Below, one piece after another: positions 1 to 32,669 of a DNA stretch of 32,669 bases. Every line of letters begins with the position of its first letter. Within the stretch, counting starts at the first letter, position 1. Both the position numbers and the translations under genes were made by a program. Under the pieces are notes generated by a model. The model was given only the letters and a program-made list of their open reading frames with translations, was not told the DNA's origin and ran no database searches. The stretch is from assembly GCA_020345645.1 (NCBI GenBank), contig CP070765.1:1108455-1141123 (forward strand). Reading direction: 5' to 3'. The DNA comes from Candidatus Bathyarchaeota archaeon (GTDB lineage Archaea; Thermoproteota; Bathyarchaeia; Bathyarchaeales; SOJC01).

Positions 1-1
1 T

Positions 2-655
2 CTCATTGCCCGAAGGAGCTACGGTCTCGGTGAGAACAGAACCGGCGAAGTCACACTCTTTGATTTGGTCAAGACCTCTATGAGACATAGACCTGATGTC
101 CTGATAGTGGGGGAGATCAGAGGTAACGAGTCTTATGTCCTATTCCAGGCAATGGCGACAGGTCACGGTGGCTTGAGTACAATGCACGCGGAAGACATTG
201 ACTCCGCAGTGAAACGGTTGACTCAAAAGCCGATGAACATTGCACCTGCCTACATCCCGCTGATGAACATCGTTCTGTCCGTCCAGCGGGTGCATCTGAA
301 GAAAGATGGAGAGACAAAGGCAGTTAGGAGAATTCTTGAAGCAAACGAAGTGGCTGACTACGAAGACTACCGTAACATTACGAAATGGAATCCAGGCGGC
401 GATAAGCACACCTGCACCGTTGATAAAGGAGTCATGCTGTCTCATATCTCGGAACGCACCGACCAAAATGAGTACCAGCTGAAACAAGAGATCGAGCGAC
501 GGACTTACGTGCTTCACTGGATGCGGGAAGAGAACATTCGAAGCTACCGAGATGTCGCTGCAATCATCGCAGAGTACTACGCTCGACCTGACTCGTTCTT
601 CCAGCGGATTCAGATAAGAGAGGCGAAAGCCGTTGCCACTGCTAAACGCTCTTGA
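2..655 (+). CDS. FlaI/TadA-type secretion ATPase, 3' part
   Basis: This is the C-terminal part (217 residues) of a type II/IV secretion ATPase of the FlaI/PilT/TadA family, which powers filament assembly at the cytoplasmic face of the membrane. The frame is open from base 2, so the start and Walker A lie upstream of the window. The retained core is diagnostic: RPDVLIVGEIRGNE is the Walker B region with its glutamates, and GGLSTMHAEDIDSA is the histidine box that contacts nucleotide. An arginine-rich stretch (LIARRSYG) precedes them. The tail is alpha-helical and charged, as in archaeal FlaI-like proteins. It overlaps the platform-protein gene by 23 bases, so the two are translated together. 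The TTG at 65 is internal to the conserved domain and is not the true start. Family is certain; archaellum versus pilus versus Tad-like assignment is not, because no archaellum genes are present. Confidence 0.93.
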   Translation, partial: LIARRSYGLGENRTGEVTLFDLVKTSMRHRPDVLIVGEIRGNESYVLFQAMATGHGGLSTMHAEDIDSAVKRLTQKPMNIAPAYIPLMNIVLSVQRVHLKKDGETKAVRRILEANEVADYEDYRNITKWNPGGDKHTCTVDKGVMLSHISERTDQNEYQLKQEIERRTYVLHWMREENIRSYRDVAAIIAEYYARPDSFFQRIQIREAKAVATAKRS

Positions 656-2348
656 AGCCCTCTCATACCGACTCTTCGGAAGGTTCGCTCCGACTCTTCT
701 GAAACATCTCTTCGGCATGAGTGATCTTCTCCAAAGAGCTGATATGAAAATCTACCCAGAAGCCTACGTCTCCCTTATGATTTTCGCTGCATTCCTCACG
801 GTTCCAGTCAGCATAGTCGGTGTCTTCCTCACCATTTTCATCGGCACTCTTCCATTCATCTTCCTCGTGCCGGCTCCTTTGTACATCATGCTTTTCTTCG
901 TCTTAACACCAATCTCAAGGGCTAGTGAACGGTCTCAGCGGCTCGAGAGGGAGATGCCCTTTGCCGCAACTTACGTTGCTGTAATGGCTTCGGGAGGAAT
1001 CCCTCCTTATACGAGCTTCAAACGCCTCTCAGAGGCGAATCTTCTGCCTGCGATGAGCCGGGAAGCAAAGAACCTGATACGTGACGTGGAGATCTTTGGG
1101 GTCGACCCGCTCAGCGCGATGAACCAGTCGGCAAAAGGAAACCCATTGGACATCTATCGAGAGTTTGTCGGTGGGTACGCTTCAACCGTTATAATCGGTG
1201 GGGACATCACGAGTTTTCTTGAGACTAAATCCGAGGAGCTCTTCAAGATTAGAGCTACACGGGTACGGGCAGCTGCTGAAAGACTCGGAATGCTCCTCGA
1301 ATCCTTCATTATCATCATGGTTCTCATGTCTCTCTGCTTCTACATTCTCTTCAGCGTTGAATCCATCTACAGCACTGGCATGGGCAGCTTCTCAGGGATC
1401 ATCCTCTACACATATGTCTTCACACCGCTTCTCTCCTTCGTCTTCATTTATCTCGCACACGGAATGCAGCCAAAGTCCCCCGTCACCGACTGGAGACCCT
1501 ACAGAGTCTTTGGAATCTGTCTAGTTGCGGCAACAGCTGTCCTTATGATACTAACTAACTTCGTGGGTCTGATGCCACTTGGGTTCCTCGCACCCATCAC
1601 GACCATCATAGATACTCCTACAGCTGTCGCCATCTCTTTGATCATCTCGACTGGACCACCCGCCATCGTCCAAATGCGCTTATCCCGGGAAAAAGCGAGT
1701 ACCGAGAAAGGAGTCACGCTCTTCCTCCAAGACCTCACCGAGACCCGTAAGACCGGTCTTTCTCCCGAAGCATGCATTGAAACCCTCTCTAAACGAGAGT
1801 ATGGTGCCTTCAGTAAACACTTGAGAAAGATCACCTCCGAACTCTCATGGGGTATTCCTTTAAGGAAAGTCTTCATGGACTTCGTTAGACGTACAAAGAG
1901 CTGGACAACGCAGATCGTCATGTTTCTCCTAGTCGAGACAGTTGACGTTGGTGGAGGGACGATCGCCATGATTGAATCACTTGCCAGGTTCTGCACGACA
2001 ACCCAGGAAGTTGAGAAGGAGAAGAAGATGGCTGTTAAACCTTACATCATGATGCCTTACTTTGCTGCCCTCATGTTGGTGGCTACGACTATAATGATGC
2101 TTACCTTCACCAGTCAGACGGTGGGAATGGCAGGCACAGAGGCGGGTTCCTCTCCTGTTGATTTGGACTCTTTAATGGTCATCTTCTCCACGTCGGTCAT
2201 TATCCATAGCTACCTGATTGGACTCGTAGGAGGAAAGATCAGCGAGGAATCGATAGCCGCGGGCTTTAAACACTCGACACTTCTGACCCTAATCGCAATA
2301 ATCGCCGCGAAGGTTGCGCCAACCCTGATCAGCTTCGGAGGAGGTTAA
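633..2348 (+). CDS. FlaJ/TadC-type pilus platform protein, two T2SF domains
   Basis: This is the polytopic inner-membrane platform that pairs with the upstream ATPase to build type IV filaments. At 571 residues it matches archaeal FlaJ-like proteins and holds two type II secretion F domains. The first is at about 105-245 (REMPFAATYVAVMASGG). The second is at about 365-500 and includes LSWGIPLRKVF and a glycine-rich VDVGGGT stretch. Hydrophobic segments lie near 45-95, 220-245, 255-275, 290-345, 470-490 and the C-terminus. The TTG start at 633 lies inside the ATPase gene. A short amphipathic N-terminus precedes the first membrane helix. An ATG at 717 would also keep all membrane segments. The order ATPase-platform is the defining pair of every archaeal type IV pilus locus. 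Confidence 0.92.
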   Translation: MPLLNALEALSYRLFGRFAPTLLKHLFGMSDLLQRADMKIYPEAYVSLMIFAAFLTVPVSIVGVFLTIFIGTLPFIFLVPAPLYIMLFFVLTPISRASERSQRLEREMPFAATYVAVMASGGIPPYTSFKRLSEANLLPAMSREAKNLIRDVEIFGVDPLSAMNQSAKGNPLDIYREFVGGYASTVIIGGDITSFLETKSEELFKIRATRVRAAAERLGMLLESFIIIMVLMSLCFYILFSVESIYSTGMGSFSGIILYTYVFTPLLSFVFIYLAHGMQPKSPVTDWRPYRVFGICLVAATAVLMILTNFVGLMPLGFLAPITTIIDTPTAVAISLIISTGPPAIVQMRLSREKASTEKGVTLFLQDLTETRKTGLSPEACIETLSKREYGAFSKHLRKITSELSWGIPLRKVFMDFVRRTKSWTTQIVMFLLVETVDVGGGTIAMIESLARFCTTTQEVEKEKKMAVKPYIMMPYFAALMLVATTIMMLTFTSQTVGMAGTEAGSSPVDLDSLMVIFSTSVIIHSYLIGLVGGKISEESIAAGFKHSTLLTLIAIIAAKVAPTLISFGGG

Positions 2349-2356
2349 ACAAGCGC

Positions 2357-3187
2357 ATGGCTGCTGGTTCCTACTCGCTAAGGCGTTGTCGGAAAGCCGT
2401 CAGCCCAGCTATCTCTTCGGTCATCGTGACAGCCGTCATTGTGATGTTAGTCACGGTTGCCCTGACCTTCGCCAGCAATACCCTTCTTTACAGGATAGCG
2501 GAGAGTGAATTCAACTCAGCGAAGCAGTCGATGACGACTCTTGGGCTTCAGATTGACGACGTAGCATGGATCATTGGTCGCTCAGAGACTGTCCGATTTT
2601 CAAGTAGGTATGGTGACACAGCCTTCAAGTATGCCCTGAACTACTCCGTCTATATCAATACTACCACAGCGACCAACCAGCTCCTCTACTCAAACGTCAC
2701 CGGCATCGTAACGTTTGAGATGGCTACAAAACACCATTCGATGGGAGGCGACTACTTCGAAATGATCTCTCCCTCTACCAGCATGGATTTTCTGGTAGCA
2801 GGTGCATCTGAACCCGTATCGAGAGTTTTCGTCGTTGAGAAGATTCCAATGGCGGATGGAAGTTTCGCAAGGATCGTGGTCGCCCCTTCGATAAGAAAGG
2901 TGGAGACGAGCATAGGCACGACAGACTACGTTCGACTCTACCTCCCGATCTTGCTCCGAGGCGAGACACCTAGACGCTCTCAATCAATCACCTTGAACGG
3001 TCGCTCCTTCTCAACTATCAGGAAGACCGTGACTGGCATTGTTGTCGAAGTGAGTTTTCCCTTGACTGACTTTGACAACTCCTTCTTCAACTACCCTCGG
3101 ACCACGTTCTCCATGCAATTCGAAGAAGAAACCGTGCTAGAGCTCTACACCGGAGGTGTTGAAGTTGGGTTCGGAGTCCATCCCTAG
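2357..3187 (+). CDS. Pilin-like membrane-anchored protein 1
   Basis: This 276-residue protein starts with a class III (type IV prepilin-like) leader. The basic RRCRKA is followed by VSPAISSVIVTAVIVML, a hydrophobic helix over residues about 15-40, with likely cleavage after Ala14 by a prepilin peptidase. The rest is predicted extracytoplasmic, beta-rich and carries several Asn-X-Ser/Thr sequons (for example NTT, NVT). The gene follows the platform gene after 8 bases and starts with ATG. The VSPAISSVI segment resembles the leaders of archaeal pilins and of the pilin at 9083-9556. The body is too long for a major pilin, so a minor pilin or tip/adhesin subunit is more likely. No named family was recognised for the body. 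Confidence 0.8.
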   Translation: MAAGSYSLRRCRKAVSPAISSVIVTAVIVMLVTVALTFASNTLLYRIAESEFNSAKQSMTTLGLQIDDVAWIIGRSETVRFSSRYGDTAFKYALNYSVYINTTTATNQLLYSNVTGIVTFEMATKHHSMGGDYFEMISPSTSMDFLVAGASEPVSRVFVVEKIPMADGSFARIVVAPSIRKVETSIGTTDYVRLYLPILLRGETPRRSQSITLNGRSFSTIRKTVTGIVVEVSFPLTDFDNSFFNYPRTTFSMQFEEETVLELYTGGVEVGFGVHP

Positions 3188-3190
3188 GAA

Positions 3191-3198
3191 AAGGAGGT
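3191..3198 (+). promoter_or_regulatory. Strong Shine-Dalgarno site
   Basis: AAGGAGGT lies 7 bases before the ATG at 3206 and is a near-perfect complement to the 16S rRNA 3' end. It fixes the start of the second pilin-like gene and suggests that gene is translated independently of its upstream neighbour. Confidence 0.7.
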
Positions 3199-3205
3199 AC
3201 GTTAG

Positions 3206-3676
3206 ATGCCCCATTCCAACATAGAATATGCCATAATGGCCCCTATACTCCTATTGCAGGTTCTCTTCTTACCAGTAGCCACAGGTTGGATGATGGATTA
3301 CTGGGGCACTAAACGGATGGAGACTACACTTCAAGACGTAGCCAGTCATCTAGGAACAACAGTTCAGGAACTCTACTATTCCCTGAACCGTGATGATGTT
3401 CTCCCTGGAGAAGTAATCCACACCTTGGACATTCCCGAGTATATCGAGTCTACTCCTTACACGATTACGTCCTCCAGCCTGCAAATCGAGAACAGTACAG
3501 CAATCGATCTACACCTTGAATTATTCCAGCAGGATGTCACTGTTAGAGTGCGAAATATCCTCGGATCAAATGCAGCGTTAAATCCATCATCGTTCGCAAG
3601 CAACTCACCTACAATTCATTTGAGCGTAGAGAAGTTCGTAAATGGCACTATTCGTTTCTCGTTTGGAGGGCGGTGA
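3206..3676 (+). CDS. Small pilin-like membrane-anchored protein 2
   Basis: This 156-residue protein has one N-terminal hydrophobic helix at about residues 9-30 (IMAPILLLQVLFLPVATGW) and a soluble C-terminal body with a predicted helix then beta-rich segments. There is no basic-Gly/Ala cleavage site before the helix, so a classical class III leader is not evident; a Glu (position 7) just before the helix recalls the conserved pilin glutamate, but this may be chance. The start is fixed by a strong ribosome site. Its stop overlaps the next start by 4 bases (GTGA). No family was recognised; position and topology suggest a pseudopilin-like component of the filament locus. Confidence 0.75.
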   Translation: MPHSNIEYAIMAPILLLQVLFLPVATGWMMDYWGTKRMETTLQDVASHLGTTVQELYYSLNRDDVLPGEVIHTLDIPEYIESTPYTITSSSLQIENSTAIDLHLELFQQDVTVRVRNILGSNAALNPSSFASNSPTIHLSVEKFVNGTIRFSFGGR

Positions 3677-4908
3677 AGTTGGCTGGAGTAGCGATTGATC
3701 ACCTAATTTCAACCACCGCATTCATTGCAGCGATTGTGCTGTTTACAGGCTTATTCACTCAAACCCTTCAAGCCGCCATACTATATCAGCAGAACCGGCA
3801 CATCGCCTCTAAAGCCAGCGATATCCTTGACAACATCCTACTTAATCCCGGTTACCCGTACCACTGGGGAACCACTAACGACACGCTCTCCTGCTTCGGT
3901 CTTCAGAAGCTTGGTGCTACAGGCTACGTTGAAGACGCCTTCGCCCTTATGAGGTTGACAACCCTCCTCGATGATCCAATTGAGTACCCGATTGGGTCTG
4001 GTCGGTACTTCAACAATGTAACGTTTGGCCCAACAGGATTCATGTTCATTCCAATAGCAGATTCGATAGATTACCCGACTGCTTCACGATTACTCGGAAT
4101 CAATGGAACCTACGGATTCGAGCTCAACATCGCACCTCTTGTGCAGGTCGTAATATCAGTGCACCAGCAAAACCCGTTAAAGCTAAGAGTAGATGTCGCC
4201 GGTCCAGGATTCCCTCTTGGAGGTGCTGACATAAGCTACTACTTCTTCAAATCCATCAAAGGTACGAATTATCCCAACCTTGAACTAGATACTGGGACCG
4301 CTAAAGCCGATTCAGCGGGTGTCGCCTACATCAACTTCACCTTCGATGGAACTCGTGAGACCTTCACTATCGTTGCATATGCAAGCCTAAGTGGGCTCAC
4401 AGGCTCGGGATACTTCACGCAGCAGACTTTCTCAAAGGGTGCAGGAGTCATGCCTTTCGTGGTGAACTACGAGGAGGGCAAGGTGTACTTGGCTCATAGT
4501 TGGGATGTTCAGGATCAAGGGGCTCCCGTACCCAACTTCTTCTATAATGCCTCCTTTATGATTCTAACAGAAGACCTTCAGTTTGAGAACTGGCCAATCG
4601 CCAACTCGACTGGCACAGTCAACTACGGTGGCGGTGGCGGCAAGTATCTATACGGTGAGACCGTTGTTCCAGTTGGTCAGCCAGGATTCTTGCTGGTTAC
4701 ATACCTCTCGGGAAACGATGTTGGTATGTCGATTATGCCATGGGGGGTCGGCACCCTTTCTGTGCCAGTTCTATTCGGGAATCTATCTCCCAGCGAAGTC
4801 TGGACAGCCTCCGACCTCCGTCAGATAACAGTAGACTTGGTTGCATACCAGGCGAAACTCACTTGCTGGAGTCTACAAGGCTACGAGATATGGAAATCGC
4901 CTGTTTGA
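3673..4908 (+). CDS. Membrane-anchored surface protein 3 of the pilus operon
   Basis: This 411-residue protein starts at a GTG overlapping the previous stop. A hydrophobic helix at about residues 10-38 (HLISTTAFIAAIVLFTGLF) is followed by a juxtamembrane helical stretch and then a long beta-rich extracellular body. The segment at about 155-265 looks like an immunoglobulin-like or carboxypeptidase-regulatory-like beta domain: PLKLRVDVAGPGFPLGGADI, followed by SAGVAYINFTFDGT. That comparison is by pattern only. Glycine-rich YGGGGGKYLYGE lies near residue 320. No clear prepilin cleavage site is seen. Operon position suggests a subunit or surface partner of the filament. Function is unknown. Confidence 0.75.
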   Translation: MKLAGVAIDHLISTTAFIAAIVLFTGLFTQTLQAAILYQQNRHIASKASDILDNILLNPGYPYHWGTTNDTLSCFGLQKLGATGYVEDAFALMRLTTLLDDPIEYPIGSGRYFNNVTFGPTGFMFIPIADSIDYPTASRLLGINGTYGFELNIAPLVQVVISVHQQNPLKLRVDVAGPGFPLGGADISYYFFKSIKGTNYPNLELDTGTAKADSAGVAYINFTFDGTRETFTIVAYASLSGLTGSGYFTQQTFSKGAGVMPFVVNYEEGKVYLAHSWDVQDQGAPVPNFFYNASFMILTEDLQFENWPIANSTGTVNYGGGGGKYLYGETVVPVGQPGFLLVTYLSGNDVGMSIMPWGVGTLSVPVLFGNLSPSEVWTASDLRQITVDLVAYQAKLTCWSLQGYEIWKSPV

Positions 4909-4920
4909 GAGTGAAGCACA

Positions 4921-6225
4921 ATGATGCGCACAATTGAAGTCTCCATCGTCATCGTGATCCTGACAACCGCTTTCATAGCATCATCCTTCTTCGGCACCTT
5001 TTCACCTCAGGAGATCTCTCCTCTAAATCTTCGACAACTTGCCCTCACCACACTCCAAATCGTGGACTCCGACAAGTCTCTAAGCAAAACAGTCTTTAAG
5101 CCGTCTCAAGACTCAGCTTGGACAGACCTGCAGATAGCCCTTGCGGCAAGCCTACCTCCTAACATTGACTACAACTTAACAGTATACGATATCTACCGAA
5201 CACAAGATACGATAACCTACAGGCAATTTCACTCCATCACAAGCTCCGTGTACGGTCTTGCAGGAAGTTCCGAGGCCGCCACATATCTTGTCACCTCTAC
5301 CAACTCCTCATTCGCAACGATTAAGCAGAAAATCCGGAAGACACTGTACGTTCTCAACTGTAGCGACTCAAACGGTTGGTGGATCACTGGATACACTGGA
5401 CAAAGCTTAGCAGCGGACGTGGTCGATCTGCTTTCCCCATACTTCAACACAACCGTCATCGTTCAAAGCACTGCTGAACTGGAAAGCTTACTGGATGGTG
5501 CTGAGATTTCTGGTCTTCCGCATGAAAGCGTCTCTCACGCTGTCGTTATCAACACGTTCGGTGAGTCAGTGCCTATTCCCTCATCGTATGCGGATCTGTA
5601 CTCCCGAGGTTCCTACGCTGAATATTGCTATGAACTGGGGAAGAGGGTTAATCAATACGACTGGACTTGGGTAAGCATAGTAGGATATCCATTCTATTAT
5701 GTTAGTAATACGGTGAAGTTGGCTGACAGCCACAATAGTTGGGGTATCTATGGCATGAACCGCGTAGGTCCTGCTGGCTTGAACTGTTTTCTCAGAGGTT
5801 TAGACGTTGAACACTACTCTTCCTACGGTTATGATGATGATTCGATCGCACGAGACGTGAATCTCGTATACTTCTCGGATGAAGCTACCTATTACTCGAA
5901 CTACTATGGAATCTACCCCGCGTATTACCAGACAGCTACGCGTGCGTTACCCGCCTCAATTCAGGCCACATACCACCTAACCGCTGTTTCAGCAGTGTTC
6001 GACTTGAAAGATGAGTGCTATGGTGCAGCAACCTTTGAACATGAAAGCACAGGAGCCCTGACAGCCATCGGTTTAACAAGAACCCCAGACATTAGAGTTA
6101 CAGCCCTAGCCACACTCATTCACGATAAACCAGTTCTCTACAAGTCTGAGTTCACTTTAACAGCTGGCGAAAGACCCACTCAGCGACTTCTTGTTCTGCA
6201 ACTCAGTCAACAGGGAGGAAGCTAG
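4921..6225 (+). CDS. Membrane-anchored surface protein 4 of the pilus operon
   Basis: This 434-residue protein has a short N-terminus (MMRTIEV) leading directly into a hydrophobic helix at about 7-26, then a large extracytoplasmic body. The body is rich in Tyr, Ser and Thr. A middle segment at about 205-230 (HAVVINTFGESVPIP) has the look of a Rossmann or amidotransferase-like beta strand and turn, but no catalytic set could be confirmed. Aromatic stretches such as YYSNYYGIYPAYY are notable. It begins 12 bases after the previous stop and ends 2 bases before the next start, so it belongs to the same transcript. No family was recognised; the role is inferred only from location and topology. Confidence 0.75.
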   Translation: MMRTIEVSIVIVILTTAFIASSFFGTFSPQEISPLNLRQLALTTLQIVDSDKSLSKTVFKPSQDSAWTDLQIALAASLPPNIDYNLTVYDIYRTQDTITYRQFHSITSSVYGLAGSSEAATYLVTSTNSSFATIKQKIRKTLYVLNCSDSNGWWITGYTGQSLAADVVDLLSPYFNTTVIVQSTAELESLLDGAEISGLPHESVSHAVVINTFGESVPIPSSYADLYSRGSYAEYCYELGKRVNQYDWTWVSIVGYPFYYVSNTVKLADSHNSWGIYGMNRVGPAGLNCFLRGLDVEHYSSYGYDDDSIARDVNLVYFSDEATYYSNYYGIYPAYYQTATRALPASIQATYHLTAVSAVFDLKDECYGAATFEHESTGALTAIGLTRTPDIRVTALATLIHDKPVLYKSEFTLTAGERPTQRLLVLQLSQQGGS

Positions 6226-6227
6226 AA

Positions 6228-8171
6228 TTGAGGAAATTTTCAGATAAAAGAGGACAATTCTCAATAATCGCAGCAGTTCTTGTAGCGACCGTATTAATCG
6301 GAGCGTTATTCACGACCTACTCGATTGTGAGAAACAGTCCAATCCAAGGACACCCTCAAGTCCTCGGGTCAACTGAAGAAATGAACATCGCAGCCAGCCG
6401 TGTCCTCGAATTCATCGTAGGATACTATGGGTCGATTCTCGAGGTGACTGGCAACTTCACGTACGCTCAGAACCTTGCCCACAACTACCTATTGAGCGGT
6501 CTGGAAAACATCGCCTATACACATCCTGACTGGAACCCAACCTTTGAACTTAACTACTCCCGTATTAGAGCTACGTGGTTCCACCAAACCAGCTTCAGCC
6601 ATGGTTTGATGAATCTAACTTACTCGCTTCAAGGTCTCGGAGTCTATGGCGTACAATACTCTACTTCAGCAAAATTCCAGATTACCGTGAACCCTTCTAA
6701 TACCAGTCATGTCCTCGTCAACGTAACTCGCGACACAGGGCTTCCCGAGAACACACTCCGTGATAACAACTTCTACTTCTATCGTTACAATCATAACACC
6801 TCTACGTGGGAACTCGTAAGAGCCGAAGCCATCAACTCCATCACATCCTCTGACACCTCTACCTCATACAACCTTACTGTACCCGAAGGTGTCGATCCTT
6901 CCTCCTATCTACTCAAAGCCGTGGACCACCGCGGTATTATGGTGACAGCGTCCACGTTTTCAAGTTACACCTATCGCTTCACTTGGGACCAGAATCTCTA
7001 TTCCACGCTAAACCAGGATATTGTGGTAGTTGAACTGCTTCAGAATGGCACTGTGAGGTGGCTTGGACAGCAGCTTGAATTAGATGAAGCTAGACCGATT
7101 CCACCCATCCCTGTGAAGGCGTTCCACCTGAATCAGACAATGAACGGGATAAACCGCGAAGTCCAGTTCCAAATCGAAGACTGGAACTCTAATTACGAAG
7201 TCCCAGCAGGTTTAACTGCCAATGGGACGATTCTCCGAAACAGGCAAATGGTGGTTTTCAATGTGAATCACCACGTGACAGAAGCAACTCTCTGGTGGGA
7301 TGGACGGGACATCGCCAACCAAACCTGGCACGCGTATAAAAACACACACTTCGTCGGAGACGATCCTGAATCAGGAACTCTAACAAACGGGGTTATTACA
7401 CTATCAATTGGAAACTTCGATGTGGTTTCCACATTAGGAAGTGTCACGAGCACAGCCACATTCATGCGAATCAACAACGATCCACCAAGTTATTGCTCAA
7501 ACCTCGCCTACATCATACACCATGGTGTGGTGCGAGACATCATCCATCAAGAAGCTGAATGGTCCGGCGGTATACCGAATTGTCCCAACATGTACTCGCA
7601 GATCGTGATCACTCTCCCGGCGAACGCCACCTACTACACCTACGCCCTACGAACAATCTTTGTACCCACGGACAGAACCCGCACTGTTGAAGACCTGAAC
7701 CTGATTCGGCTTCAAAGTGCCTGGCGTTCAGGTCTGAAATCTTACACGGAAAACGGGACAAGCGGTGACTACCCGGTTGTAGCGGAGACCTTAGACTACG
7801 AGCAGAACCTGTTCTACAACTTCAGTCAAGGAACTACGTGGATGCATCATTGGAGCGAGTTCATTGCATCAGGTGAAGGTGCGGGTCTGCTCTTCGCAAC
7901 CACCGCAAACCAGCAATTATACGCCTTTGACACTATTGGAGGACAGAAGACTGGGGCTGTGAACGCTGACCATTCGAGTGCAAACAGGGTAACAATCGAG
8001 CTTAAGCCAGTCGCTAGGTTCGATGTCTCCTTCCAAAGTTTCTTCGACCTCACACTTCATGGAGCTATCGTCAGCTTTGACGGAACTGATCCAATATACC
8101 CTGCATCCGGTCAAATCGGACTATGGGTAATTGCAGAGGTCCCGCCATCCTTAACTGTCGAAGCTTCATAG
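6228..8171 (+). CDS. Large pilin-leader surface protein 5 of the pilus operon
   Basis: This 647-residue protein begins at TTG 6228 with GGGAGGAA about 8 bases upstream. Its N-terminus has a clear class III-type leader: KRG then QFSIIAAVLVATVLIGAL, a hydrophobic helix at about residues 11-28. The rest is a long extracytoplasmic, sequon-rich, beta-rich body, consistent with a glycosylated surface adhesin or minor pilin at the filament tip. It is the last plus-strand gene of the locus and converges on the prepilin peptidase gene with an 18-base gap. Leaders of the KRGQFSIIAA type recur in archaeal surface and pilus loci. The body was not assigned to a family. Confidence 0.8.
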   Translation: MRKFSDKRGQFSIIAAVLVATVLIGALFTTYSIVRNSPIQGHPQVLGSTEEMNIAASRVLEFIVGYYGSILEVTGNFTYAQNLAHNYLLSGLENIAYTHPDWNPTFELNYSRIRATWFHQTSFSHGLMNLTYSLQGLGVYGVQYSTSAKFQITVNPSNTSHVLVNVTRDTGLPENTLRDNNFYFYRYNHNTSTWELVRAEAINSITSSDTSTSYNLTVPEGVDPSSYLLKAVDHRGIMVTASTFSSYTYRFTWDQNLYSTLNQDIVVVELLQNGTVRWLGQQLELDEARPIPPIPVKAFHLNQTMNGINREVQFQIEDWNSNYEVPAGLTANGTILRNRQMVVFNVNHHVTEATLWWDGRDIANQTWHAYKNTHFVGDDPESGTLTNGVITLSIGNFDVVSTLGSVTSTATFMRINNDPPSYCSNLAYIIHHGVVRDIIHQEAEWSGGIPNCPNMYSQIVITLPANATYYTYALRTIFVPTDRTRTVEDLNLIRLQSAWRSGLKSYTENGTSGDYPVVAETLDYEQNLFYNFSQGTTWMHHWSEFIASGEGAGLLFATTANQQLYAFDTIGGQKTGAVNADHSSANRVTIELKPVARFDVSFQSFFDLTLHGAIVSFDGTDPIYPASGQIGLWVIAEVPPSLTVEAS

Positions 8172-8189
8172 GTCTACGCAAATCGCAGC

Positions 8190-8990
8190 CTATAGTAGAT
8201 TACTTACTATAATCCAAACGACATCTCCAAGTGTTAAGGCGAGGACCAATCCCATCGTCAGGAAAACAAGCATTGGCAAGCCTGGGGTAACCCAGACCAT
8301 TTTATCAATCTTGCCTTCACTCTCAGCCTTAACAATTCTGGACAGAATCGCTTCGCGACTCTCGTCCTTTGGAAAAAGCACCAGTTTACGCTTCGCATCT
8401 CCTTCTTTAGAGAATTCAACGTCTTCAAGGGGATAAAGGAACGAATCAACTAGCTCATCGGCTGGAATCTTGTATCCACACAACAACGCGAGTAACTTCC
8501 GTACTTTGGATTCGTCTTCATGACCTTCGAACAGCTTCTTTCCAGATCGTTTCCGCTGACCTATGTTCCGAAATAGGGCATAGAAGACGCTGACTGCAGC
8601 AATAATCACCCCGTTGCTGAAGATGGCGATCGGAAAGATCTCCGGAAGGTAACCTGAGACCGGGTTCACTACGCGGGGTGGAACAGGTAGAGCGAGAGAA
8701 AGGCACATCAATGCTTTGGCATCAGCACCACCGAAAGCTCCTGCATAGAATAGAACAAACGAGAATGCTGTAGTGAATCCAACCGAGACGCCATAAAATA
8801 AAAGTGTTTGGAGAAGGTCGCCACGAAGTGGATATATAAGAAATTGAGCCAACGTCAAAGCTAGTCCTATGGGTCCAAAGAAAACCCACACCATGTTACT
8901 GACTTCACGAGTCTTCAAATCACTCCAAGCAGAGTAAAAAAGGAAGACTAGCGAAATCGCCACCCGTGCCATGGATAGTGCTTCTTCCAT
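8190..8990 (-). CDS. A24-family prepilin peptidase (FlaK/PibD-like)
   Basis: This membrane aspartyl protease removes class III leaders from archaellins and pilins. Both catalytic aspartates are visible: SAWSDLKTREV (Asp24 from the ATG) and the GxHyD motif FGGADAK (Asp90). Several hydrophobic segments surround them. A charged cytoplasmic loop with EGHEDESK and EGDAKRK precedes the final C-terminal membrane helix. I chose the ATG at 8990 (266 residues) because GGAG lies 6 bases upstream; a GTG at 9041 would add 17 residues but has no ribosome site. It lies in the gap between the filament operon and a pilin gene, and the likely substrates are the pilin at 9083-9556, proteins 1 and 5 of the operon and the surface protein at 26243-28084. 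Confidence 0.92.
   Translation of the reverse strand: MEEALSMARVAISLVFLFYSAWSDLKTREVSNMVWVFFGPIGLALTLAQFLIYPLRGDLLQTLLFYGVSVGFTTAFSFVLFYAGAFGGADAKALMCLSLALPVPPRVVNPVSGYLPEIFPIAIFSNGVIIAAVSVFYALFRNIGQRKRSGKKLFEGHEDESKVRKLLALLCGYKIPADELVDSFLYPLEDVEFSKEGDAKRKLVLFPKDESREAILSRIVKAESEGKIDKMVWVTPGLPMLVFLTMGLVLALTLGDVVWIIVSNLL
8191..8211. terminator. AT-rich inverted repeat between convergent genes
   Basis: TATAGTA (8191-8197) and TACTATA (8205-8211) form a perfect 7-bp stem with a 7-base loop, just where the plus-strand operon and the minus-strand peptidase gene meet. It overlaps the end of the peptidase gene. It may help bidirectional termination, but the stem is weak and AT-only inverted repeats occur by chance. 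Confidence 0.3.
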
Positions 8991-9082
8991 CTGTTTCTCC
9001 AATCCTACGTATTCAGTTGGCGGACGCAAAAGCCTTTGCACAACGATCTCAAACGAAAGAAGGCTCCAATGAACCCCAAGAA

Positions 9083-9556
9083 TTAAGCTACAGGCGTTTT
9101 CCAGGTGAATTCGTGAGCTGCACCAGCTTCCGGTGAGATTTTAAAGTAGTAGGTTTCACCGCTGTACCAAGCTACGGCGAGATTGTTAGGCCAATCTAAT
9201 GTGATCATCACTGTCTGCTCGACAGACAGCAACTTTCCGTCTGAAAGGTCTGTATACGCAGTGACCTCCACAAGGTTCGACGCTCGTTCACCCACGTAAA
9301 GGCGCTCGATTTGGGCATCACTCGTCCCCACATTCCGGACGGTGAACACCGTCGTTGACGCCGATGAGTTCCAGTACACGTTCTCCACCTCTAGACGCGT
9401 ACCTCCAGCAGTCGTCTGGCTGCCAATGAACGTGGTCACCCAAGCATACGTGACGATGATCGCTGACACCGCGATGACGATCAACAATAGCGTTGCCAGA
9501 ATCGGAGAAATCCCCTTTTTGTCCTTCAAGAAGTTGGGTTTAGACATGGAATTCAC
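9083..9556 (-). CDS. Archaeal type IV pilin
   Basis: This 157-residue pilin carries a textbook archaeal prepilin N-terminus: KDKKG then ISPILATLLLIVIAVSA, with cleavage expected after Gly15 and the hydrophobic assembly helix at about 16-40. A beta-rich body follows (RLEVENVYWNSS, VFTVRNVGTSDAQIERLYV), as in archaeal pilins with the type IV pilin N-terminal domain. The size fits a major filament subunit. GTG 9556 was kept as start because AAGGTGG lies 8 bases upstream; ATG 9547 is an alternative that shortens the leader by three residues. It is 41 bases or more upstream of the peptidase gene on the same strand, so peptidase and pilin may be co-transcribed. Confidence 0.9.
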   Translation of the reverse strand: MNSMSKPNFLKDKKGISPILATLLLIVIAVSAIIVTYAWVTTFIGSQTTAGGTRLEVENVYWNSSASTTVFTVRNVGTSDAQIERLYVGERASNLVEVTAYTDLSDGKLLSVEQTVMITLDWPNNLAVAWYSGETYYFKISPEAGAAHEFTWKTPVA

Positions 9557-9584
9557 TCAAACTACCACCTTCTCTTTCCCAACG

Positions 9585-9592
9585 ATATTTAA
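9585..9592 (-). promoter_or_regulatory. Possible TATA element of the pilin gene
   Basis: On the minus strand TTAAATAT lies about 30 bases before the GTG start of the pilin gene. If used, transcription would begin only a few bases before the start codon and would leave out the ribosome site at 9566-9572, so another AT-rich stretch a little further upstream may be the true element. Confidence 0.3.
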
Positions 9593-9631
9593 CAGATATG
9601 AACCCAAAATTCACACTATGCTGATTCGCAC

Positions 9632-9654
9632 TAGCGTTCAGGTTAGCGTTCAGG
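9632..9654. repeat. 11-bp direct repeat between regulator and pilin
   Basis: TAGCGTTCAGG occurs at 9632-9642 and again at 9644-9654, a 12-bp period close to one helical turn. It overlaps the 3' end of the regulator gene: read on the minus strand it is a 12-base unit that duplicates the last codons and stop (Pro-Glu-Arg-stop twice). It lies about 40 bases upstream of the pilin promoter region. It may be a small tandem duplication without function or a paired operator for a ribbon-helix-helix protein. Confidence 0.5.
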
Positions 9655-10206
9655 CGTAAGTTCGTAAATGAATGGAGGGTTCATGGTCCGCGTAGTAAGA
9701 CCTACATCAATCAGAGTTTCCAAATAGCCTCGTAGAACCTCTGGACTGTTCATGAAAGGGGTTTTGACAATGATGTACCGATCTCTCTGGTAGAAGTCTC
9801 CTAAACCTTGCACTCGAAGGCGTTTGAAGACATCGCTCCATTTCTCTTTATCACGGGGATCAAGATTCAGGGAGGTCTCCATGCTTATTCGTGCGGCTTC
9901 ACCTGCCCTTCTGCCTAAGGTTCGATGTTGGTCCGTCGGAATCTGTGAGAGGAGTAGGTTGATTAGTTCTATGCTGATGAAAGCAACGCGACTGATGCCC
10001 ATGTAGTATTCGCCAGGGTACTTCCAGTCGTAGACCATCATGCTTCTGTAGACGTCAAGCATCTTTGAGAAGAGTTGCTTTATGCCAGGCTCCTTCTTCT
10101 CTTCAATGATGGCGTCTATGTACTTCCGTTCGTCGTCTTCGAGAATTATGGTTGTGCGTCGAACGTGGCGTTTCTTGAAGTCTGGGGGCTCCTCTCCATC
10201 GTGCAT
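9643..10206 (-). CDS. Ribbon-helix-helix-like putative transcription regulator
   Basis: The predicted product (187 residues from ATG 10206) has an N-terminal segment of ribbon-helix-helix type: basic KKRHVRRTTIILEDDERKYI gives the beta strand and first helix, and a second helix follows (GIKQLFSKMLDVYRSM). The C-terminal two thirds are a mixed alpha/beta domain with GRRAGEAARISMETS and a Tyr/Arg-rich strand (FYQRDRYIIVKTP), possibly a ligand-sensing domain; I did not recognise it. The start at 10206 is preferred over ATG 10227 because the TATA element at 10229-10240 would place transcription initiation near 10208, giving a leaderless message. It is directly upstream of the pilin and peptidase genes on the same strand, which makes control of the filament locus a reasonable guess. 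Confidence 0.7.
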   Translation of the reverse strand: MHDGEEPPDFKKRHVRRTTIILEDDERKYIDAIIEEKKEPGIKQLFSKMLDVYRSMMVYDWKYPGEYYMGISRVAFISIELINLLLSQIPTDQHRTLGRRAGEAARISMETSLNLDPRDKEKWSDVFKRLRVQGLGDFYQRDRYIIVKTPFMNSPEVLRGYLETLIDVGLTTRTMNPPFIYELTPER

Positions 10207-10228
10207 ATTTGGTATACCTCGTAGCATA

Positions 10229-10240
10229 CCTTATATGTTT
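10229..10240 (-). promoter_or_regulatory. TATA box of the regulator gene
   Basis: On the minus strand AAACATATAAGG is a good archaeal TATA box preceded by purine-rich sequence. Expected initiation about 26 bases downstream is near 10208, two bases before ATG 10206. Confidence 0.55.
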
Positions 10241-10305
10241 TGCTTCCTTGAAATGAGTATGCGGGAAAAGCGTCACAAAGATCACGCACGCGTACTAAAG
10301 GAAAC

Positions 10306-10315
10306 TTTATATAAA
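10306..10315 (+). promoter_or_regulatory. TATA box of the ribosomal protein operon
   Basis: TTTATATAAA, preceded by the purine-rich BRE-like AAAGGAAAC, is the best TATA box in the window. Expected initiation near 10336-10340 leaves a leader of about 20-25 bases before ATG 10360. The element is palindromic, so it might also fire leftward, but a separate TATA box serves the regulator gene. Confidence 0.7.
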
Positions 10316-10359
10316 TTGCCCATTATCTTCGGTAGGAAGCTTAAAAACTGGATTCAAAA

Positions 10360-10824
10360 ATGTCCAAAGAGTTCCGCCACATCACACGCATTGCTGAAAC
10401 AGACCTAGAAGGATCCTTAAAGGTCGTTCATGCAATTGCCAAAATAAAAGGTGTTGGTCCTAGCATCGCCAATGCTATTGTAAAGAGAAGTGGGGTAAAT
10501 CCTGAAACTAGGTTAGGATACATCGCTGAACAAGACCTGAAGAAGCTCGAGGAGGTCGTGCAGAACCCCGCTGACCAGAATATCCCAACGTGGCTATTCA
10601 ACTACAGAAAGGACCTAGAAACCGGCAAGAACCTCCATCGTACAGGTTCCACCCTCGTCCTGCAAATTAAGACGGACATCGACCGTATGAAAACTTCGAG
10701 ATCTTGGAGTGGATACCGCCACTCCTATGGATTGAAGGTTCGCGGTCAACGCACCAAAGCCACAGGGCGAAAGGGCAAAGCTATCGGCGTGAGAAAACGG
10801 AGAGTCCGAGCAGGCGAGAAGTAA
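10360..10824 (+). CDS. rps13: 30S ribosomal protein S13
   Basis: S13 sits in the head of the small subunit, contacts the P-site tRNA and bridges to the large subunit. The 154-residue length and sequence fit archaeal/eukaryotic S13/S18: FRHITRIAETDLEGS at the N-terminus, the helix-hairpin-helix-like IKGVGPSIANAIV near residue 35, and the basic C-terminus SYGLKVRGQRTKATGRKGK. It is the first gene of the operon behind the TATA box at 10306 and its stop overlaps the S4 start by one base (TAATG). Confidence 0.97.
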   Translation: MSKEFRHITRIAETDLEGSLKVVHAIAKIKGVGPSIANAIVKRSGVNPETRLGYIAEQDLKKLEEVVQNPADQNIPTWLFNYRKDLETGKNLHRTGSTLVLQIKTDIDRMKTSRSWSGYRHSYGLKVRGQRTKATGRKGKAIGVRKRRVRAGEK

Positions 10825-11387
10825 TGGGCGACCCGAAGAAACAACGCAAGAAGTACGAGACACCACGATTTCCTTGGCGAATTGACACCTTGGAAAATGA
10901 ACTGAACTTACTTGGGCAATACGGGCTTCGCAATAAGCGAGAACTCTGGCGTCACAAAACGATGCTCTCCAAGTTCCGTGGAATCGCTCGCAGCGTCCTC
11001 GGGTTGTCAGAAGAAGAAGGTGCAAAACTCAAGGAGCAGCTTTTAAATCGCCTGAAGAGACTCGGTATGCTTTCAGAGACAGCTGAGTTAGATAACGTGT
11101 TGGATCTAACACTAATGGATATCTTGGAGAGAAGGCTCCAATCTCTTGTATATAAGAAAGGGCTGTCTCACTCCATCCAACAAGCCCGTCAACTTATCGT
11201 CCACGCCCACATAACAATTCGAGGCAGAAAAGTGACATCTCCTAGTTATCTTGTGCCGAGAGATGAAGAAGCCCACATATTGTATGCTCCATCAAGTCCC
11301 CTCTCCAACCCTGAACACCCCATACGACAGAACCTTGCTACATCCCCACTTGAAGCTGAATACCACGCGGAGGAAAGGATGCCGTGA
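10824..11387 (+). CDS. rps4: 30S ribosomal protein S4
   Basis: S4 is a primary 16S rRNA-binding protein that nucleates small-subunit assembly. The true start is ATG 10824 in the TAATG overlap with S13, giving 187 residues; the frame is open upstream to 10704 but that stretch is S13 coding sequence in another frame. The N-terminus [18 protein letters not shown] is typical of archaeal S4. The S4 RNA-binding domain is at about 105-165 ([20 protein letters not shown], then [16 protein letters not shown]). Its end overlaps the GTG start of S11 by 4 bases. Confidence 0.97.
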
Positions 11388-11779
11388 GTAGTAAACCTGA
11401 GAAATGGGGTATTGTTCATATCTACAGCTCATATAATAACACCATCATACACATCACCGACGTCTCTGGAGCAGAGACCATCTCCAGGGCGAGTGGTGGC
11501 ATGTTCGTGAAATCAGACCGGTTGGAATCCTCTCCATACGCAGCCATGCGTGCAGCCAGTGCAGCTGCCACAACTGCACGAGAGAAAGGAGTCACCGCCA
11601 TCCACATTCGAGTACGGGCTCCTGGAGGTTCCAGTGCTCGAACACCTGGTCCTGGTGCACAAGCTGCAATCCGAGGTCTGGCGAGAGCAGGATTTCGCAT
11701 AGGACGTATTGAAGAAGTGACCCCCGTTCCCCATGATGGAACCCGTCGAAAAGGCGGCCGCAGAGGTAGGAGAGTATAG
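11384..11779 (+). CDS. rps11: 30S ribosomal protein S11
   Basis: S11 lies on the platform of the small subunit near the E site. The 131-residue protein shows the family core: [19 protein letters not shown] at the N-terminus, [18 protein letters not shown] in the middle, and the conserved [20 protein letters not shown] loop, with the basic tail [11 protein letters not shown]. It starts at GTG in a 4-base overlap with S4 and is followed by 53 bases before RpoD, the largest gap in this part of the operon. Confidence 0.97.
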
Positions 11780-11832
11780 ACCTATCGATGGGAGAAGACG
11801 ACCGTCAGCTTTGAAAGAAATGGGTGGGTGGC

Positions 11833-12648
11833 ATGAACATCAAAACCCTAAAAGAGGATGATACTTCAATCCAGCTGCTTATCAGAGGAACGAACGCTGC
11901 ATTCATGAATACTCTGCGGCGAATCATCCTCACAGAAGTTCCTACAATGGCGATCGATGAAGTCGTGGTCATAGAGAACTCTTCAGTGCTTAGGGATGAA
12001 TTTCTTGCACATCGAATAGGTCTTATGCCGTTGAAGACGGATCTCGAAACCTACAACCTTCCAGAAGACTGTAAATGTGGAAGCGAATTCGGCTGCAATC
12101 TCTGCCGTGTGTCCTTAGTGCTCGAAGCCACATCGGGAGATCGCACGATCACGGTTTACTCAGGTGACTTCGTGTCAGATAACCCTGCGGTAGCTCCCGT
12201 AAGCACCAGAATTCCCATAACTAAACTGGCACCCGAGCAGAAGGTTAGGTTAGAAGCCTACGCTCGACTTGGAAAAGGCAAGGATCACGCTAGGTGGCAG
12301 CCTGTCTCAGTTTGCACTTATCGTCATTTGCCAATCATTAAAATCAACAAAAAAAGCTGTGATCTGTGCGAAAAATGCGTGAAGGTCTGTCCACGAAAGG
12401 TCCTAAAGAAGAGTGGGGATGAAATCTCCATCAATCATATTGAAGAATGCAGTCTCTGTGGGGACTGCGTAGACGCGTGCGAGAAGACGCCGAAAACTAT
12501 TGAGGCGACGTGGGACGATGAGTCTTTCACATTCAATCTTGAATCGACAGAGAGTCTCACTCCTCGAAGAATTCTGCAAGAAGCCATCACAATCCTCAAT
12601 GGAAAATTAAACACACTTCTCGAGCAACTGCAGGAGGTTCGAGAATGA
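11833..12648 (+). CDS. rpoD: RNA polymerase subunit D with two 4Fe-4S motifs
   Basis: RpoD is the archaeal counterpart of bacterial alpha N-terminal domain and eukaryotic Rpb3; with RpoL it nucleates RNA polymerase assembly. I start at ATG 11833 (271 residues), which gives the usual MNIKTLKEDD beginning; a GTG at 11824 adds three residues. The assembly motif is FMNTLRRIILTEVPTMAIDEV. A Cys cluster at 80, 82, 88 and 91 (CKCGSEFGCNLC) suggests a metal site. A ferredoxin-like insert holds two complete CxxCxxCxxxC motifs: Cys176/179/182/186 and Cys206/209/212/216. Archaeal RpoDs vary from none to two clusters; this one keeps all eight ligands. It overlaps L18e by 4 bases (ATGA). Confidence 0.96.
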   Translation: MNIKTLKEDDTSIQLLIRGTNAAFMNTLRRIILTEVPTMAIDEVVVIENSSVLRDEFLAHRIGLMPLKTDLETYNLPEDCKCGSEFGCNLCRVSLVLEATSGDRTITVYSGDFVSDNPAVAPVSTRIPITKLAPEQKVRLEAYARLGKGKDHARWQPVSVCTYRHLPIIKINKKSCDLCEKCVKVCPRKVLKKSGDEISINHIEECSLCGDCVDACEKTPKTIEATWDDESFTFNLESTESLTPRRILQEAITILNGKLNTLLEQLQEVRE

Positions 12649-13007
12649 GACATTCGAAGACCGATAACCCTCAGCTACGGGATTTGATCAGACAGTTACG
12701 GAAAACTGGGCGAATAAACAAAGCAGATGTGTGGGGTCGAATGGCAGAGTCCCTTTCGAAGCCTCGACAGAGACTCGCATCAATTAACATAAGTCGCTTA
12801 AACCGGCATACCTCTAAAGGCGACGTAGTCGCTGTTGCGGGTAAGGTTCTCGGAGCTGGCTCACTCAGCCACCCCGTCACAGTAGCAGCTTTTGCCTTTT
12901 CAGCAAAAGCGAGGGAAAAGATCATGATGGCTAAAGGAAAATGCCTGACTCTCCCTGAGATCCTTGAAAGAAACCCTTCTGGCTCCAAGGTAAAAATCCT
13001 CAGATAG
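12645..13007 (+). CDS. rpl18e: 50S ribosomal protein L18e
   Basis: L18e is a large-subunit protein found in archaea and eukaryotes and related in fold to L15. The 120-residue product shows the expected features: LRDLIRQLRKTGRINKADVW, then SKPRQRLASINISRLNRHT, and the glycine-rich VVAVAGKVLGAGSLSHPVTVAA strand. It is translationally coupled to RpoD through an ATGA overlap and is followed by L13 after a short gap. Confidence 0.96.
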   Translation: MRHSKTDNPQLRDLIRQLRKTGRINKADVWGRMAESLSKPRQRLASINISRLNRHTSKGDVVAVAGKVLGAGSLSHPVTVAAFAFSAKAREKIMMAKGKCLTLPEILERNPSGSKVKILR

Positions 13008-13020
13008 CAAGGTGAATGGA

Positions 13021-13446
13021 ATGGCAATAATTGATGCAACCGATCTTATCCTTGGGAGAATGGCAACCGTAATAGCGAAACGACTGCTTCAAGGAGAACA
13101 AATCATAATTTTAAACGCTGAAAAAGCAGTCGTCTCGGGCAAGAGACAGAGCAGAGTGAAAGAACTGAAGAAAAAACTTGAAATCGGACACCCGAGAAAA
13201 GGTCCTTATCTACCTCGTCAACCTGATCGATTCATCAAGCGATCGATCCGGGGAATGCTACCCCGTAAGAAACCAAAGGGTATCGAAGCCTACAGACGAC
13301 TGCGAGTCTTCATTGGAGTTCCCCCAGAACTTGAAGGCGAAACGAAGGAACTCCTACCGGAAGTCCATCTTGGGAAGCTGAAGAGCCCTTATATCACGGT
13401 AGGTGAGTTAGTCAAAGAGATCGGATGGTCTCAACCAGGAGACTGA
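13021..13446 (+). CDS. rpl13: 50S ribosomal protein L13
   Basis: L13 is an early-assembling large-subunit protein. The 141-residue archaeal-type product starts [22 protein letters not shown] and carries the nucleic-acid-binding core (VVSGKRQSR) and the conserved [14 protein letters not shown] motif. I chose ATG 13021 because AAGGTGA lies about 6 bases upstream; a GTG at 13012 would sit inside that ribosome site. S9 starts 2 bases after its stop region. Confidence 0.96.
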
Positions 13447-13447
13447 T

Positions 13448-13861
13448 ATGCCTAGTCCTAAAAAAGTAATCACGTTGAGCGGGAAAAGAAAAACGGCCAT
13501 CGCTCGAGCGACAGTAAGATCTGGGCGAGGAAGATTTCGAATAAATAATGTTCCTTTAGAGATATATGAACCAGTAGCTGCACGACAGAAGATAATGGAA
13601 GCTCTGCTCCAAGCCGACGATGACTTATTGAACAAGATCGACATCGACACAAATGTCTCTGGTGGAGGTTACATGGGTCAAGCAGAAGCCGCCCGAATGG
13701 CAATCGCCAGAGGAATGGTTAGATGGAGTAAAAGCAAGCACCTCCAATCCGTCTTCACAGAATACGACCGAACCATGTTAGCTGGCGATCCTCGAAGAAA
13801 AGAATCCAAGAAGTTCGGTGGTCCAGGAGCCCGAGCGAAACGGCAGAAAAGCTACAGGTAG
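13448..13861 (+). CDS. rps9: 30S ribosomal protein S9
   Basis: S9 contacts P-site tRNA through its C-terminal tail. The 137-residue protein has the family signature: [20 protein letters not shown] at the N-terminus, [20 protein letters not shown] in the middle, and the basic [17 protein letters not shown] tail ending in the tRNA-contacting SYR. It begins one base after L13 and is followed by RpoN. Confidence 0.97.
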
Positions 13862-13876
13862 AGGAACGAGACTCTA

Positions 13877-14104
13877 ATGATAATCCCTGTCAGATGTTTT
13901 TCGTGCGGTAAACTCGTTGGAGACAAATGGGAGGATTTTGCGAGAAGAGTAAAAGAAGGCGAAGACGCGGGCCACGTCTTGGATGATCTCGGAGTCTCAC
14001 GATACTGCTGCAGAAGAATGTTGCTGACGCATGTTGAAATCATAGACGAAATCATCCAGTTCTACGAGACAGGGAAGAAAAGACAGCCTCGCTCCGGGTC
14101 CTAG
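13877..14104 (+). CDS. rpoN: RNA polymerase subunit N
   Basis: RpoN (counterpart of eukaryotic Rpb10) is a small zinc-binding subunit of the RpoD/L/N/P assembly platform. The 75-residue sequence has the invariant [19 protein letters not shown]-terminus. Zinc ligands are CxxC at residues 7 and 10 and the adjacent pair CC in [10 protein letters not shown]. The usual neighbour rpoK does not follow; enolase does, 13 bases later. Confidence 0.97.
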
Positions 14105-14117
14105 GAGACCTCTCCAC

Positions 14118-15392
14118 TTGTCCACTGAGATCAAGCGGGTAATCGCACGTCGAATCTTCAACAGTCGTGGCGACGAAACCATTGAAGTAGATATTGAAAC
14201 CAGCTCAGGATTCGGACGGGCTGCGGCTCCAGCTGGAGCAAGCAAAGGCTTAGCTGAAGTTAAATATTTTCCAAAAGACAGTGTTCTTGACGCTGTTCGA
14301 CTCGTCGAGATGTTGATCGCCCACAGACTTGTTGGAATGGATGCTTCTCAGCAGGAGGAAATCGACACTCTTCTTCACGACATCGACGGAACAGACAACT
14401 TCAGCAAGATTGGGGGAAACACTGCCTACGCAATTTCACTTTGTGCAGCCAAAGCCACCGCTGACTCCCACCACGCCCTTCTATTCGAGTATTTAGGAGG
14501 ATACCTTGCCTATGAGCTTCCATATCCTCTTGGCAACGTACTTAGCGGAGGAAGACATGCACACGGCCGTGCACCCGATATTCAGGAGTTTCTCGTTTTA
14601 CCAATAGGTGCAGAGTCTTTCTGGGATGCCGCAAAAGCCAATGTCGCTTTCCACCAGAAAGTAGGGGAGATTCTCCGCCAAACACGCAAAACTTTCACCA
14701 GTGGAAGAAGCGACGAAGGTGCGTGGATCGCAGACATCAATAACGACGAGGCTTTTGAACTCATGGCTCAAGCCTGCCAGGAAGTCTCAAACCAGCTTGG
14801 GTTCACCTGCCGCGTGGGTATCGATCTTGCTGCATCAACACTCTGGGATTCAGAACACAAGTGCTATAGGTACTCTCATGAAGGAACCGAGCGAACTCCT
14901 GAAGAACAGGTTGAGTATGTTCTCGACTTGATCCAACGATACAGCTTGATCTACGTGGAAGACCCCTTTCACGAGGAAGACTACCAAAACTTTGCGTGGC
15001 TTACTAAAACAGCAGATGGCTGCCTAATCTGCGGTGACGACCTATTTGTGACGAACGTTGAACGACTAAGACATGGAATAGAAGAGTCAGCGGGGAACTC
15101 CGTGATAATCAAACCCAATCAGATTGGCACTCTCACCGACGCTTGGCAGACTGCCAAGACTGCTAAAGAAGCCCTCTATGCACCGATAGTCTCACATAGA
15201 TCTGGAGACACGGTGAATGCTGAGATCTCACACCTAGCAGTAGCCTTCCACTGCCCGATAATCAAAACCGGCGTAATCGAAGGTGCCAGAATCGCTAAGA
15301 TCGACGAGCTTATTAGGATAGAAGATACTCTTCGAAAGAGAGCCAGAATGGCTGAGATACCGTTGCATGCATTGACGCGGAGGAACAAATAG
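14118..15392 (+). CDS. eno: Enolase (phosphopyruvate hydratase)
   Basis: Enolase interconverts 2-phosphoglycerate and phosphoenolpyruvate in glycolysis/gluconeogenesis. The 424-residue product starts at TTG 14118 and is near family length. Conserved sites are visible: AAPAGASKG flap loop, QEFLVLPIGA, magnesium ligands in GIDLAAS, YVEDPFHEEDY and CGDDLFVTN, the catalytic-lysine signature IIKPNQIGTLTDA, SHRSGDT, and IIKTG near the C-terminus. Differences from typical enolases are SGGRHAHGRAPDIQ in place of the more usual NGGxHAxN segment, and GDT in place of GET after SHRS. Its position between RpoN and S2 is the standard archaeal placement, which supports a true enolase. Confidence 0.93.
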   Translation: MSTEIKRVIARRIFNSRGDETIEVDIETSSGFGRAAAPAGASKGLAEVKYFPKDSVLDAVRLVEMLIAHRLVGMDASQQEEIDTLLHDIDGTDNFSKIGGNTAYAISLCAAKATADSHHALLFEYLGGYLAYELPYPLGNVLSGGRHAHGRAPDIQEFLVLPIGAESFWDAAKANVAFHQKVGEILRQTRKTFTSGRSDEGAWIADINNDEAFELMAQACQEVSNQLGFTCRVGIDLAASTLWDSEHKCYRYSHEGTERTPEEQVEYVLDLIQRYSLIYVEDPFHEEDYQNFAWLTKTADGCLICGDDLFVTNVERLRHGIEESAGNSVIIKPNQIGTLTDAWQTAKTAKEALYAPIVSHRSGDTVNAEISHLAVAFHCPIIKTGVIEGARIAKIDELIRIEDTLRKRARMAEIPLHALTRRNK

Positions 15393-16190
15393 TTGCCGAG
15401 AAAAAAGAAAGATGAAGAACTAAAAGCCGAAGAACCTAACCCTGTAGACCCTGCCACTCAGGAAGCTGAAGACACCGGGACCGAGACCGACCTAAATGTA
15501 GATCCAGAGGAAACAGAGGATACCGCAATAGAACCAAGCCCAGCCGAGGTTGAACTAAACGATGATGCAGAAACGGAGAAAGAAGACGATTTATTGCTTC
15601 CACGCGACGAACTACTCTCTGCCGGCATTCACATCGGAACTCGCATGAAAACGAAGAACATGGATCAATTCATCTACCGTGTCAGACCTGATGGTCTATT
15701 CGTGTTGGATGTTAAAAAAACTGACGAACGGATCCGTGTTGCTGCAAAGTTCCTTTCGCGGTTTGACTCAGAGCGAATCGGTGTCGTAGCAGCCAGACTG
15801 TACGCTAGGCACCCCGCAAAGAGATTCAGCGAAGTCATCAAAGCTACACCTCTAACTGGAAGATTTGTCCCAGGAATGCTCTCCAACCCTCTCTATCCTG
15901 ATCACATCGAACCATCTGTGATCATCGTATCGGATCCTAAAGCAGACGCTCAAGCTGTACGAGAAGCAGGAGTTATGGGTATCCCTGTTATTGCGTTATG
16001 TAGTACCGACAATGAATCTTCAGGCGTCGATCTTGTGATCCCGACCAACAACAAAGGAAGAAGGGCACTGGCGATAATCTATTGGCTCCTCGCCAGACAA
16101 ACACTCAGGGAAAAAGGCGAATTAGAGCCAGATAAAGACCTTAATCTGTCAATCGACGACTTTGAAGCAAGAGTGTCCCGCAGGGACTAA
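15393..16190 (+). CDS. rps2: 30S ribosomal protein S2 with acidic N-terminal extension
   Basis: S2 joins late in small-subunit assembly, near the mRNA exit. The conserved domain runs from about residue 70 to the end: LLSAGIHIGTRMKTKNM, IYRVRPDGLFVLDVKKT, TGRFVPGMLSNP, IIVSDPKADAQAVREA, GIPVIALCSTDN and IPTNNKGRRAL are all typical of archaeal S2. In front of it lies a low-complexity region of about 65 residues rich in Glu, Asp, Pro and Thr after a basic MPRKKK start. Total length is 265 against about 200-230 usual for archaea. The TTG start immediately follows the enolase stop; GGAGG lies about 10 bases upstream and supports it. Confidence 0.93.
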   Translation: MPRKKKDEELKAEEPNPVDPATQEAEDTGTETDLNVDPEETEDTAIEPSPAEVELNDDAETEKEDDLLLPRDELLSAGIHIGTRMKTKNMDQFIYRVRPDGLFVLDVKKTDERIRVAAKFLSRFDSERIGVVAARLYARHPAKRFSEVIKATPLTGRFVPGMLSNPLYPDHIEPSVIIVSDPKADAQAVREAGVMGIPVIALCSTDNESSGVDLVIPTNNKGRRALAIIYWLLARQTLREKGELEPDKDLNLSIDDFEARVSRRD

Positions 16191-16194
16191 CCTT

Positions 16195-16225
16195 CGTTAG
16201 ATCTTAGCTCGAGTATGATCTAACG
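16195..16225 (+). terminator. Perfect hairpin after the ribosomal operon
   Basis: CGTTAGATC (16195-16203) and GATCTAACG (16217-16225) form a perfect 9-bp stem with a 13-base loop, 5 bases after the S2 stop, followed by TTT. It lies in the 148-base gap before isopentenyl phosphate kinase. It may mark the 3' end of the ribosomal transcript, protect it from decay, or be a protein-binding site; archaeal termination usually relies on T tracts, which are weak here. Confidence 0.5.
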
Positions 16226-16338
16226 TTTGCACGCTAGATCGCAGCCTAACTGTCTTCAGGAGATGAATCAGAATCAGCGTGTCTCTCGCATGGACAAAAC
16301 AGCTAGTTCAGCTTCTGGATGAGTGAGATTTGAGGGAC

Positions 16339-17145
16339 ATGACTAAAAGCCTAACTCTGGTTAAGCTCGGAGGATCGGTCATTACTGAGAAAGCGAAGGT
16401 CCTTACAGCAAACATCGTAGCCATCCGACGGTTAGCGAACGAAATAGCTGAATCAAGAGTTAGAAAATTAATGATTGTCCACGGAGGAGGCAGTTTCGGG
16501 CATCCTCTAGCACAACAGTATGCAATTCAAGAGGGATTCACGGATCCGTCCCAATTGATCGGCATCAACAAGACACATCACGCCATGCTTCAGTTGAATA
16601 AGATTGTAGTTGAAGCCCTAATACACCATAATATCCCTGCATTTCCTGTGGTTCCTGCATCCTGTATGATTTCGAAGGACGGTCGAATCAACATCTTCGC
16701 CACCGATACCCTCCGAATACTACTTGAAATGGACCTTGTCCCTGTCCTTTTTGGAGATGTCGTGTTGGATACTGAAAAAGGGTTCACTATTATCTCTGGT
16801 GATCAAATCATCGCTGCCGTCGCGACAAGATTCAGTGCTGCCAGAATTATCATGGCGGTTGATGTAGACGGACTATTCACCGATGACCCTAAGACTAACA
16901 CTTCGGCTGAACTACTTCGAAGGCTGACTCCACAAGAGTTACGAACCTTCATCATTAATCGTACTGGGAAAATCGAAGACGCTAAAATATTGGATGTTAC
17001 TGGGGGAATGCTAGGCAAAGTAGCTGAACTGCTCCTCGCCGTCGAAGCAGGCATCCCAACATTGATAATAAACGCTAAAAAAGATAACAATCTACGTATG
17101 GTCTTAACCACTAATGAGACCTCTGGCACATTGATCGCGAAGTGA
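16339..17145 (+). CDS. ipk: Isopentenyl phosphate kinase
   Basis: This amino-acid-kinase-family enzyme phosphorylates isopentenyl phosphate to isopentenyl diphosphate, the last step of the alternative archaeal mevalonate pathway. The 268-residue product shows LVKLGGSVIT (phosphate-binding loop), VHGGGSFGHPLA with the substrate-binding His55, VLFGDVVLDTEKGFTIISGDQ, VDVDGLFTDDP and DVTGGMLGKVAEL. The GHP histidine separates IPK from other kinases of the fold. Start ATG 16339 was preferred; TTG 16330 would add three residues and cannot be excluded. It leads a packed lipid-precursor cluster, with its stop overlapping the next GTG. Confidence 0.95.
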   Translation: MTKSLTLVKLGGSVITEKAKVLTANIVAIRRLANEIAESRVRKLMIVHGGGSFGHPLAQQYAIQEGFTDPSQLIGINKTHHAMLQLNKIVVEALIHHNIPAFPVVPASCMISKDGRINIFATDTLRILLEMDLVPVLFGDVVLDTEKGFTIISGDQIIAAVATRFSAARIIMAVDVDGLFTDDPKTNTSAELLRRLTPQELRTFIINRTGKIEDAKILDVTGGMLGKVAELLLAVEAGIPTLIINAKKDNNLRMVLTTNETSGTLIAK

Positions 17146-18245
17146 GTTTTGTGAAAGATAAAACGCAAAGCCGAAAATCTGAACACATCCAGATCTCTTT
17201 ACAGCAAGATGTCCGTGCTCGCCACGTAACAACTGGCTTCGAAGATGTGAACTTTGTACACCAGGCTCTCCCTCAAATTAACTACGATGAAATCACGTTG
17301 GCATCAAACTTTCTAGGACATGAATTTTCTGCTCCTATTCTTGTTGGTGCAATGACCGGTGGAACAGAAGAAGCCATGGTGATCAACACGTCCATCGCTA
17401 AAGCTGTTGAAGAACTTGGTTTGGGGATGGGTGTCGGGAGCCAGAGAGCTGCATTAGAAGACCCAGAACTTGCATCGACCTACCGAATTGTGAGGGAGAA
17501 TGCTCCTAATGCGTTTCTAATCGCCAACATCGGTGCTCCTCAACTGGTAAACGGCTATGGTCTGAATGAAGTTGAGGAAAGCGTGAGGATGATTAAGGCT
17601 GATGCCCTAGCTATACACCTTAACGCACTCCAAGAAGCCATTCAGCCTGAAGGTGAGACCAATTACAAAGGAGTCCTTGCGAAGATACGACAGCTAAAAA
17701 AAGTCCTTAAAGTCCCGATAATTTTGAAGGAAACTGGTGCCGGAATATCTTCAGAAACAGCGACTCGACTCGAGAACATAAAGGTTGACGCTCTCGATGT
17801 TGCAGGAGCGGGAGGAACAAGTTGGGCTGCTGTTGAGTTCTATCGGGCGAAGAAACACCGAAACCTGTCCCGTGCTCGACTAGGAGAGTGCTTCTGGGAT
17901 TGGGGGATCCCGACTGCAGTATGCGTTGTTGAAGTCAGCCAGTCCACGAACCTGAAGATTATCGCTTCAGGTGGGATCCGCTCAGGTTTGGACGTAGCTA
18001 AAGCCCTCAGCCTCGGAGCAGACCTCGCCAGTTTCTCGACCCCAATCCTAGAACCGGCCACCAAAGGCTCAGAATCAGTAAAGCAGGAGTTGAAGTTGAT
18101 TATCGAAGAGCTGAAGACCGCGATGTTTCTGGTTGGTGCAAGAAACGTAAACAGCCTTAAGAACACCCCTCTAGTACTGCTCGGAAGAACGGCTGAATGG
18201 CTAGAAAAAAGAGGTTTCAAGTCAGGCTCCTACGTGAGACAGTGA
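17142..18245 (+). CDS. fni: Type 2 isopentenyl-diphosphate isomerase
   Basis: This FMN-dependent enzyme interconverts isopentenyl and dimethylallyl diphosphate, supplying both building blocks for archaeal ether lipids. The 367-residue TIM-barrel protein shows PILVGAMTGGTEEA (flavin loop), GMGVGSQRAALEDPEL, IANIGAPQL, IHLNALQEAIQPEGETNY with the conserved Gln-Pro-Glu segment near 168, VDALDVAGAGGTSWAAVE and the phosphate-binding ASGGIRSGLDVAKALSLGA. It starts at GTG 17142 in a GTGA overlap with the kinase and abuts the prenyl synthase, so the three are likely one transcript. Confidence 0.96.
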   Translation: MSFVKDKTQSRKSEHIQISLQQDVRARHVTTGFEDVNFVHQALPQINYDEITLASNFLGHEFSAPILVGAMTGGTEEAMVINTSIAKAVEELGLGMGVGSQRAALEDPELASTYRIVRENAPNAFLIANIGAPQLVNGYGLNEVEESVRMIKADALAIHLNALQEAIQPEGETNYKGVLAKIRQLKKVLKVPIILKETGAGISSETATRLENIKVDALDVAGAGGTSWAAVEFYRAKKHRNLSRARLGECFWDWGIPTAVCVVEVSQSTNLKIIASGGIRSGLDVAKALSLGADLASFSTPILEPATKGSESVKQELKLIIEELKTAMFLVGARNVNSLKNTPLVLLGRTAEWLEKRGFKSGSYVRQ

Positions 18246-19343
18246 GTGATGATGACAGCTCTGCGAGAGTCCTCACAAAAAGAGACTCCACCGGAGGTGG
18301 AAAATTTCAGCATTGATAGGACTATCGAGAAGTATATTCCGAAGAGATTCAGCCAAGATGCCTTAGTCTTTATACTCAACACTCCGAGATATGAGTACAA
18401 TCTAGATACCTTGAACAGTGCCCTTACCGAACCAATCTGGGAATTCTTAAATAGAGGAGGAAAACGATGGAGACCGAAGCTGTTCCTCCACGTCTGCAAG
18501 GCTCTTGGAAAAGACCCAGATGACTACCTAGAATACGCCATGATCCCTGAAGTCATTCATAACGGAACACTGATGGTGGATGACGTGGAAGACCAATCGG
18601 AACTCCGCCGAGGGAAACCCTGCACTTATAAAACCTATGGTCTTGACGTGGCAATCAACTCAGGCAACGCCATGTATTTCCTTCCACTCCTTCCGCTTAT
18701 CCACAACGAAAAGCGGATTCCATCGGACGTTCTCGTCAAACTCTATGACACATACGCCCAGCACATGATCAGCCTAAGCTTCGGACAAGCCATCGATATA
18801 TCCTGGCACAGAGGAGAGGTGGATCTCACCCAGATCACTGAAAACCAGTATCTGCAGATGTGTGCCTACAAGACTGGAACCCTCGCTGCAATGGCGGCTA
18901 AGATGGCTGCTATCCTTTCTCAAGCCGATGATACGCTGATCGCGAGATTGGGAGAATACGCCGCGGCGATCGGCGTTGCCTTTCAGATACAGGACGATAT
19001 CTTGGACCTGACTGGAAAAACGTTTGCGAAGGCGAAAGGAACTATAGGCGCAGACATCACCGAAGGAAAAACAACTCTGATTGTAATCCACACAATCCAG
19101 AAAGCATCACCCACCGATCGAAACCGACTGATGAAGATCCTGCGAATGCACACAACTGACCAGTCTCTACGTGACGAAGCGATAGCGATTATGAAGAAGT
19201 ACGCTGCCATCCTGTATGCTCAGAACTATGCCCAGAAAATTCTCAAAGAAAGCTGGAATGCAATCGACGACCTGCTACCGCCCTCCGAAGCAAAGAAAGA
19301 ACTACGAGCTTTCGCTGATCTCCTTGTTGAACGAGAGCTCTAA
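18246..19343 (+). CDS. Geranylgeranyl-type polyprenyl diphosphate synthase
   Basis: This all-trans prenyltransferase condenses dimethylallyl diphosphate with isopentenyl diphosphate units to make archaeal lipid chains. Both Asp-rich motifs are intact: DDVED at 112-116 and DDILD at 250-254, with GGKRWRPKL near 71 for substrate binding. The fifth residue before the first motif is Gly107 (HNGTLMVDD), where short-chain archaeal GGPP synthases usually have Phe, so the product could be longer than C20. At 365 residues it is somewhat long; the first 20-30 residues are extra. GTG 18246 directly follows the isomerase stop, with ATG codons at 18249 and 18252 also possible. Confidence 0.92.
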   Translation: MMMTALRESSQKETPPEVENFSIDRTIEKYIPKRFSQDALVFILNTPRYEYNLDTLNSALTEPIWEFLNRGGKRWRPKLFLHVCKALGKDPDDYLEYAMIPEVIHNGTLMVDDVEDQSELRRGKPCTYKTYGLDVAINSGNAMYFLPLLPLIHNEKRIPSDVLVKLYDTYAQHMISLSFGQAIDISWHRGEVDLTQITENQYLQMCAYKTGTLAAMAAKMAAILSQADDTLIARLGEYAAAIGVAFQIQDDILDLTGKTFAKAKGTIGADITEGKTTLIVIHTIQKASPTDRNRLMKILRMHTTDQSLRDEAIAIMKKYAAILYAQNYAQKILKESWNAIDDLLPPSEAKKELRAFADLLVEREL

Positions 19344-19352
19344 GCTAATCGA

Positions 19353-21119
19353 GTGGCTTCATTGTCCTTTGACAATCAACTCAAGAACCACATCGAACGA
19401 ATTGCTTTGCTGAATGCACACCTTCACAACGGAAGAGCTCGAAAAGGCTCCGTAATAGGGAAACTTTTCTCTGAACAACCTCAGCTCAAGGAAAAAATCA
19501 AGCAAATCTCAACATTAGTCGAAGAGATAACCGAAAAAGTCAATGCCTTAAGTCCACAAGCTCAGCGGATCCGATTGGAAGAAGTATGGCCTGAAGCCCT
19601 CTCACAATCGGCGAAAGAGAAACCAGGCAGAGAAGAGAAACCTCTCCCGCCCCTCGAGTATGTTGAAGCCTACGACGTGATTACTACCCGGTTCTCCCCA
19701 AACCCCGATGCCCCAATCCACCTCGGTTCAGCCCGAGCAATAATTCTCTGCAAAGAGTACGCTGACGTCTACGATGGACGATTCCTAGTCAGGTTCGAGG
19801 ACACCGACCCGAAAGGGAAGCGACCTCAACTAGAATTCTACAAGGCGATAAAAAAGGACCTCAATTGGTTGAACAGCCAGCCAGATGCATACTACTACCA
19901 AAGCGACCGTCTCCAAATCTACTACGAGCACGCTGAACATTTACTGAAAGCGGGTACCGCCTACGTCTGTACCTGCAAACCTCGTCTCTTCCGAGACGTG
20001 GTTATGCAGAAGAAACCTTGTCCGTGTCGCCCTCTGGACGTTAACAAACATCTGATCCGCTGGGAAAAGATGCTCAATGGAACTTTCGGAGAAGGGGAAG
20101 CTGTTGTCCGTGTGAAAACGGACCTGAATCACCCAAATCCCGCAGTCCGCGACTGGCCAGCCCTGAGAATTATCGACACCGAGAAGCATCCCCACCCTAG
20201 AACTGGCAACAAGTACCGTGTGTGGCCACTTTACAACCTCGCTTGTGGCGTGGATGACCATCTTATGGGCGTCAGCCACATAATCCGTGGGAAAGAACAT
20301 CTCACTAACCAAACACGGCAAGAGTTCATGTACGTACACTTTGGTTGGCGGTATCCTGAAACAATTCATTACGGGCGAATGAAGATAGTAGGAGCTTCAC
20401 TGAGCAAATCTGAGATCCTGCGACAGATCCACGCTGGGACCTACAAGAACTGGGATGACCCCAGACTGGCTACGTTTTCAGCGTTGAGACGCAGAGGTAT
20501 CCAGCCTGAAGCGATCAAGCACCTCATCTTGGACGTAGGACCTAAAACTCAAGATATTACCTTAAGTTGGGAGAACCTCTACGCCCATAACCGACGATTG
20601 GTCGAACCACATGCAGACCGGTTCTTCTTCATCGATCACCCAGTCCAGATGACGGTTCATGGAACCGTCAAAGATTTCACGGCGAAGGTCCCCGTTCACC
20701 CCGAGTACGAGGACAGAGGAGTCCGCGTCTTCACTGTGAAAGAAACAGCTGGGATCACCCATCTTTCGATCGCGGCGAGAGACCATGAAAAGATGGTTGC
20801 TGGTCAGCTTATCCGCTTAATGGAACTCTTCAACATCCAGATCCAACAATCAAGCAGCAAAGGTGTGACCGCGGTGTTTCACAGCGAAGAATACGAGAAA
20901 GCGAGAGCTGTAAAAGCCCCCTTAATTCACTGGCTCCCTAATGATGTTGGCGTTAAGTGCCGCGTGATCTTACCTGACGCGACTATCGCAAAAGGTCTTG
21001 TTGAACCCAGTATACGTAAGATTGAAGTTGGAAGGATCGTGCAATTTACCCGATTCGGATTTGTACGAATCGACGCGAAAAGTCGTAAAATGATTACAGC
21101 CTACTTCTGTCACCGGTAA
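19353..21119 (+). CDS. gltX: Glutamyl-tRNA synthetase, archaeal type
   Basis: This class I synthetase charges tRNA(Glu); in archaea it is non-discriminating only in some lineages. The 588-residue product has an N-terminal helical extension of about 100 residues, the HIGH-like motif HLGSARA at 123-129 (preceded by TTRFSPNPDAP), and the KMSKS-like loop GASLSKSEI. A Cys set CTC...CPC around residues 205-225 likely binds zinc. The C-terminal half is the beta-barrel anticodon-binding domain of the archaeal/eukaryotic GluRS-GlnRS type (EPHADRFFFIDHP). It starts at GTG 19353, 9 bases after the prenyl synthase, and ends the cluster. Confidence 0.96.
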   Translation: MASLSFDNQLKNHIERIALLNAHLHNGRARKGSVIGKLFSEQPQLKEKIKQISTLVEEITEKVNALSPQAQRIRLEEVWPEALSQSAKEKPGREEKPLPPLEYVEAYDVITTRFSPNPDAPIHLGSARAIILCKEYADVYDGRFLVRFEDTDPKGKRPQLEFYKAIKKDLNWLNSQPDAYYYQSDRLQIYYEHAEHLLKAGTAYVCTCKPRLFRDVVMQKKPCPCRPLDVNKHLIRWEKMLNGTFGEGEAVVRVKTDLNHPNPAVRDWPALRIIDTEKHPHPRTGNKYRVWPLYNLACGVDDHLMGVSHIIRGKEHLTNQTRQEFMYVHFGWRYPETIHYGRMKIVGASLSKSEILRQIHAGTYKNWDDPRLATFSALRRRGIQPEAIKHLILDVGPKTQDITLSWENLYAHNRRLVEPHADRFFFIDHPVQMTVHGTVKDFTAKVPVHPEYEDRGVRVFTVKETAGITHLSIAARDHEKMVAGQLIRLMELFNIQIQQSSSKGVTAVFHSEEYEKARAVKAPLIHWLPNDVGVKCRVILPDATIAKGLVEPSIRKIEVGRIVQFTRFGFVRIDAKSRKMITAYFCHR

Positions 21120-21232
21120 ACCCCGAGATTTTCCTCACACGCTGTTCACCACTATGTATCCTCAATCCTGACTCTGGTTTCTGAAGAGATTTATTCCAAC
21201 CGTCTTCGAATATTCAAGAGGAGAGACAGCTA

Positions 21233-21565
21233 TTGCGACGTTCAAGACTGCAGAAATATCTACAGATTTTAAACGTCCTTACAGCAAAACCTAAGCGATT
21301 CGAGAAGATCGCTTACGAGACCAACCTAGACGTTACAGTTCTCAAGAAATGTATTGAATTTCTTATGTCTCACAACTTGGTGGTGGAGTCTCGTACGTCA
21401 AAGAAGACTGCCTACACAATCACCGAGAGAGGTCTCGCAGTCTGTAAAGCCTTACGTGCCCAGAAGTATTTTGAGATGATCAGAAACACGATATCAAACG
21501 CCCAACGAAAAGAAGAGCTGAAGCCTACACTCTCACGAAGCAGGCTTCAAAGGGAAAATGAATAG
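21233..21565 (+). CDS. Small winged-helix DNA-binding protein
   Basis: This 110-residue protein starts at TTG 21233 with AAGAGGAGAG about 7 bases upstream. Residues about 5-80 have the pattern of an archaeal winged helix: YLQILNVLTAKPKRFEKIAYE, then a recognition helix TVLKKCIEFLMSHNLVVES and a wing (SKKTAYTITERGLAV). A basic tail follows (SRSRLQRE). Likely a transcription factor or a nucleoid-type protein; the target is not evident. A small basic protein follows 28 bases later, and XPB lies about 400 bases downstream behind its own promoter. Confidence 0.75.
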   Translation: MRRSRLQKYLQILNVLTAKPKRFEKIAYETNLDVTVLKKCIEFLMSHNLVVESRTSKKTAYTITERGLAVCKALRAQKYFEMIRNTISNAQRKEELKPTLSRSRLQRENE

Positions 21566-21593
21566 TCTCTCCGAAACTGAAGGATGAGTAAGA

Positions 21594-21773
21594 ATGAGTC
21601 GCATAGAAGAAGCTCAACTGATCAAGAGAATAGCTGAAGAGCCAACGTCCAAAGCACGAAGCGAATGCATTTACTTGAAGAAACCTCGCGTGAAGACTGA
21701 TCCTGAGAAGATCACCATCGAGATGAAGGTCCGCGAGGCCCGAAGACCCCTATACCTGAAGAGATACGAGTAA
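21594..21773 (+). CDS. Small basic protein, unrecognised
   Basis: An ATG at 21594 opens a 59-residue frame ending at TAA 21773. The product is charged and predicted helical, with EEAQLIKRIAEEPTSKARSE at the start and a basic end (KVREARRPLYLKRYE), and a single Cys. A purine-rich AAGGATGAG lies upstream. It lies just behind the winged-helix gene on the same strand and could be its operon partner. No family was recognised. The amino-acid make-up, with balanced Lys/Glu/Arg and no rare-residue bias, looks protein-like. Confidence 0.55.
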   Translation: MSRIEEAQLIKRIAEEPTSKARSECIYLKKPRVKTDPEKITIEMKVREARRPLYLKRYE

Positions 21774-21925
21774 TCACCCTTCGTACGTCTAGCTGACATA
21801 ATGGGCTCTCCCCAACATCTAGCGTAGTCTCTAGTCAATGAACAATAATTAACAACCCTTTTCTAACGAGATCAATTCCTCTCTCAACATTCTCCAGCTC
21901 TTCCGAAACCTATGAGCACTCGAAG

Positions 21926-21934
21926 CATTATAAG
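21926..21934 (+). promoter_or_regulatory. Probable TATA box of the XPB-Bax1 genes
   Basis: CATTATAAG lies about 45 bases before the TTG start of XPB. Expected initiation near 21956 leaves a leader of about 20 bases that includes GGTAGGAAG. The 202-base gap before XPB otherwise holds only AT-rich sequence with a T-rich stretch (CCTTTTCT) near 21857. Confidence 0.5.
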
Positions 21935-21975
21935 CACATCTCTACAGAGGATGGTAGGAAGAAAAGGAATTCAGC

Positions 21976-23307
21976 TTGGTTCTTCTGCGCTACGATAAAG
22001 GTACAATCCTGATATCAGGAGATGTACGGGTACCCAGCAGCACTTGGGATTCTCGAGTCGGAGCCTTCAGGACCATGGGTCTTCATTATCCTGAAGTACT
22101 CAGGTTCCTGCAGGTGAGTAAGTTTGATGTCAGAGATAATGTGTTTGACCTACTTCCCTGCCCTGAATTGCAAGGAAAATCAAAACTCCGTTCCTATCAG
22201 ACGGAAGCCTTGACTGCTTGGGTCAACGCTAAAGGTCGAGGCGTCGTCGTTCTCCCAACTGGGGCGGGGAAGACGTTCGTAGCTTTTGGAGCCATCTCCC
22301 ACGTAAACGCACCTACGATTATCGTTGTTCCCACGATTGACTTAATGCAGCAGTGGATTAAGAACCTGACTCAGGAGTTCAATGTGGAGGTTGGTGCAAT
22401 TGGTGGTGGCGAGAGCGATCTTCAAGCAATAACAGTGTCAACGTATGACTCTGCCTACTTGAAAGCAGAGGAGTTGGGAAACAGATTCATGCTGGTTGTC
22501 TTCGACGAGGTTCATCATCTCCCGGCTCCAAGCTACAGTCAGATTGCTGAGTTCTTCGTAGCCCCTTTCAGGCTAGGATTAACTGCAACCTTTGTGAGGG
22601 AGGATGAAGGACATACGCTTCTACCACGTTTACTCGGTAACGTGATTTATGAACTTGAACCTGATGATCTCGCTGGAACCCATCTCTCTCAATATACGCT
22701 TGAGAGAAAGTATGTAGAACTTACATCGGAAGAACAGCGGAAATATGCAGAGAACCACCGCGTCTTTACGGCGTATCTGAGAAAGAAACGGATCAAGCTT
22801 AGAAACTCCAGTGATTTTCGACGCTTCATAATCCGAACTGGTGCCGACCCTGAGGCCAGAAGAGCCCTACTTGCCAGAAACCGAGCCCTTGAAACTGCAC
22901 TGAACTCCTCATCCAAGATGACCGCTCTCCGAGACCTCTTAGCCAGTCAACCTGAGAAAAAAACATTGATCTTCACTCATCACAACAGGCTGGTTCACAG
23001 AATCAGCAGAGAGTTCCTTATTCCGGCAATCACACACCAAACTCCTAAAGAGGAACGCACTGAGATTCTGGACAGGTTCCGAGCAGGGTCCTACACTAGA
23101 ATTGCAACCTCAAGGATCTTGGACGAAGGCATCGATGTTCCAGACGCCTCCCTGGGAGTTATATTAAGTGGGACAGGAAGCTCACGGGAATTCATTCAGC
23201 GACTGGGGCGACTCCTAAGGAAGAAAGAAGGAAAAGAAGCGAAACTGGTCGAGATACTGTCCAAGGAGACTCAGGAACCACACATCAGCAAACGACGGAG
23301 AGGATAA
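21976..23307 (+). CDS. xpb: XPB-family DNA helicase
   Basis: XPB is a superfamily 2 ATPase that opens DNA; its eukaryotic form serves TFIIH and nucleotide excision repair, and in archaea it works with the Bax1 nuclease. The 443-residue product shows Walker A PTGAGKT (94-100), DEVHH (177-181), LTAT (202-205), the XPB-specific RED motif in FVREDEGH (208-210), and motif VI QRLGRLLRKK near 410. A short N-terminal region before the Q-like PELQGKSKLRSYQ fits the reduced damage-recognition domain of archaeal XPB. TTG start at 21976. Bax1 follows after 8 bases. Confidence 0.95.
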   Translation: MVLLRYDKGTILISGDVRVPSSTWDSRVGAFRTMGLHYPEVLRFLQVSKFDVRDNVFDLLPCPELQGKSKLRSYQTEALTAWVNAKGRGVVVLPTGAGKTFVAFGAISHVNAPTIIVVPTIDLMQQWIKNLTQEFNVEVGAIGGGESDLQAITVSTYDSAYLKAEELGNRFMLVVFDEVHHLPAPSYSQIAEFFVAPFRLGLTATFVREDEGHTLLPRLLGNVIYELEPDDLAGTHLSQYTLERKYVELTSEEQRKYAENHRVFTAYLRKKRIKLRNSSDFRRFIIRTGADPEARRALLARNRALETALNSSSKMTALRDLLASQPEKKTLIFTHHNRLVHRISREFLIPAITHQTPKEERTEILDRFRAGSYTRIATSRILDEGIDVPDASLGVILSGTGSSREFIQRLGRLLRKKEGKEAKLVEILSKETQEPHISKRRRG

Positions 23308-23315
23308 GCCAACAG

Positions 23316-24911
23316 ATGCTTCCGCTTGATTTACTTCGTGCTCGCTCAAGAAGGGGACAGATTCAACCCATTTACGCAGACCTTTCACAGCTAAACCTCG
23401 ACCTCTGCACTCGGATTATTGAAGCTTTTCAGGCAAACGTCGATGAAAAGAAAGGTAAACTACTGAGGGAGATATCGCGTTACGAGGACGCAGGCTTCGA
23501 CTATAGACTCGTCCGTGGCTTATCCACTATCCTGCAGAGAGAATGCGTGTTCAAGATCGATGCCGCAGTCAACCCGCGATTGGCAAGGCGCCTGATCTTT
23601 GAAGAAGCTGCCAGACGAGGTCCAGTGATCAACGATGCATCCCGCAGAAGCGTAATGAACTTCGTGGCAACACAACTCGGCGTTACTGCAAGTGAACTTG
23701 AAGAGTCTTTTCAGGCTGATCTAGATGATGAACTGCTTCTCAGAGAATTTTCACCATTAATCCCTGTTGAGTTGCTAAAGCGATACAACTTTGCGTTGAC
23801 ACAGACACTCCTCTTCAGATCAACCTTTATGGAGATCAGAGTCTCCGACTCTTGGAAAGACATTCTTCGAGCAGTGAAATTTCAAGGCTTAATATACTCA
23901 GCAGAGGTTGAGGACGGAATCTTCAAGATCACAGTCGATGGTCCACATTCAATCTTCAAACTCACTCAACGGTACGGTACACGGATGGCGAAGATCCTTC
24001 CATCCATCGTGCAGGCCCCACATTGGAATATCTTCGGGGGCATTATTAGAACTGGGCAATTCGGAAAGAGAATTATGCAACTCCGGTTGTCTAGTGAAGA
24101 AGTTGGAGAATTAATCAAACCCGCTGAGTCACGAATCCCACCGAAGAAGCTAAATGACCAGTTCGATAGCCGAGTGGAGTACGAGTTCTTCAAACGGTTT
24201 CAGACTCTGAACTCTGGTTGGACGATCGCCCGAGAACCCACTCCATTGATTGCCGGCAGGCACGTGTTCATTCCGGATTTCATTTTCGAAAAGAACGGAA
24301 TGCGCGTCTACATGGAGATCGCCGGATTCTGGACGGAGAAATACCTGGCGACGAAGCTTAAAAAGCTCCAGCAGCTCCCGAATGTCGACTTGATCATCGT
24401 CGCAGATGAGAAACATGCCTGCGAACGCCTGAAGCGCATTCGAGGAGAAGTGATCTTCTACAAGAGAAAAGTGCCCCTCAGACCTGTTTGGAGGCTTCTG
24501 AAGCAGAGGGAAGAAGAGCTACTCAATCAGCAGATGACCCGCCTGGATCCTTCTCACTTGCACTTTAAGGGCGACGTGATTCAGTTACAGGCAGTCGCTG
24601 ACCGCAGCAACGTGCCAATTGGAGTGCTTGTCGGGAAGATGAAGGTGAACAAGGTGGAGGGATACCGAATAGTGGGGAACCTTCTCGTCAGCGATGGCAA
24701 ACTTAAGCAGTTGGGTCAGAAGATCGCGTCACTCAAAAGCCCTCTCCTTTCAGAAGTCATCAACTTGCTGGAACAGGAAGGCGTCGATCGTCCCTACGAT
24801 GTCCTCTCTGCACTTGACTACGGAGTGAAGTGGAGCGGCTTGGATCTTGAGAAAAGCTCCATATTCAAACGGCAGCCAAACAAGAAGAACAGCGACAGCT
24901 CCGTTGCTTAA
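23316..24911 (+). CDS. bax1: Bax1-type nuclease (DUF790)
   Basis: Bax1 is the XPB-associated nuclease of archaea, which cuts near DNA bubbles made by XPB. This 531-residue protein carries the DUF790 N-terminal region, with DYRLVRGLSTILQRECVF near residue 65-80, and a restriction-endonuclease-like domain at about 287-355. There VEYEFFKRF, IPDFIF and MEIAGFWTEKYLATKLKKL supply the acidic and lysine residues of a PD-(D/E)xK-type site. The C-terminal 100 residues are a separate helical region. The gene starts at ATG 8 bases after XPB, the usual arrangement for this pair. Confidence 0.92.
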   Translation: MLPLDLLRARSRRGQIQPIYADLSQLNLDLCTRIIEAFQANVDEKKGKLLREISRYEDAGFDYRLVRGLSTILQRECVFKIDAAVNPRLARRLIFEEAARRGPVINDASRRSVMNFVATQLGVTASELEESFQADLDDELLLREFSPLIPVELLKRYNFALTQTLLFRSTFMEIRVSDSWKDILRAVKFQGLIYSAEVEDGIFKITVDGPHSIFKLTQRYGTRMAKILPSIVQAPHWNIFGGIIRTGQFGKRIMQLRLSSEEVGELIKPAESRIPPKKLNDQFDSRVEYEFFKRFQTLNSGWTIAREPTPLIAGRHVFIPDFIFEKNGMRVYMEIAGFWTEKYLATKLKKLQQLPNVDLIIVADEKHACERLKRIRGEVIFYKRKVPLRPVWRLLKQREEELLNQQMTRLDPSHLHFKGDVIQLQAVADRSNVPIGVLVGKMKVNKVEGYRIVGNLLVSDGKLKQLGQKIASLKSPLLSEVINLLEQEGVDRPYDVLSALDYGVKWSGLDLEKSSIFKRQPNKKNSDSSVA

Positions 24912-24923
24912 GGAGATGGGTGC

Positions 24924-26213
24924 ATGGACTCTGCCTTTAAGGTCGCTGAAGAATATTCACAACAGTTAGACTTACAGGATCCTCTCTCAGGTTACCGGCT
25001 GAAGTTCCACATCCCCCCCAACACTATTTACATGGATGGCAATTCGCTGGGGCTCCTCGCCAAGAACTCTGAAGACTGTGTTTTGCGAGCTCTCAACGAG
25101 TGGAAGACACTCGGCATTCAGGGTTGGCTGAACGCAGATCTTCCATGGTTTCACATGGCAGAGGAGCTTGGTGCACAGTGTGCACAGATCGTGGGAGCTC
25201 TTCCTACGGAGGTTGTCGCTACTGGGACTACTACTGTGAACATTCACTCGCTCGTCAACACATTCTATCAGCCAGATGACCTGCGGACGAAGATCTTAGG
25301 AGATGAACTAAATTTTCCATCCGACATTTACGCCCTTACAAGTGCCGTTAAGCTGAGGGGACTTGATCCTAACAAGAACCTGATACTTGCCCCGAGTCGC
25401 GATGGGCGAACACTCGACGAGAAACAAATCGTCGAGTTAATGACTGACGACGTCGCTCTCGTTTTCCTTCCTTCTGTGCTGTATAGAAGCGGTCAGCTCC
25501 TTGATATGAAGACCCTGACTGAACAAGCTCATAGGCGGGGAATCCCCATCGGCTTCGATTGCTCCCACTCTGTTGGAGCAATCCCCCACTTCTTTGACGA
25601 GTGGCAGGTTGACTTCGCCCTCTGGTGTAGTTATAAGTATCTGAATGGGGGTCCTGGTGGAACCGCGTTTCTTTACGTGAACGAGAACCACTTTACGGTG
25701 GAACCCGCCCTCGCCGGGTGGTTTGGGCACGTTAAAGAACGGCAATTCGATATGGCTCCAAATTTTGAACACGCGAGGAGTGCAGGAGGATGGCAAATTT
25801 CCTCCCCTGCGATTCTGAGTTCAGTTCCTCTTGAAGGGTCCCTCAAGATCATTCTGGAAGCGGGAATCCAAGCGATTCGAAGAAAGTCTCTCACGATGAC
25901 CTCGTATCTGATGTTTCTCATAGACGAACTACTCTCCGAGGACCCCTACAATTATGCTGTAGGAACGCCGAGAGAAGCGAAGCGTAGAGGTGGACATGTT
26001 GCCATTGAGCACGAGGAAGGTTCAAGGATAAGTGAAGCCCTTCGAGTGCGAAACGTCATCCCAGATTTCAGACCACCAAACATAGTCCGGATCGCCCCAT
26101 CTCCGCTCTACAGCACGTATAATGAAGTCTGGAGAGTGGTCCAACACCTTAAGGAAATCATTGACTCAAAGGAATATGAGCGGTTCTCAAAAGGACGGAA
26201 GCTGATATCTTAG
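24924..26213 (+). CDS. kynU: Kynureninase
   Basis: This PLP enzyme splits kynurenine (or 3-hydroxykynurenine) into anthranilate (or its 3-hydroxy form) and alanine. The 429-residue product matches the family throughout: YMDGNSLGLL, EWKTLGIQGW, TGTTTVNIHSL, the PLP-binding Asp in GFDCSHSVGAIPH (Asp212), the Schiff-base Lys238 in CSYKYLNGGPGG, and PALAGWFGH with ISSPAILS. The C-terminus has RRGGHVAIEH and PDFRPPNIVRIAPSPLYSTYNE, as expected. It starts at ATG 24924 with AAGGAGA about 7 bases upstream, 12 bases after Bax1. No other kynurenine-pathway gene is in the window. Confidence 0.96.
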   Translation: MDSAFKVAEEYSQQLDLQDPLSGYRLKFHIPPNTIYMDGNSLGLLAKNSEDCVLRALNEWKTLGIQGWLNADLPWFHMAEELGAQCAQIVGALPTEVVATGTTTVNIHSLVNTFYQPDDLRTKILGDELNFPSDIYALTSAVKLRGLDPNKNLILAPSRDGRTLDEKQIVELMTDDVALVFLPSVLYRSGQLLDMKTLTEQAHRRGIPIGFDCSHSVGAIPHFFDEWQVDFALWCSYKYLNGGPGGTAFLYVNENHFTVEPALAGWFGHVKERQFDMAPNFEHARSAGGWQISSPAILSSVPLEGSLKIILEAGIQAIRRKSLTMTSYLMFLIDELLSEDPYNYAVGTPREAKRRGGHVAIEHEEGSRISEALRVRNVIPDFRPPNIVRIAPSPLYSTYNEVWRVVQHLKEIIDSKEYERFSKGRKLIS

Positions 26214-26242
26214 ATTCTTCCTGAATTTAGTGCAAGCGGATC

Positions 26243-28084
26243 TCAGTTGCTCAATGAATAGACTGCTATGTTTCCTCTTTCCGTTACGAACTTGACTGTG
26301 CAGTTCTCATCGTGGCTGATGTCGATTCGGATGTATGATTCGGTGTCGCCAGCGTTGATGAAGATGTTAACATCGAATCTTCTGTGGTGCGTCGCGTTGT
26401 TGACCCACAGTGAAACAAAGTGAGAGGTCGCAGATCCCTTGTTCTTCAACGTGAAGGCTGAACCATCAAGTGCTGCTCTCACAGCAAGGAAGTCAACATC
26501 CAGTGTCGTCTGATTTCCGTCCTCTCCTTCGTCAACAATTTTCACCTTGACGGTGCCATTACTATGGATGTAGCTGTTCCAGTCATCTGCTAGATTTACT
26601 GTGTAGGTGTTCCAGCCGATGGATGAACTGTGACCTTCAGTAAAGTTGAAGCCTGCGTCTGAGTATTCCAAGGCTGTCCAATTGAGGGTCTTCAAGAACC
26701 ATTTTTCGTTGACATCACTTACTCGGTACCTCATCTGGATTTCAATCGTTTGAATATAGGTTAGAGGGGCTGCGTAGATGTCTATGATGAATGGACCAGT
26801 GATGTCCAATCTGTTGTCGTTCTGACTCTCTTCAGTGCCAAGGGTAACTGTTGGTTCCGGTTCAACATACTTTCTGATTTTGAAGTCATCCATCCACCCA
26901 GTGGACTGACTGACCAGGAACGAAACTCGACCAGCTTCCGTTATTTGCGTTGATGTTCCATTTACTTTGGAAACTCCGTTGACCCAAAGTCTGAGATCAT
27001 CGCTATACACAGCAACACTGATCGTAAACGGTTGATTCCACGTATGATATTCACTCGGGATCTTGCAGGATATGTATCCAGTCCGCGTATTTCTCGCAAT
27101 ACATGGAGATGAGTATGAATCTCCAGATATGTGACCAGCATAGAAATTAAATGAGTTCTGCCATCTGAATAAGATGCCATTAGTCGAATTGATTGAATAG
27201 CTACCGGTTATGTTCATCTTCATTTCAGCGTATACATCAGTCTCGCTAATCGTGACTGGCATCCAGTCTCCCACATAATTATCACCTGTGTCGAAGTAAA
27301 CAGCTTCATGTGAAGGATCCCAGTAAGGCTCGTAGACGTTAGACCCAAAACCAAACCAACTGGCTGCATGCCTATCGACATCGTAATTGTCTGTTGTGTT
27401 CGTTGAAAAATCGTCAAACCATAGATAGACGTTGCTCCTGTTCCCTGGAGGATTTTGTGCTAAAGGATTACTGTAGTACAGGTAGTAGTTTGAGTCCGTT
27501 TCCGTAGGATCGATTCCTGCATGAGTTTTGAACCAGACTTGTGTCGTGGTTGTGTTCATTTCAATGATGTCCCGATCGATTTCGACTGAAGATGTGCCAT
27601 TCCAGTATACTATTCTCAGGTCCTTTCCATCTGAAAGAATCTTACCTGATGAAACAAGGCTAGCTGTGTCCATGGTTAGGAGAGTAGAGTAACCAGCGTC
27701 AAGTCTAGAAGTTAAACTGTTGGTGATATTCATCTGTTGGCGGTTTCCGTAGCTTGAATTCCACCAGCTCAACCCCCCCGTGTACGCACCTGCCTCTGTG
27801 AAGCGCTCATATTCCGCGTCAATCGCTTGGGTTCCCGTGTAGTCACCGCTGGTTCGACCGCCTGTATTCACCACGTATTCGGATTGGGTCATGAACCATG
27901 GAGAACCAGTGACGCGTGAAACGTCAGTTATTTCAATCTCTTCTCTGATCTTCTCCCAGTCGAGTTGGTTCATGTCGTAATTCCAGAGGATAACATTGGC
28001 GAAGACAATGGCTAAAATGACCAGACTCAGCACGGTCACTATCACATTGCTGACTGCTTTCTTTCCTCGAGGAATGTTCCCCAT
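26243..28084 (-). CDS. Surface protein with pilin-type anchor and DUF2341 domain
   Basis: This 613-residue protein starts with a class III-type leader: RGKKA then VSNVIVTVLSLVILAIVFA, a hydrophobic helix at residues about 11-33, so it is probably cleaved by a prepilin peptidase or stays as a one-pass anchor. The extracytoplasmic body has a DUF2341 domain at about 105-220 (WWNSSYGNRQQMNITN, YYLYYSNPLAQNPPGNRSN), then a LamG/concanavalin-like beta domain to about residue 410 (WFDDFSTN, WMDDFKIRKYV), and further beta-rich sequence to the end. Many Asn-X-Ser/Thr sequons suggest glycosylation. Likely a carbohydrate-binding adhesin or surface-layer protein. It converges on kynureninase with a 29-base gap. 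Confidence 0.82.
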   Translation of the reverse strand: MGNIPRGKKAVSNVIVTVLSLVILAIVFANVILWNYDMNQLDWEKIREEIEITDVSRVTGSPWFMTQSEYVVNTGGRTSGDYTGTQAIDAEYERFTEAGAYTGGLSWWNSSYGNRQQMNITNSLTSRLDAGYSTLLTMDTASLVSSGKILSDGKDLRIVYWNGTSSVEIDRDIIEMNTTTTQVWFKTHAGIDPTETDSNYYLYYSNPLAQNPPGNRSNVYLWFDDFSTNTTDNYDVDRHAASWFGFGSNVYEPYWDPSHEAVYFDTGDNYVGDWMPVTISETDVYAEMKMNITGSYSINSTNGILFRWQNSFNFYAGHISGDSYSSPCIARNTRTGYISCKIPSEYHTWNQPFTISVAVYSDDLRLWVNGVSKVNGTSTQITEAGRVSFLVSQSTGWMDDFKIRKYVEPEPTVTLGTEESQNDNRLDITGPFIIDIYAAPLTYIQTIEIQMRYRVSDVNEKWFLKTLNWTALEYSDAGFNFTEGHSSSIGWNTYTVNLADDWNSYIHSNGTVKVKIVDEGEDGNQTTLDVDFLAVRAALDGSAFTLKNKGSATSHFVSLWVNNATHHRRFDVNIFINAGDTESYIRIDISHDENCTVKFVTERGNIAVYSLSN

Positions 28085-28170
28085 GTTGAGCCTACCGTAA
28101 CTTTGCGTGTCTACGTACTCGACATTGCATAGCGTGTCAAACGAATTGGAAAAGAATTATGAATGGGCTG

Positions 28171-28269
28171 TCAGTATTGAAAATTCACTGAATACACGAT
28201 CCCGCATGCTTTGCATCCGTATACTTTCAGTACTCCTGAAACTCGTACGTGGGACTCGATCTCCGACAT
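28171..28269 (-). CDS. Possible CxxC micro-protein downstream of coaBC
   Basis: An ATG 12 bases after the coaBC stop, in the same frame, opens a 32-residue product ending in TGA at 28171. It contains VYGCKACGIVYS, a CxxC knuckle like half of a zinc ribbon. No ribosome site is evident, and so short a frame could be chance; the CxxC in an aromatic, zinc-ribbon-like setting is the only reason to list it. The remainder of the 197-base gap shows nothing recognisable. Confidence 0.3.
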   Translation of the reverse strand: MSEIESHVRVSGVLKVYGCKACGIVYSVNFQY

Positions 28270-28281
28270 CGACTTGTTAAC

Positions 28282-29493
28282 TCAGGTTTCTAGAAGATTC
28301 AACAGTAGAACTGCACATTCTTCTTTTGAGTGTGATTCTGCAGCTTCACCATCTTTGCTCATTATTATTCCACGATAACTGCCTTCAGGCGTTAAATCCT
28401 CACCTCTATTCGCTACAACAAGTTGATAACCTTGCCTCGCACGTTTTTGGGCGATCGCTTTTAGCTCATCCCACGAGACTTTCTCTTCATACTTGAAGGT
28501 GACCATGAGTAATTTCGGAAACTGCTTTCTGACTTCCTCGATGATTTTCGTTGTATGTTTCAAGGGAATTGATTTCATATCGCCACGAGAAGGAATTTTT
28601 CCATCGAATACTACGCTTGGAACATAATCTGCCACTGCTGCCGAAAAGATACCGACATCTACTGTCTCATGCTCCAGAACGTCCTGAACTTTCGAGTGAT
28701 AGTCATGGAAATCTTTGATTAAGATCGTGTTAAGGTATTTAGGAGCTTGGATCCCGGTTGAACCGAGTATTAATGTGACGTTTGCACCTCTCATATACGC
28801 TTCGTCAGCGATCATGATTCCTAGTGTTCCTCTGAACCTGTTTGTCAATACTCGGATGTTATCGATTTTTCCGGGAGTAGGTCCCGCTGTAATTAGGAAC
28901 TGTTTTTCTTTCAGAGGACTTTTACTCAGTTTCCTTATGGTTTCAATTACTATGTTGTGGGGAGATGAGAGGTTTGCCTTACCGTATCTTATTTCAGGCT
29001 TGATGATCTCTACGCCGAAGGATTTCAGCCGTTCCAGGTTACGCTGATAGGCAGGATTGTCTTCCATCGTCCCATGCATAGCGGGGGCTACCAGAATCGA
29101 CGTGTTCTTTTTTTGCAGTCGTCCTAACGCTGATGCAAGGGTGGTGGTTACGGCGTTGGTTGCTTTTCCGTCAGCTATCTGACCTATTGTGTTAAGTGTT
29201 GCTGGAGCCACTACGTAGGCATCATGTTCGTATAGGTGCTCTGCTTTTGCAGTTAGGTTCTTTATGACCGGGTTTGTGCTAGTCCATTCCAGGGCATCTT
29301 CAGCAACATATCTCTCAGCTTCTTCAGTGAGGTAAACTTGTACTTCGGCACCGTATTGTCGGAAGTGCCTGACCAGGGACGGGGTCTTGTACGCAGCTAT
29401 GCTTCCTGTAATGAGTAAGGCGATTTTCTTATTCTCTAGGTGACTTCCTAATCTGATGATGTCTTGATCTTTTAAATCAAAATCCTTCTTCAT
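28282..29493 (-). CDS. coaBC: Bifunctional phosphopantothenoylcysteine synthetase/decarboxylase
   Basis: This 403-residue flavoprotein makes 4'-phosphopantetheine for coenzyme A in two steps. The N-terminal decarboxylase (CoaC, about 20-190) has LLITGSIAAYK, the active-site His in AEHLYEHD, APATLNTIGQIADGKATN and APAMHGTMEDNP. The C-terminal synthetase (CoaB, about 195-403) has FLITAGPTPGKIDNIRVLTNRFRGTLG, AAVADYVP and VTFKYEE. The bacterial flap motif with its Cys (ACG...GRM) is absent: the segment reads IRYGKANLSSPHN. ATG start at 29493 with AAGGGG about 9 bases upstream. It is divergent from the dockerin-like gene. Confidence 0.92.
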   Translation of the reverse strand: MKKDFDLKDQDIIRLGSHLENKKIALLITGSIAAYKTPSLVRHFRQYGAEVQVYLTEEAERYVAEDALEWTSTNPVIKNLTAKAEHLYEHDAYVVAPATLNTIGQIADGKATNAVTTTLASALGRLQKKNTSILVAPAMHGTMEDNPAYQRNLERLKSFGVEIIKPEIRYGKANLSSPHNIVIETIRKLSKSPLKEKQFLITAGPTPGKIDNIRVLTNRFRGTLGIMIADEAYMRGANVTLILGSTGIQAPKYLNTILIKDFHDYHSKVQDVLEHETVDVGIFSAAVADYVPSVVFDGKIPSRGDMKSIPLKHTTKIIEEVRKQFPKLLMVTFKYEEKVSWDELKAIAQKRARQGYQLVVANRGEDLTPEGSYRGIIMSKDGEAAESHSKEECAVLLLNLLET

Positions 29494-29640
29494 TACTTCA
29501 AGCCCCTTACATACCAGTCGATGTGAAGAGATAAATTATTCCATCAGACCCACCACGCGAAGAAGTAGAAAAATGTACCATATGGTTTTATCAAGGGGTT
29601 TGCCTAATTTCCTCTAAAAATAGCAAGAGGAGAAGGTGCA

Positions 29641-30537
29641 TTGAAATTCATCCAATTGAAAAAACTGGCAGTACTTGCTTTGTCGGTTCTGTTATCGCTG
29701 AATGTTTTCTTGGCGATCACGTCGGGTGTTAATGCTGCTCCGGTTAAAGATCCAACAGTCTACATCAACGGTGATGGATCTGTTGAATTGACTTGGAACT
29801 CTGGAAAGTCGACGACGTTCAGAAACAATACAAATGTAAATTTGGGTGGTTTGAAAAGTATAGCAATTACTCCTGACCATGGCTGGCACATCGAAATTGT
29901 CCTATTTGATGGCATTTCTCAGGAAATCTTGGATGAAGATGGATACAGCCTTATCGACGTCCAAGTTAAACGTGTGATCTCTGTCGCTTTCCTTGAGAAC
30001 GGCGGAATTGACGATGTGGAATCCGGAACCTATATTGCAGCATATCCAGATCCTGACGTAGGACTCGTATTCCACAACGTTTTCGCAGATGGATTTGCGT
30101 ACGCCTACTTGATTGGGCTGCAACAGTACGATCAAATTGGTGAGTCTTGGGACATCTATACAAATGCAACTTTCGTTCAGAACGTGACAGTCTACCTTGT
30201 GCTCTCAATTAATGATCTACCAGACGGTGTTTTCCCAGGTGACTTGGCATTATGGAGAACTGAAGTTGTGCTCGGTGATGTTAACCTTGATGGAGTAGTC
30301 GATGGGACTGATCAGTCCATAGTCGCTAATGCTAACCCCGATGATTACGATCCAACCCTCGACTTAGACAATAATGGCGTTATTAACAGTGATGATGTGA
30401 ACATTGTAGCCCATAACCACGGCTTAGAATCCATTTGGGAACAGCTCGAATCATGGACTCATATGGAAGGCAACTTCGTCTATGTTTACGGCATAACTGA
30501 CCACTTTTCAGTATTCGGCGTTACTCGAAGAAATTAA
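29641..30537 (+). CDS. Secreted protein with C-terminal dockerin-like module
   Basis: This 298-residue product starts at TTG 29641 with AGGAGAAGG about 5 bases upstream. A Sec signal peptide is clear: KLAVLALSVLLSLNVFLA, with likely cleavage after NAA (about residue 33). The body is beta-rich and not recognised. Near the C-terminus are two calcium-binding loops of dockerin I type: DVNLDGVVDGTD (213-224) and DLDNNGVINSDD (241-252). A helix and about 30 residues follow. Dockerins bind cohesins on scaffold or surface proteins; no cohesin is visible here, so the module may bind elsewhere in the genome or simply bind calcium. A T-rich stretch follows the gene. Confidence 0.82.
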   Translation: MKFIQLKKLAVLALSVLLSLNVFLAITSGVNAAPVKDPTVYINGDGSVELTWNSGKSTTFRNNTNVNLGGLKSIAITPDHGWHIEIVLFDGISQEILDEDGYSLIDVQVKRVISVAFLENGGIDDVESGTYIAAYPDPDVGLVFHNVFADGFAYAYLIGLQQYDQIGESWDIYTNATFVQNVTVYLVLSINDLPDGVFPGDLALWRTEVVLGDVNLDGVVDGTDQSIVANANPDDYDPTLDLDNNGVINSDDVNIVAHNHGLESIWEQLESWTHMEGNFVYVYGITDHFSVFGVTRRN

Positions 30538-30794
30538 TAGATACACTCCTGCACACATCGCCTCGCTTTCTTTTTTTCTACTCTAAGAGTATCCAGTGAG
30601 TGAAGCATACGCAGGCAATATAGACTTACAAAGAACCTTTAAATTCTTAAAGAAAACATGCATGGTGAAGACTCGTGATTTTAGTGCCCAATTCGCTAGC
30701 CTTACTTCAGCGTGTCTCTGGAATATCAAAGATCTTCCTGATAGCCACGAAGATATGTGCATCGATCTTCATTTCTGAATTATAGAGGGGTGTC
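30538..30794 (+). other. Intergenic region before the TPR-like gene
   Basis: This 257-base gap holds the T tract of the upstream gene, then AT-rich sequence with two TATA-like elements: AATATAG near 30619 and CTTTAAATT near 30638. The second would give a leader over 100 bases long for the TPR-like gene. A GTG-started frame of 60 codons (30596-30778) spans this stretch, but it overlaps both candidate promoters and has no protein-like features, so I do not call it. Confidence 0.4.
30566..30583 (+). terminator. T-rich terminator after the dockerin-like gene
   Basis: CTTTCTTTTTTTCTACTC begins 29 bases after the stop codon. Oligo-T on the coding strand is the main intrinsic termination signal in archaea. 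Confidence 0.6.
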
Positions 30795-32669
30795 ATGCAG
30801 ACTCTGGATCCACAAGTCACAACTTTGCTGAAGAAAGCAACTGAAAAAGAGGAAAAGTTTCAATGGCGTGAAGCAGCTCAGCTCTATGAAAAAGCTTTAC
30901 ACATTGATACACACTCCCTCTCATTTAACACTGAGATTTTTGAGAAACTGGGATTCTCCTATTTTCGAGCTTCTAGACAAGCTGAAGACCCTGAAAAGTT
31001 CAAGCAACTCAGCGAATTGGCTGTCAAAGCCTACAGTAACGCTGCAGAGGTCCTCGAAAGGGATAAAGACAGCGTAAATGACGACCGAAACTATCAATTG
31101 AAGGCAAACGCTGAATATATTCGCTCTTGGTTAGCAGAAGATCCTTCGCAGAAAACTACTTTTTTGAGGACCTGCGACCGATTCTGCGAAAAAGCTCTGA
31201 AGGCTTTCAAGAAAGAGGAAAAAAAACTTCAATCTGGAAGAACATACAACATCCTGTCACTTTCTGCTTTGGAACAGATATTCATCGCATCAGATATTGA
31301 AGAAAAACAGACACTGATTACTACGCGAATAAAATTTAGTGATGCAGCAATTGACAATTTAGAAAGAACGGAGGAAAAAGAAGACCTTCTTTTAGCTTAT
31401 TCATTAGCGAGTCTTCAATACTGGTATGCTGCAAATATCAGTGACAAAGAAGAAGTGCGAAAGAATTACGCAAAAAAGTGCTTAACGACTTCTGAGCAAG
31501 CATTAAAACTCTCTGAACAGACGCGGGACCCTTATTATTATGCTATGTCGAGATGGGCAGCAACTCTTAGCTCTCTTTTCTTCACTGAAAACAGTGCCTC
31601 TTCCTTAGAATATGCCAAAGAAATGCTACAGCAAGGAACCACACAAAACGACCACTATATCGAAGGCATCGCCAATTACCTCCTTTCATTTGTGACAAAC
31701 CTAACACGCTGGAAAGCAGTAGATCCCGAGAAGAAGCGGGAAACAAATCAAAAAGCCATTGATTACGCCGAAGCAGCCATACGCAAACTTCAATCAACAA
31801 ATCAGGATTACTACATCGCGGAAACTTACAGACTATATATTGAGAGCCAAGTTAACCTCGCCAACGATGAAATGAATATCGATAACAAACGGACTTTACT
31901 TGAGAAAGCAATAAACAATGGAGAAAAAGGGTTAGATCACGCAACAAGATCCGGTTCACCAGACGCCACGGCATCAATTCTCCACGCATTAAGTAAAACA
32001 TTACAGACCAACTCAAATTTCGAATCTGAGAAAGATGGAAAAAGAAGATCACTGGAAAACGCCTTACTTCATAGAAAACATTACATTAGAATCGCGGAAG
32101 AAGCCTTCTCCACAAGTGGATGGATCCTCGGAGTAGGACATTACTATGCGGGACTGATCGAAGCAGAGCTAAGCCAATTCGAAACAAGTCACAGCAGTAA
32201 AATCGCACTTTTCAACGATGCAGTTGCAGACATGGATGACGGCATCTCCCATTGCCAAAAATGGATAGAGTCTCGCCCTTCACAACTGTATATCGCGTTT
32301 ACGGCTGAATTTGAGGACTCTTTTGGTCGAATACTCTATGAATCTTACATTTTAACTGGAGAAAAATCAAACCTGACTAGAGCAATCAGGGTCTACTCTG
32401 AAGCTGTAGAGAAATTCAAGAAAATCGATATGCCAAGTCGCGTCGCTGAATCACTCTGGAAGATAGCTAGAGATGAAGATTTACTTGGTCAATACATTGA
32501 TGCATCAGAAAGCTTCGATGAAGCCTACAAACAATACATGGTTGCTGCTCAAAAAATCCATCAATTCTCGGAGTTTTATCAAGATTACGCTTCATACATG
32601 AAAGCTTGGAGTGAAATCGAAAAAGCAAGAGACCACCATTCAAAGAAGCGGTATGAACAAGCTAAGGAA
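30795..32669 (+). CDS. Long TPR-like helical-repeat protein, 3' end outside window
   Basis: An ATG at 30795 opens a frame with no stop to the window edge, giving at least 625 residues. The sequence is almost wholly helical, rich in Lys, Glu, Ala and Tyr. TPR-like units are seen: FQWREAAQLYEKALHID (22-38), a unit around LRTCDRFCEKALKAFKK, EAAIRKLQS, LTRAIRVYSEAVEKFKK and DASESFDEAYKQYMVAAQKI. No signal peptide or membrane segment is present, so it is cytoplasmic. GAGGGGTG lies about 5 bases upstream. Such solenoids act as protein-interaction scaffolds; a catalytic domain may lie beyond the edge. Base composition looks more AT-rich than the housekeeping region. Confidence 0.85.
   Translation, partial: MQTLDPQVTTLLKKATEKEEKFQWREAAQLYEKALHIDTHSLSFNTEIFEKLGFSYFRASRQAEDPEKFKQLSELAVKAYSNAAEVLERDKDSVNDDRNYQLKANAEYIRSWLAEDPSQKTTFLRTCDRFCEKALKAFKKEEKKLQSGRTYNILSLSALEQIFIASDIEEKQTLITTRIKFSDAAIDNLERTEEKEDLLLAYSLASLQYWYAANISDKEEVRKNYAKKCLTTSEQALKLSEQTRDPYYYAMSRWAATLSSLFFTENSASSLEYAKEMLQQGTTQNDHYIEGIANYLLSFVTNLTRWKAVDPEKKRETNQKAIDYAEAAIRKLQSTNQDYYIAETYRLYIESQVNLANDEMNIDNKRTLLEKAINNGEKGLDHATRSGSPDATASILHALSKTLQTNSNFESEKDGKRRSLENALLHRKHYIRIAEEAFSTSGWILGVGHYYAGLIEAELSQFETSHSSKIALFNDAVADMDDGISHCQKWIESRPSQLYIAFTAEFEDSFGRILYESYILTGEKSNLTRAIRVYSEAVEKFKKIDMPSRVAESLWKIARDEDLLGQYIDASESFDEAYKQYMVAAQKIHQFSEFYQDYASYMKAWSEIEKARDHHSKKRYEQAKE

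Follow-up and report, generated by a model that had tools for sequence, protein, structure and literature searches.

The dockerin is the plug half of the plug-and-socket pair of the cellulosome and is usually described as a terminal or linker-joined module. Bathyarchaeia are thought to degrade buried protein. What a dockerin might do in a secreted bathyarchaeal protein is the question raised by a gene at positions 29641..30537 (+) of the window analysed here, a stretch of 32,669 nucleotides from a Candidatus Bathyarchaeota archaeon (contig CP070765.1). Passages of two papers report many dockerins and cohesins in ANME archaea (PMC9012536, PMC5244752), and a passage of a third mentions C25 peptidases in Bathyarchaeota (PMC6752024). 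The passages of open-licence literature retrieved for dockerin with Bathyarchaeota or Bathyarchaeia held no description of a bathyarchaeal dockerin. The single passage met on nested or internal dockerins concerned dockerin repeats, and the combination of dockerin, clostripain and archaea gave nothing in the open-licence literature.

Results

Judged by its relatives, the open reading frame at 29641..30537 is a real gene. It encodes 298 amino acids from a TTG start, and a Shine-Dalgarno-like GAGGAG can be read directly in the sequence 8 bases upstream (29627..29632, +). Matches were found in 20 of 101 genomes, its own included: three are full-length relatives with 59-60% identity, while those in the other 16 genomes are weaker and mostly cover the dockerin part. 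A match of 59-60% identity on CP070683.1 (Ca. Bathyarchaeota archaeon bin67), probably identical with one of the three full-length relatives, bears out the archaeal origin proposed when the sequence was read on its own. The TTG start and the failure of the single sequence to match any Pfam or NCBIfam model at E 0.1 might suggest that the frame or its calcium loops are a product of chance or of assembly. This explanation is refuted by the existence of relatives, full-length in three separate genomes and joined by the match in the named genome, and by the conservation of the loops; we give it practically no weight.

The protein begins with a signal peptide (approximately residues 1-33; 29641..29739, +), recognised by the hydrophobic stretch LAVLALSVLLSLNVFLAIT with a 19-residue Kyte-Doolittle mean of 2.43 and a putative cleavage site, and the last 60 residues, checked for hydropathy, contain no hydrophobic helix. 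Both observations agree with the earlier claim that the protein is secreted. The following small beta-domain (approximately residues 36-118; 29746..29994, +) weakly resembles a divergent InlB B-repeat. It matches L029 (E 3.1e-5) and L038 (E 6.0e-4), both of which look like such repeats by eye, and a weak match to Flg_new_2 (PF18998; E 0.068) appeared in one of five aligned members. AlphaFold models, built from an alignment with one relative, reached mean pLDDT values of 31.0 for the full length and 29.3 for residues 120-298; they give no structural support and were not used.

The dockerin-like module of the sequence-only reading proved to be a dockerin in profile comparisons. It occupies residues 209-262 (30265..30426, +) and contains both of the 12-residue calcium loops noticed earlier, DVNLDGVVDGTD at residues 213-224 (30277..30312, +) and DLDNNGVINSDD at residues 241-252 (30361..30396, +), each assigned by its ligand pattern. 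In a phmmer search of solved structures the best matches of the window protein were dockerins (2y3n_B, E 0.0019), and a profile of six relatives matched 2y3n_B at E 1.6e-8, followed by many other dockerin chains; 2y3n_B is a GH48 dockerin, presumably from Bacteroides cellulosolvens. Comparison of ten nested dockerins with eleven other dockerins of the same genome, a set that leaves out the nested dockerin of genome G005 and two own-genome dockerins (the one at 206900 and that of L059), gave E 9e-12, a score reached by none of 100 column shuffles. Against the Pfam dockerin model PF00404 the window protein scored 12.7 bits, below the cut-off of 22.9. This low score is not peculiar to it, since 11 other own-genome dockerin proteins, scanned in that way, all stayed below the cut-off; the nested relatives in G046, G007, G082 and G146 and the second copy in G004 passed it.

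The calcium-ligand pattern (loop positions 1, 3, 5 and 12) is kept in both loops of nine of the eleven nested proteins, the window protein included, so the ligands are for the most part not lost in homologues. The exceptions are G146, where loop 1 alone fits, and G005, whose loops are longer and both depart from the pattern. With type I dockerins (PF00404, e.g. 2y3n_B) the module shares two 12-residue loops, the ligands D1/N-D3/D-N5/D12 and a similar spacing. It differs in that the single sequence stays under the Pfam cut-off, in its GT/SD recognition positions, and in interrupting another domain rather than forming a terminal module. On this evidence the two loops form a genuine dockerin, and its ligands strongly imply that it would bind calcium.

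The loops had been placed behind a beta-rich body, and they do follow one, but the dockerin interrupts that body and 36 residues come after it. The first part of this host beta-domain covers residues 120-208 (29998..30264, +) and ends in LALWRTE; its strands resume behind the dockerin, from W266 to HFSVFGV, within a second part at residues 263-294 (ESIWEQLES to HFSVFGV; 30427..30522, +). The sequence that follows the dockerin reads WEQLES...VYVYGITDHFSVFGVTRRN. A profile of 13 unbroken domains (A5) aligned with the nested proteins at E 1.6e-10, spanning the dockerin, and once the dockerin was removed at E 5.5e-15, a score reached by none of 50 shuffles. In hhalign comparisons A5 matched the left part alone at E 2.6e-7 and the right part alone at E 4.1e-9, and it did not match the dockerin part alone. 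Since each of these E-values stems from one pairwise run, more weight should go to the shuffles. The profile alignments make it secure that the dockerin interrupts the C-terminal beta-domain at a place that is occupied in relatives by a short turn joining two strands; from the strand pattern, the insertion site looks like a hairpin turn.

The uninterrupted form of the host domain, for which no Pfam name was found (e.g. L142-L148), has the same strand pattern, W..W turn and final H-x-S-x-F/W-like motif, but a short turn stands in place of the dockerin and a membrane anchor comes after the domain. Two beta-helix proteins illustrate the alternative arrangements, as both carry this host domain and a dockerin. 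In L129 (G079) the domain is unbroken (LCLLHWDESLQEWTNITTAVDIENNIICGETTHLSTFAF) and the dockerin lies behind it, whereas in L130 (G005) a different dockerin is nested at the same turn. L130 (G005:C1:369500-374500) is a NosD-like beta-helix protein.

A search for the unbroken domain in 162 genomes returned 26 rows, corresponding to 25 proteins in 21 genomes. Only two of these are interrupted by a dockerin (G005 and G004), and neither has a hydrophobic tail helix; such a helix is present in 18 of the remaining 23. Of the five that lack it, two have a dockerin behind the domain, two end in tails of another kind, and the last, from the window's own genome, extends into masked bases. The remaining nested proteins, by reading, have their C terminus at most a few residues from this same final motif. 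The membrane anchor is thus shown to be usual in relatives with the host domain and absent from the window protein. Run against the window's own genome, with no positive control, the A5 profile returned no unbroken domain at E 0.01. A single-sequence match at G000:C1:1087957-1088106 was considered as an own-genome unbroken domain and set aside as not classable, for it runs into masked bases. N-masked stretches also lie inside some genes of this genome (L052, L053, L064 and L149).

At E 1e-12 the nested profile retrieved ten proteins in nine of the 256 genomes of the class, all of them members of the taxonomic order to which the window's genome belongs. G005 holds an eleventh (E 1.2e-11), and G126 is counted as a probable case because the first part of the domain is unseen at a contig end. 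In a tree of 17 host domains, built with eight of the 23 unbroken domains and leaving out G126 and G157 because contig ends cut them, eight nested proteins stood apart from the unbroken ones and G005 fell on the unbroken side. The split placing G005 with the unbroken domains had 93% ultrafast bootstrap support in a short alignment. The simplest reading of this tree, short as the alignment is, suggests that dockerins entered the same turn of the host domain at least twice.

The gene neighbourhood gave no evidence of an operon, as the flanking CoaBC and TPR genes are kept in G007 only when compared with G004, G007 and G010, and no cohesin hit lay near the nested-dockerin gene in the four genomes compared. 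Another dockerin gene (G004:C1:1116993-1117148, -) lies beside the nested-dockerin gene of G004. Elsewhere in the window, the protein encoded at 26243-28084 (-) combines a DUF2341 domain with an N terminus that is hydrophobic and pilin-like by eye, and is possibly a surface filament or adhesin. At 21976-24911 an XPB-like helicase gene adjoins a Bax1-like nuclease gene, a known archaeal repair pair.

Cohesins and other dockerins, for which the sequence-only reading had advised a search, are both present in the genome. The dockerin search gave 14 hits, eight over the cut-off: the window protein, 12 others convincing by their loops, and one at 992915 that was rejected because a single loop is followed by a stop in a sequence unlike a dockerin protein. 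A further dockerin seen by eye in L059 brings the others to 13. The cohesin search gave seven hits, three over the cut-off; over two scans, four cohesins passed the Pfam cut-off at least once and two of them, at 46707 and 133590, both times. The cohesin of a C25 protein scored 25.7 bits in the genome search and 21.7 bits when rescored as a whole protein (cut-off 24.1), while the one at 1446946 rose from 20.9 to 26.3 bits. The genes of the four lie at G000:C1:46167-47195, 11427-14603, 133473-134051 and 1446199-1448151. A hit at 668482 was discarded, as it lies in a protein reading as TPR-like by eye. The cohesin protein L048 was considered as a partner by its phyletic pattern and rejected: none of the 12 other genomes of the family holds a full-length relative of it, and it does not discriminate because most of its matches cover its second domain only.

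Five of the dockerin proteins in this genome are peptidases, each with a C-terminal dockerin of the I-F type: three of family C11 (G000:C1:4901-6988, 1434356-1436437 and 1509381-1511597), one of family C25 that carries a cohesin hit as well (11427-14603), and one M14 carboxypeptidase (899397-902408). No glycoside hydrolase family was found at E 0.01 in the 11 of 13 other dockerin proteins that were scanned; L050 has a sub-threshold Pectinesterase match (E 0.0068). It is possible that the five dockerin-bearing peptidases are a peptidase counterpart of the cellulosome. The system differs from a cellulosome in that its dockerin enzymes are peptidases of C11, C25 and M14 and in having no multi-cohesin scaffoldin detectable with Pfam, every frame in the genome having at most a single Pfam cohesin hit at E 1. 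By eye, L057 and L059 each seem to contain two cohesin-like stretches. Among relatives, single open frames in G010 (C1:1153202-1154338), G012 (C46:17411-18565) and G009 (C8:46130-47257) carry three cohesin hits each, one of those in G010 being under the cut-off, and are scaffoldin-like and small. In the window's genome a cohesin gene (G000:C1:133473-134051) adjoins a dockerin gene (134627-136030), and the two may be a cognate pair because G001, G007 and G012 likewise have neighbouring cohesin and dockerin hits at a distance of about 1 kb.

Of 61 genomes, counting the window's own, 34 gave a cohesin and 35 a dockerin at E 0.001. A hand tally gave 30 genomes with both, four with cohesin only, five with dockerin only and 22 with neither, a co-occurrence with a Fisher p of 4e-8, uncorrected for relatedness.

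Discussion

What the nested dockerin binds is best discussed from its recognition positions and from the genomes in which it occurs. Positions 10 and 11 of the loops are putative recognition sites, with S-I/L or S-T/S in two bacteria according to a passage of one paper (PMC3413522). In the window dockerin they are GT in loop 1 and SD in loop 2, so that the two repeats are not alike, whereas the other 13 dockerins of the genome have I/V-F/Y in both repeats. GT/SD does not exclude membership of the family because dockerin types vary. Position 10 of loop 1 is glycine in all ten nested proteins that fit the pattern there, and position 10 or 11 of loop 2 is acidic in all nine that fit it in that loop.

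We prefer, tentatively, the reading that the module docks to a surface cohesin in a calcium-dependent manner and so replaces the lost membrane anchor. The protein would be a secreted, unanchored two-domain beta-protein. Calcium would fold the nested dockerin, which would project from its hairpin and plug into a surface cohesin; a non-covalent anchor would thereby take the place of the membrane helix. Docking and anchor replacement, as we infer them, are favoured by the 13 other dockerins and the four cohesins (in at least one scan) of the genome, by the co-occurrence of the two modules across the 61 genomes and by the lack of an anchor in the nested forms. Against docking stand the GT/SD positions, unlike I/V-F/Y, the lack of a cohesin hit near the gene in the four genomes compared and AlphaFold pLDDT values of about 30.

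The distribution of cohesins among nested-bearing genomes points in two directions. Cohesins over the cut-off occur in six of the ten genomes with a nested dockerin, G157 has a weak one, and none was detected in G046 (92% complete), G082 (91%) or G126 (71%). The only cohesin hit of G046 lies in a protein reading as a heavy-metal ATPase and was dismissed. At E 0.1 the nested protein carries the only convincing dockerin of each of these three genomes, G126 being only 71% complete. With neither a cohesin nor another convincing dockerin detected, the module may not dock in that lineage, which speaks against docking and leads to its main rival: a dockerin-derived EF-hand pair that has lost docking, has no cohesin partner and serves as a calcium-dependent structural clamp of the beta-domain. 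The invariant glycine of loop 1 and the acidic residue of loop 2 would also suit a clamp. On the other hand, the host domain does not need one, because many relatives have it without any insert, and within the window's own family each of the five genomes that carry a nested dockerin has at least three cohesin hits. We regard the clamp as a serious possibility, somewhat less likely than docking.

The same three genomes, together with the unusual recognition residues, would also fit a dockerin whose target is not a cohesin, or is a receptor that has diverged beyond what the Pfam cohesin model recognises. This seems improbable to us: the surroundings of the gene offer no candidate partner, and the few literature passages retrieved describe no cohesin-independent dockerin target.

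Returning to cohesin docking, a close parallel is the set of cohesin-dockerin proteins of ANME archaea, which likewise belong to uncultured archaea, are rich in both modules and have no link to cellulose (passages of PMC9012536). They differ in that ABC-transporter binding proteins, S-layer proteins and multi-cohesin proteins are described there, and the section describing them mentions neither a nested dockerin nor Bathyarchaeota.

Taken to its full extent, the docking reading would have a dockerin of Bathyarchaeia, carried on a hairpin, act as a plug in place of a membrane anchor. It would have entered one and the same turn of a widespread surface domain on two or more occasions, and would offer cohesin docking a rigid mount, orthogonal to the I-F dockerins that bear the secreted peptidases of this archaeon. 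We put this forward as a bold proposal that may well prove wrong in some part. A dockerin that interrupts a beta-hairpin would be held rigidly, which bears on the evolution of docking geometry, and a hairpin-mounted dockerin could help to build protein assemblies. For Bathyarchaeia, the findings point to a cohesin-dockerin set that carries secreted peptidases rather than cellulases.
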